Assembly (NCBI GenBank): GCA_009760855.2
Contig: WPIO01000003.1
Coordinates: forward strand, 13,383,001-13,447,000
Source of the DNA: Cristatella mucedo
Taxonomy: Eukaryota; Bryozoa; Phylactolaemata; Cristatellidae
DNA length: 64,000 nucleotides
Direction of reading: 5' to 3'
Positions within the stretch are counted from its first letter, which is position 1; the number at the start of each line of letters is the position of its first letter. The notes beneath the pieces are model-generated. The model ran no database searches. It saw nothing but the letters and a program-made list of their open reading frames with translations, and was not told the DNA's origin. Of the stretch, positions 1-64,000 are shown piece after piece. Made by a program: the position numbers and the translations under genes.

Positions 1-484
1 ACTGCATTGCGCTTTTTAATGGAGCCCAAGCTTTTTTAATGACAAGGGTGTGTTGCTGGTTTACCCCAAGCTGTTTTATGACGAGAGTGTGTTGCTGGTT
101 TTCTCGAATGCCGGAATGGTTCCAAAACGGATTGTTGGAGCAAAGCTTTATGTATATATGTATATACACTTTTTTTAATCACGAGACACCACGTGTGTCA
201 GTCTGGTGTTTAACGTGCCCTTTTCCCACTTTGTCATTTCTCCTTCTTTGTTTACTTGTCCTAGCTAGGCAGAATTAGGCTGTAGGAGCCCTGCCGTCCG
301 TCTACCGACCGCTAGATGCCATTGACTTGTGATCTATTGTAGATTGCCCGTGTTCAGCTAAAAAAAAACGCCATGGCCCGATCGCTGGCCGCTGGCTCCG
401 TCTGCGCCTGTGCCCAGTGCCCCGCTGCATCTCTCCTGCAGCTCCTTCCTTGCTGCCCAATTGTTTCCTCCCTCTTTTGCGCAG
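1..484 (+). other. Intron of the BMAL1-like gene, upstream of the first visible exon
   Basis: No coding segment is recognised here. The stretch ends in a pyrimidine-rich tract and an AG at 483-484, which serves as the splice acceptor for the next exon. It contains a short tandem repeat near the window start and a CACGTG E-box at 190-195. The bHLH and PAS-A exons expected for this gene must lie before the window. Confidence 0.6.
26..105. repeat. Two-copy 40-bp tandem repeat
   Basis: A unit beginning CCAAGCT and containing GTGTGTTGCTGGTTT occurs at about 26-65 and again at 66-105, with a few substitutions and a period of 40 bp. It is a small intronic tandem duplication with no function evident. 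Confidence 0.7.
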
Positions 485-1059
485 CATTGGAGCCTGTGAA
501 CCCGGACGTAGTGCTGCCAAGAGATATGCTGCCCATGGTCAGCTCTGGCTCGTCGCGCTTCTTCTTCTGTCGAATGAAGAACGGGTCGGGGCAGCATTTG
601 GACGGGAGCGCCGATGACTGTGCCGCCGAGTCGACGTCGGAAGCTGCTCTCGTGGCGACCGGAAGCAAGAGGCGCCGCCAGGCGCGGACGTTCACGACTC
701 TGGCCTGCTCGGGTTATCTCAAGTTCTGGACTTCGCCGAAGCTGCCTGCAGAAGCGCAGGCGCACGACACCCCCGGTGGCACAAGCGGCGGCGGCAGCAG
801 CTCTTCGGCCGCTGCTACCGCTGGCGCCTGCACCGCCAGCAGTGGTGCAACGGCAAACCCGTGCACGGCGGCTGGTAGCGAGGAGAGCAGCAACCTGAGC
901 TGTCTGGTTGCTGTGGCACACGTGCCGAAGGTGTTCGGCAGTAATGACCAGGCATCTTGGCAGGGCATCGCATCGGCTCAGGGCGTGACCAGTGTTCAGC
1001 AGCTGTTCTTCAGCACACGACTCTCGGACGACTGCAGATTTCTCTTCGTCGACACGTGG
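485..1059 (+). CDS. BMAL1-like exon: linker and first part of PAS-B
   Basis: The acceptor follows a strong pyrimidine tract, and the exon starts with two bases of a split Ala codon. The translation contains [12 protein letters not shown], then a basic KRRRQAR stretch, [18 protein letters not shown], a Gly/Ser/Ala/Thr-rich low-complexity insert from about 760 to 885, then [16 protein letters not shown] and ending FLFVD. This follows BMAL1 order through the start of PAS-B. The insert is longer than the short acidic linker of vertebrate BMAL1. The donor is either the GT at 1059 or the one at 1056. Both give the phase needed by the next exon. The second keeps spacing closest to vertebrate BMAL1, so the boundary is uncertain by 3 nt. 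Confidence 0.85.
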
Positions 1060-4000
1060 TCAGCGCAAGCAGGCTCGGCACATGTGTACTGCCGTTTTGT
1101 TGGGAATGCTAGAAATAGAGTGCGTGCGCATGTTAGTGGCCTGCACACGCATGCACACAGACACAGATACAGGTGCAGTTATGCTGCATTTATAGCACTT
1201 CTCTTTGCAGTGTCTTCACAGTGACTGGTCACCTTCCACAGAACATTGTTGGTACAGGCTTCACCGACTACGTACACGGTGAAGACGTCAGTGCCGTATC
1301 CAGTCTATTTTCAGAAGGTTTGTCTCAGCCGATGGATTTGACCTATGTACTTGAACCTATTGTCCTCTTTGACCGTGAATTTTATAACTCCCGGTGGTCT
1401 CACACTACCTAGCATTCCCAGCTGTGTGAATGAGTTTTACATCAAGCTTGGAGGCTCAATTCCTACGATGCCCAGAGGTAATACTTGGACTGGTCTCAAT
1501 TGTTCGTTTGATGTTGGAATAATGGATCGACCATTGGGAAGGCCAGCGTTGCAGCAGAACTGTATACATTCACCGCAATGTTGAGCAGGTCTTGATGTCA
1601 TTGATGAGGTGTTCAAAGTATTAAGGTGCTGATGCCAGGTGTTAGCTGGAGAGGGCAACGTCTGAACGTGTGAATCTCGCAGGATCATTGATCACTCGTC
1701 TTAAACTTTTTATGTTGACTATGACTGATCGGTAGAACACTACTGCTATTTTGAAAGTTAGTAGGGTCCTCGTGCCAGCTGTTCTTGCCTCTAATTTCAC
1801 CTTGTGCACGACAGTCTATTGTCGGGTATTCCTACCGGTTGCTTAACTTGGATGGGGCTACTTAGTTTGGGACTGACTACACAAGAAAATCAATTGATCT
1901 TAGATGTGAAGCACGACAAGTCTCGTCAATGTTCGTTATCACATCGAGTTTGCCGTTGTGAGTGAAACGAGAAATCAAGGGTCTTAAGAATAATGGTCAC
2001 ACCTTTCCGGACGTACTGTGCTTGTGCTGTTCACTTTCGTACTCCGAGACGTCTAAACCAACAGTAAGGTCTATTGTTATGCTTTCATTACTTAAATGCT
2101 GTCATGAAAGTCAGTAAAAACATTCACTTTATTAATGATTTGCTGGTTGTATGAGCACTGGAGACCAAATATTAACTGTCGATATGGCGATATTCTGCAT
2201 CCCATTATGCATCCCTGGCCAGCTTCTTGCTTGGAAAAATGTGTGCCTCTTGCCTTTAAATTACTTTACGTGTTGTTCATCTTTGTAGTATGCCTTTTGC
2301 CTTAGAGCCACGTGACTTTTGCCTTAGAGCCACGTGACTGAACGTCAGTAGCTTCCTGCCCACTGCTGCGAACAGGGCTGCCCAATTATTGGCCTGCTGC
2401 CAACGTGCTACCTCTTGTCTTTTATCACAGGTTGCTCTGGAGCGTTTCTGCTGCTATCTGCTTTGCAACATCTGGTACTAGGTGTAATGACAAATCCACG
2501 TTCTTGCTTTGTGATATAATCTTTGCATCGGCAAAAGTCCTGAACAAAGCAAAGCAAGGTGGAAAGATGCTTTCTAGAGGGCCTATATTGCATTGTGAAT
2601 GGCTGATTTGGTAGCTTACGTAAAGATCGCTACCAAATTGGGGAATTAAAAACAAATTTAAACTCGTTTCTGTATTCTGAGTCTCTTTGATTTTCGGATA
2701 CTGTCACCTTTAGAAGCCTTTACTGTTATCTGATTCCACATCCCCATGGCCGGTGGGCAGCCTTGCTTTGAGGAGTCGTTTTAAGCTCTAACAACTCAGT
2801 GCAATGAAAAAATTGTTGCTGTATTTTTACACCAATGGCAGCCGAATAGCAATCGATATCGAGTTTTAGTACTCTGACTGATGGGATTAACCTGCTGTGT
2901 AGTAATCCATGTGTAGTGACCCATGGCAATGCCGACTGGCGCTCTCGAAGCATTCGATCCTGTAGCTGGCAGGTGGACGCGTCTTCAGTGCATGGTTAGA
3001 GTAGCTCTTGTTTAGCCTACGGAATGTGCGCTAAGAAAGGCAAGCGCCGTGGGTGTATTGGTGCTGTCAAGCGATTGTCGAGTGTCTGTGGCACTGTGTA
3101 GGCACACTGTGTAGATGCTACCCTTAGCTTCACTGCGGTCTCGGTTCTTCATCTTCTTTTTGACGCAATGATCTGCCCCTCCTCGTGTGTACCCTTGTTC
3201 AGGCTGGGCGCTTAATTGCAGTTATACATACCAAGGAAAAGCTCATGTCATCACCGTTTCGCTTCAAAAGGTCAGATGGTAGTTATGCAGTTGTGCGATG
3301 CACTGCCTGGTGCTTCGTGAATCCATGGACGCGAGATGTCGAGTTCATCACTTGCACTGTGAGCCTGGTGTAAGTATAGCTTCCTGGAAAAGAAAACGGT
3401 CCGCTAGCCTAGCCGAACTACGTATTGCGCACCAAGATGCCTAAATGCCGTGTGCTGCCGGCTCTTTGTGTTTAGAGAGGATGGCATGCCAATGGACGAT
3501 GGCCGTTGTGGGGAGAGCAGGCACGGAGGACCATACATGTCTGAGTCTTGGCTGCAAGAGCAGCAGCAACAGCAGCAGCAGCAGCAGCAAATGGAACAGG
3601 TCAAGTACGAGATGCCGCGCTCTGTAGACTCATCCAACACGGACCAGAGCTTCGAGTAAGTGTGTATTGTCTGCTTGCTTTTTGAACGACATCCCTATCA
3701 TAGTAGGGTATGCAGGTCCATAGTTGCACATTGTTGACTGGCATGAATATAATTAGTTTTGGAAAGTTATCAATAAACAGAGTTAGGTTCAACTATCACA
3801 TTTCTAGCTTCAAATCATTGGTCAACTTGGTTGGTTCAGCATGCTACTCTAATATAGTACACACCAGGCCTGCAGCTGCTCACACAGTCATTCCAGAGGC
3901 GAGCAGATTTGCTGGTCCGAGCTCCACTGTACATTTTGGATGAGGCTTGAAGTTTGTTTTTGCCTTACTGATTGCTGTTCACCTTGATCGGTATCATTCA

Positions 4001-5142
4001 CTGTACCATAAGCATCTAAGCAATCCGACGACAAGTGTCTGTCTGGGTCTTTACAATGAACAAGTACGAAGGATGGAGCCCGGCGCCCTGCAAATTATGA
4101 TGGGAATGGTCCGGTGTGGGCAGTGTGAGTGTGAGACGCAGTGCTGCCGTGAAGCCATTCACCCGTCCATGGTAATGAAAATTACGATCTTTAATAATGC
4201 AGCCTACAAACAGAATGTGGACCGTAGTAAAGACGGACAGTATTAGCAACAAGCAGGTTTAATATATAGCAGTCCTAAACGATTACTTTTGGCTGAGCCA
4301 TTGTACATAAAAATCTTAATGATATCGGGCTCTTTTAAGGAGCAGGCTCTGATCAGCCGTAGCTTATGTGGCCTTGACATATTTCAATTGGCACATGGAC
4401 ACGTGATATCCAGCCAATCAACAGTGGTCTTCGGTTCCAAAAATAGACGTGGCGTCCTTAGTCAGCCAGCGCTGCACTGCAGGTCAAGGTGAGCCCGCTT
4501 TGTGAAGCATTGGTACACTGGCTGGGAAGCAGATTCAGCCAGCAGGCTACACTCCAAAGACCTTGTCCTTTCTTCTTGTCCTCTCTTTCCGTCATGTGGA
4601 AATCAGGTCTCGTCGTAGGACTTGGGGCTGCAGCATTTCACTGTCGTGCATTTGAAAGTAGTGACACACCAAGAGAACCGGTAGACTCCCATACATTTTC
4701 TCAAGATATAAGATCGATTGACTGCTTAGTCAGTCGGCAGTGGAAAGCTACTTCTGATGCTGAAAATCATTGACATGACCTATAAAAGGCAAGAAGAAAA
4801 GGCAGGCAGTAAGCTCTTACCAGGATTGTGAGGCCACTGCTAATGGTTTTTCACTTTTAAGCAATAGTCGCTTTGCCTTTATAAGAACTGCATTAGACTT
4901 GAAATCAACTACTGCTGAAGACGTTATGCTTTAGATGAGCAGTTGCTTTTCTAAAAGTGTTCATTGCATGCTGCCACTAACTACATTTGCATGCTGACCC
5001 TGTGCATGTCACCCCTAACCATATTATTCATTTTGTTTGTTTTTCAAGTATGATGTTACTTACTATTCTATTGCATATCACTTTGCAGCAAATGTAAAGC
5101 GCCTAGAGATTAAGTTCTCTGAGGGTGCTTTATCAAGTGCAA

Positions 5143-5173
<31 letters not shown>

Positions 5174-8100
5174 GCAATGTGAGCATAGGTACATTTGTAT
5201 TGCATGGTGCTAACTGGCTTGTGAGTTCTGTTCTGTGTATAGTTTCCCCGAATTAGGTTTCTAGTGCCAAGATGCTAAACAAGGAGTTGCTTAAGTTCTC
5301 TTGGGGTGCTATACAAATGAATTATATTTATAGCTTTGCATGACTTGACCAGGGTTATATACCGTTGGCATCTCGTTATTGAAAAGGATCTATAGCTGAA
5401 TACGCTCTGTTCTTTGTTGTAAAAACTTGCAGTATGTATGCTTCTAATTAACGAGGCCTATCAATGCTTCTTTTGTTGAATCGCAGGCGGCTCCCTGCAA
5501 CATTTTCGACCAATTCACCGGTTTTTAATAATTGAGACCTGCAAAAAGAGTTTCCGACAAGCAGACACTGTCAACTGCACTTCTGTGCTCTTTATTCAAT
5601 AGTTTTAGCACTGTCGTAGCTTTGATATTAAATGCCTTACACTCCACAGAGGGGGTGTTCTTGTTGACTACTACCATGTTTTCTTTTTCCTCATTTTTCA
5701 AAGATTTTAGGAAAAATTGTTACCAAACAGCTTGTGAAGCTTGCAAAAGCTTTCTAAAACGTATCAGTCTGCATTGAAGCTCCATTATTCTACGGAATAT
5801 GTTTTTCCGACTTAATAGCTGCATAAAGATTGCTGTCATGGTCCTTGGCAACGTTTTTCGGTAGCATTTGATACTGTTGATTACCAGTCTTTCCATACTA
5901 GAAGAAGTAGTCAGTCAGATGGATATGGCTCGGGTGAGGTTTGAGTTATACCTCTCCGACAGAATCCCGTCGGTTTTGCTTGATCGGCTAACCTTTCATA
6001 TGTGAACTTCTGAAAAGAACTTTTTTTATTCATAGCCATCTGCTGTATAGTGCCTCAGGAGTAGGCACTGTCAGGCATTCTGGCTTAGTTAACATGCATT
6101 TCTTCGGGGCGACACCTAGCTGTACTGTTCGTGCATAGTGAGACCATCAGAAAATGTTCACTGTCTCATTTCTTCTTTGACGGCCACCTGACTGTCGATA
6201 CATTTTTCATAAGATTGCTTGCCCTTGCAGAGGTCAATAACTTTTATTCTAGCTAAGCTTTTATTTATTTAAGCTTTAAGTCTAGCTAAGATCCACTGTA
6301 GTTCTGGAATAAGTTTTGCTATGAAAAGCTCCTCGATAGCTAGTCCTCAGTATTGGCCACCACTCTCTCTGATAACTCCGATAACTCTAAGAAATTGAAG
6401 ACCCCTGCAAAAGATCCTGACTTAGCTGCGATGTCAGCCAAAATTATTACTGTCACATTCTAAGACTGCCATGGTTTGGCATCCCTTACTGAATGAGCAG
6501 TTGTAGCAGCAGTATCAAGTCCTCTCAATACGAATTAGCTGCTTTTTTTCTATTGCTTAAGACTTGTTAGTAGCTTTTCTGTTCTGCAGGTTGAAGACCG
6601 TGGAATTTGTGCTGCAATTCTTCCTCTATGGCTTTGCGCTCAATGCAGATTCGGGTTACCCCAGTGCAGTCGTCGTTGCTACTAGTACTTCTTTACTTAT
6701 TTATGATCTTGGCTGAACTTAAGCTATGCTTATCTCGTCTGGCTTCGTTGTGAGTTTTACACAGTTTTACATTGTTTCCACAGTTGTGTATCTGCTGCTC
6801 TAGCTATAGTTTTCATGGCTTCGTTGAGTCAACATGCAGTGACATTTTGATAACATTGCATACTTTAAAGTCCGCGAGTCTACATGCACACAGATATCTT
6901 GTTCTTTGTGCAGAAGCCCCGTGGTCCTGCAAGTTTGTTCTTCAGGCAGCAAAGCGGGACCACCTCAGCCTGAACTTATGTTCCCCAGAGTTTGTAACTT
7001 TACCCGAATCAGCAGTAACATGATTCTCATAGTATCTCTTACCATATTAACTTGATGCTTGAGGCACCACCGGTCATTAGTTAGCAGGGCTTTATTGTGC
7101 TTTTTTTTGCTGTTAAGCCGTTGTCGGGTCACTCTGGAAGCCGATGAGGAAACCCGTAGACATCGCTGCTCGTTATTTAAGAAACTTGGTAATAACAATC
7201 ATAGTGATGGTAAAAATTAAGCGTTTCAAAGCATCCCAAGAGAACTACATCTCTGTTTTCACACGGCACAGAGGCAGAAACAAGCTTATTAGCTCATTAG
7301 TCACATGCACACAATAGCAAGCAAAAAGCTGTTGGCATTGGGACCAGTGAAGCATGCAACCGATGAGCTACATAGACTTTTCCCACAGCCGGCATTTTAA
7401 TAATTTTTTTGTTATTGAAGTGATACCAGCTGGTACGTGACTGGGCGATGTAGTCTTTGCTGCAGTCGGTTGGTTATTGCCCATTCACTCCCCTTCCCCG
7501 GAAGGAGGTTTGAATTAAAGTAATGCGATTTGGTGAGACAAAAGGACACTGAGACAAAGCGTTTGCTGTGAGGAGCAAATGGCTTTTGGTTGTGCTTAAA
7601 TTGTACTGAATTCATGCGATAATGGAATGAGTCGGCAGAGAGCTCCCAGTGTAGATACATAGGAAAGGCCTCGAAGTAGTTTGAAATGCCAGTGAACGCC
7701 GGTGTTGCTGGACCGACAGGCAGGTTAGCGGCACACTCATAGAGCCCCGTGTTTACTGTCACATTCGCTGTAAGTTTGCCGGAAGTAGCAGTACACCGGG
7801 TTTCACGTGGGCTGCCTTTTTTTTGTAGGGAGGTATCCCCAGCTGTTCGAGCAGCTTCTGAAGGTAAAAGGAGTATGTTTATGCTGCGTTGTGCTCATTG
7901 TCAACTTTGCCTTTAGCTAACTTTATTTCTAACTAACCTCAAATCCTTTTGAGACCGTGCCTTTAGTAAGTATGCTCCGAAATCATATAAGTCACTACCA
8001 GCTTATGTCACGACATCAGCTGATTTGACGATGTTTAAAAACAAGCTATAACCCACCTGGTCCTCACTGCATTTGCTCCATCCATGTGAACTGGGCATAG

Positions 8101-8291
8101 TATCACTAGCCAATTTACATCCTTCCTCTTTGCGACCGAGGTTGTGGGTTCGAATCCTACAGTGGGCGATTCTTTATTGCCAATTGCAAGTGATGGTGAT
8201 AGCCGTTAAAGCGCTTCAGTTGCTATACAAATAAGGCTGTTAAATCAGCTAATACTTTCTTTTTTTCTCCAGCAATGTTAAATACCTAATG

Positions 8292-8365
<74 letters not shown>

Positions 8366-11300
8366 TTGAGGGAGAAAGATTTAATTCTCTTAGGGTGCTA
8401 TGGAAATGATTTATTATTATTATTCTTTATCGTGCACAAATATAGTGTTTATGACTGTTTATAGGTTCGTCCTTAGCATAAGACTTAGGTCGTCTAGACC
8501 TAGGTCGTGGGTTTAAGTTCTGGTAGGCAATTCTTTATTATCCATTGCAAGCAGGTGCGATGATCACTAGGGCTCTTCTGCTACTATGTAAATGAGGCTG
8601 ATAAATTAGCTGACCTTTACTTTTTTACTTTACTGTCAAAATGGGGATCTTTTCAATGATTGTGGAGGTCGTGGGGTCAACTTGCAGGGACGAACAGCTA
8701 AAATTCTCTTTCTCTCCTGCACTATAATCTTCCTTTGAATACCGTTGGCGTTATGTAAGCTCCACTGAAAGTTCACAGAAATATATTATAGGTCTCGGCA
8801 AGCACAAAAGGCAAAGGGTAATTTGCAAAAAATGCTAGTAAGACACATTCGACGATAAAGATCTGTTGTGCTTAAATGAATCGGAGAGTTGCCATTTCCT
8901 GGATATTTTGGTGCTTCTATTAGTGATAATCGTTACTGCTTTAATTAGTAATAACCGTTACTGCTTTTTACCTTTTAAGGCACTTAATGGTTCACAATGT
9001 AGTGTGAGCTGTTAAATTTTCTTGAGGCAGTTTGACAGTTTTGTTTAAGCTGTCGGCAACCTCTCCGGGTCTTGCTTTCATGTGTATCAGACTCAAAGCT
9101 TCAATGAATCACCAAGCAGACTGGAAGCTAGAACACCTTATCTGAGAAAGCTATACAAGTGTCTTATTATTGTTATTACCTAACTCCCGATGCATGTTTT
9201 GTTCAGCCATCGTGTGTTCATGCAGTCGGGAAGCAGACGTTGGAATTATCTCAGCAGCTGAGAGAGATTGATGTCTAAATCTGATGCACATAAGCCTAAA
9301 ACTCGTTGAAGTCAGAGGGCAAGCATCCAAAGCTTCTAACCCCAGGTACCCCTGGTGTGACGACAATCTACACCAGCGGTTTTCAACCTGGGGGTCGCGA
9401 CTTCTGTGGGGTCGAACGACCCTTTCACAGGGGTCGCGTAAGACCATCGGAAAACACACATTTCCACATTTTGCACACAGTAATTTTATGGTTGGGGTCG
9501 CCACAACATGAGAAATTGCATTAAAGGGTTGCGGCATTAGGAAGGTTGAGAACCACTGATCTAGACCAGAGGGTTTTGCAATCGGCCAGACGTTCCATGT
9601 AGGTACCTGGTGTTTAAGGACCTAGCAATTATTGGCACTGTCTTATAAATGCTCCATTCGCCTGAGCAGAACTGTATCACGGTTGAGCCAGAGATATGTC
9701 AGCTTTTGTATGACAATGGCCAGCTAAATAAGGGGTGAGCTAATGCACAAGGTGTAGTGGAATACAGTCTGGTAGCATGTCTCCATTGAGCATTTCTGCT
9801 GCAGCCTGATCGTTTGGGGAGTTACCGTATCACCATCTGAGTGGACTAGCGTGCAACTCAAGCAGCAGATGCAGTCTGTGGTTGCCGACCACAGTGCATA
9901 CAGTGATTGCAGCTTAGCACCCAATTGCAATTAAAAGGTAGCAATGTAGCCAGCAGCCCATTAAACACTGAAATATTTAATAATAATAATTATACATTTG
10001 ATAAAGCGCCCTTAGAGAACTCAATCTCTTTCTAGGCGCCTTACAATTGCTGCAAAGGAAGCACGATGAAATGGTTAGTGGTAGCATGCTCAATAAATAA
10101 CAAGATAACATGGTTAGGGGTGACAGGGTCAGCATGCAAGTATGGTTAGTGGCAGCATGCAGCAGTGTCAGCACGCATAAGCACAGGCGCCCAGTATGTA
10201 CTGTCATAAATAGATGCGTTTTAGTTTCTTTTTAAACGTGGATAAGTCCAGGAGATGTCGTCATACAGGTCGGGAGTGAGTTCCAGGCTTTGGGAGCATA
10301 TGAACATGATACTTTGATTTCGTGCAGATTCAGCAGGAGATATGCTGGCAGAGCCGATTTTTCGTGTCAGCCTTTCCAATTTCTGAATCACACTTGGTTT
10401 GCCCATAGCTAGTAAATTAGTTTTATCGTCATTTAATTTAAGAAAATTTGCTGCCATCAATGTGCGGATTTCATCAATACATGCAGCAAGGGAGTTGAGA
10501 GAATTCGACAAGCAAGAGGGCTGGGAGGGATCAAACAAAGGTACAACTGATTGTCATCTATTTAAAAGTGAAAGCCTAGATTGTACCTGGCAATCACATT
10601 GGCAAAAGGGAGGGTATAAACCGTGAAAAGAACCGGACCAAGCACGGAGCCCTGGGGTACCCCACATTTCAGGGGTTTCTCTGATGGTCTTTGTTAATTC
10701 GCATCAACACTGGAGTCTTCCACTGAGATAGGACCTGTACCATTGCCAGTGATGCACAAAATCTTTCATCGTTTCGGTTATCTTTATGTATTTAGGCCCA
10801 TTGTCCACGGTAATTGGCTCTGAAAGCTATGTAAATGGCTCTTCCATTTAGAATAAAAGGGTTGTATTTTAAAGACATTTTTAAAGTTTTGCGACCTGTA
10901 TGAGTTTTTACTATCCTCTCTGCATGTACGTTTGTGCCAACAGCATTGGTCTGACTAGGAAGTTGTATTCGATTTTTTTTGGCTTTTATGAGTTTGTACG
11001 ACAAGTTCTTTAGCAGACTGCCTTCGGGCTTTATTTTCAGCAAAAAAGCAACGATTATCATGTTTAAGCTGTATGTGCCCAACAAGGACTAGGGGTAAGG
11101 AATGCTGAAGTGATCTGCAATAAAGCATAGTTATTTCTTTGGGCCAGACGAAGAGATATTGCCGCAAACGAAACCGTCGCATCACAATTAAACCATTAAT
11201 ACTTACATGCTAAGAATAGTGCTAGGTTGTCAAGTGCCCGACTGACAAGCAGGAGGATCGTTAGCTGCTCGATTGTTTTGTCTTTTTCATTGGACGTACG

Positions 11301-13884
11301 ACGAAAAACGGGGGTTGTTAGTGTGATCTGCTTATGTGTTGTGTTAACGGGGTTATAAATTTACACAATGCAGTAGCTAAGATTAGTTGATTACATACAT
11401 ATTGATCTATGCCAAAAGAGGGTGAGGTCACAGTGAGAAAACCTGGCATTGACCAAAACCACTATATGTAAACGGAATAATCTGAGTCAAGTCCATAGAA
11501 CGCTTTCCTGAACCGCCCACCTGGTCGGTCTTATGAACATGGGCTAAGGCCGAAACGACCTTGTAGACGGGTGCCTCTTAGCTACCAGAATGCTTACCAT
11601 ACGCCACATCTTTATTGTCGCATCGCGTTGCAGCTAAATAAAATGGCAAATTTAAAGTTACACAGACATCGAATTTGACCGCATACTCTGTTAAACAGTT
11701 GTGCACATAGTGATGTCATTCGGGAGGGGAAAGTTTCCGAAAGCAGAAGACAGACCCCCTGGATACTTTGTGGAAATGTCCAAAACCGAACATCCTTCGT
11801 CGAATTGCAAATCGTCTATGCTGATACGTTCGGTCCGAAATGTCTTGATTGCCGTACTTTACCAAAATTGATAGTACCTGGCCGAGCCTGTTGTTGCAAT
11901 TGGTTCCCTCTCTCTCCCTCTCCTTTCATTCCTTCTTCTATCCTTCCTCTCTGTTTCTCTCTTTCCGTCACTCTCTCTGTCTCTCTCCCTCTTGCTCTCT
12001 CTTCTCTGTCTCTTTCTCTGTCTCTCTCCCTTCCTCTTGCTCTCTCCCTCTCTCTCCCTCTCTCTCCCTTTCTCTCCCCCTCTCTCCCTCCCTCTCTCTC
12101 CCTCTCTCTCCCTCTCTCTCCCTTTCTCTCCCTCTCTCTCCCTCCCTCTCCCTCCCTCTCCCTCCCTCTCTCTCCCTCTCTCTCCCTCTCTCTCCCTCTC
12201 TCTCCCTCTCTCTCCCTCTCTCCCTCTCCCTCTCTCTCCCTCCCTCCTTGCCTCTCTCTCTGTCTGATCGCTCCTACCTAAGAATGCAGACATGGGTAGA
12301 GTATCTCTGCTTGTTTTGCTCGATCTTTCAGCAGCCTTTGCTAATATCGATCACCAAGTTCTTCTGGAGCGCCTCTCATCTCGTCTGGGCATCACTGGCA
12401 CTGCTCTGCAATGGTTCAGGTCCTATCTCAGCAGGAGACTCCAGAGTATTGATGTGAATGGACCGAGATCATCTGAGGCACCTCTGAAATATGGGGTACC
12501 TCAGGGCTCCGTACCTCAGGTCCGGTTCTTTTCACGGTTTATACTCTCCCTCTTGCCGATGTGGTTTCGAAGCACAATCTAGGCTTTCACTTTTATATGG
12601 ATGACAAGACACTCAGTTGTACCTCTGCTTTGACCCTCCCAGCCTTCGAGCACCTCGAATTCTCTCAACTCCCTTGCTGCATGTATTGATGACATCCACA
12701 CATGGATAGCAGCAAATTTTCTTAAATTAAATGGCGATAAAACCAAATTATTAGCTATGGGCAAACCAAGTGCGATTCTGAAATTGGAAAGGCCGACGCT
12801 AAAAATCGGCTATGCCAGCATAGGTCCCGTGGAATCTGCACGAAATCTAGGTGTCATGTTCCGAAGTGACTTTTCGTTAGACGACCACATCAGCTCCACA
12901 ATCGTCTGCCTACTTTCAGCTACATGAAATTGCTAAAAGTCTGGCTTGTTTAGATAAGGATACCACATCTAAGTTGGTCCATGCATTTGTGACATCCCGT
13001 CTTGATTTCTGTTACTCACTGCTTGCTGGCCAACCGGCATGTGCAATCAGGTGCTTACAGCTGGTGCAAAACTCTGCAGCTAGGCTTGTCTGTCGTGAGT
13101 GTCGCAATTACCACCGCACACCACTTCTCGCCGATGTGCACTGGCTACCAGTCAAGCAACGGATCGACTTAAAGGTTTTTGTCGCTCACTTTTAGGCCCC
13201 TTCATTCTTTGGCTCTAGCCTATCTATCATATCTACTCCCTCACCAGGCCAAGCACCGTACTACCTGCTTTTCGGAATCTAAATTAAAAAAATACCTCGT
13301 ACAAGCCTCAAATCCTTTGGAGACCGCGCCTTTAATTTTCGTATGCCCCCAAAGCCTGGAACTCATTTCCTACTTGCGTCACGACATCCCCTGACTTGAC
13401 CACATTTTAAAAAGAACTTAAAAAACCCACCTATTTATGACAGTATTTAGTGGGTCCCTGTGATTCGTCTTGTATGTTCTTATTCGTGCTGACACTGTTT
13501 CATGCTGCCACTAACCACACTTGCATGCTGACCCTGGGCATGTCACCCCTCACCATGTTGTTTATCAAGCATGATACCACTCTCCATTCGATCGTGCTTC
13601 CTTTGCAGCAAATTTAATGCACCTAGAACGAGATTGAGTTCTCTTAGGGTGCTTAATCAAGTGTATTGTTTTTATCTGTCTCTATATGTCCCTTGAAAGC
13701 GATGTGCATTGTTGCCAATTGACAAGTTGAGACCTCAATTGCCAACTATTTTTCAGCAAGTACCATTATGCCAGAGGATAATGACAACGATAACCCGGAG
13801 ATGTCGATCATTATGAACATTCTTGAAGCCGATGGCGGCCTGGGTGGACGGGTTGACTTCACGGACCTACCATGGCCGTTATGA
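485..13884 (+). CDS. BMAL1/cycle (ARNTL) circadian bHLH-PAS transcription factor, 3' part of gene
   Basis: The product would be the positive-limb clock factor that pairs with CLOCK on E-boxes in the nucleus. Exons in the window are 485-1059, 1211-1317, 3222-3369, 3476-3655, a tentative 7829-7863, and 13757-13884, all on the + strand. The identification rests on collinear matches to BMAL1: an RFFFCRMK segment before [61 protein letters not shown], and the terminal tail ending DFTDLPWPL. Exon phases join without shift through 3655, and the microexon restores the phase needed for the last exon. The bHLH and PAS-A domains lie upstream of the window. The BMAL helix that precedes the tail in vertebrates (around EEIMEIHRIRG) was not found, so one or more exons may be unrecognised or the region has diverged. 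Keeping the C-terminal tail implies a BMAL1-type activator rather than a Drosophila-type cycle. Confidence 0.9.
1211..1317 (+). CDS. BMAL1-like exon: middle of PAS-B
   Basis: The acceptor is TCTCTTTGCAG ending at 1210. The exon reads [20 protein letters not shown], then [15 protein letters not shown], matching the BMAL1 PAS-B segment with LPQELLGTSCYEYFHQDD. It ends with one base of a split Val codon before the donor GTTTGT. The phase joins exactly to the exon at 3222, giving SE-VIHTKEK opposite the vertebrate RQ-VLQTREK with no gap. Confidence 0.88.
2295..2338. promoter_or_regulatory. Tandem E-box pair in BMAL1-like intron
   Basis: A 22-bp unit is repeated exactly twice, at 2295-2316 and 2317-2338. 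Each copy carries CACGTG (2309-2314 and 2331-2336) in the context GCCACGTGAC. CACGTG is the canonical binding site of CLOCK:BMAL1 and of other bHLH factors such as USF, MYC and MITF/TFE. Its placement inside the gene for the E-box-binding factor raises possible autoregulation. That is inference: an exact short duplication could also be neutral. Confidence 0.45.
3222..3369 (+). CDS. BMAL1-like exon: C-terminal half of PAS-B
   Basis: The acceptor is TTAATTGCAG ending at 3221, and the donor is a consensus GTAAGT at 3370. The translation includes [32 protein letters not shown] and [18 protein letters not shown], the beta-strand core of PAS-B. The NPWT..VE[FY]I motif is typical of BMAL/ARNT proteins. 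Without splicing, the reading frame reaches a stop immediately after the donor, as expected at an exon end. Confidence 0.9.
3476..3655 (+). CDS. BMAL1-like exon: post-PAS linker with polyglutamine
   Basis: The acceptor is CTCTTTGTGTTTAG ending at 3475. One base completes a Val codon begun in the previous exon. The reading frame gives [20 protein letters not shown], then a run of ten Gln (3561-3590), [10 protein letters not shown] and ending NTDQSF plus two bases. The donor is GTAAGTGT. Low sequence conservation is expected in this part of BMAL1. The assignment rests on matching splice phase and an open frame between strong signals. Confidence 0.75.
3561..3590 (+). repeat. CAG/CAA repeat encoding ten glutamines
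   Basis: Ten consecutive Gln codons, nine CAG and CAA mixed, lie in frame in the post-PAS exon. The tract is likely length-polymorphic. Confidence 0.85.
4965..5175 (+). mobile_element. CR1/L2-type LINE, 3' tail only
   Basis: The segment carries the LINE 3' untranslated end shared by all copies here: CATGCTGCCACTAAC, GACCCTGTGCATGTCACC, then GCAGCAAATGTAAAGCGCCT and a terminal (TTA)n run at about 5148-5174. It is heavily 5'-truncated and lies in a BMAL1-like intron in sense orientation. Confidence 0.8.
5280..5331 (+). mobile_element. SINE-A relic, 3' end
   Basis: Only the tail is clear: AAGTTCTCTTGGGGTGCTAT followed by ACAAATGAATTATA. This matches the end of the complete SINE-A copies at 27710 and 41177. 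The tRNA-like head is unrecognisable. Confidence 0.6.
5865..6000 (+). mobile_element. Decayed reverse-transcriptase fragment of a LINE
   Basis: The + strand reads AFDTVDYQ near 5869 and, in a second frame, [14 protein letters not shown] near 5940. These resemble the AFDTIDHQ and W.RSYLS.R.QSV blocks of the non-LTR reverse transcriptase seen in the better copies. The frame is broken and the ends are unclear. Confidence 0.45.
7829..7863 (+). CDS. Tentative 35-nt microexon of the BMAL1-like gene
   Basis: The segment sits between a strong acceptor (a T-rich tract then GTAG at 7828) and a donor GTAAAAG at 7864. The preceding exon leaves two bases and the terminal exon needs one. This 35-nt segment accepts two and leaves one, joining both exons and coding [12 protein letters not shown] across the junctions. 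The sequence itself has no diagnostic match, so it could be coincidence. An alternative is a 3-4 nt shift of the last acceptor. Confidence 0.35.
7925..8105 (+). mobile_element. CR1/L2-type LINE, fragment of ORF end
   Basis: The translation follows the LINE C-terminal block [20 protein letters not shown]: the copy reads AACCTCAAATCCTTTTGAGA and continues through the [14 protein letters not shown] equivalent to about 8050. It lacks the usual 3' tail and is followed at once by a SINE-B copy. Confidence 0.65.
8125..8268 (+). mobile_element. SINE-B copy, 5'-truncated
   Basis: It holds a perfect Pol III B box GGTTCGAATCC (8147-8157) and the family body: GGCGATTCTTTATTGCC, GCAAGTGATGGTGATAGCCG, TTGCTATACAAA and AAATCAGCTAATA. 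The first part of the tRNA-like head is missing or diverged. Confidence 0.75.
8296..8363. repeat. (GA)n microsatellite
   Basis: About 34 uninterrupted GA units. It lies between two SINE-B copies in a BMAL1-like intron. Confidence 0.95.
8480..8622 (+). mobile_element. SINE-B copy, diverged
   Basis: TAGGTCGTGGGTTTAAGTTC, then CAATTCTTTATTATCCATTG, GCTCTTCTGCTACTATGTAA and AAATTAGCTGA follow the SINE-B order seen at 42434 and 63719. The B box is degraded (GGTTTAAGTTC). Confidence 0.65.
9374..9558. mobile_element. SPIN-like (Space Invader) non-autonomous hAT element
   Basis: A 185-bp element with terminal inverted repeats: CAGCGGTTTTCAACCT at the left, and GGTTGAGAACCACTG at the right, the inverse of CAGTGGTTCTCAACC. 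It is flanked by near-identical 8-bp target duplications, ATCTACAC (9366-9373) and ATCTAGAC (9559-9566), as hAT elements produce. The interior carries GTCGAACGACCCTTTCACAG, AAGACCATCGGAAAACACA, GTCGCCACAACATGAG and TTGCGGCATTAGGAAGGTTG, which I recognise as SPIN non-autonomous sequence. SPINs are known for horizontal transfer among tetrapods, with reports from a few invertebrates. No transposase is encoded. It sits in the last BMAL1-like intron. Confidence 0.85.
9978..10757 (-). mobile_element. CR1/L2-type LINE, 5'-truncated
   Basis: On the - strand the order is a reverse-transcriptase piece (about 10757-10650, including the GVPQGS region), then [20 protein letters not shown], a diverged remainder, and the shared 3' tail ending in (TAA)n at 9978-9990. 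Several frameshifts and an internal loss make it inactive. Confidence 0.8.
10758..11905. other. BMAL1-like intron, no feature recognised
   Basis: AT-rich intronic sequence. I see no exon, RNA gene or repeat family that recurs elsewhere in the window. Confidence 0.5.
11906..12262. repeat. Polypyrimidine minisatellite, (CTCTCTCCCT)n type
   Basis: About 355 bp of almost pure C and T on the + strand, built from irregular CTCTCTCC and CCCTCTCT units. It abuts the 5' end of a LINE copy. The open frames through it on both strands are artefacts of composition (Ser/Leu/Pro or Arg/Glu). Confidence 0.95.
12272..13665 (+). mobile_element. CR1/L2-type LINE, reverse-transcriptase half to 3' end
   Basis: It starts in the reverse transcriptase with [48 protein letters not shown] and YGVPQGSV, and continues through an FHFY.DD-like catalytic region, the thumb and the C-terminal domain ([30 protein letters not shown]). 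The shared 3' tail ends at about 13665. The ADD catalytic box and later frames are broken by indels. It lies 90 bp before the last BMAL1-like exon, in sense orientation. Confidence 0.85.
13757..13884 (+). CDS. BMAL1-like terminal exon: C-terminal transactivation tail
   Basis: The acceptor is ACTATTTTTCAG ending at 13756. The frame reads [20 protein letters not shown], then [20 protein letters not shown], Leu and a TGA stop at 13882-13884. It is a near match to the end of vertebrate BMAL1 (AVIMSLLEADAGLGG, then PVDFSDLPWPL). That tail contacts CBP/p300 and CRY and is needed for rhythmic activation. Drosophila cycle lacks it. Two bases of a split codon begin the exon. Confidence is very high because of the length and position of the match. 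Confidence 0.97.
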
Positions 13885-13904
13885 AACGTCAACAACACGT
13901 AATG

Positions 13905-14009
<105 letters not shown>

Positions 14010-15019
14010 TCCATTCTTTAGCTGCTGCCATCGATGCAATGGACTTCTCTCATGAATGGACGAACCGCCTGGCATTCGCTTTCTTTGAGATTCGGACCTA
14101 CTTGCTACGGGTTGTCGCATCGCTAGTCGCTTTTGAGATGCTGACGGTTGGTTATGTTAGTAGTGGCACCTTTCCTGCTCACGGCATTGTGCCTGCCACT
14201 GTGCCTGTGGTATGTTTCTATGCTTGCTGTAAGCTTCCCTCAGATTATTTTTTATTCTCATCCTGGGCTGCTTTGTCTCGGGTGGGAACACATCTAGTTT
14301 TAACGTTGTAGCATGACTTTTTCAGAGGAATATGTAGTATGTAACAGTTGTTCCTATTAGGCCACCTTGTCTTTGAACTTGACAGTATTCTAATCAAGTT
14401 GAATTCTGCTGCTAGAAGAGTTAAAAGTGGTATGGCCTGTTTTTGATATGTATAAATGGAACGATAGCTCTATATTGTTTGGTATCGTTCGTATTGAATG
14501 AAAATCTCGTGATGGTCACGTCATTTTTGTCAACTTGGTGTTTAGATTTCGCTTGAGGACGAATTCAACGGAAAGAACGTGCAGGCATAGAATAACACCG
14601 CTAGCAGTTTCAGCTACAACTAATTGCAAAATTTGATCATGCTCGGTAGAAGTGTGTGCGTGCATGTGTGTATGCTTACCCTTGCCAAAACGACGTGTTA
14701 GTTTGGAATTAACTCGTCCAGTGCATGCTCTCGTTATTGCTGCAGTGCGGTAGCTGAAACGGTTTCAATCCAAATGGGCACAGAGATATTCAAGAGGTCG
14801 TGCTAGCCAGCGAACGATTGCAGAGTATCAGGTTGTCCGACGCTGGAGCTCTTTGGCGGAGAAAGGTGTATATTGTAGACGGGAACATACTTCTGCGACT
14901 CGTGTTCAACGATGTCAAGGCTGCTAGCGGTAGGTGTCGAGTAAGCTCATCAGTGTGAGCTGTTGGTTAGAAGTAATTCAAAGTCGAAAATAGAAGTGGA
15001 GTTCGTTGCACGTGGCTTG
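14010..15019 (+). other. Presumed BMAL1-like 3' UTR and downstream sequence
   Basis: No open frame or repeat family is recognised. No consensus polyadenylation signal is evident in the first kilobase. Confidence 0.4.
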
Positions 15020-15987
15020 ATAATAATACATTTGATATAGTGTCCTCAGAGAACTTAATCTCATTCTAGGCACTTTACAGTTGCTGCTAAGGAAGCACGA
15101 TCGAATGGTTAACGTGCTCAATAAAATGGTTTGCATGCTCAATAAACAAGAAAATGTGGTTAGGGATGACATGCACAGGGTCAGCATGCAAGTATGGTTA
15201 GTGGCAGCATGCACAGTCTCAGCACTCATAAGCACATAAAAGGACAGATCACGGGGATCCACTAATTGCTGTGATAACTACATGCATTTTAGTTTAATTT
15301 AAAATTTCGACAAGTCAAGAGATGTGACGCAAGTCGAGAGTTCCAGGCTTTGGGAGCATGCGATCTAAAGGCACGGTCTCCAAAGGATTTTAGGTTTGTA
15401 CGAGGTATATTTTTTAAACAGATTTCGAAAAGCAGGTGATACGATGCTTGGCCTGGCGGAGGAGTAGATCTAATAGATAGGCAAAAGCCAAAGAATGAAG
15501 GGATCTAAAAGTGAGTGACAAAACCTTAAATTCCATTCGCTGCTTGACTCTGGGTGCCAGTGCAGGTCGGCGAGATAGTGAGATGCGGTAACTGTTCTTT
15601 CATGACAGATAAGCCTAGCTGCAGTTTTGCACCGGCTGTAAGCGCCCGAGTGTACAGGCCGTAGACCAGCATGCAGCGAGTTAAAGAAGTCAAGACGGAT
15701 GTCACAAATGCATGGACCAATTTAGATGTAATATCCCTGTCGTAAACAAGCCCGAATTTCAGCAATGTTATGTAGCTGAAAGTAGGCCGACTTAACTGTA
15801 GAGCTGATGTGGTCGTCTAACGAAAGGTCACTTTGAAATAGGAAACGTAGATTTCGTGCATATTCAACAAGAGATAAGCTGGCAGAGCCGATTTTGCACG
15901 TTAGCCTTTCCAACTTCTGAAACGAACTTGGTTTGCCTATAACTAGAAAGTTGGTTTTTTCATCATTCAATTCAAGAAAGTTCACAT
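15020..15987 (-). mobile_element. CR1/L2-type LINE, 5'-truncated
   Basis: On the - strand it begins at NFLELNDEKTNFLVIGKPSS, continues with KLERLTCKIGSASLSLVEYA and the [20 protein letters not shown] block, then a C-terminal region with frameshifts and the shared 3' tail near 15020-15240. It is a dead copy. Confidence 0.85.
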
Positions 15988-18302
15988 AAGGTAAGGAGGG
16001 AGATTGTGACAGTGATGTGGGTGAGCAAGTTTTTACTCAGCATGGTTGTCCAGCTGTGAATCTGAGCATTTTGTAGCCTGAACTTGGAAGCACGTGGTGG
16101 GTGTCCACCTATCGTCAGAAATGCATCATTCCTTTGAGATTAGGATCGAGTGGTGCTCGTGTGACTGAACTCATCGACCAAGCAGTTTTCGTCGCCACAT
16201 AAATAGTCGATCCTCTTTCCACTGAGTAGGCCATCGTCGATGCTCGCAGGGTGCATGGACATGTGACCGGGTCGGCTTCGGAGCAGAATAGGACTATCGC
16301 CTGTTGCTGGGTGGGGCATAATTCAGGTCCCGCGAGGCCGGCGCCGCTGGTCGGCCGCCACACCGCGTGAACCCCTCCCCTGAACTTCGTGCAAGCACCT
16401 GACAACCGTACGTGCCCGACGAGGTGGCTGCTGGCCGTGACGGAAGTCGGACATTGTCGGCTAGACGGTCGCTCGCCGCCGCCGCCGATTTGCAGCGAAA
16501 CTAGGTTTTCGCGATCTTGCTGAACTGTTCGCGCGCGATGTTGTGATGTGGAGCGAAATAGCAAGTGGTAGTAGCTAGCTTCGGTTCGCTATCGAGGCCT
16601 GCTCAAGTCTTAAGATGGCGGTAAGAAAGCCAAGCCTGAGGTCGAACTACGTCAACGCTCTTGCTAGGCGTATCCGTCATAACGAAACGCTAGCGTAATG
16701 TGCGTCTGCATCGCTGTGACGGCGACTGACTAGTTCACCGACCGCCGCTTTAGGTTTCTCGTTGCAAATCGCGGGCTACGGCTTCGCGTTCGGACGAGTA
16801 AAGGAGGAGAACGGGGGGGGGGCGGAGCGCCGAAGGTCCTCGTTCGGGCGCTTAGCTGGTGCGGTCACGGCGGACCCGAGCTCTTCAGCTGGGCTTTCGC
16901 CTGCTGCAAGCGCACGGTCTGCTGCCGCCGTTTAGCGCTCAGCCGCCGGTCCTCTGCGTCGCATCATGCTAGGCGTATCTTCTTAAGTCGAGCAAATAAT
17001 CCCCGATAGACGGTTTAGAGAACTTCATATCGGGAGTTGTAATGCGCAGTTAAAACCTCCAGATTCCTTATCGCCCGCACTCAGCTCCTCTCCCTCCTCG
17101 CGTCTCCGGACGTGACGCGAGGCGCTGGATGCGGCGCTAGACGTAAGCGAATATCCGCGCGCGACGCCGGAATCTAGTGAAGGCTGAGGTTCGGCAGGTG
17201 CTGCTCGCGCCTGCCGGTGCGACGCCTCGGCCGCGCGCGCTCCGAATCCCGGAGAACGCGAGCTATTCGCAAAATAGGCGGCTACTGGCGCCGAACGCGT
17301 CTGCGGACTTGCTCGTGGACCAGCTCGTGCCTGCACCGAGACCCGGGAAGTATACAGACCCACGCCCCTTGCGCCGCAGGTCCGCTTTCGTAACCAACAG
17401 GACGGCACGCAGCTAAGGCGTGCTGGGGGAACGCAAAAAGCTCGACCCGCGATAGGCCAGCCGGCGACGCTGGTGCACATCATACGACAGCCGCGTGATC
17501 GGCGCTCGGCCTCCGCCCACTTAGTCGTGGGTGGCCTCCCTCAAGTCCGCCCGACTTCGGCGGCGTCGCGCGTGACCGCTCGTCGCCGGCCTCTCACGGC
17601 CAATAAGCTCGACTAGTTCGGCGGCTCGGCCAATTGATGGAAGCCTGGCGCGCCAGCTCTTTTTCTTGGCAGGCTGCAGAGCGGGGGGGGGGGGAGGCTG
17701 GGTTGTTTCTAATCATTTTACTTTCGACGCATCCCAATCGCCTAGTATTGGCGAGCCGCCGTTTTAAGCAATTGCGCTTGGAGGAGGCGGCGCCACGTTC
17801 GCTTCATCGCGATGATGTGCGACATCGCTTGCTGGATAGCTAGCGAGCGCCTTCGCGATTCCGCTAGCAAACCTACGGGCTCATTACTGCGAACACGCCC
17901 AAGGTATCGCGCGGGCGCGACGCACCCCGCCCACTCCCCCGCCGAGTTCTACGGCCGCTGGGCGGATCGGCTTGACGCAGGCGCGAGCGCGCACCTGCAG
18001 CGCTCGCGACCGTGTCCAGCGAGCGAGCGCCGGCCAACGGAGCGGCAGCTTGCGGACTCCAGAACCGCGACGGCTACCGGGCGCTCTTCGTCGACCAACT
18101 CGCGAGCGCCACCCGACGCGTCAGTTCGTCCGCCCGGTCTGCGGCCGGCCGGGGAGCGCCAGCGCCAGGCCCGCTCGAGGGAGTTACCCGGCGCAGTGCG
18201 AGCGAATCGGCGCTCTCCTCGAGGCGGGCCGATTCGCTGGCGGCTCGCCTGACCCGGCCGCGGCGGTGGCAGACGGAGATCCTGCAGTCGGTGCGAAAAA
18301 AA

Positions 18303-18363
18303 CAGCGGCGACTTGCTGTCGTCGTCGTCGAGGGACGACGACGACGACAGCCAGTCGCCGCTG
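18303..18363. repeat. Long inverted repeat (28-bp arms, 5-bp loop)
   Basis: Left arm 18303-18330 and right arm 18336-18363 are reverse complements at 27 of 28 positions, with loop AGGGA. The arms contain (GTC)4 and its complement. The segment would fold into a very stable hairpin. Confidence 0.9.
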
Positions 18364-19544
18364 CGCTCCGCAGCTGCCATTCGAGGCGCGCCGAGCTGTG
18401 CGTGGCGATCGCGACAGCTCGGTCGTGCCGACTCGAAATCGCTGTTGCGCTGCCTTCGCACACCCGCCTACTCTAGTAGCAAGACGCTCGCTCTGCGGTC
18501 CTGGCAAGGCCAGGCGTTAATTTCTGCCCAGTTTGAATTTCGGCTGACTGCGGCAGCGATTGGGCGTTTCGCGTGCACGTTCCAGCCAGCGTTCGGTTCG
18601 GAGTTTATACCCCGCCGCAGGGCAGCTCCTCGTCGGCGCGGCGTCACAGTTCAGCGCTCAGCGGTGGTTCAGCATCCGGCTTGATCGGGTCGGGCTGGGT
18701 TGCGCCAGGTGGAATTTCCACTCAGCCAGTAGCGGCGCTGGTCGGTCGCGGATCTCAACGGAGCCTAGCGATACGTTATCGCGGCCCAGCCTGTTGTTAC
18801 CGCTCCAGCTCACTTACTCAGCGCACTGGGACGGATGTGGCATATTTTTATCGATATTTTTAGCTCTTTGTCGCTTCGTCGCATCGCGCAATTGTTCAGT
18901 TTTGCAAGCTTTAACGTGCTTAGCACTGGTCTTCTGATTCGGGACCGGCATGGCGGACGCGGCAAACAGCCGCGAACATTTTGCCCTACAGTCGCGTCCA
19001 CCTCAACAGTCATTTCGCGGTAGGCGGCGCGCAGAAGACGGCTCACCCTGAAGCAGAGCTGCAGCGCACCCGGATGTCAGCGTAGGGACGACGCTTGCCT
19101 AGCCGTGGTGTGCGGACCTGACGCCGGAGCAGGTTTGCAGCTCTGCGCATGTGGAGCAGCGATGGCGGCCGTCGCGATAGTGGTCGAGCTTTCGGCGGCG
19201 CTTCCGGGCGCGCTATCAAAGCTGACGGGTCTCAGAACTTTTCACTCGCGATGTCGCTGCTGTATCGCCTACGGTGGCCTCTCGCTATTGCCGCCAAACT
19301 GTGCCCGCTCAATCGATGCCCGCACCCACCGGAAGCCAGCTCGCACCGGAAGCCGGGAGCACGTGAGCGACCAAGCCGCCGCGGCCCAATAGCTCGACGT
19401 TGCCGATAGCAAGCGGTCTGGCGCTTCCAAAACTTCTCTCAGCCCGCCGTACTTTACCGGATGGCGTGCTGTGAATTTCGCTGTGACCCAGAGCAGCTTT
19501 CCAGGACTCAGACCAGTCTGCTATTGCCGTCGTGGATCGCTCCG

Positions 19545-19547
<3 letters not shown>

Positions 19548-19617
<70 letters not shown>
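19548..19617. repeat. (CT)n microsatellite
   Basis: About 35 CT units with a single CG interruption. Confidence 0.95.
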
Positions 19618-19876
19618 GCCGTCGTTCAACGCTGCTTTCGCGTTACTTCCTGGATACTACTTCCGCTACTTCCTCCGGAGGCACGAGCTCCCGACCACGC
19701 ACCGAAAGCTCGCCTAGGCTTTCAGAGCGACACTATAGTGACCTCACCAGCGTGGCGCCCGCTTTGTCCCCCCACGGTTCTGTGAGGTTCCGGAGAGGGA
19801 GCTACCTTGCGCTTTCGTTGGCCGAAAAATGTCTCAGCCGCCAATCACGCCGCTGAGCAGCCGCGATGCGGACCGT

Positions 19877-19915
19877 GCGGCGCTTCACCGCCCCATGCGG
19901 GCGGTGAAGCGCCGC
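19877..19915. repeat. Perfect inverted repeat (17-bp arms, 5-bp loop)
   Basis: GCGGCGCTTCACCGCCC at 19877-19893 is exactly reverse-complemented at 19899-19915, with loop CATGC. No flanking target duplication or T-tract was seen, so no transposon or terminator role is claimed. Confidence 0.9.
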
Positions 19916-21130
19916 GTCCCCGCATGTCGCCGGTTGCGATCGAGTCGCTCTAGCAACGCGTGTGGATTGATGTGCGAGGAGGTATTTCGTATTCGCCGGG
20001 TGAGCTCGCTTCGTTCAAACGCGTCCTCTGCAAGCGGCGCGGATTCTCGCCGCCCCTCGCGGGTCTCGACCTTTAGGCGTCCGAGCCTCAAAGCCGGCGC
20101 GAGTCTTCCATCGAGGGCCCGAGCGTTGGGCACCGAGCGCCGGCCATTCGGATGTTCATCCGCTGCTGCGCCGCACGAGATCGTCGCGGCCAGTTTTCGC
20201 AGAGCGCGAGCCGGCGCGATCCCCTTCGAAAGTCGCGCGCTCAATCTTCTCCGTCGTGCAGGTTTCGTCGGATGGCGACGATCGGCCTCGGCGGGGCCGC
20301 AGGCCGGGCTGATGCGGCGCGGCTGCGGGGGATAAGGTACCGCCCGACGCCTGCTGCTGCTGCTGCGGGGATAAAGCGTCGCCAACGTTTGGCGCCGGCG
20401 AGGTCGACTCGTAGGGCCTGCGAGGTCGGCAGAAGCGCACCTTTCTGCAAGGGGCGCGCTTCTCCAATTCGAAGCCGGGCGTGCCGAGTGCGAGGCCTCA
20501 GTGCGCTGTGGCCGCCGTCGTAGGTGTGAAGAGTCGCGGACCGGTCTTAGTGCGCTTCGCCGCCCCGCCCCCCCCCGAGCCTTCGCACGATCCAACAGCG
20601 GCAAAGCCTCAAGTCCGCCCAGCAGCTCGGCACCTTGGTGGCGAAAATTCGGGAAATCTAGCGCCTAAGCATTGATGGTGGAGTGGTACAATGGCTCCAT
20701 TCTTCAAGCGAAACGGCTCCGAGTCTCGTTAGCGACGGCGGACGCGGAGCTGAGCGTCCCACCCGAGAGGCTCACACTTTTCCAAACTCTACCCAGCGTT
20801 CGTCCAGTATTACAACCGGTCGCTAGTGGTTCGCCATTCTATTTATTCGCACAGTTGATTTAAACAGTGGCTGACACTACTGCATAGCGAACAAAGGGCC
20901 GGCCGAATATAGTGGGGGCCGTACCTCACCTTGCCGGCAGGAGCGTGTTCTTACAAGCGGAGTCGACTGTATTAGTCGCCCATTTTGGCGGCACTCTGAT
21001 CCAGCGCCCGGGGACTTATGCCCCCTGCCCCCTTCGGTTCACCACTGCTTGCTGGCAGATGCTTTCGCACTTAGATTGCGCGACCGCGGAAGCGCATTTG
21101 ACGGTACACCGCCGAAACTGGCGTTTCTGA

Positions 21131-21265
21131 GGCGTTCAGCGGTTAAGTTGCTCGCCACGAACTAGGTGTAGCTGAGGTCGTGGGCTCGAGCTCCGAGGCA
21201 CATGTGAAGCGCCTGAAAAGAGACTAAGTTCTCTTAGGGCGCTATACAAATGAATTATATTTATT
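21131..21265 (+). mobile_element. SINE-A copy
   Basis: The head resembles an A box (TTCAGCGGTTAAG). It then has GAGGTCGTGGGCTCGAGC, CACATGTGAAGCGCCTGAAA, and the LINE-like end AAGTTCTCTTAGGGCGCTAT followed by ACAAATGAATTATA. The left end is diverged. Confidence 0.8.
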
Positions 21266-21884
21266 TTTATTTATTTTCATACGTAGCGACTCTCCCACGT
21301 GCAGCGAAATCAGCGAGCTATTTCGTCGATTCGGAAGGCACTTCGACAGGCATGTTTGCAGGGCACTTCCGCAAAGTGGTGGCAAACGTCCGAGGTAGCA
21401 TTTATCCGTCAATCGTTCGTGCGCGGAGCCGACAAGGAACCCACTACAGTGCAGCGTCGGACTGCGCACGACGATACGAAAAATACCCGCTTCCGCTTTG
21501 CATTTCACCATTCTAATAGTTGGTTGCTTTAAATAAAGTTATACATACTTCAAGCTACATGATTTGTACTGGCAAGCGCCAGCTGCTTCACCCCTAGCAC
21601 GAGCCAAGTCACGTGGAAGCTGCAGAGAGTAGAAAGGGACTGAGCTTCCGGGTGATTATTGAAAACGTCCGGATCGAAATGTCCGCAAGGAAACATCTTG
21701 CTACCCACGTGTTAAAGTTCAGCAGTAGGCATCCGGCCGCGGCAAGGAATCTGTAGGGCCCAGTGTGTGCGCCAGGAAGTACTAAGTGCATTGCGGCCGC
21801 GAATGGAATGTGACGTCGGTGGCGGAGCCGAGGAATCGGCCAGCGAGCTTCCGATAGGTGTGAGTGGGTCGCAGTCCAGGGTGA

Positions 21885-22035
21885 GGGCACTCGCACTTCA
21901 CCACCCAGGTCGTGGGCTCTCGAGTCATGCAGCGGGCGATCTTTTTACTGCCCACTGCAAGCGGCGAGGATAGCCCTGAAGGTTCGTATGAAGCAACGTT
22001 AACGAGGCAGCTAAATCAGCTAACATAAATACTAG
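21885..22035 (+). mobile_element. SINE-B copy, diverged
   Basis: CACCCAGGTCGTGGGCTCTC, then GCGGGCGATCTTTTTACTGC, ACTGCAAGCGGCGAGGATAG and AAATCAGCTAACA follow SINE-B order. The head differs from other copies and resembles a minus-strand fragment near 63230-63275. Confidence 0.65.
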
Positions 22036-22039
22036 CTAA

Positions 22040-23727
22040 GAGCGCTGGCCGAATGCGAGGATAGAGGTGCCCACTCGCACCCGATGCCTTCTACCGCGCC
22101 TGTAGCCACGGCGGGTGCCGTCAACAGGCCTTAAGCGGTGCCGGACGGAGTTTGCCTTGAATGTGGTAGCCGTGCTGGCAGCTTAGTAGCATTTGCTCTG
22201 CCCACCGGTAGCGTAACTGTTACAAACGGCTTCCATGTCCGGAAAGAGCTAGGCCGCTAACGCAGCGTCAGTGACGATTTTATTTCCGAGTGCAGCACTA
22301 ATGCACGCGGGTACGCCGACGGTAGAGGAGCGCACCGGCAGCAAAGAGCGCCCGCCCCTTCAGATAACGCGTCAGTATTCATTTCGCAGCCAAGTCCGTT
22401 TGGCCGCGCCGGAGGGCTACGGGCGTCTAACAACAGTCGTGACGTATACCAACTCTCGTGCGGCTCAGTGGCATAAAGCACTTTTAGAGAAGCCGACTCA
22501 GGGCATCATTCGGTCGGTGCATGTTACTAACAAAGGGCCCTCTTATAAAGTCACTCGGAGTGTCTTCTTGTGTGCTTTTGCACGATGGTCTAAGCAAGGT
22601 ACCTAGCACGCCATGAACCCTTGATTGTGACCTCTATTGGAGCGAGTTGGAAAGCGCCCGTAGAGAGATTCTCTCGGACCTATACAAACAATTTGTTACT
22701 GTCAACACAAACCAAAAATCTCTCTAATAATAGGATTTAAAGCGCTAAATATAATACTCAGTGTGAGGAATAGAAAATATTACTCTTAGCGAAGCCACAT
22801 TCGCCGCTGCCGCCGCTAGTCGGCCTCCGCCCGAATTGGTCGCTTGCTGCACGCCTCGATTCGGTCCAGTTTGGCCAGCCCCAGCCGGCAGCGGTTGGCG
22901 GCGCCATCTTTCAGTTGCGTCAGCTTCGCTGATCTAACCGACGCTCCCCGTCGGCCAGTGTGAATGAGCCGCTCGTCGCCACGCCGCTGCGAGCGCGTTT
23001 TAATGACTTCCCGTTTGGCCGGCGCTCAACCTATTTTTTGCGCCGAACGCGGCGTTCTGGCTCGCGAGTGGTCCCTTCTTCTCGTACGGCAGTAGTGATT
23101 CGGCGGAGGCTATCAAATCCAGCTTCGCCGTACAAGCCAAGTCCTGCCGGTAGTGCTTTGCTTGAAATGCGAAAGTAATCTCGCTTTCGCGATCCGTTCG
23201 TGTTTATGTCATGCAACTTGGAATCTTCGGGTTCGCTGTCGTTATTCATCGGACTAGCTGAAATGCTGTCACCCATGCTGCGGACAAAGTCCTTTGCATA
23301 GGAGTGCTGATAACGCTGAGAGCTGCTCTTTGGGGAGGGAGTCGATCAGACCTTGGCGCTGCCGCCCGAGCGAACGGCATTTCCGGCGGAACCGACGACC
23401 CTGCTGCACCGCCGGTGCACTTCGCTTGCGCAGCTCGAGTCGTACGCTGCCTCCTTGTGCCTCCTGAGAGAACAAGGATGAGGAGGAAGCTGTGGAGGAA
23501 GCTGCGAATGCTGTAATTAAGCACGATTTCGGTCATTCCGATTCAAAAGCAGCGCGGCACCGATGGAAACTCTTACGCAGCAAAGTCGTCCGCTACGAAG
23601 GGCCCCACGACGGGCTGACGGTGTCAAGCGAATTTGACTCGATTCGAGTCCGCCCCTCCCACTGATCGCGTGACATTCTAGGCGGCGAGGACGGAACCCT
23701 CCTATCGCCGTAGCTCTACGTATTGCT
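22040..23727. other. GC-rich stretch, no gene recognised
   Basis: Mixed composition with chance open frames. A degraded SINE-A or LINE tail (GGAAAGCGCCCGTAGAGAG, then CTATACAAAC) is visible at about 22640-22690. Nothing else recognisable. Confidence 0.45.
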
Positions 23728-24652
23728 GACGTTCGCGCTTGGACGGCAGCAAAAGTTCTGAAATTAACTTACGAGAAAACTAATTTTCTAGTTATTACTG
23801 TAAACCTTATTTATGCAGAAATTGGAAAGCCCCACCCTTCAAGTAATATCGGCCAGCGTATCTCTGTAGCGCCTGCATGCTATCTGGGTGTCCTGTTCTG
23901 AATTGACCTTTCCCCAGATGACCACATCAGCCCCGCTATCAATTCTGCCTGGTTTCAGCTACGCATCGTTGCAAAAATTCAGGCTAGGTTAGATAAGGAT
24001 GCCACATTTTAGCATGGGGCAAAGCTGGCAGGAGCAAATGTAACATTTTGACCGCACTCCAGGTGCAACTCACTACTCGCAGGTCTTCCTGCCTGCACAG
24101 TAAGACGTTTGAAATTGCGTGTGAACAACTCTTTAGCTAGGCTTGTTTGTCGTGAGTATCGCAGTTGCCACACCATACCACTTCTAGCCGGCCTGCACTG
24201 GCTTCCAGTCAAGTTGCGAATTGACTTCAAGGTTCTGTCACTCACTTTTTTGTCCTTTATTTTCCTGCTACCGCCTACCTATTGGAGATACTTCTTTATC
24301 TGGCTTCGCGTCATGAACCTCTTCTTCTGACTCAAGTCACTTAGCTGTGCCTCTAAGTAACCTCAAATTGTTCGGAGACCGTGCGTGCAGTTCGAATGCT
24401 CCCAAAGCCTGGAACTCACTAGCGACTGTTGTCATGACACCCCCGAGTGGACAACATTTAATATGAAGCCAGAAACCCACCATTTGCTTCGTCTGATAAA
24501 TTCTCCTTTGAGTGCGCGCATACATGCGACACTTGTGCATGTTGTCACGTATTGACGTACTAACTTTCCAGCATATGCAAAAGAGCCAAAAAAAACGATT
24601 TAGTTGTCTTGCGGCGCTATACAAATTCCTGATTATTATTGTTATTATTATT
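23728..24652 (+). mobile_element. CR1/L2-type LINE, 5'-truncated and decayed
   Basis: It starts near the [14 protein letters not shown] equivalent (TTGGACGGCAGCAAAAG), then has the CYLGVLF and DDHISP equivalents, RLVCREYRSCHTIPLLAGLH and WLPVKLRIDFKVLSLTF, with a degraded tail ending GGCGCTATACAAATTCCTGA and (TTA)n at 24640-24652. Many stops. Confidence 0.8.
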
Positions 24653-24659
24653 AGACTTC

Positions 24660-25482
24660 CAGGGAGACTAAGGCCCAGCGACTAGCCAGTGCTCGTGCCT
24701 CAGCAACACAGGCAGCTCGCTATAACAACTAAGCTTAGGATTAAGCCCAGCGTTTCGCGAGACTTCTCACGAGGGAGCCCCTCAACAGGAGATATTTGGG
24801 CGGCTCCTAGCCGATATTCGTATTCTACATTCGTAGCACTCGAATCTAGGTTTGTCGTCAGCTACAGAGTGCAGCTTGCAGTAACACTTGACGAGCTCTT
24901 CGCGCGCACGGGTGCCACGCTAGCGGAGGCGGAGTCGAGATACGAGCGCAAAAGACGAGTGCTCCGCTGCCCGACTCGACTTTCGATCCGCCGCATCCGC
25001 CGCATCCGGTCTGGTGACCAATCAGAGGACGCCGCGAGCGAGGAGCGCGCGCCTGCCTGCGGCGCCGCAGCAGAGTCTGCCTGCTCTCCCAGTCCAGCCT
25101 CCTCTCCAGGCGAGTCCAGGCGACGGCGCGCCCCCGACCGCTCGGCGAGCCGCACCGAGCGGTCCTCGGCGCTCGGCGCGGCTCGCGTCGTTTCAACGGC
25201 GGAACCCGTACGTTGGACGACCGTGCACTCTCGCCCATTCGCAGGCCACGGATTGGAATTCATTATCGCACAGACTAACTAGTCCGCATAGACTTTGTCG
25301 CACAGACTAACTAGTCCGCATAGACTTTGTCGCACAGACTAACTAGTCCGCTGCTCAGATTCCGCCAAGCAAGCGGCTGCACTAGCGGCGCGAGGCCTTC
25401 TTGGGCCGTCGGGGCTCTACACCAATTGGTGAGCCTACCCCTTCCAACCTCCTCCCCCCACCGCGCGCGAGCCGACCGGCCT
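24660..25482. other. GC-rich stretch with no gene recognised
   Basis: Only a 32-bp tandem repeat (listed separately) and chance open frames. Confidence 0.45.
25267..25351. repeat. 32-bp tandem repeat, 2.7 copies
   Basis: A unit beginning CGCACAGACTAACTAGTCCG recurs exactly at 25267, 25299 and 25331, the last copy being partial. The copies are identical, which suggests recent expansion. It carries a CTAACTAG/ACTAGT palindromic core. Confidence 0.9.
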
Positions 25483-26150
25483 GTGCAATCGCGTGCTAAG
25501 TATGCTGGTACAAAGCTCCGCAGCCAGGCTTGCCTGTCGTGAGCGTAGCAGTTGCCACATCACGCCACTCTCGCCGACCTGCACTGGCTCTCAGTTAAGC
25601 AATGCGCTGACTTCAAGGTTTTGTCACTCACTTTTAGGTCCATTCATTATTTGGCTCCCAGCCTACCTATCAGATCTACTTCCTCACCAGGCTAAGCATA
25701 GTACCACTTCTTTTCGGAATCTGTTTACCTATATCTTGTACAAACCTCAAATCCTTTGGAGACCGGACCTTTAGTTCGCAGGCTGCCTAGGCCTGGAACT
25801 CACCGGAACCGACTGGCGTCACAACATCGCCTGACTTGACGACATATAAAGAAACCAAAACGCATCTATTTTATCTATTTCATCTATTTTATTTTATTTC
25901 ATCTATTTTATCACAGCATTTAGTGGGTCAGCGTGATTCTTCCTTTGCGTGCGTGCTGACACTGCATGCTGCCACTAGCCATATTTGCATGTTGAAGCTG
26001 TGCATGTCACCTCTGACGATGCTATGCTTGTGGTCGTTGAGCATGCTACCACTAACCTTTCGACCATGCTTCTTTTTCAGCATATGTAAAGTGCCTAGAA
26101 AGAGATTAAGTCCTCCAATGGCGCTATACACATTACTTATTCTTATTATT
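25483..26150 (+). mobile_element. CR1/L2-type LINE, C-terminal end and 3' tail
   Basis: VQSSAARLACRERSSCHITP, then the LGPFIIWLPAYLSDLLPHQA region, KPQILWRP (frameshifted NLKSFGDR), and the 3' tail with TTGCATGTTGAAGCTGTGCA and AAAGTGCCTAGAAAGAGATT. Frameshifts mark it as dead. Confidence 0.8.
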
Positions 26151-27709
26151 ACCTGGAGGGGTGCCAGGTGGCTTGTCGCCAAGGCATCCCCTCACTGCGC
26201 CCACCCGATGGCGAGCCAATAAAAAAGATTATCGCCGCTTGGAAGTTTTTTCAAGCACGTCGATGGCAGGGAATTACGCAACAGCATGTAGCAAAAATAA
26301 ATCAAGTAAATCTATCGAAATTCGCGCTCTCCAAAGAGGCTCGTCTCAGAGCGAACACGGCTCTTTTGAAGAATGCCATCGCTCGCAGGGATTTCCGTAA
26401 TGCTGGGCAGAGCGTATGTGTCCGCAGGTCGCCTTTTAGCAGGACTCAATGGAAGCGCCCGACAGCGGGAGCGGAGACGCTGTGGATAGTGAGAGCCGTC
26501 GACCCAAAGGAAGAGCTGGCTGCATTTATATTATATATATATACCAGCTCCGCGCTCGCTTGGCGAGCGTCCAAAAGACAGCAGTTTCGTGCTGCGCGGA
26601 GAGGCAGTGAAATGGATTAAGTAGGGGCGAGTATTCTACATTGCACGGCTGCTGCACATCGCTTGGGCGCTCGTACTGACTTACACGATTGTCCTCCGAT
26701 CCGATAACCGCTCGCCGTCTGGGAACCGAGTGAATCCAGTCGAATATTTCCGAATATCTCGCCTGCACGTGCTAGCAATCGGCACTTTCGGACTGTCAAT
26801 GTCACTGTTTCAAAGCAAAATTTGCGCAAAAAAATTCCCGTTGCTTGATCAACAAGCGACACGGACGTTGCCCTTATCTGATCAACAGAGTCAAAGCTTA
26901 GAGTCGCTTTCTTAAGACGCTTGTCTTGGACCATCGACTATGATTGATAGCATCGTTTTAATTTTCACCAAGGCAAATCGTGGAAGTGGAGCGCTTGAGA
27001 GATGTCGCATCCCTCCGAGAGAGAGAGTGAGATTTTCGCTCGCTGTCACGTGACTATTGATCGTGGTTACATCTGGTGGCTGAAAACGTCAAGCCTACGA
27101 AAATGGCCGAGGCGCCCGCTCCGCCAGTCGGCTTTGACATTGCCCGGAGCCTCGGCCGGCGGCGCTCACTTCGTGGGGATTAGCGACTGGAGAGCTGACG
27201 TCACGTCCGTGCTCACCTGCGCATGCGCCGTACTGCCGCTCGCCGCCCGCAGCCGCCAGTGCGGCCTCAGCGAGCCGTCCGAGCTGGCGGCTGCGCCGTG
27301 GGTACTGCCGGAAAACTGCGCGGCGAGTCAAATGCGAACTCATGGGGAATGAATGAACCCGAACTTTCGCACGAGTTATTGCCAACGTGTTGTCAGTTCA
27401 CTTTTTCGTCTTCGCTCTTTCACTCCCGTTTTACATCTGCATTGGCGCAAACGAGCCGGCCACTGACGGATGAGCACTACTCATACACAATATGGATAAG
27501 AATCAGCACATGAAATGCGAGAATTCTTTACGGAGCCACCAATTTAAGAGAAAGCTGCGGATTTGGACACGAAACACTCCAGGGGCTTGCTGGAAAAAAC
27601 GTGCATGCTCGGATGTGTACTGAGCCTGCGATGACGTTGCAATGCGTTGCTTTCCGCGGGAGCCGTTTGCATGCGCTCCACTTAGATATATGTTCATAAA
27701 TTGCAATCT
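26151..27709. other. No gene recognised
   Basis: A 150-codon open frame at 26168-26620 has no recognisable domain and overlaps another frame. I cannot support it as a gene. The rest shows nothing repeated elsewhere. Confidence 0.4.
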
Positions 27710-27851
27710 GCCGAGCTGGTTTGGTCCAGCGGTTAAGGTGCTCACCCCGACCAAGGTCTGACTGAGGTCATGGGGGCTCGAGCCGCAAGACATATGCGAA
27801 GCGCCTGTATAAAGATTAAGTTCTCTTGGGGCGCTATACAAATGAATTATA
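27710..27851 (+). mobile_element. SINE-A copy, near full length
   Basis: A tRNA-like head (GCCGAGCTGGTTTGGTCCAG, then CGGTTAAGGTGCTC) has an A-box-like TGGTCCAGCGG. This is followed by TGACTGAGGTCATGG with a degraded B box, and the LINE-like end AGATTAAGTTCTCTTGGGGC, GCTATACAAATGAATTATA. About 142 bp. Confidence 0.9.
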
Positions 27852-28054
27852 ATCTATGCATGAAGGAATTGTATCCACATTAGGAATGCAAATATTGTTT
27901 GCAAAGTCTCAGGTATTGGGAGCTCATCCCGGTGCGTTGGACTTGTGGCTTGCCGAGCGACGGCACGATCGCCTTCGCCCGCGGAGAATATTTCCAACTG
28001 CTTATAAATAAGTTGCGTATGATTGCATTGCTTACGGAGAGCTTACGGTTAATC

Positions 28055-28765
28055 GGCGATTCAATGCCCCACGATTATGAGCTTGACAGCTGAACCTCTG
28101 ATTATGGACTTTGAGTTTGTCCGCTGACTTTGAACAGAGAGCCGCTTGCGAAATAGCCATGATAAGCCGAGGCTTATGAGCAGCGTGATTTATGATTACG
28201 TATAAACGAGACCTTATGTATCTCCGTCTATAACTCCACAAGGCCAAACAGACTATATTGGTGCGACGCAGCTGAGTTTTGAATAGCACACTCACAGCCT
28301 AAGCGGCTTTCGGTACGCATTCGGTAGCCAAAAGACTTCATCTCACGCAACAAACAGAAATTGGGAAGCATAGCAGAGTCGGGAGAGCAGTCGAGGTAGT
28401 GAGTGGCGTGGAAGTAGCAGCTCAGGGCGGCTAGAAAGGATGAGCCATAGTCGGCAGCAGGAGAGTAGTTGTTGTTGCGTACCTGGCCTCTATATAAGGC
28501 ATGGGCCTGCCCGCAGTCGCTCTTTTAGAGTAACAGTCTGCTGGTCGGTGAATCAGAGCGCTTAGCGTAAGCTGCTGTAAGCTTGTAAACGAATCTATTG
28601 AAAGTAATCTGCCATGTCAGCAGTAGTATACAGGGAATTTAATGTGCATTTCTAATACGATTTTTCTATTAGTGCTGCCTGTAGAATATAATACGTCGTG
28701 TCGTTACCGTTTGCGTATTGCTCGCGTTTTGCCGCTATACAGTACTGGCTACTTGCGCGCCATGC
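28055..28765. mobile_element. LTR-like dispersed repeat (copy 1)
   Basis: Collinear similarity to 32300-32765. Shared blocks are ATGCCCC.CGATTATGA, GCTTGACAGCTGA, a TATA box with TATAAGGC, CCGCAGTCG, GTCTGC.GGTCGGTGA and GTATTG near the end. A TATA box followed by a GC-rich transcript start and no coding capacity fits an LTR. This copy has about 230 extra bp before the TATA, part of which also matches 46570-46725 (GTCGGCAGCAGGAGAGTAG). Terminal dinucleotides and target duplications were not resolved. Confidence 0.5.
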
Positions 28766-28769
28766 GATG

Positions 28770-31143
28770 ATATAGCGGCATTCAAGAAACTGTTCAACCT
28801 GTGACTAACCAAGTGACATGCTTCCTTTTCTGTATATGTAAATTGCTTAAAATAATGTGTTTTATTGGGATGTCACATGAATGTGAATGTTTTTGCTTAA
28901 AAGTCTCGATTAAAATATCACAACAGTTGCAATGCGGGACCCGCCGTTCTCAGTGGGCGCAGCCGGCGCCATATCTGGTCACACTGCGAAGATGAGGCGT
29001 TGCCGTGACCATTAACCCAACCCGCTGCCGCCGTGCAAAACATACTCTGAGGGTGACGCGACGTCCTAGGAAAAAATAGCGTGCGCACGCGCTCTATCGT
29101 GGCATGCACGAGCGTTTCTGCCTTACAAGGCTCGTTGCGCTGGCTTAGTTACCGCACTCTCCCCCGGTTGCCTCCTGAATCCCGTAGGGGCGTGGCAAGA
29201 AGAGCGGACTTCCGGCATCGCTGCGCTGAGAGGAGAGTGGTGGAGGAAGCCGCATAAGATATCATCTTCAAACCACACGAAACTAAGGAAAGAGTCAACA
29301 CCGACAGCTATAATGTTGCATGTCGCAACCGAATCGGTCGCTTCGCGCTAGGTATCTTGGAGTTTCTTGGATTTTTGGCAAGCACTTTAATGCAGTCGGG
29401 GTGGGACTTCTGACGCGTCGTGAGTGTACGAGATTCTACTGCCATCGCCTTCGACGCAGCCGCCGCCACCGCGTGCGGAAGTCGAGATTGTCAGTCCGGA
29501 TCGTCAGCAGGAGCTGGCGCGGAGGCGGCGGCTAAGTGCAGAGGAGTCTATGGCCGTCGCGTCGCGAGTTTTTCTCGTTCGCGGTCGCCTGTCGACGCTT
29601 AACTATCGCGTCGGTGCAGCCTGCGCGCGCTACATTTTGCCACCAACGCCGTGCAAGTTGTGCGACTGCTGTTCTGCAAAAAATCCTGAAACATCTTGGA
29701 CTAGCCGAAGCAGCGCTGCACCCGCGTGCGCGCGAACGCCGCCTCGCAGGACTCATATGCGTGCTCGATTAGGCCCCGCCGCCGATAAGATTTCTGGGAA
29801 CCTCTAAACTCGTCCGTGAACTGCCCGAGGTCGCACGAGCCGTTATCTCTTGCCGTCCGCCTTCGAGCCGCGTGGCCGCGAGTGTAGTGGCAGCGTGCGT
29901 CTAAAGTGGGCTCGACTCCCTACGACGCGCCGGCGCGCGATGGGACGAACCTCCGGCGGAGGCCGAGCGACCGAGGAGTGCAAGCCTCGGCGCCGGGCGG
30001 ACGGCGGCCCCGAGCTCTTTTTTTTTGGGGGGGGGAGGGGAGGGAAAGCCGGCAGTCGCTCTAGCCGCACGCACTCGCCCCACTCCGCAGTAGACCTCCG
30101 CTCGGCGGACGCCGGTGGGGCGGATGAGCGGGAGCATCCGGCGTCGAGCCGCCGCCGCCGCAGCTCCGTTCGTGGCGACCGTGCGCACGTGGTCGAGGGA
30201 GGGAAGGCCCTCTTAAGGGGGTTGTGGCCGCTCGGCGAAAGCCGTCCGAGAATGGCGCTAGGTCGGCGGCGGACGCGGGTTGCGGCGAGCGGCGCCGTCT
30301 GGCGAGCGACGTCGCTCGTCAGACGGCGAAGCTCGCCGCTCGAACGATCGAGCTACCTAACGCGCGAGAGCGATTACGCGAGACCTTCACCTCCGCGGCC
30401 ACGGACCTTTGTACCGGCGCTCACGCTCCGCGCGCCCCTCGGCTGCGCGTCGGGGGCATGTCGCGGGCACGTTCGGCGGCGCGGCGGGATTGGTCGCGGC
30501 CGCGTATCACGCGAGCCACCACCTCCGCTCGTCATGATCGCCGGATGGGCGGACGGCGACCGATCTCGCCTGCGACGATGCGCCAGATCGGCGCTTTTCG
30601 GCCGCCCGTGAGAAGACGGAATGTGGTTAAAATTTTAATTTCGTCCAGCTAGAGCTATTCCTTCGCGCTCTTGATGAATCGCGCGCTGACGGCGAGGGCG
30701 CTGGATCGCCGGCGGCGGGCCGGGGCCGCCGCCAGCGAGCCCCACCGCCGGCGGCCGGGGCGCCGCCCTCCGGGCGTCCGGATCGGCGGCGTTCGCTCAT
30801 TGGCTCGCGCTCGCGCATCCGCCCACGAACGGTGCCGATAAATGCGGCCGACCGCCGGACCTGTTGCACTGCCCGCAGCTGTCCCGGTACGCAGTGCCGA
30901 AGCGGAGCGTTCGCTCGGAGGAGAAGATCCTGCCTGCTGCTTGGAGAGTGAGTCGTCCGCTGCGAGCCTGCCGCTCAGCTGCACTCGCGCGTCCAAAGTC
31001 CTATCCGGTGCGAGCGAAGCGCGCGAGAAAGGTCAGCGAGTCGTCGCGGTGCCGTGTGTGCGCGAGAGCGCGCCCATCGATCGCCGCGTCTCGACGCTCC
31101 GAATAGAGAGCTGTCCTGAAATGCGCGCCGCTGCCTTTAGCAG
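28770..31143. other. GC- and CpG-rich upstream region of the SLC34 gene
   Basis: No exon is recognised in 28770-30830. A TATA-like GATAAAT at 30838-30844 lies about 300 nt before the SLC34 start codon. A possible 5' UTR exon could run from there to a donor at about 31032 (AAAG then GTCAGC), spliced to the acceptor CTTTAGCAG directly before the ATG at 31144. This promoter model is inference only. A large palindrome is listed separately. Confidence 0.35.
30283..30338. repeat. Long centre-symmetric palindrome (28-bp arms, no loop)
   Basis: Positions 30283-30310 are the reverse complement of 30311-30338 with three mismatches, with the centre at GCGAC/GTCGC. It could extrude a cruciform. It lies about 800 bp upstream of the SLC34 start codon. 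Confidence 0.85.
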
Positions 31144-31236
31144 ATGGGTCTGCACGACAACAAAGCCTACGAAGTGTCGCCGGGCGACGAAGGCTCGAAA
31201 TGGGAGCCACCTGCGGCGAACAGCACGGCCGCGTCG
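31144..31236 (+). CDS. SLC34 exon 1: cytoplasmic N-terminus
   Basis: [20 protein letters not shown], then [11 protein letters not shown], ending in phase 0 at donor GTACGT. The ATG is preceded by CTTTAGCAG, itself an acceptor-like sequence, and an in-frame stop at 31138-31140. The 5' UTR may therefore be on a separate exon. Confidence 0.75.
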
Positions 31237-34200
31237 GTACGTGCCGCCAAGCCCGCGCTCTGTAGCGCCTGCTTCGACGTCCCTCCGACGACGTCCGTCC
31301 GTCCGTGTCCGTTCCGATGCAAGCCTGCGGCGGCGACTACGTCGGGCGCGCGGACTCCGCGCGTGCTCGAGCTCAGCGGACGCCGGCCTTTTTCCAATTC
31401 GCGCAGGGCAAGTTCGCCGAAGCCAACCAGGAAAACGACCACGCCTACGCCTCGAGCGCCGTCGGCCCCGAGGCGACTGCTGTAGACCCGTGGGCAGCGC
31501 CGGAGCTGGCCGTCGTGACGACGCCTTGGAGAGGTAAGACTGTCTGCCTGCGTTCGCGCGTACGGAGTGAACTGCGCCCGCCTAGTAAAAAAGCTCGCCG
31601 CTGCCCCGAAGCGAGGTACGCGATGCTACGTCGAGACGTTGGCACTTCGCGGGCCAGATCGCGGGTTTGAGTCGCGGCGCGAGCTTTGGCCCGCTGCAAG
31701 CGGGGCGCAGCCGCAGCGACTGGAATTTGCCTCGCGCTAGCTTCGAGCTTTCGGGTTCGACACAAGCGAACGGTACTCCCGCTCGAGCCGGCGCCCGCCC
31801 GCCGGCTCGAGCGCCCGCCAGCTCGAGCGACCGCTCGAGTCGGCCCGACGCTCCGCCTCGGCCCGACGGGCGAGGCTGCTGCTGCTGCTCGCCCGGTTCG
31901 TCCGCGGCGTGCCGCGTCTTGGCATTGACCGGGTCGGCGTCATTCTCATCGTTATCCTCGCCGTCGCCTCTTGCGGTAGATGCGCCCGAGCGCCGGCGCT
32001 GTGCGGCCTCGCGACGGCGCGCGCGTCCGACGGGCGAGCGCGGACACGCAGCCGCGTCCCGACGCAGCTAGGCAACCGCTTTTCGCTGATCAGGCGAAAT
32101 AACTCCACCGCGAGCAGACAGTCCGACAATCTACGGCAGCCACCGAAGCTCGGCCCCGAACAGCGAGTGTAGTTTCTCCGTTTTCCTTGCTCAACCCCGC
32201 CCCTGTCTTCGTCGAAGTGAGTGATGCAAGTGAAGACGTTTTGCTTCAGTCCCTGCGATGATGTACGGCGTTAACTAGCAGCCTCTTGATCATTTCTATG
32301 GTGAAATGCCCCGCGATTATGACCAATGAACTTGACAGCTGAGCCACGATTAGGAACTACGAGCTTCGCCGCTGAATGAGGACGCTTATGAGATGGCCGT
32401 GCTAAGCTGAGGATTAAGAGGAACATTAGGTATGATTATTGTTATTGATTATGTGAGTGGTTATTGTGACTTATGACCTGGCTGCCATATAAGGCTTGTG
32501 CCTGACCGCAGTCGGGGTCTTGGAGCAACGGTCTGCCGGTCGGTGAGTCTAGCGCTGAGCGTGAGCTGCTGTGAGCCTGTTAGCGAGTCAGCTGGAAGTC
32601 ACTCGGTTGTTATCAGCTGTAGAATACTGGCCATTGTTGTGCTTTTAGTAGTACGGTGTTATTGCTAGCGCTGCGTGCAGAATATTAAGTGCCTGTATTT
32701 CATCGTCGGCGTATTGTTAGCTTTATGTCTTTGCATATTGTACGCATTGTGCCACTACCCGAACTAGTAAGGACTTCGCGGTCATAACAACGAATTGTCC
32801 ATAAAACGAGCCAGGCAGAGTGCAGGCCGCATTCAGTGCTGGTCGCTGCAAAATATGGCGTATACTTTAAACTCGGTAGGCCGTGCGGCTACGAGGCTGA
32901 TGAGAAAACAATTTAAGGTGACCGAGGGCGAGAGGACTTTTTCGAGGACTTTTCTGAAAATTCGCATCAAAGGAGGGGGCAAAGGTTATGCGCTCGCGCG
33001 CGGACCCCTTCGATCGACCGGAGGCGTCGCAGAGTGTCGCGCACAGCGGCGTATCTGACCCGGTCTCGAGTCAAGTGCCGAGCGCAGCTGTCCACCGCCT
33101 CCACCTCCGCCGCCCGAAGCTGAGGAGGCCCCGAGCCGCCGCCGCCGTCGCTGGGAGCGCTGGGAGCGCTTGCTTCCGCGCGTCCTCGGGGGCTCGGCGC
33201 CCTCAAGTCGGCGGGCCGCAGCGCTCGCTCCGTCCGCGGAGTCACGGACGTCTGGTGGGGGCCCGAAACGACCGGCGCCAAGCTCATTCGGCAGGCAGCT
33301 CGCCGCTCTCGTCAGCACCGCGCTCCGCGGTCGGCGCACACGCGCGGTGACGCGAACGAGCAAGCCAGCGGTCCGGACTAGCTTGAATCGAGTGCCGGCG
33401 GCTGCCTGCCTGAGCGGTTTGGTCTTTAGTGCGGCGCTGCCCTCCAGACTCGGGTCAGCTGTCCCAGCTTGCTCCTCCAGACTCGGGCCGACGGGCACCC
33501 AGCGAAGCCCGGCGCCCCGGTTTGGCCTTTATTGCTGCGCTGCCCAGAGCTCGGCTGCTCGTCCAAACTCGCGCGGCGGCGCAGCCCGGCGCGCCTGCAG
33601 CGCCCGGTCCGCTTCTCCGCTCGCCCTACGCCCTAGCGCCCCCTCCCCCCGGCGCGCGCGATCTCAGCCCATCGTCGAGGTGCTCGCAAATGTCGCTGCC
33701 CGGACCGGTCGCTGCCGGGTTTGGGTCCGCTTCCGCTGGCAGCGACCTTATGTCGCCCGCCGCCGCGGGCGGGCGGCTGCAGCGGGATTCTCTGCCGCGC
33801 CGCGCGTCGCGCGCGAATATGGGGCCGCTGAACTGAGCAAAACTAGCTCGCAAACTCTTTCGTTCCTGGCTTGAACGCGCTCGTGCGATTCGCTCCTTTC
33901 CAGAGATGGACGCGAGGGGACGAATTAAATTCATTGTCTGGGACTGCGTATTCCGTCAAGTGGCCATTCTGGGCTTCCTGTACGTGTTCATCTGCTCGCT
34001 GGACTTCCTCAGCTCCTCCTTCCGACTCGTAGGAGGTTCGTACCCGCAGCTGCTGCGGAGAGAAGCGCTGCCTAGGCGCGGCGGCGGCGGCGGCGCCGCG
34101 TCCTAGCCCTGCGCAGCCAGCGAGGCGCAGCACCGGCGATCGCGATCGCCGGCGCATGGATTCGCGTATGAGACGATCGGCTTTCGCGCTTCCAGGAAAA

Positions 34201-37200
34201 GCCCTCAACGAAGTATTCACCAATAACGGCGTACTGTCTAACCCAATAACGGGCGTGATGATTGGCGTGCTGGCAACCGTGCTCCTGCAAAGCTCTTCGA
34301 CTACAACGTCGATAGTCGTGGCCATGGTCGGATCGGACTGTGAGTAGTGTTCGCCGCCCTGCACGAACGCGAACGCTGAGCGCTCGCTTCTAGCGCGGGC
34401 GGCTCTCGCTTTGGCGCGGCTCTCGAGGCTCGAGGCTGGCAGCGAGCGAGCGAGCGAGCGAGCGAGCGAGCGAGCGAGCGACTCACGCGACTCCCTTGCC
34501 TGCTCGCAGCCATCTCGATCAAGCTGGCCATACCCATAATCATGGGCGCCAACATAGGAACCTCCGTCACCAACACGCTGGTCTCGCTTGGCCAAGTGAA
34601 GAAGCGAGACGACTTCCGACGAGCGTTCGGAGGCGCGACGGTGCACGACATGTTCAACTGGCTGACGGTCATCGTTCTGCTGCCAATCGAGGTGGCCACA
34701 GGTAAGGAGCAGAGTCGCGTGGAGAAATTACGCAAACATGCCGCCGAGGCGGTGAGCGCGAGCTTCCGCTTCAACCGCGACGCAGGCAGAGTCGCAGGCT
34801 GTCGGGCAGAAAGGACAGCTGCTGATGTGTCTTTCCGTTTGCATTCAGTCGACGCGAAGTCCTCTCACCTCAGCTCTTACGCCTGGCAGTCTGATAATTT
34901 GAAAAGCTTGCTGAACGCGAAGCTTTTCCCCTCCTGCTCTTTGTGACTCTGCGCATGCAATTTCTGCGCACAATCAAACCGATCAAACCGAGAGCTGAAC
35001 GTAGCAAGGCCACGTGGTGCAGCCCTCGCCAGGACACTGGAAACAGCACGTCGTTCGATCGTTGCAGGTTACTTGGCGGTCACAACAAATTTTACCATCA
35101 GCAGCTTCCAGCTTCAGCAAAATAAAGATGCAGACGTGAAGTTTCTGTCGGTCATTACGGAGCCTCTAACAAAACTGGTCATACAGGTGAGCAGAACCCA
35201 ACTGATTGCATCTCAAAGCAGCGGCTGCAAATAAACCTTTTGCCATGTGCATGACTTGGTGCAGCGTGTGCAGTGCATAATCAGATTACCGAAACCTTTG
35301 GCACCTAAATTTGGTGAATATTTTGAAGTCTAAATTCATTTTTAAGTGGTATCATAACAGCTCCAAGCCCAATAAAAGTAAGCACATTTATCTTCCAATT
35401 GAGTACCGTAAACTCGGCATGGAGGTCTTGAGAGTCTTCTAGTATCGCGCATAGTATACCTGATTCACAGAACAGGTGCCAGAGCAGGTGCCCGTTCGTC
35501 ACTGCAAGGTGCTAAACAGACAGTGAAAACGGGCTACGTATGCAGAGTTAGGCAGAGTTTAGCCAAGCAATAGACACCACATGCGCAAGCAAGAGAGAAA
35601 AAGTACAAGACGATGTAGGAAACGAGGGATCGAAAAACGGGTGAGCCAGAGAAGAATTAGGCAAGATGGGGTTGCCCAGAGAGACTAGGTGTTGAATTTC
35701 ATCACTCGAAACATCACTTTTCGCCGACAACTACTTTCTGCTCGTTTGCTTGCAGCTGGATCGAGACAAACTAATACAGATAGCAACCTGTACAAACTGC
35801 TCTGGCATCGTCCTCGCGAAGAAGTGTCCATTCGATAAGGCCTTCAAATCCTTGAACGTGACCTACGAATACTTTAACGCGACGCTGAACGAGAACGTCA
35901 CATACGTGAACGTGACCAAAATGTCATACGACACAGACAAGAGAAGCTGTAAGTAGTTTGGCAGCAAAGAGGCTCCACCGCTGCCTCTTGCCCACCTGAT
36001 GCTCGTCCTACTGATCCGCTATCTGTTTCTCTCAGGGTTCCCTCAGGTTCTCGCAGATTGACTGCCGCCCCGGACTCTGACACCTGCCAGCCGCTCAACC
36101 TTAGACCCGTGCCACCCGTGCTCACACTTTGACTTGCTGCAACTAGGCGAAGTTTCTCGATAGATTCTGGCCGCTTCTTCTCGCTCTGCCGTCCTGTCTC
36201 GTCTGGCCGATGAGCAAAATAGATTTTTCTACTGCCAACCAAAGATTTTAGACATAAAGCGCATCCGCTTCGACCGCTGCTCGTCGTTTTCAGGCGAGTA
36301 CCTATTCGCCGATGTTGCCGGCGTCTGGGCCGACGAGGTCATCGGCGCCATTCTGCTCGCCGCATCCATTGTGCTCCTCTGCGCCTGCCTGATCGGGCTC
36401 GTCAAGATTCTGCAGTCGACGCTGAAGGGAACAGTGGCCAAGGTGCTGAAGAAGATCGTCGGCCTCAACATACCGTCGAGCGCGGGCGCCTACGCGACCG
36501 GCTACATTTACATAGTCATCGGTACCGTGTTCACCATACTGCTGCAGAGCAGCAGCGTGTTCACGTCGGCGCTCACACCGCTGGTCGGCCTCGGCGTGCT
36601 GCCCATCGAGCGGGCCTACGCTCTCACGCTCGGCTCCAACGTGGGCACCACGGCCACGGCCATATTGGCCGCCCTGGCCGGCAGCAACTTGGCGAAGACG
36701 CTGCAGATCTCGCTCTGCCATCTGTACTTCAACGTCACGGGCATCGTGCTCTGGTACGTCGTGCCGAAGTTACGCTTTCCCATACCGCTCGCCAAGAAGC
36801 TGGGCGACATCACGGCCAAGTACCGGTGGTTTTCCATCGCTTACCTGTTGGGCATGTTCCTGCTTCTTCCGGGAGCTGTCTTCGCCCTCTCCATTCCCGG
36901 ATGGCAAGTCCTCGCTGGCGTCGGCGGTCCGATCGTCCTCGTCCTCGTGGCGGTCGCCATCGTCAACCTCATGCAGAGTAAACGACCCAATCTTCTGCCC
37001 AGTCGGTTGCGAACGTGGGAGTTCCTTCCGCTTCCGCTGCATTCGCTGAAGCCGATTGATCGTGTCATCGTGTCATGCTGCACCTGCTGCCGGCTTGAGG
37101 ATGTCGAGCAGGGCAGCAGCAGCAGCAGCGGCGACTCGGAAGACATGAAGGGCCTCGAGATGATAGCGACGGCTGGCAGCGGCGGCTCCTCCCCCAATGG

Positions 37201-37264
37201 ACAAACCACGCCCCCGCCTCCCTATAGCGCCCCCGCCTTTCTACCGCAAACATTCGAGTCATAG
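31144..37264 (+). CDS. SLC34-family Na+/phosphate cotransporter (NaPi-II), complete
   Basis: It imports inorganic phosphate with sodium across the plasma membrane. Eight exons: 31144-31236, 31407-31533, 33904-34035, 34196-34339, 34510-34701, 35068-35186, 35756-35948 and 36294-37264. All introns are GT-AG, every phase matches, and the sum is 1971 nt, giving 656 residues. Both family QSSS motifs are present ([10 protein letters not shown] at about 149-152 and [12 protein letters not shown] at about 418-421), as are [26 protein letters not shown] and [10 protein letters not shown]. Exon seven encodes the large extracellular loop with five N-glycosylation sequons and cysteines. In the electrogenicity triad known from vertebrates (Ala-Ala-Asp versus Ser-Ser-Gly) it has Gly206, Ala208 and Asp212. 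The retained Asp predicts electrogenic transport. The cytoplasmic tail has a short CCTCC cluster and PPPPY at 640-644. The start ATG follows an in-frame TAG. Confidence 0.97.
31407..31533 (+). CDS. SLC34 exon 2: N-terminal region
   Basis: The acceptor is GCGCAG after a T-rich tract. The sequence includes [22 protein letters not shown] and TTPWRG. The VDPW and PW motifs match the segment just before the first membrane helix in vertebrate SLC34 (DDPWNLP). It leaves one base before the consensus donor GTAAGA. Confidence 0.85.
31640..31725 (+). mobile_element. Possible SINE-B relic in SLC34 intron 2
   Basis: TCGCGGGTTTGAGTCGCGGC, then CCGCTGCAAGCGG, resembles the B-box and CACTGCAAGCGGTGG parts of SINE-B. 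It is short and diverged. Confidence 0.35.
32300..32765. mobile_element. LTR-like dispersed repeat (copy 2)
   Basis: It matches 28055-28765 in order, from ATGCCCCGCGATTATGA through a TATA box (CCATATAAGGC, about 32489) and GGTCTGCCGGTCGGTGAGTC to GGCGTATTGTTAGC. About 465 bp, in SLC34 intron 2, same orientation as the gene if the TATA is read on +. No coding capacity. Confidence 0.5.
33904..34035 (+). CDS. SLC34 exon 3: first transmembrane region
   Basis: It opens by completing a split Glu codon, then [40 protein letters not shown] and LVG. It matches GFLYFFVCSLDILSSAFQLVGG of SLC34A2. Ends one base into a Gly codon. Confidence 0.95.
34133..34152. repeat. Perfect 20-bp palindrome
   Basis: CCGGCGATCGCGATCGCCGG in SLC34 intron 3. 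It contains two overlapping GCGATCGC octamers. Confidence 0.9.
34196..34339 (+). CDS. SLC34 exon 4: first QSSS repeat motif
   Basis: [40 protein letters not shown] and VAMVGSD. It carries the first QSSS motif of the inverted repeat that forms the transport core. The donor is GTGAGT. Confidence 0.97.
34441..34480. repeat. (AGCG)10 tetranucleotide repeat
   Basis: Ten perfect AGCG units in SLC34 intron 4, about 30 bp before the next exon. It may vary in length near the splice acceptor. Confidence 0.9.
34510..34701 (+). CDS. SLC34 exon 5: substrate-site region and electrogenicity triad
   Basis: [20 protein letters not shown], then [40 protein letters not shown] and VAT. This is the most conserved part of the protein. 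It holds Gly206/Ala208/Asp212 at the sites that decide electrogenic versus electroneutral transport in vertebrate paralogues. Confidence 0.97.
35068..35186 (+). CDS. SLC34 exon 6
   Basis: [20 protein letters not shown], then [19 protein letters not shown], matching the VITKPFTKLIVQ region of SLC34A2. Acceptor CGTTGCAG, donor GTGAGC, phase 0 at the end. Confidence 0.93.
35756..35948 (+). CDS. SLC34 exon 7: large extracellular loop
   Basis: [30 protein letters not shown], then [20 protein letters not shown] and [11 protein letters not shown]. It contains five N-X-S/T sequons and three cysteines, with a fourth split across the next junction. This loop is glycosylated and disulphide-bonded in characterised family members. 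Confidence 0.93.
36294..37264 (+). CDS. SLC34 exon 8: second half of transporter and cytoplasmic tail
   Basis: It starts by completing a Cys codon ([10 protein letters not shown]), then helix [39 protein letters not shown], the second QSSS motif, [56 protein letters not shown] and [11 protein letters not shown]. The tail has SCCTCC, a Ser/Gly/acidic stretch and [14 protein letters not shown] at 37262-37264. Confidence 0.97.
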
Positions 37265-37390
37265 ACTGGCCCGAGCCGAGGCCGCCGCACGGGCGCCCCT
37301 TCGCGTGCTTTCACAAATTCTCAGGTGCTATTTTATGGAATCGCTCTTTTGTATAAGTTTTTGAATAAAATTACCTGATATCTGGAGTAT
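37265..37390 (+). terminator. SLC34 3' UTR with polyadenylation signal
   Basis: AATAAA at 37364-37369, 100 nt after the stop, in TTTGAATAAAATTACC. Cleavage is expected about 10-30 nt further on. Confidence 0.75.
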
Positions 37391-37639
37391 CAAACCGAAG
37401 GAGTTTGTGTGTGACTGTATTCGCTCGACTAGGACTGCATCTATAAAGACTAGGACTACATCTATAAAAGTGCAGCAGACCCTGCCAGGCAGAGTCTCGT
37501 CTTTATGCGTTGGCACTGTGGCAATGTGCCCGGGTACCCCGCGCGTGTAAGCAGTAGCTGCTTGTTGCATTGACTTAGTTTTAGGTGTAATGTGTAAATG
37601 TAGCGTAAACACAAGTTTTGTCCAAGTCGGCTGTTACCA
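37391..37639. other. Spacer after the SLC34 gene
   Basis: No feature recognised, apart from a short duplicated phrase ACTAGGAC[TC][AG]CATCTATAAA at 37430-37470. Confidence 0.4.
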
Positions 37640-37991
37640 AGTTTTGTGGGCGTGACAGCGCCGTCACGTGGTTCCACCCCAGCAGACACTCCGCCCGCCC
37701 CGTGGGGGCGCCAGACGCGGGCACGTGACTGCACCCTTGCAGTGCTATAGGTACTTACTGTCTTGTCTACCGACCTGCGTGGACGCTATCGACTCTCACT
37801 CACTCTCACTCTTTGCGTCTCATGCTAGAGCAGTATACCCGACGGCTACGACCACCAGTATATACGCTTGCCCGCCTGTGTCACCGGTATACAAATACAG
37901 CCGCCGTCTTTACACCCACAACGCGCGTGTGGGGCTTCGACAGACGACGTTCTCTTCGCCGCGCCGCCGCGTTCGAGCGCGAGCCCCTACA
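37640..37991 (+). mobile_element. Possible LTR end with primer-binding site
   Basis: Inferred only. A TATA-like GTATATA (37857-37863) is followed about 130 nt later by CCCCTACA, ending in CA at 37991. Then come a 2-nt spacer and TGGTGTCGTCCTGACG at 37994, which has the TGG start of a tRNA-primed binding site. The 5' end of the LTR and any internal genes are not visible. Confidence 0.3.
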
Positions 37992-39837
37992 AGTGGTGTC
38001 GTCCTGACGTTGACTCGACACGCAACCTTACTCAACCAAAAAAAGTTTTGCTGGTTAAATTTAACCATGTTTGTGTCGTTAGATTTACTGGTTACCATAA
38101 TATTAACTTGCTTATGTATTGTACACAACAAATTACAAAACTACAGTTCATATCGCGGCGTGACTTAAAAGCATAGCAACATAAACCGCGAGTAAATTCC
38201 GTTTGGAAAAAACGCCAATGAACATGCGCAGCGGGATGCTGCCGCTATAACTGGAACGCGGTCAATTGTAAAATACTTTAGGCAGGAAACTCAGCCCTGG
38301 ATGATCACCCCAGCTCAGGAGGCTGCGGTCTGATTAGATATCAAAACTTAAATGACTGCAACTACTAACGTAAATGAGAAAGCAGCTAAAACTGAAGAGA
38401 AAATGCAAATGCACTGTCCGTCATTTCAAAAGGCAGAAGACGCTACAACGGATGCTACCGGGTTTGTAGAACGTGACTATGTTCCAGTTTGGTGTCTATC
38501 TGTTGTCAGCTAATCTAAAGACCTCGGCGGATGGCCCGTCGAGATGGTTGACGACATGCGCGAGTGCTGTGCGACGGCAGATAGTGCACAATGTGTTCGC
38601 TACGGCCCGGATTTCACTTAAACCAGATATGCCCATGCAGCCGATGTAAAATCAAGAAAATGCTCATGTGACCTGTTCAGAACAACTCATCCGCTGTCAA
38701 AGGAACCTATCGTTCGTGACTGGCTTTGTTCGCTATTCACCATCTAGGCTTTTTCTATTTTGCTTTCCATGCAAACTAATGTCACCTGAAGTTGTAGCCT
38801 TTGGCGAAAATGGCTTTTGCAACTGGAAGCATAAGAGGCAACAAATCATGGAGCACGAGGTCAGCTTTGCTCATCATCTAGCATCCGTGATTAAACTTAT
38901 AACGCGACGCGACACAGCAAAACTGTCTGATCAGGCAATAATAAAGCAACTTGACAAACAACATGAGTATTGGCATGCTGTTCTCGAGAGGTTGTTTGAA
39001 ACTATTTTTCTTTATCTGAACGTAGCCTGGCCTTTAGAGGTGACAACCAGATCGTTGGCTCTGCCCATAGAGGCAATTATTATAGAATCATAGAACTTAC
39101 ATCAAAATGTGATCCCTCCATGTCGCAAAACCTTCAGATGCATACTAACAAGAGATAAAGATACGCTTCACACCTGTCTGCCATCATCTACAATAAACTA
39201 ATTTAGCTGATTGGCCAGTCAGTTGTCGATCGGATTAAGGCCGAAGTTCAGTTGCCAAGTACTTCTCAATCTCACTCAATTCGATGCCTGATACAACACG
39301 CAGGATCAGCTAACAATGATTATACTTTACGTGTTGCCATCTAGCCCTGTTGAGCGGTTCCTTACATTTCTACCTCAGCAAGGTCACAAAGGTGAACAGC
39401 TTGCAGACAGCTTGCTTCACTTTCTGCGGAGCTGGGGGATCACCATTGATGGGTGATCTGGTTGATGGTGATGGGATCACCACTGGGGGATCATCAACAT
39501 TGATGATTGTCGAGAAAAGTCGCATGATAACGCCAGCAACATGAGCGGCAACTATAGACGTACGCAGGCTCTTACATAGCAGGTAAATTCTCATACCGAT
39601 GCCTACAAGCCCTGTGCAGGTCATTTCTTGAACCTCATTGGTCAGTGCGCAGCAGATTACGGTGTCGATGTTGTATCGTTCTTTGACCTTGTCCAACGGC
39701 TGTACGTTTTTTGCTGGTTTGACAGAAAACTGGGCCATCCTCAAGGAAAATCTGGAACAGAGAGCGGGCCAGCTAACATGTCGAACACACGGTGGGAAGC
39801 ACGAGTTGATGCGGCAAATGCTCTGATGAGGGACTAT

Positions 39838-40065
39838 AATAGTAATAATATATTTTATAGCGCCCCCAGAGAACTTAATCTCTTTCTAGGAACTTTACGC
39901 TGGTTGTAAATAAAACATGATCAAATTGTTTATGGTAACATGCACAACGTCAACAAGCTAAGTATGGTTAGGGTGACATGTACAGTATCGACATGTAAAT
40001 GTCGTTAGTGGCAGCATACACAGTGTCAGCACGCATACGCACATAAAGGAAAATTCAATTATTGT
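39838..40065 (-). mobile_element. CR1/L2-type LINE, 3' tail inserted in the hAT relic
   Basis: On the - strand the shared 3' end is visible: CATGCTGCCACTAAC-like, then AAAGTTCCTAGAAAGAGATT and AAGTTCTCTGGGGGCGCTAT, with an ATT-rich terminus at 39838-39860. It splits the transposase relic. Confidence 0.8.
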
Positions 40066-40419
40066 ACTCTTTTAATTGGTCCCCCAGTGTGACCTTCATC
40101 AGATAATGTAGGTGTCCTATTCGATGACTTCTTGACGTTTACATTTTATGCAAAGGACCTCTCCACAGCCAGCTATCGTGTTCGATCCCCGTCCAGGTTT
40201 AGGGAGTATTTAAAGCAGTGTCTGATTAATATCTAGCTAGCTCATTGGTTTTGATTAGACTGGACTACCGTATTTAAGTATTCATCGGGCTACGACACAT
40301 TTTTCATGAATATTGATCCAAGATTAGCTAAAAAAAATCCAATAAATCCAGGCGTCTGTGTGTGTGCGTTGCAAAAGTAGCTGCAATGGTTCTTTATTGA
40401 TCAGTGAATACTGAGTGAA

Positions 40420-40423
<4 letters not shown>

Positions 40424-40510
<87 letters not shown>
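40424..40510. repeat. (CT)n microsatellite
   Basis: About 43 perfect CT units. Confidence 0.95.
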
Positions 40511-40513
<3 letters not shown>

Positions 40514-41176
40514 CCACAAGGCCCGTCATGTGTTGGGTCAGAAACTACGTCTCATCCGACTCCTTACGATCACTACTCAGGAACCGCGAACAGTCTCTAG
40601 CAACAGTCGTAGCCTAGCTGCTAGGGAGGTCTGCTCATCTTTGTGCTGTGATCACTAACTGCGTTCTGGTCTGAGGTCGTTTCAGGTATCTATAGACGGC
40701 GCCAAGATGCTCAAGATGCCTGTCTTCAGCTTCTTCTTGTGAAGTGCTAATGATCTGAAGCTTGAGAAGGCAGGAGAAGCCGCCGTCGCAGGACTCCAAA
40801 AAAGCCTTGAAGCTAGCAACCTCGCCCGAAAAAAATATGGAATAGATTTAAAAAAAAAAAGGTAAAAAAAAAAGAAAAATAGATGCCTCGCTCGATGTCT
40901 CACTGCTGCTCGACGGCTGCTCGGCGGCTGCTCGACGGCGACGACGAAGAGAAGAAAGTGACAGGAAGACAGGTGCGCAGAAGAAGGCATCCAGATATCT
41001 TCAGCCGAGATACGTGAAGTCTGACAAGGCGGTGAAGCTTTACTTTGACACCTGCCACGGTAGGTTTGCATTAATTTTATTTTATTATCAAGGTTATTAG
41101 CGCTGTCTTAATTTAAGGAGGGGACGCTGAAGCATTGACAAGCTAAATTAGCCAGGTCGTGGCAATTACATTACAC
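40511..41176. other. Stretch inside the hAT relic with no recognised content
   Basis: It includes an A-rich patch at 40845-40880 and a small CTCGACGGC/CTCGGCGGC tandem near 40905-40945. No transposase similarity is visible here, so it may be another insertion. Confidence 0.4.
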
Positions 41177-41317
41177 GCCGAGCTGGAATGGTCCAGCGGT
41201 TAAGGTGCTCGCCCCGACCAAGGTCTGGCTGCGGTCGTGGGCTCGAGCCCCGAGGCATATGTGAAGCACCTGAATAGAGATTAAGTTCTCTTGGGGTGCT
41301 ATACAAATAAATTATAT
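41177..41317 (+). mobile_element. SINE-A copy, full length
   Basis: GCCGAGCTGGAATGGTCCAG, then CGGTTAAGGTGCTCGCCCC, GTCGTGGGCTCGAGCCCCGA, and the LINE-like end AGATTAAGTTCTCTTGGGGT, GCTATACAAATAAATTATA. One of the best-preserved copies. It interrupts the hAT transposase relic. Confidence 0.92.
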
Positions 41318-42433
41318 GTATATACTTTTTATACAAGCGTTAGAGATTGCTAACGGTTCCTATATTGTGATGAGATTACCGAAGCTCTGGATGACATTAT
41401 AGATGACAAAGTGGGCGACCGCAAGGATGAGACGTGTTAAGAACCCATAGGATTGCACGATCAAATGCAGTGCCTTGAGACGGGCATAATGACTGCTCTC
41501 TGGAAGAAGTTTCTCACGAGATTTCAAGCCAACAGCAGTGTTTAGCAGTTGTTGTCGTTGCAGTCAGCTGACTAAAACTTGAATTATGTTGCTGCGATAT
41601 TTTCTTTCACTGCAGATGTACGTCCAAAGCTTTCGTTAACAGTTCGACCACTTTGAAGCGCACGGCAAGCACGCTGAGAAACTATCGGGCTGATCTCAGT
41701 AAGCGAGTATGCAGACGAAATCACAGATCAGATAAGAGAATCCGGCGCGGACACTTGAATTTGCAACCACTTAATGCATTCCGCACTGACACATTCGTCG
41801 TTATCATCGAAAGCCCTGCTGCTGCACTGTCGAAGCGAAAGGAATCAGCCGACAGATTTGCTTTCTTGAGTAAAATTTCATCACTTTTGGATGCATAAAT
41901 TTGAGAATGTGCGAATAAATAAGTTAATTGCTATGCCTCCTATATGCAGCCTGAAATGGCGGAAGAGTTAGTACAATTTGAGGAGGCTCTACAGAAACAG
42001 TTGGGCAAGGAAACATTGCAGGCGGTGGAGTCAGACGACCTACAGGAAGATGAAAATGCAGATCCCGATATTGCTACAATCGGCAGCAAGATCGAAATTC
42101 AATTGCATCGTTTCATCTTTGATAATGGCCTCAATAGCACGTTTGTGAACATGGAGATCGCTATGCACACTTTCCTGCACCTCATGGTGAGGAGCTGCTC
42201 AGGTTAGCGGTTATTCAGAAAGCTAAAGCTGATTAAAAGTAATCTCATATCAACAATGTCGCATGAGCGTCTGAACATGCTTAGGCCGTTGAGTCTCGAG
42301 CAGGACCTTCTGAGAGAAGTTGACTGTGAGTGCATTATCCGCAACTTGCATTTACACATGTTCGAGCCTCAACATGCTCATACTTGGCTAACTGTCAGCA
42401 GTCAGCACCTGGAATGTGCATAAATGTATATGG

Positions 42434-42607
42434 GGAGCCGTAATGGCTCACTAGGTAAGGCGGTTGCTTTTCACGACCTCGGTCCTGAGGTCGTGGGCTC
42501 GAATCCTCCGGCGGGTGATCATTTAATGCCGCTGCAAGCGGTGGTGATAGCCTTTAAAGCTCTTCTGTTGCTATGCAAGAAGAGGCTGTTAGATCAGCTA
42601 CTATTTT
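42434..42607 (+). mobile_element. SINE-B copy, full length
   Basis: GGAGCCGTAATGGCTCACTA, then GGTAAGGCGGTTGC. The stem is CACGACCTC with CTGAGGTCGTG around GGTC, followed by the B-box-like GGCTCGAATCC, CCGCTGCAAGCGGTGGTGAT, GCTCTTCTGTTGCTATGCAA and AGATCAGCTACTA. Confidence 0.9.
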
Positions 42608-44271
42608 TTAGTGCAAAGCTAAAACTGTAAATTTCCAATTTGATTGTCATGTGTTTGACAGACTGACAGCTGTTTGTAAAGCGTGATTTAGATATTTGAC
42701 TGTCGGCTTTGTCAATCAGTTTTTCAGTAATTAATAAAGTTGATTTCAATGATTTGTAAGGAAATGATATCACGAGTGACTCGAGTGAGGAGTCCACGAC
42801 ATGGGCAGCTGGGATCATCCGGCCCCTCCGGGGCCCCTGCAGGCCGTCAGGGCATCACGCCGACAAAGACAGGCCTGGCCAGACGCCGCAGCCCCGATGC
42901 ATGACGGACGCAGAAGCAACTAGATAGAATCTCGTCATTATCTGCCTGAACTGAGACGTCCTCGGCATGGCTTATCCGTTAGATCCTCTTCATCTAGTCG
43001 GAGTTACGGTTACGGATCGCCCTGTTTGAGTTGCCTTCATCACGCTCAACGTGCATATATCTGTAGCGTATCGCCATATGGGAAGGCTTGTTAGATGAGT
43101 CGCCGCTTGATTTATATTGCTGGTAGGCGCTTTGGCACGTTCACATTTGCCTTAGATTGAGATGTATAGCTTACGGTTTAGATTTAGGGCTATATGTGTA
43201 AGCGACGAATCGCATTGATGATTAAAGTGTATCGCTTAGCAGCGCTCTGGCAGCTTTTGGATTTTTTTTATGTTATTGCAGATCAACAGTTAGTCGAGCT
43301 AATAGCCTATGGTTATAGCAGGGTATTTTATGGCTTCGTGTTAAGCGTAGATTGCCCGCACGCGGACTAGAGAGTTTTATTGTGGGTAGGGGGAAGATAA
43401 TACGATTAGCTTATTCAACAGCCCCATTTACATAGCGGCAGTCCGAAACGTTTCAGGAGCGAAGCCGCAGCGGTCGCAGATTGGATTTGGAGCTTTGATT
43501 TGAAGAAGATGGTCGAGAGTCAGGAGGACCGGTGTCAGCGGAAAGCGCAGCGTCCGAATGCGTCCGATTGCCCGAGCAGCCCCCCCCCCCTGGTTAGTCA
43601 GCAGGATCGACGGAGCGTCCGACGGCGAGTCGGCCAGCAAGCGACACCTACCGGGCTGTGTTCTCGCAACGCATGGATCAGGACAGGCGCCATCGCCAAC
43701 TTTCGACTTTATGTATGACCAACTGAACGGGGCCCGCATATAATTAAATGGTGAAGGCAAGACTGACCGTTGTGAGATCGGACCTCTACCTGGCTAAAGG
43801 TTTCGTACAATGGCAGCTACAGCAGAAAAGAGTGCAGAAATGAGGCGAGCAAACCACGGCGTAAGCGCACCGCGGGAGCGAGGCTGTGGTGCATTCTGAC
43901 CGGTCCTCGTTCGCGCAAGACGGCGAAGGCTTTCATCGGATTTCTCAGGCTGCAGCAAGCGCGGGAGCTGAGCTGGCCACTCGTTTGCTGCAGCGCACCT
44001 CTTCATCTCGATGTCGTGCGACGAAAAAATAGAGTATGCTGTCGCGGTTTTTAAGCGAGACTTTAATATGCTTTCTGAATTGCAGATCTTTAAAATACAT
44101 TTGAAACTCATTATTCAAATCCTCTGTCAAAACTCTTGCATGCATACCCTCCATCGCGTGGAAGGTTCCCTATACTTTGAGAAGTTTACCTTAGCATCGA
44201 GTTTACCTTAGTGCCGGAGTTTACCTTAGCGCCGGAGCACGACAGCGAAGGGACCTACGAGTTAACGAAAT
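42608..44271. other. No gene recognised
   Basis: Mixed composition. A CG-rich patch at 42820-42900 and chance open frames at 43428-43760 have no domain match. A short tandem repeat at 44181-44238 is listed separately. Confidence 0.4.
44181..44238. repeat. Three-copy 17-18 bp tandem repeat
   Basis: The phrase GTTTACCTTAG starts at 44184, 44201 and 44219, each preceded by GA or GGA and followed by CATC, TGCCG or CGCCG. Confidence 0.85.
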
Positions 44272-44690
44272 AACCTGAATTCAATGCGCTGCTTAATAAT
44301 GAGTGCCGCTTGAAGATAGTTATAATAATTTGGCAGTTACAGCCCTTACGACCGACAAGGCCAACTGCCGAATTTTTCACCATCAGCAGGCGTCTCATTG
44401 GATAGGCAGGAACACGTGCAACGGGAGAGTTGTACAAGTCAAGACAGCATGTCGCAAATGGACGGACCAGCTTGGTGTAGTACCCTAATCTTTGCTCTAT
44501 TACGTAGCTGAAAGGAGGCAGACTCGACAGTGGAGCTAGTCATCTAGTCATCGAGCGCAAGGCCATTTTGGAGTCGGACGCCGAGCTGCAATCCAAAGGT
44601 CAGAGGTCTGGCCGTGTTCATTTTTGGGGTCGGGCTTTCCAGCATCTGATAGACACTAGGTTTGTCTATAACTACGATTTATTGCGAATA
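44272..44690 (-). mobile_element. CR1/L2-type LINE, strongly decayed
   Basis: Read on -, it aligns in order with the copy at 15530-15960: the [17 protein letters not shown] and KLERLT equivalents are still discernible at the DNA level (for example GACCAGCTTGG, GACCTCTGACC and CCAATTTC-like blocks). Reading frames are lost and no tail is present. Confidence 0.5.
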
Positions 44691-45120
44691 TAGTAGAGCT
44701 AATACTGCTAATAGGTGGCGAACCGGTGTATACAATTTCGGACAGTAGGGCCACGTAAGATCACTTGTACGCGCAGCAGGGGAGTGAGCTGAAATCGCTA
44801 AAACACTCGGGTAAATAATTTGTCGAAAAAAATGGCTGCATCATTCTTAATCTTTTATTTGTGGGACGAGATCGCAGTAATCTTACGGCCTGCGATCCGT
44901 CAACTCCTAGCTCACAGAGCACGATGTGGGTACACTCTTCTAGCGTACTTTTGGAAACCTCTTGAGAAATCTGCTCGCTGTATGACTGTGAAAGCGAGTC
45001 AAGTAGTGTGTAGCCAGTTCTTCGGAATTTCAGCTTTATCCCTGTTGCATAGGAAAGAGACTCAAAAAGCTAATATCTCGGATTCACAAAGAACTGATAA
45101 AACTCTGAACAACTGAAACC
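44691..45120. other. No feature recognised
   Basis: A 98-codon open frame at 44820-45116 has no domain I recognise and is not supported as a gene. Confidence 0.35.
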
Positions 45121-45510
45121 GGCTTTCCCATCGCCTAGGCCCTAATAGTGACTAGCAATGTATGTAAGCGTTAGCACTGGAAGTCACTGGTAGAAAGAAA
45201 CCACCCTCATGTTAATCATTATGAAGTTTACATCAACAGACTATCAAGGATCGGTATAATTTCAGGTCTCTAGACTAAGGTGATAATAGGATAGGATATG
45301 TTTCATATTAAACGAGCCGTTCTGATCTAAATTTAAGGTATCACATCCCAGAATTTGCAGGCAGAATTTCATGGCACTTCCGGCAAGCCCGCATGCGATT
45401 GTTTCTCCGAGTTCTCGTAAGCTATAGCCTGCATCAATGTAACTGTACACTTTATTCACAGTCCACTTCCTGCCTCGTTCATCGGAATGAGATATGCGTT
45501 ACCCCGGAGG
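45121..45510. repeat. Diverged direct repeat, copy 1 (about 390 bp)
   Basis: It aligns in order with 45845-46240: CCTAGGCCCTAATA, AACAGACTATCAAGGAT, TAGACTAAGGTGATAATAGG, AATTTCATGGCAC, ATAGCCTGCATCA and CATCGGAATGAGA. On the - strand it holds an open frame starting MNKVYSYIDAGYS. Confidence 0.65.
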
Positions 45511-45844
45511 CATTATTGACTAAGAAAATTATGAGGATCTTACGGGTTACAAGTTTATCGCCAGCCAGAGGGTACATGAACTATTTTATTCGCAGCGGAC
45601 GAATCTATGCTTGCTCGATTTTGTCAAAATTTAGACCAGCAATTGTGATCTGCATAACAAAAATTATAAAGCAGTGGATTCCAAACCTAATTCGTCTGGG
45701 TCTGTCATTTAACAAAGACTTTAGGCAGTTGTTCGTGTGAATCAAGATAGTCAACAATATCCTTATTGCCGAAGGTAAAGACTTTAGTAGCTTGTAACTT
45801 GCTTTTACTGAGAAACGAAGAAATTCCTGCTAACCAGGTAGAAT

Positions 45845-46240
45845 TTTCCTTGCCTCGGCCGTACTAATATATAATAGAGTATGTAAAATTTTAAATTGCA
45901 AAAAAAGTCAGAGCAAGTAAGCAACCACTTCCATTATGACCAGAATGATGTACGCACCAACAGACTACGCAGGATTGGTTGAGTTATAGGCGTATAGACT
46001 AAGGCGATAATAGCATTGTTTATGTCTTAAAACTCAAATTAAATGGGGGCTTATGGTCTACATAAACAGCATAGAACCACTGCATTTCCAAGATAAAGTT
46101 CATGGTACTCCTGACAAGCCAGTATATTATTGAATCAACAGCTTCCGGTGAGCGATAGCCTGAATCAGCGTAGCTGTGCATGTTATTCATCGTCCCGGCC
46201 CTGTCTCATTCTTTAGAATGAGAACGCATCCTTTAGAGCA
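45845..46240. repeat. Diverged direct repeat, copy 2 (about 390 bp)
   Basis: Counterpart of 45121-45510, with CCTCGGCCGTACTAATA, AACAGACTACGCAGGAT, TAGACTAAGGCGATAATAG, AAGTTCATGGTAC, ATAGCCTGAATCA and TTTAGAATGAGA. The corresponding - strand frame reads MNNMHSYADSGYR, matching copy 1 in spacing. Identity of the family is unknown. Confidence 0.65.
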
Positions 46241-46242
46241 TA

Positions 46243-46300
46243 TGTAAAGTGCCTATACATAGACTATGTTCTCTTAGAGGGCCATTCAAATATATTAATT
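46243..46300 (+). mobile_element. LINE or SINE-A 3' tail relic
   Basis: GCATATGTAAAGTGCCTATA, then TATGTTCTCTTAGAGGGCCA and an AT-rich end, matching the shared tail. It directly follows repeat copy 2. Confidence 0.6.
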
Positions 46301-46474
46301 TTATAATCCCTAGCGTCTCGTATTCTTTTTACGCTGTGCCAGAGTTCACTGGTAATGTTAAGGGTATTGATGTTTCGGAGATTATAGTAGACAGTAATAA
46401 CTAAAGATTTACTTGATGCAAGCCCTCTCGTGCTAAGGAACTGTTCGAATGTGTGTATGTACAAATCTTGGTTG

Positions 46475-46750
46475 CTACTTCACAGAGCCGCAAAGACTAT
46501 GTGATTGTTAAGCAGCAGAGTTTCCTATAGCTAACTTATTGCCATTCCGTGACTTTTGCTACGCACACGTTGACTCCAGCGACTGCATCTCAAGAAACAA
46601 AAGAGGATAGCTGAGTCAGGATGACAGGCAGCAGTCAAAGAAGGGAGCAGCACGAAAGTAGCAGCTCGGTGGTAGGGTGGGAAAAAAAGCGTGACGTAGT
46701 CGGCAGCAGGAGAGTAGATGTCATTGCGTAAGAAGGGTGGTGTGAGCTCG
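46475..46750. mobile_element. LTR-like repeat relic (copy 3, partial)
   Basis: Shares GCATCTCAAGAAACAAA, GAAAGTAGCAGCTCGG, GTCGGCAGCAGGAGAGTAG and TTGCGTA with 28345-28485, the segment before the TATA box of copy 1. No TATA-linked 3' half is clear. Confidence 0.4.
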
Positions 46751-47136
46751 GCAGTCTAGGACCTGCTAGGGAAAACTTCAGTCTCCAACGGTATTTAAGC
46801 GTAAGAATGTAACAGCTAATTTACTGTCCGTAGAGCATTCGATGATGGAACGAGGAGGCTGAAACTTGTGCAGCAGTTCAGTTAGGTATGAAGGAGCCAA
46901 GCCATGGCCGGCCTTGCGGTTCGAGAATTATTTTGATCTGTATTCACTGATCGACCGGGAGCAATCGAAGCTCCTTCAGCAAAGGAGACCCAGCGGCCTG
47001 CAACAGTGGCGTTAAATTGAACAATTCCGCTTGGTTTGTAATATGAAATCGGTCGCGACACAATATGCTCGTGCGCACGCTTCGGGCCGATCTCGTAGCG
47101 AAGCGCCACGCAGACAGTGGGTCCCGAGCTTCCGAG
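46751..47136. other. No feature recognised
   Basis: Chance open frames on the - strand only. Confidence 0.35.
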
Positions 47137-47849
47137 CCGCCCCAAGTGATCCTAGCAAAGGCCAACTCTAGCTTCTACAAAACCTTTGTTAAATCACAGA
47201 TGCACAATCCAAAAATGCTGATGTCGACGATAAACCAGCTCCTTAACCGCTCCCAGGTTAGCTCCTTACCTAGTGATCCCTGTGATGATCTAGCTGATCG
47301 CTTCTCGTCGACAAGATCAGGGAGTCCATCCCTGAGATGTCAGCATTCCCCCTGGAATCCTGTCCCTCAATTCCATGCAGCACCTCAATGTCGACATTCA
47401 AGGTCACTAGTGACCTCGTCCTGGAGTTTACATCCCAATCAAAAAAGATAACTAGTCCTCTGGACCCTATTCCCAGTGTCCTGCTTCTACGATGCATTGA
47501 TCTGCTGCTGCCGTACATAACTAACATCATAAATATGTCATTAGCCTCAGGCCATGTCCCAGCACCTTTAAAAAAGGGTTTAGTCAGGCCACTACTCAAG
47601 AAAGCAACACTAGACCAAGACAAATTGAGCAACTTCCGCCCAGTCTCCCTTCTACCGTACATATCAACGACACAGCAACGGATCGTGGAAGACCAGCTGA
47701 ACTCATATAATGAAACTTCAAACCTTAATAATAAGTTCAAGTCTGATTCTAGAGCTAAGAACTCCACAGATTCAGCATTGCTTCGAGCGTATAACGACCT
47801 TCTTAGGAACTCAGATTTGGGTAGAATAGCTCTTCTGGTTTTGCTCGAT

Positions 47850-48015
47850 GCCGAGCTGGTTTGGTCTAGCGGTTAAGGTGCTCACCCCAACCAAGGTCTG
47901 ACTGAGGTCGTGGGCTCGAGCCCCGAGGCACATGTGAAGCGCTTGAATAGAGATTAAGTTCTCTTGTTGCGGTATATAAATGAATTATATATATATATAT
48001 TATGTATATATATAT
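47850..48015 (+). mobile_element. SINE-A inserted within the LINE reverse transcriptase
   Basis: GCCGAGCTGGTTTGGTCTAG, then CGGTTAAGGTGCTCACCCC, GTCGTGGGCTCGAGCCCCGA, AGATTAAGTTCTCTTG and TATATAAATGAATTATA, with an (AT)n tail to about 48015. The host LINE codons LLVLLD on the left and SAAFD on the right are contiguous in other copies, so this is a clean insertion. Confidence 0.93.
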
Positions 48016-48233
48016 TTTTTCGGCAGCTTTTGATACTATCGATCCCCAAGTCCTTCTTGAGCGCATCTCATCTCACCTGGGCATCACTGGCCCTGAATTG
48101 CAATTGTTCAGGTCCTACTTCAATGAGAGACTCCAGAGTATTGATGTGAATGGACAAAGATCATCCAGGGAACCTCTTAAATACGGGGTACCTCAAGGAC
48201 CTGTGCTTGGTCATGTTCTTTTCACGGTTTGTA

Positions 48234-48235
<2 letters not shown>

Positions 48236-48283
<48 letters not shown>
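48236..48283. repeat. (CT)n microsatellite expanded inside the LINE
   Basis: About 24 CT units where other LINE copies have CTCTCCCTCTTGCCGATG, indicating expansion of a resident pyrimidine seed. Confidence 0.9.
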
Positions 48284-48286
<3 letters not shown>

Positions 48287-49492
48287 CGATGTGATTACCA
48301 GGCACAATCTAGGCTTTCACTTCTATGTTAGATGACAATCAGTTGTACCTTTGCTTTGATCCCTCCCAGCCTTCTTGCTCGTCGAATTTTCTCAACTCCC
48401 TTGCACCATGTATTGATGACATCCGCACATGGATGGCAGCAAATTTTCTTAAATTTAATGATGATAAAACTAACTTACTAGTTATGGGCATACCAAGTGT
48501 GATTCAGAAATTGGAAAGGCTAACACTAAAAATCGGCTGTGCCAGCATATCTCCTGTTGAATATGCACGAAATCTGGGTGTTATGTTCCAAAGTGACTTT
48601 TCACTAGACGACCACATCAGCTCCACAGTCAAGCCTGCCTACTTTCAGCTACATAACATAGCTCAAATTTGGGCTTGCTTAGACAGGGATACCACATCTA
48701 AATTGGTCCATGCATTTGTGAAATCCCGACTTGAGTTCTGTAACTCACTGCTTGCTGGTCTACTGGCCTGTACACTCAGGCGCTTACAGCTGGCGCAAGA
48801 CTCTGCAGCTAAGCTTGTCTGTCGTGAGCGTCGCAGTTGCCACATGTCACCACTTCTTGCCGACCCGCACTGACTCCCAGTCAAGCAATGTAGTGACTTC
48901 AAGGTTTTTGTCACTCACTGTTAGGTCCGTTCATTCTTTGGCTCGAGCCTACCTATCAGATCTTCTCCACCACCAGGCTTAGCGTCGTACCACCCGCTTT
49001 TCGGAATCTAATTATTTACCTTTACCTTGTCTGAACCTCAAATCCTTTGGAGACCCTGCCTTTAGTTCGTATGCTCCCAAAGCCTGGAACTCACTCCCGA
49101 ATTGCGTCACGACATCTCCTGAATTGTCCACATTTAAAAAGAAGCTAAAAAGGTACCTCTTTGTCACAGCATTTAGTGGGTCCCTGTGATTCGCCTTTTA
49201 TGGGCTTATGTGTGCTGACACTGTGCATGCTGCCACTAACCATACTTGCATGCTGACCCTGTGCATGTCACCCATAACCACGTTACACTTGCTGTTTATT
49301 GAGCACTTACCATTCGATCGTGCTTACTTTATAGCAAATGTAAAGGTCCTAGAAAGAGATTGAGTTCTCTGAGGGTGCTATATCAATGTATTATTATTAT
49401 TATTTATCTGCCGTTCGCTAGAGAACAGTATCCTGCGCCTGGTGTGAACAATATTCTGCACCTGGTAGCGTCTTCCGCCGCGCACTGTCCCA

Positions 49493-49494
<2 letters not shown>

Positions 49495-49579
<85 letters not shown>

Positions 49580-49582
49580 CAT
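49495..49582. repeat. (AT)n microsatellite with ATAC interruptions
   Basis: About 88 bp of alternating A and T with a few TACATA breaks. The open frames through it are artefacts. Confidence 0.95.
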
Positions 49583-49614
49583 ATATGTATGACTTGGAAT
49601 CTGCCTGGCTTGTA

Positions 49615-49790
49615 AGGTGACAGCCTACTCTTTTGGCGATGGTCTGCCAGTCGTTGATTCATATCGCCGACCGTTAGCTATTACATGCTTACAAGAGGAG
49701 TCTGCCGGAAGTCTCTTGCCCTCCCGGCTACAATAATATGCAGGCAATTGCTTGCGCTTTGGTGATTTCATTGTGTTTGGTACCGCTGTT
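49615..49790. mobile_element. Faint LTR-like repeat relic (copy 4)
   Basis: GGTCTGCCAGTCGTTGATTC and a following run resemble the GTCTGC.GGTCGGTGA block of copies 1 and 2. Too diverged for certainty. Confidence 0.25.
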
Positions 49791-49897
49791 TGCGAGAGCT
49801 TAACCTTTCGTCGCCCTCTGGCGCGTTACGGGTGACGGGCCGTAAATTGTCCGGCTTTCACAGCTACCTGACCCAAAAAATCTAATTAAGAAACTAA

Positions 49898-50047
49898 CTC
49901 ATTTGCATAGCGCCTAAGAGAACATAAATCTATGCTCAGGCGCTTGACATATGCCACGGAGCTTGAGCCCACGATCTCGGTAATCAAATACATTCACCTT
50001 GACCTTGATTAGAGGCAAGCATCCTAGCCGCTGGGCCGAACCAGCTA
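49898..50047 (-). mobile_element. SINE-A relative, diverged
   Basis: Read on -, it has an AGCTGG head, GAGATCGTGGGCTCAAGC, ATGTCAAGCGCCTGAGC, and the end TTATGTTCTCTTAGGCGCTA, TGCAAATGA. The central part differs from other copies. Confidence 0.65.
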
Positions 50048-50352
50048 CAGAGTACTAACAGGACAAAACGTTTCCACACAATGCCAGAGTTAAAGACCAC
50101 CTGGAAATTTAATTTTGATACGGAAATTTTCAGCAAAATTTCAGGTAGATATATCAATCCCGGTGACAGCCTCGGCTGTTAGCAGGGGCTCAGGATTTTT
50201 AGATGAGAAGATTAGCCAGGATAATCAGCCAGGATTTTCAGATTGGAGGCGAGGGTTCACGCTGGGGAACAAGCATCTCTTGCCTCTCCCCAAGGCCTGA
50301 GGAAATTTGCTTCCGGATAGAGGTGCTTCCCTCTGCCCATGGGGGCGCAATG

Positions 50353-50523
50353 GGTGAGCCGCGATGGCGAGCTAGGTAAGGCGGTTGGTTTTCACGACCT
50401 CTGTCCCGACGTCGTGGGTTCGAGTCCTGCGGTGGCGATCCTGTATTGCCACTGCAAGCGGTGGTGATAGGCGTAAGGCTCTTCTGTCGCTATACAAAAG
50501 AGACTTTTAAATCAGCTAGTATT
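50353..50523 (+). mobile_element. SINE-B copy, full length
   Basis: GAGCCGCGATGGCGAGCTAG, then GTAAGGCGGTTGG, CACGACCTC and GACGTCGTG stem, B box GGTTCGAGTCC, ACTGCAAGCGGTGGTGATAG, GCTCTTCTGTCGCTATACAA and AAATCAGCTAGTA. Confidence 0.9.
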
Positions 50524-51771
50524 AAATTAAAATTAAATTACAATTGCCCCCCCCCCGACATCCTGGCTTCACCACTGGCAACCTGACCACTGGCTGTAAG
50601 AAAACGCTTTCTCAAATGAGCCCGACCATTGAAGTCATTGGTGTCACTAGCATTGATGGCAGGAAGAAGACCTCTGCATACATTCTCTGCATACTGTGCC
50701 TGAAAAAAGAGCCTTAAGAACCTTTAGAAATTTGCCCGTGCTTGCTAATAAGAATGAAAAATTTCCTCACATTTTTACTATCACTCTGCAGGCATCAGTC
50801 CACATTCTTTGCTAGAATGTCTAGGGCCCTAGCTTTTTGGGTGCACATTTGCGTAGAAGAATCCGGGGACCATAGATCGAGTATTTCTTCAAGTGGTTAT
50901 TTAATAGTTTCTTGCCCATGTGCAATTAATCCAATGGTCGTGTCCGTAAACGCCCCCCCCCCGTGGGGAAACTGGTATTCGTTGACACATGGCCGGAAAG
51001 CTGCATGATCCATTTGTGTATTAGACTTTGCTACTGAAAGACTTGGATGTTTTCTATACCATCGTAATGACACCGACGCAACTTACTAATTTTCGGTAGC
51101 AATAATTTTGACAAGCTCCTTGTTATCGTAGATATTTTTTCAAGCCGAGTTTTTAGCTTTTACACTTCTTCTCTGTGTTCATTTTGGTGCGTTACGTTGT
51201 AGGGTAATCACGTTTTTTTACGGTAGTCGCTGTAGGCACCCTCGAGTCCTACGCTTCTGTCGCTACTGCATTTATAGTGGGACTATTTGCCGCCTCGACT
51301 TCAAAGTCCAGATACTCATCGCTGCCAAATTCGCCAACTGCCACGGCGGCAGCGAAGTCCCCATCGGCCCAGCATCCTGCTGGCAGGCCAGCCAGCCGTT
51401 TTGCTCGCATTACTCTCCGCGGGCCTTGGGCTCTTGGCGACGGCGAACGCCGGCACTTCCGGAGCGGTATCTCCGGAACTACACCCGCGTGCTCAATCGC
51501 GCCTTACACTGCTGAAGCTCCTGGCAGCTCCGCAGCTTATGAACAAGGCTAGATTCTGCCGTTGTGACACGAACCTTCCTACGCACTGCTTGATGATAAG
51601 TGGGTAAAATAGATGGAGCACTGGGCCGTGGTGCAAGCATCATCTGACAATGGTCCAAATGGACGCGCATATCTGCAGTCAGAGTATTCATTGGCGACCT
51701 AATGCAACTGTTCGCGCCTGTGGTGATTGTAACGGTCGCGACAACGCTGCATAAAGTGGCCGTTCGCTATA
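50524..51771. other. No gene recognised
   Basis: Two short C-runs (about 50548 and 50954) and overlapping chance open frames near 51277-51607. Nothing repeated elsewhere in the window. Confidence 0.4.
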
Positions 51772-52608
51772 GACAGTGGTACCTCGCCTTACGAGTTTAA
51801 TTCGGTCCGTGCCGGAGCTCGTAGCTCAAAGTACTCGTGTCAAATCGATTTTCCCTATTGAAATGAATTTAAATGCCATCAATCCGTTGCGGACCCCACA
51901 AAGCACAGCAATAAATTTTTTGTCATGTTTTTAAATTAAAAATGTACTTATAAATAACAAGTAGTGTTTTAAAAGCGATGCAGTAAAATGTCTTGCAATA
52001 AACGGGTTTATTAATCCTAAAATACAGGAGTAACTTAGATCAGACGACTTGAAGATAATAATAGAGTTAGAGGAGAAAGGCGGAAACGAATACTTGAATC
52101 TTATTCGCCGATTTTTGCTCTTTTCGCCAGGCTTTCCTTGCTTTCAGTTTATTGGCTGGGCCTTTACGCAGAAGCGCCGATTGTTACCAGTCATGTGATA
52201 AACTCTCACACGATGATATTGCCTAATGGAGAAATAGAGTGCAGTATGTACTTAGCTGTTCCTGCCGTAGTCGGATTCAACACCGGAGTCTGGCGATCTA
52301 GTGCGTTCAAGCATCACGATGGTTCGCTCGAATCTGTCTGGGAGCGAACCAACAGGCCTGCGCTCGGCGTCGCACCCGGTTCGTAGGGCAGCGTCTTAAA
52401 ACGGAACGTCGTTCGCTGCCCTATCCTTATTGGCCCGAATAACCACGCGCAGTGTGACGTTCGCTGCGGCAACTAGCGGTGAAGTTTCTGAAGCTGGCTC
52501 GTAACTTGAATTTTATCTCGCAACTCAAAGCAAAACATCGGCCGAGAGACAGCTTGTATCTCGAAGCACTCGTATGTCGAGACGCTCGTAAGCAGATGTA
52601 CCACTGTT
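51772..52608. mobile_element. Non-autonomous Tc1/mariner (Tigger-like) element
   Basis: About 837 bp bounded by inverted repeats: the left end GACAGTGGTACCTCGCCTTA, CGAG and the right end AGCAGATGTACCACTGTT, the inverse of AACAGTGGTACATCTGCT. Subterminal inverted similarity extends further (GAGCTCGTAGCTCAAA versus TATCTCGAAGCACTCG). TA dinucleotides flank both ends (51770-51771, 52609-52610), as expected for this superfamily. No transposase is encoded. Confidence 0.75.
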
Positions 52609-52675
52609 TATATTTATGTTTATATTTATATTTATTTATGTTTACTGTTTACTGTGTACCACTGTTCACTGTTTA

Positions 52676-55003
52676 CAGTCAGCCCCTGTGACTTACGACG
52701 GCTCGACTTACGAAAATTTGAAGATACGAGCTCGACCGCTGTCACGCAAAAAATTTAAAATCAAAATGTGTCCAAGAAAGTTTGAAAAGTTTGCGCGCGG
52801 TCAGTAGATTTGACAACACCATGCCGAAAGCCGCAACCAATAGGAGGAAACTATGTCTGATAGCTATGCATTGTGCGGACTGAGGGCTCTCTTGCTTGCG
52901 TGACTTATTAGAGGTAAGACGCTTTCAGAGTGATGTCATACTTTCTCGTGTTTTGTGTTGTGATTTTCCCGTTCGCTATTTTATTACTTTATTAATTTAT
53001 GTACTGCTGTTTACTTCTTTGTTATGTATTGTTCGTATTTTGAGATGGCTGCAAAAGTAGCACCTCTCCTGCTTGTGGAGAAAAAAATCAGAGGAGAGCA
53101 ATTTATCTTGAGGAGAAAATTGAGAACCATACGGAAAAAATCTGGTATGTCAGTGACCGTGATCTCGTGTGAAACTGGCTTATCCGCTTCTACTATCTCC
53201 ACTATTCTGAAGGATAAACAACGAATGACCGATGCATTGCAGTCTGCTGCTTCCACCAAATCAATAAATCACAGCAAAGAGAGCCTATCAAAGAAATGTA
53301 GAAATTGCTGGTCGCGTGGATGGAAGACCAGAATAAAAAACACGTACCTCTAACAATGCTGACCATCCAAACTAAAGCTAAGAGCCTCTTTGGTAACCTC
53401 AAGAGGCAGCATTGTGCGATCCCAACCTATGATCAAAATTTACTACAAGCCATGACTGGTTTGATCGCTTCAGGAAACGCCATTCCTTCCACAGCACGTA
53501 ATCCCTGGCGAAGCTGCAAGTGCTGCTACTGAAGCTGCTGCGAAGTTTGAGGAGCTGGATAGAAACGGATTGAGGAAGAAAACATTCTGCCGCAGCAGAT
53601 TTTTAACGTGGATGAAACGGCGCTTTTCTGGAAACGTGCTCCTGAGCGTACGTACACACCAGGAAGAAAAGTCTATGTCTGGCTGTAGTGTTTCAAGGAT
53701 AGGCCGACGTGCTTGGGGGAAAGGTGGAAGGCTTCAAGCTTAAGCTTTTTCTAAGTTATTATTCTGCAAACTCCCGAGCCTTCAAGAACATCAGCAAGAA
53801 CACAGAGCCTGTGCATTAGCGCCATAACCATAAAACATGGATGACATCGATGCCTTTGATCGCTGGTTCCTGGGCTGTTTAATTCCGGCTTCACAAATCT
53901 ACTTCTGTGATAAGAAAATTCCCTTAAAAATCTTGCTGATTTTGGATAATTCTCATCCAAATCATCTTGGAGAGCTGGAGCTGATCGTGGGAGTGATTCT
54001 CATGCAACGCAACACCACTTCTATCGTTCAGCCGTTGGATGCAGGTGTCAGTGCTGCTTTTAAGGTCTACTACCTTAGGAGTGCGTCAGCTCAGGCTGTT
54101 CCAGAAAATAACAGGGGAGTTAATTTACGTGAATTTTGGCACGGCTACATCGTCCTACATGCCATCAAAAGCAATTTAATGTGCGTGGGATGATGTGATG
54201 GTGACGTACTACATGTGAAAAAATGGTTCTCACATACTTGAATGGCTTTAAGGACTACGAAAAAGACTCCGAAGTGAAAAAAATTGGATAAAAAATTTTG
54301 GTCTGAGTAAACAGCTTGAAATTGATGTTAACGTACTTATTGTCGAGCTCGTTGATGAAGAAGGTGGTGAGTGATATAATGACTAATTGATACAATTAGA
54401 AACTGAAAAGATCGAAAAAGTGATGATGATTCTGAGGTGGTGTCACGGTGTAACATAAAGTAAATGGTTGAGGCATCTCTTCTATCGATCATGGAATGCA
54501 GTCACTAGAAAAATGATAGAAACTTGAACCAAAACCTTGAAGTTGAAAGGCAAGTTAATCAGTCTCTTGCCTTGTATCGTGAAATCTTCCAAGAAAAGAA
54601 AAACAAACCAATCAGTCACAGCTCGATTCTTATTTCATCAAAATAAGGAGCAGTTGATTCACTTCAGCCATCCATCAGTCACAAGAGTTTAGAGGAAGAG
54701 GCAGTTGACGATCCTCTAGCAAGAACGTCCAACTCTTCACCCTCCTCCCAATAGTACTCAATGTACATATTACAAATAAATTGCAAATACCGGCTTCTGT
54801 GTGACCAAAAATACTCCACCTGATTCACGTGCCCTTATTTATTTATTTACTTTATATATTTATACAAGAAATAAGTTCGTTTACCTCTCCATGTCTTCGT
54901 CAGAACGTAGCGTATGAGGACGCATCATATATCCTTATATACTTATGAAAATTTGACTTACGACAGGTTTTCCGGTCCCTATTTCGCAAGTCGGGGATGA
55001 CTG
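52676..55003 (+). mobile_element. Tigger/pogo-type Tc1-mariner element, about 2.3 kb
   Basis: Left end CAGTCAGCCCCTGTGACTTA and right end TCGGGGATGACTG, the inverse of CAGTCATCCCCGACTTGC, with TA at 52674-52675 and 55004-55005. It encloses a transposase in the + orientation. The length of 2328 bp is similar to that of mammalian Tigger1. The right end abuts a (TA)n tract belonging to a SINE-A tail. Confidence 0.85.
53045..54300 (+). pseudogene. Tigger-like DDE transposase, frameshifted
   Basis: The N-terminal CENP-B-like helix-turn-helix reads SVTVISCETGLSASTISTIL, then the second DNA-binding part LLVAWMEDQNKKHVPLTML, GEAASAATEAAAKFEE in another frame, QQIFNVDETALFWKRAPERT (first catalytic Asp, 53592-53650), KILLILDNSHPNHLGEL (second Asp, 53930-53980), and NTTSIVQPLDAGVSAAFKVY (third Asp, 54010-54075). 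At least four frame changes and several stops separate the pieces, so it is inactive. The catalytic residues are still recognisable. Confidence 0.85.

Positions 55004-55005
<2 letters not shown>

Positions 55006-55037
<32 letters not shown>
55006..55037. repeat. (TA)n tract
   Basis: About 16 TA units at the tail end of a minus-strand SINE-A. Confidence 0.9.
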
Positions 55038-55040
<3 letters not shown>

Positions 55041-55172
55041 CGCCTTAAGAGAACTGAATCGCTATCCAGGCGCTTTACAAATTCTTCAGGGCTCGAGCAC
55101 ACGATCTCTGTCGTCGAAGGCGATTGATTACCTGGACTTCGAAAGCACAATAACCCCTGAGCCAAACTAGAA
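55038..55172 (-). mobile_element. SINE-A relative, diverged
   Basis: On -, GAGATCGTGTGCTCGAGCCC, then AATTTGTAAAGCGCCTGGAT and TTCAGTTCTCTTAAGGCGCT leading into (TA)n. The head is substituted. Confidence 0.65.
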
Positions 55173-55374
55173 TGCGATCTTCGACCAACTGGGCCAGTAG
55201 TTTTGACCACTATGTGGAGACATAATTCTCTTTTTCTTGCTCCCAGGACAGCAATCGATGCGTTTCCAACAGTTCCTAATGCCTTCGCCAACACGGTGGG
55301 CAAGCAGGTTAGAGACATCTTTAAGCTACGCCATCGCCGCCAATTGTTGGAACCAAGAAAGTCCTCAACTGCAT

Positions 55375-56352
55375 TCAAGGAAGAGTCAGCATTGCTTCGG
55401 ATGTATAACGACCTCCCTAGGAAAAGACTTAGCCAGAGTATCTCTGCTTGTTTTTCTTGATCTTTCGGCAGCTTTTTATATTATCGATCACCAGGTTCTT
55501 TTCGACCGCCTTTCAGCTCGCCTGGGCATCACCGGCCCTGCCCTGCAATGGTTCGGGTCCTACCTCGGTGGGAGACTCCCGAGTACTGATGTGAATGGAA
55601 AAAGATCATCCGAGGAACCTCTGGAATATGGTGTACCTCAGGGCTCTGTGCTTGGTTCCATTCTTTTCATGGTTTGTACTCTCCCTCTTGCCGATATGAT
55701 AGCCATGCACAATCTAGGCTTTCATATCTATGGTGCAAAGCTCTGCAGCTAAGCTTGTCTGTCGTGAGCATCGCAGATGCCATATCGCAACACTTCTCGC
55801 CGACTTGCACTGGCTCACAGTCCAGCAGCGCATTGATTTCAAGGTTCTGTCACTCACTTTTAGTTGCATTCATTCTATGGCTCTAGCTTACCCAGTTGAT
55901 TTACTCCACCACCAGGCTAAGCATTGTACCACCCGCTCTTCGGAATCTAATCGTTTACCTATACCTCGTACAAACCTCAAATCCTTTAGAGACCTTGTCT
56001 TTAGTGCTCCTAAAGCCCGGAACTCACTTCCGTTTGGCGTTATGACATCCCTAGACTCAACCACATTTAAAAAGAAGCTAAAAACGCATCTATTTATCAC
56101 AGTATGTAGTGGGTCCGTGTGATTCGTTCTTTATGTGCTTACGCGTGCTGACACTGTGCATGCTGTAACTAACCATATTTGAATAATGACCCTGTGCAAT
56201 ATCACCTCTAAGCACGCTATTCTTGTTGTCATTGAGCATGCTACCACTAACCATTCGATCACGCTTTCCTTGCATCAAATTTTAAGTGCCTATAAAGAGA
56301 TTGAGTTTTCCGAGAGCGCTATATAAAATTTATCATTGTAATTATTTTTATT
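55375..56352 (+). mobile_element. CR1/L2-type LINE with internal deletion
   Basis: EESALLRMYNDLP, frameshift, [61 protein letters not shown], then directly VQSSAAKLVCREHRRCHI and the C-terminal block, NLKSFRDLVFS and the 3' tail. The segment from the catalytic ADD box to the C-terminal domain is deleted at about 55733, where YG runs straight into AKLCS. Confidence 0.85.
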
Positions 56353-56525
56353 AGGTATAAACCACATGAAATTTCGCCTAGTCTTGGAAAGTCGAGGGAT
56401 TACGCTAACCGCTCCCACGAAAGTCACATTCGCCATGAATCGCAATGTTCGCTTGCCGTATTAATGTCAACACACTCCATTTAAGAAACTTCTTTAAATT
56501 TAAAAATCTATTAGTCATCATTCTT

Positions 56526-57163
56526 AATAATAATAATAATGTACTTGATAAAGCGCCCTCAGAGAACTTAATCTCTTTCTAGGCACTTTACATTTGCTGC
56601 AAAGTGATATGCAATAGAATAGTAAGTAAAATCATGCTTGAAAAACAAACGAATTGAATAATATGGTTAGGGGTGACATGCACACGGTCAGCATGCAAAT
56701 GTGGTTAGTGGCAGCATGCAGTGCCAGCACGCATAGGCACATGAAGGACGAATCACAGGGACCCACTAAATGCTGTCCTAAATAGGTGTGTTTTTAGGTT
56801 CCTTTTAAATGTGGTCAGGTCAGGGGATGTTCTGACGCAGGTCGGGAGGGAGTTCCAGGCTTTGAGAGCAAACGAACTAAATGCACGGTCTCCAAACGAT
56901 TTGAGGTTTGTACGAGGTATTTCTAGACTGTTGGATTCCGAAAAGCGGGTGGTACGATGCTTGGCCTGATGGGGGAGTATGTCTGAGAGATAGGCTGGAG
57001 CCATAGAATGAAGGGACCTAAAAGTGAGCGACAAAACCTTGAAGTCAATCCGTTGCTTGACTGGTAGCCAGTGCAGGTCGGCGAGAAGTGGAGTAATGTG
57101 GCAACTGCGACGCTCGCGGCAGACAAGTCTAGCTGCGGAGTTTTGCACCAGCTGCAATCGCCT
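56526..57163 (-). mobile_element. CR1/L2-type LINE, C-terminal domain open
   Basis: On - it keeps a 134-codon open frame: [80 protein letters not shown] and KTHLFRTAFSGSL, stop at about 56753, then the 3' tail to (TAA)n at 56526-56540. This is the cleanest C-terminus in the window. The copy is 5'-truncated at the neighbouring tail. Confidence 0.88.
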
Positions 57164-57345
57164 GATAATAATAATAATAATAATATTGCACTTGATAAAG
57201 CGCCCTCAGAGAACTTAATCTCTTTCTAGGCGCTTTACATTTGCTGCAAAGTGATACGCAATAGAATAGTAAGTAAAATCATGCTTGAAAAACAAACAAA
57301 ATGAATAACATGGTTAGGGGTTACATGCACTGGGTCAGCATGCAA
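57164..57345 (-). mobile_element. CR1/L2-type LINE, second tail in tandem
   Basis: On -, the shared 3' tail ends in (TTA)n at 57166-57185, immediately adjoining the 5'-truncated end of the previous copy. The tail is nearly identical to that copy's tail (ATAGAATAGTAAGTAAAATC, ATGCTTGAAAAACAAAC), so the two belong to one subfamily. Confidence 0.85.
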
Positions 57346-57779
57346 ATCCTTGATCCGTGCAATGCTCTTTCCGCTATTCCAAGAGGCCTCAAAGAGAGAA
57401 AATAAATGTTCACAACAAGTGGAGCGTAGAACTGAAAACAAAAGGTGTGCAGCCGCTCGTACTTAAGCATAATGTTCGACAGCAAATATAATTGTGACAG
57501 TGCGTAGCGCATGAAAATTGAGAAAATTACCAGGGCGAAACCAAGCTTCAACAAGGCCAGCATCATCGAAAATATCAGCTGTCTTTTCTCTTTTAGGCCA
57601 GTGTGATTACTTCAGCGATGACAGCCGGGGTTTGACTTACGGTCAAGTCTTCCGCGTCCAAGGCAAGGTTGACCTTTGGGGTAATGGCGCTACAAGATTG
57701 TCTGCCTAGGCGACAGTATTTTGTCTGAGCGATCGATCACATGTTGGCAGACAGAGAATGCACACAGTTCTTGATCCTC

Positions 57780-57843
<64 letters not shown>

Positions 57844-58156
57844 GCTCGGCTAGATGAGATCAACCCACTGCTAAGCTGATGCTGAGTGAGGATTGAGACT
57901 GACGGGGCCTCAGTCAATGTCGAGAGGGCACCGGGGGATTCTCCCACTGTCGCGTTCAGTGATTGATTGAATACGTAGGTAAGTTTTCGAAGTTAGTTGC
58001 CCCGCTTGCATGACTGGACGTGACTAGGCTCAATTTAGCAATTTCGCGCGCGTTGGCATTTGCTTTGATAATTACTGCAATTTCTCTTAGCCAAGGGTCG
58101 CTACCCAGACTTATTAAGGGCAGCGATGTGCAAGTTGCGATACAGACTATCTGATA
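57346..58156. other. No gene recognised; contains (CT)n 57782-57841
   Basis: A (CT)30 microsatellite is the only clear feature. Flanking open frames are short and unrecognised. Confidence 0.5.
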
Positions 58157-58297
58157 TATAATTCATTTATTTAGCGCCCCAAGAGAACTTAAATGTCTAT
58201 TCAGGCGCTTCACTTATGCCTCGGGGCTTGAGCTCACGACCTCAGTCAGACCTTGGTCGGGGAGAGCACCTTAACCGCCAGACCAAACCAGCTCGGC
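58157..58297 (-). mobile_element. SINE-A copy, full length
   Basis: On -, GCCGAGCTGGTTTGGTCTGG, CGGTTAAGGTGCTC, GAGGTCGTGAGCTCAAGCCC, then AAGTGAAGCGCCTGAATAGA, TTAAGTTCTCTTGGGGCGCT and AAATAAATGAATTATA. Confidence 0.9.
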
Positions 58298-58309
58298 GAT
58301 CTATATATC

Positions 58310-58381
58310 TTGCTGATACAGGCTATCGTCTATTTGCTGATACAGGTTGCCACCTAATTGCTGATACAGGACGGTGGCTCC
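58310..58381. repeat. Three-copy 24-bp tandem repeat
   Basis: TTGCTGATACAGG begins at 58310, 58334 and 58358, with diverged 11-bp spacers. It starts 13 bp after the SINE-A 5' end. Confidence 0.85.
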
Positions 58382-62652
<4,271 letters not shown>

Positions 62653-62826
62653 GATAATAATAATAACAATAATGCACTTGATAAAGCGCCCTCAGAGAAC
62701 TCAATCTCTCTCTAGGCGCTTTACATTTGCTGCAAAGGGAAATGCAAGTGAGTGGTGAGTAATATCACAAACAAAATGAATAACATGGTTAGAGGTGGCA
62801 TGCACAGGGTCAGCATGCAAATGACG
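62653..62826 (-). mobile_element. CR1/L2-type LINE, 3' tail
   Basis: On -, GCATGCTGACCCTGTGCATG, AAATGTAAAGCGCCTAGAGA, GAGTTCTCTGAGGGCGCTTT and (TTA)n at 62655-62670, directly adjoining the SINE-A head. Confidence 0.85.
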
Positions 62827-63718
62827 ATGAGCGACCCCGTCCAGCTCGAGTGCCGAAAAGAAGGTTCCAGACAATTCTTTTGAACTGAGTCGTGGCCGAG
62901 GTGGACAGGCCAGCCGACATCGATCAGCCGCTCCTTCTCGGAGCAGCGCAGGCCGATGCCACAGGCAGAAATGTCGCGGTCGGTTCATGAGCCTCACCGC
63001 TCGCGCGCTAAGTCCCCATGATCCGACCACAACTGGTGCACCTCTTGCTCACTGCTCGAGGATGAAGTTTTATTCAGCCAAGCAGTTCTTGTTCCCCCAA
63101 AAATTGAGCCAGACCGGCCCCGCGCTACAGTTCAACAGACTCTTGCATATCGCTGCGAAGAGCTTTAACGTCTTATACTGCGCTTTCAGCGAGCAGTTAA
63201 GGAGCTACAGGCTACAGACTCCCAGCTACAAGACTAAAACCCACGACCTGGGTGGTGAAATACGAGCACCGTAAGCGAAGCTAAAACCTAAATTTGATTT
63301 AGAAGGAGAAAATGCATGTACATTTTGGATCCGTTATACCGCTAAAGCGTACTACTCTGGCGGAAATCGCCGACTGAGAACAGCGGACCCAATGATCCAT
63401 TCTCAAGATGGAGGTAGCTTCGCGAAAACCGGCGGACCTCCCGCTGTATGACATTTATGCTCTTGTCAGGAGGATGCATCCTAATTCTTCTGCTTCTCTG
63501 CACTATCTGTGCTACACATTCGGTGGAGATTCCTGCTCAGGCCGCATCTGTACGAGCTTTGATGCTTTGATGCCGTCTGACGTCACGACGGAGCACGAGG
63601 AGCAGCCTGCGGCGGCCCGCCTGCGAGGTAGCGGTCTGCAAGCAGGCGGCAGTTTGCATGGTGAAAGAGGTTCGCGAGGCGGCGGTCCGTAAAACGCGGC
63701 GGTCCGCCAGCTGAAGGA
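62827..63718. other. No gene recognised; SINE-B-like fragment on the - strand
   Basis: On - at about 63275-63230, GGTGCTCGTATTTCACCACC then CAGGTCGTGGGTTTTAG resembles the SINE-B-like copy at 21885. A 94-codon open frame at 63408-63692 has no recognised domain. Confidence 0.4.
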
Positions 63719-63895
63719 CGAGCTGTGATGGCACACTAGGTAAGGCGGTTGCTTTCACGACCTCGTTCCCGAGGTCGTGGGTTCGATTCCTGCGGTGGGC
63801 GATTCTTTATCGCCACTGCAAGCGGTGGTGATAGCCGTAAAGGCTCTTCTGTCGCTATACAAAAGAGGCTGCTTAATCAGCTAGGATTTTTTTTT
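63719..63895 (+). mobile_element. SINE-B copy, full length, best preserved
   Basis: CGAGCTGTGATGGCACACTA, then GGTAAGGCGGTTGC with an A-box-like TGGCACACTAGG. A hairpin is formed by CACGACCTC and GAGGTCGTG around GTTCCC. It is followed by a perfect B box GGTTCGATTCC (63780-63790), CACTGCAAGCGGTGGTGATA, GCTCTTCTGTCGCTATACAA, AATCAGCTAGGA and a T run. Confidence 0.93.
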
Positions 63896-64000
63896 AGGAC
63901 GAGAAGGCGCCGGTCCGCGAAACGGCTGCCTGCTAAACCACAGCGGAGGTCCGTGAGAAGGCAGTAGCGATAGAGGTCACCGAGACGGCGTCAGTGACCG

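Follow-up and report, generated by a model that had tools for sequence, protein, structure and literature searches.

The 185-bp segment at positions 9374 to 9558 of the window (the whole 64,000-nucleotide stretch of DNA that was analyzed) is very probably a decayed SPIN-type miniature element (MITE) of the Buster group of hAT transposons. It appears to be deletion derived and to have spread in trans within a family acquired horizontally tens of millions of years ago, and it now lies in an intron, seemingly free of selection. The first-pass annotation had placed a hAT element here, and its coordinates were correct to the single base according to both the terminal inverted repeats (TIRs) and the target site duplications (TSDs). 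The features of the insertion are as follows:

9374..9558, + strand: 185-bp nonautonomous hAT element (Buster group, most likely SPIN type), recognized by its TIRs, TSDs, and repeat family
9374..9389, + strand: left TIR, CAGCGGTTTTCAACCT; the family consensus is CAGCGGTTCTCAACCT
9543..9558, - strand: right TIR, reading CAGTGGTTCTCAACCT on the - strand
9366..9373, no strand: left TSD, ATCTACAC, with TA at positions 4 and 5, like the Buster consensus
9559..9566, no strand: right TSD, ATCTAGAC, the flanking octamer

The hAT-type ends and near-identical 8-bp duplications that had been described were indeed seen. The copy in the window starts with CAGCGGTTTTCAACCT and finishes with AGGTTGAGAACCACTG, its TIRs differ at 2 of 16 positions, and its TSDs agree at 7 of 8 bases. 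When positions 8001 to 11000 were scanned for SPIN-type ends with a duplication at a spacing of 150 to 220 bp, this single place was found, and five mononucleotide shuffles of the same interval gave none. A blastn search of the window with the family consensus found no second copy. Aligned over its full length, the window copy shares 92.5% identity with the 187-bp family consensus, whose 16-bp TIRs contain 1 mismatch and are short, as is usual for hAT elements (typically 5 to 27 bp as given in PMC3517528).

The observation as a whole was confirmed in that the element proved to be one member of a dispersed repeat family. The genome of the window comprises 572 Mb in 688 contigs, and the window copy used as a query returned 2,209 first-look candidates. 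The 40 that were scored, window copy included, each span at least 181 of the 185 bases and are spread over 28 contigs of 1.1 to 15.8 Mb, with the best of the others 90% identical to the window copy. The exact 26-bp right end, GGYATTAGGAAGGTTGAGAACCACTG, occurs 191 times in the genome, against 0 occurrences of the reversed control, and from this count roughly 950 to 3,000 right ends were estimated, assuming that copies keep 90 to 94% of their sites. The copy number check proposed earlier thus returned a large family. Two words of the element had no exact match in viral contigs, one word had none in prokaryote genome contigs, and blastn at an E value of 1e-5 gave no match in phages and plasmids.

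For closer study, 69 loci were fetched, consisting of the 40 scored matches and the first 30 matches to the right-end word, with 1 duplicate. Full-length copies were present at 62 of them, the exceptions being L045, L046, L050, L052, L058, L064, and L067, which lack a full-length copy of the 187-bp type. Forty of the 62 had been selected by likeness to the window copy; the picks by exact right end included 23 full-length copies out of 30, one of which was shared with the likeness-picked set, leaving 22 unbiased copies. Flanking octamers were alike at 7 or 8 of 8 positions in 45 of the 62 full-length copies, compared with 49 of 3,782 mispaired octamers, and a clear TSD was absent in the other 17. 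Among the 90 octamers of the 45 pairs, the fourth base was T in 85 and the fifth was A in 87, giving a TSD consensus of nTCTAGAn. The target consensus of the Buster group is given as nnnTAnnn (PMC3517528; PMC3499496), and the Buster family is described as including the Buster and SPIN transposons (PMC3499496). The target site therefore places this family in the Buster group, a narrower assignment than the hAT identity first claimed, which it supports.

Longer elements with the same ends were also present, at L050 (319 bp), L052 (309 bp), and L046 (482 bp). A search with the L050 element gave 2,099 candidates, of which 40 were scored; the nonself matches ranged from 78 to 87% identity, most of them being about 319 bp in length, and an inner piece of 40 bp made up a 41st match. 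A 321-bp consensus was built from seven copies (L050 and six others), among which one had a TSD alike at 8/8 positions and four at 7/8. The 187-bp consensus corresponds to positions 1 to 93 (98.9%) and 241 to 321 (100%) of the 321-bp consensus, the two parts being joined by a filler of 13 bp. Since the shorter form is composed of the two ends of the longer, it is best read as an internal-deletion derivative. Counted from the alignment of the window copy with the consensus, the parts are as follows:

9374..9465, + strand: left part common to the 321-bp subfamily (consensus 1 to 93), 98.9% between consensus sequences
9466..9478, + strand: filler replacing the deleted interior in the 187-bp subfamily; consensus 94 to 106 aligns nowhere on the 321-bp consensus
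9479..9558, + strand: right part common to the 321-bp subfamily (consensus 107 to 187), 100% between consensus sequences

A separate 2.3-kb stretch between SPIN-type ends (L121, positions 33 to 2310) contains a second SPIN-type left-end fragment and is a nested or composite insertion.

The element had been named as SPIN, and the evidence for that name comes from mouse primers and from an unlabeled vertebrate-type sequence. Two reverse primers for the mouse Ate1 locus are printed in PMC2767504. The first matches the family consensus at 18 of 19 bases from position 1, its own first base falling outside the element, and the second matches at 18 of 20 bases at position 56, on the same strand. By eye, the two interior differences of the second primer are a CG-to-TA change, as CpG decay would give. 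A mouse Kcnq1ot1 primer, whose sequence is printed in PMC6221546, matches at 19 of 20 bases at position 60. The window copy itself fits the Ate1 primers less closely than the consensus does (16/19 and 17/20). The primer papers were found by means of words from the element, which fixed 12 bases in each seed match beforehand; the extensions of the seed matches and the second Ate1 primer are independent of those words. Altogether, near-identical sequence is present in a tetrapod, with 55 of 59 bases (∼93%) matched over three primers from two mouse loci, which supports both the SPIN identity and horizontal transfer. The primers themselves carry no SPIN label; mouse is a SPIN host.

The 321-bp consensus agreed at 297 of 324 columns with an unlabeled SPIN-type sequence that we take to be the vertebrate type. 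Over the interior of this reference sequence, 126 of 133 positions agreed, with the last ∼13 bases unaligned. The ends of the reference sequence were set with the 187-bp consensus already known; its interior is presumed to be independent of L050. No labeled SPIN sequence was found by a word search of published text in which candidates were mostly judged by title, and none of the element words tried is printed in the available text of PMC11614815. A mouse sequence in PMC11247941 was ambiguous and was set aside as evidence for SPIN. Buster1 and Buster2 were ruled out as identities, the ends printed in PMC4298943 differing from CAGCGGTTCTCAACCT and CAGTGGTTCTCAACCT. The element most likely belongs to the SPIN family, judged from sequence likeness, so that the name stands on the mouse primers and the unlabeled reference sequence.

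The claim that the element lies in a clock gene intron was supported by BMAL1-like exon sequence on the + strand on either side of it. The query for tblastn was an unreferenced human BMAL1 sequence, and it located the following:

544..1053, + strand: BMAL1-like exon sequence between the PAS domains, a weak match (23% identity, long gaps, E value of 1.8e-4)
3221..3370, + strand: BMAL1-like PAS-B exon sequence (E value of 3.8e-8)
13786..13881, + strand: BMAL1-like last exon with the C-terminal motif (E value of 2.2e-9, 22/32 residues identical)

The 50-residue piece encoded at 3221 to 3370 had basic helix-loop-helix ARNT-like protein 1 as its best solved relative (E value of 3.5e-9), with ARNT and Drosophila cycle ranking behind it among solved structures. 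Taken by itself, the frame at 544 to 1053 matched neither a Pfam family nor a solved structure, and the last exon had no match among solved structures. With the BMAL1 query, nothing credible as an exon was detected in the interval from the PAS-B exon to the last one; the element lies in this interval and is therefore intronic in the BMAL1-like gene. Nothing seen suggests a function for this single copy. Downstream of the BMAL1-like gene, also on the + strand, exons of SLC34, a Na/Pi cotransporter, were observed at 34380 to 37264, with the Pfam match above the curated cutoff at 36164 to 37261 and below it at 34380 to 34943.

The host was examined through its mitochondrial DNA and this neighboring gene. 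Translation of the mitochondrial contig (C688; 21,008 bp) follows the invertebrate code. Visual reading places nad1-nad6-cob-nad4L-nad4-nad5 on a single strand, COX1 alone having been identified by family search; this gene order is known from molluscs and other lophotrochozoans. Among the best 120 of 7,999 COX1 matches, named relatives (gastropods, octopods, nemerteans, and others) were up to 82% alike, and one further record was 95% alike. When the host was placed in a midpoint-rooted COX1 tree with 37 of those 120, it formed a separate long branch together with the 95% record. The SLC34 protein was at most 59% alike to any relative among the best 120 of 928. From these sequences, the host is an invertebrate, apparently a lophotrochozoan; the mitochondrial code, the COX1 relatives, and the separate branch all agree with the invertebrate host that had been claimed. 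The mitochondrial DNA (L106, L107, and L111) also has a repeated block, present at least four times and in either orientation, and cox2, nad2, and rrnL lie on the strand opposite the other genes seen (by eye except for COX1 and rrnL).

Genes for a transposase were sought in two ways. Of 766 candidates for the hAT dimerization domain, 150 were scored and gave 138 matches. These included a young hAT family of 30 loci (L071 to L100), with frames of up to ∼640 amino acids that were 99.0 to 99.9% alike to one member; this family is possibly still active in the genome. None of its 30 fetched loci had a SPIN-type end in the 1.5 kb flanking the domain on each side. TcBuster-like copies gave 69 matches among 890 candidates, at 28 to 34% identity, and 65 of the 69 contained stops. 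Three of these loci (L108 to L110) belong to an older Buster-type family of ∼2.7 kb with the end CAGGGGTGTCCAACC, to which L114 was joined by 95% identity, and two others (L112 and L113) belong to a second such family of at least 3.2 kb with the end CAGGGGTCGGCAACC. No SPIN-type ends were present at these six loci, the ones read among the 69. The CAGGGGTGTCCAACC-end family resembles the Buster2 ends printed in PMC4298943. As autonomous partners, L121 was rejected for its foreign filler and L045 because all that survives there is 42 bases of the right end; neither has a TcBuster match. An autonomous partner with the ends of the present family was not found among these loci, which are a minority of the hAT and TcBuster candidates.

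Copies of the family have diverged substantially. Measured against the consensus, the Kimura distance averaged 0.060 among the 40 copies selected for resemblance to the window copy and 0.104 among the 22 full-length ones selected by exact right end; the window copy itself lies at 0.068. The 22 unbiased copies had a mean pairwise identity of 83% (231 pairs). With assumed rates of 2 to 5e-9 per site per year, a divergence of 0.104 would correspond to ∼20 to 50 million years. The OC1 paper describes DNA transposons as having passed among vertebrates and invertebrates ∼45 to 15 million years ago (PMC3621081). Preservation was compared with other repeats of the window, in which one reverse transcriptase domain frame was found by Pfam (55207 to 55749). 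Copies of the D7 family overlapping that frame were 74 to 84% alike to the reference copy, and among the inverted repeat pairs in the window, not classified singly, the 25 longest were 72 to 95% alike. Set against the 83% pairwise identity of the unbiased copies, these values do not show the element to be clearly better preserved than neighboring LINEs, and the claim to that effect is not borne out. Since the unbiased copies are also ∼10% from their consensus, the recent arrival proposed in the first-pass annotation is unsupported. The window further contains, at 9986 to 10077, a copy of a dispersed repeat (D8) with a SINE-like look and the motif AGAGAACTTAATCTCTTTCTAGG, of which five further copies were observed, and a family of 12 copies (D6) carries a comparable motif on the opposite strand.

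In the history that we propose, a longer SPIN-type element would have lost its interior to yield a short noncoding MITE. A transposase acting in trans would bind the shared ends and excise the element, which would then be pasted into nTCTAGAn-like sites with duplication of 8 bp, and this at many sites. The trans mobilization is attributed to a SPIN-type transposase presumed to be lost or unseen. One copy would have entered the BMAL1 intron and then decayed without selection. The family most likely entered this invertebrate lineage tens of millions of years ago, through horizontal transfer.

An alternative that we regard as unlikely is that the element belongs to a different Buster-group family, which would share terminal and subterminal sequence with SPIN and move in the same way but have a non-SPIN descent. 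Buster elements are reported to be alike over ∼106 terminal bases (PMC4298943), so that ends alone could mislead and the SPIN label falls short of certain. The same genome also carries other Buster-type families, with the ends CAGGGGTGTCCAACC and CAGGGGTCGGCAACC, and the label itself goes back to an unlabeled reference sequence and to primers that do not bear it. However, the TIRs printed in PMC4298943 for Buster1 (CAGGGCTTCTTAAAC and variants) and for Buster2 of bat (CAGGGGTGGCCAACCT) are unlike CAGYGGTTCTCAACCT, two of the three mouse primers fall in the interior, and the 321-bp form fits the presumed vertebrate type in its interior as well, beyond the ends (126/133). SPIN descent is preferred.

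The presence of the family in an apparent protostome and in mouse could in principle reflect a MITE of ancient animal origin that was passed down vertically and simply conserved. This is very improbable, because the host and mouse lineages separated long before the time implied by the ∼10% divergence of the unbiased copies from their consensus, and a noncoding element would not be expected to keep ∼93% likeness (55/59 primer bases) for so long without selection. Vertebrate contamination or misassembly of the contig, to which the fit to mouse primers might point and which had been named in advance as counting against the claim, is contradicted by the 40 scored copies on 28 contigs of up to 15.8 Mb. 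The low likeness of the neighboring SLC34 to its relatives and the invertebrate code of the assembly's mitochondrial DNA argue the same way, leaving this explanation almost no weight.

A SPIN-type MITE acquired horizontally, the preferred reading, can be set beside known systems. It shares with SPIN of tetrapods and Rhodnius, and with the SPIN-like hAT of Biomphalaria, its Buster-group placement, an 8-bp TSD with central TA, high-copy short MITEs, a fit to printed mouse primers, and an occurrence in invertebrates. What may set the present family apart is its 187-bp class with a 13-bp filler, in a host that has no close named relative by COX1. Buster1 and Buster2, described from planarian, insects, and bat (PMC4298943), fall in the same group, produce internal-deletion MITEs, and show a patchy spread that has been read as horizontal transfer. 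The subterminal repeats printed for Buster1 have the motif TGGGTCGCG (PMC4298943), which occurs once in the family consensus, whereas the TIRs differ, as described above. The Mar MITEs of Drosophila are likewise of the Buster group, with a TSD of nnnTAnnn and an internal-deletion origin, but their TIR is given as CAG(G/A)GGTAGGC (PMC3517528).

Few examples of DNA passing between distant animal phyla are as clear as SPINs, which are known also from Lymnaea. SPIN has already been reported in Rhodnius prolixus (PMC11614815), and a hAT element with significant identity to SPIN, in about 1,000 copies, has been described in Biomphalaria glabrata (PMC5440852). With these bug and snail cases in print, the novelty attached to an invertebrate SPIN is unsupported, and what is described here is likely a new host added to the known SPIN story, with no new kind of element. 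Tentatively, and with less than even confidence, the data may record a SPIN-type invasion of a lophotrochozoan lineage, independent of those of the snail and the bug, in which the vertebrate-type 321-bp form was kept, a host-specific 187-bp form arose, and the timing was that of the known wave. If true, the invaded lophotrochozoan lineage would possibly represent a phylum or class without reported SPIN. With its many copies and two length classes that can be dated, a further invertebrate host would help to chart which animals exchanged such DNA and when, and it could bear on whether invertebrates acted as donors, vectors, or bystanders.
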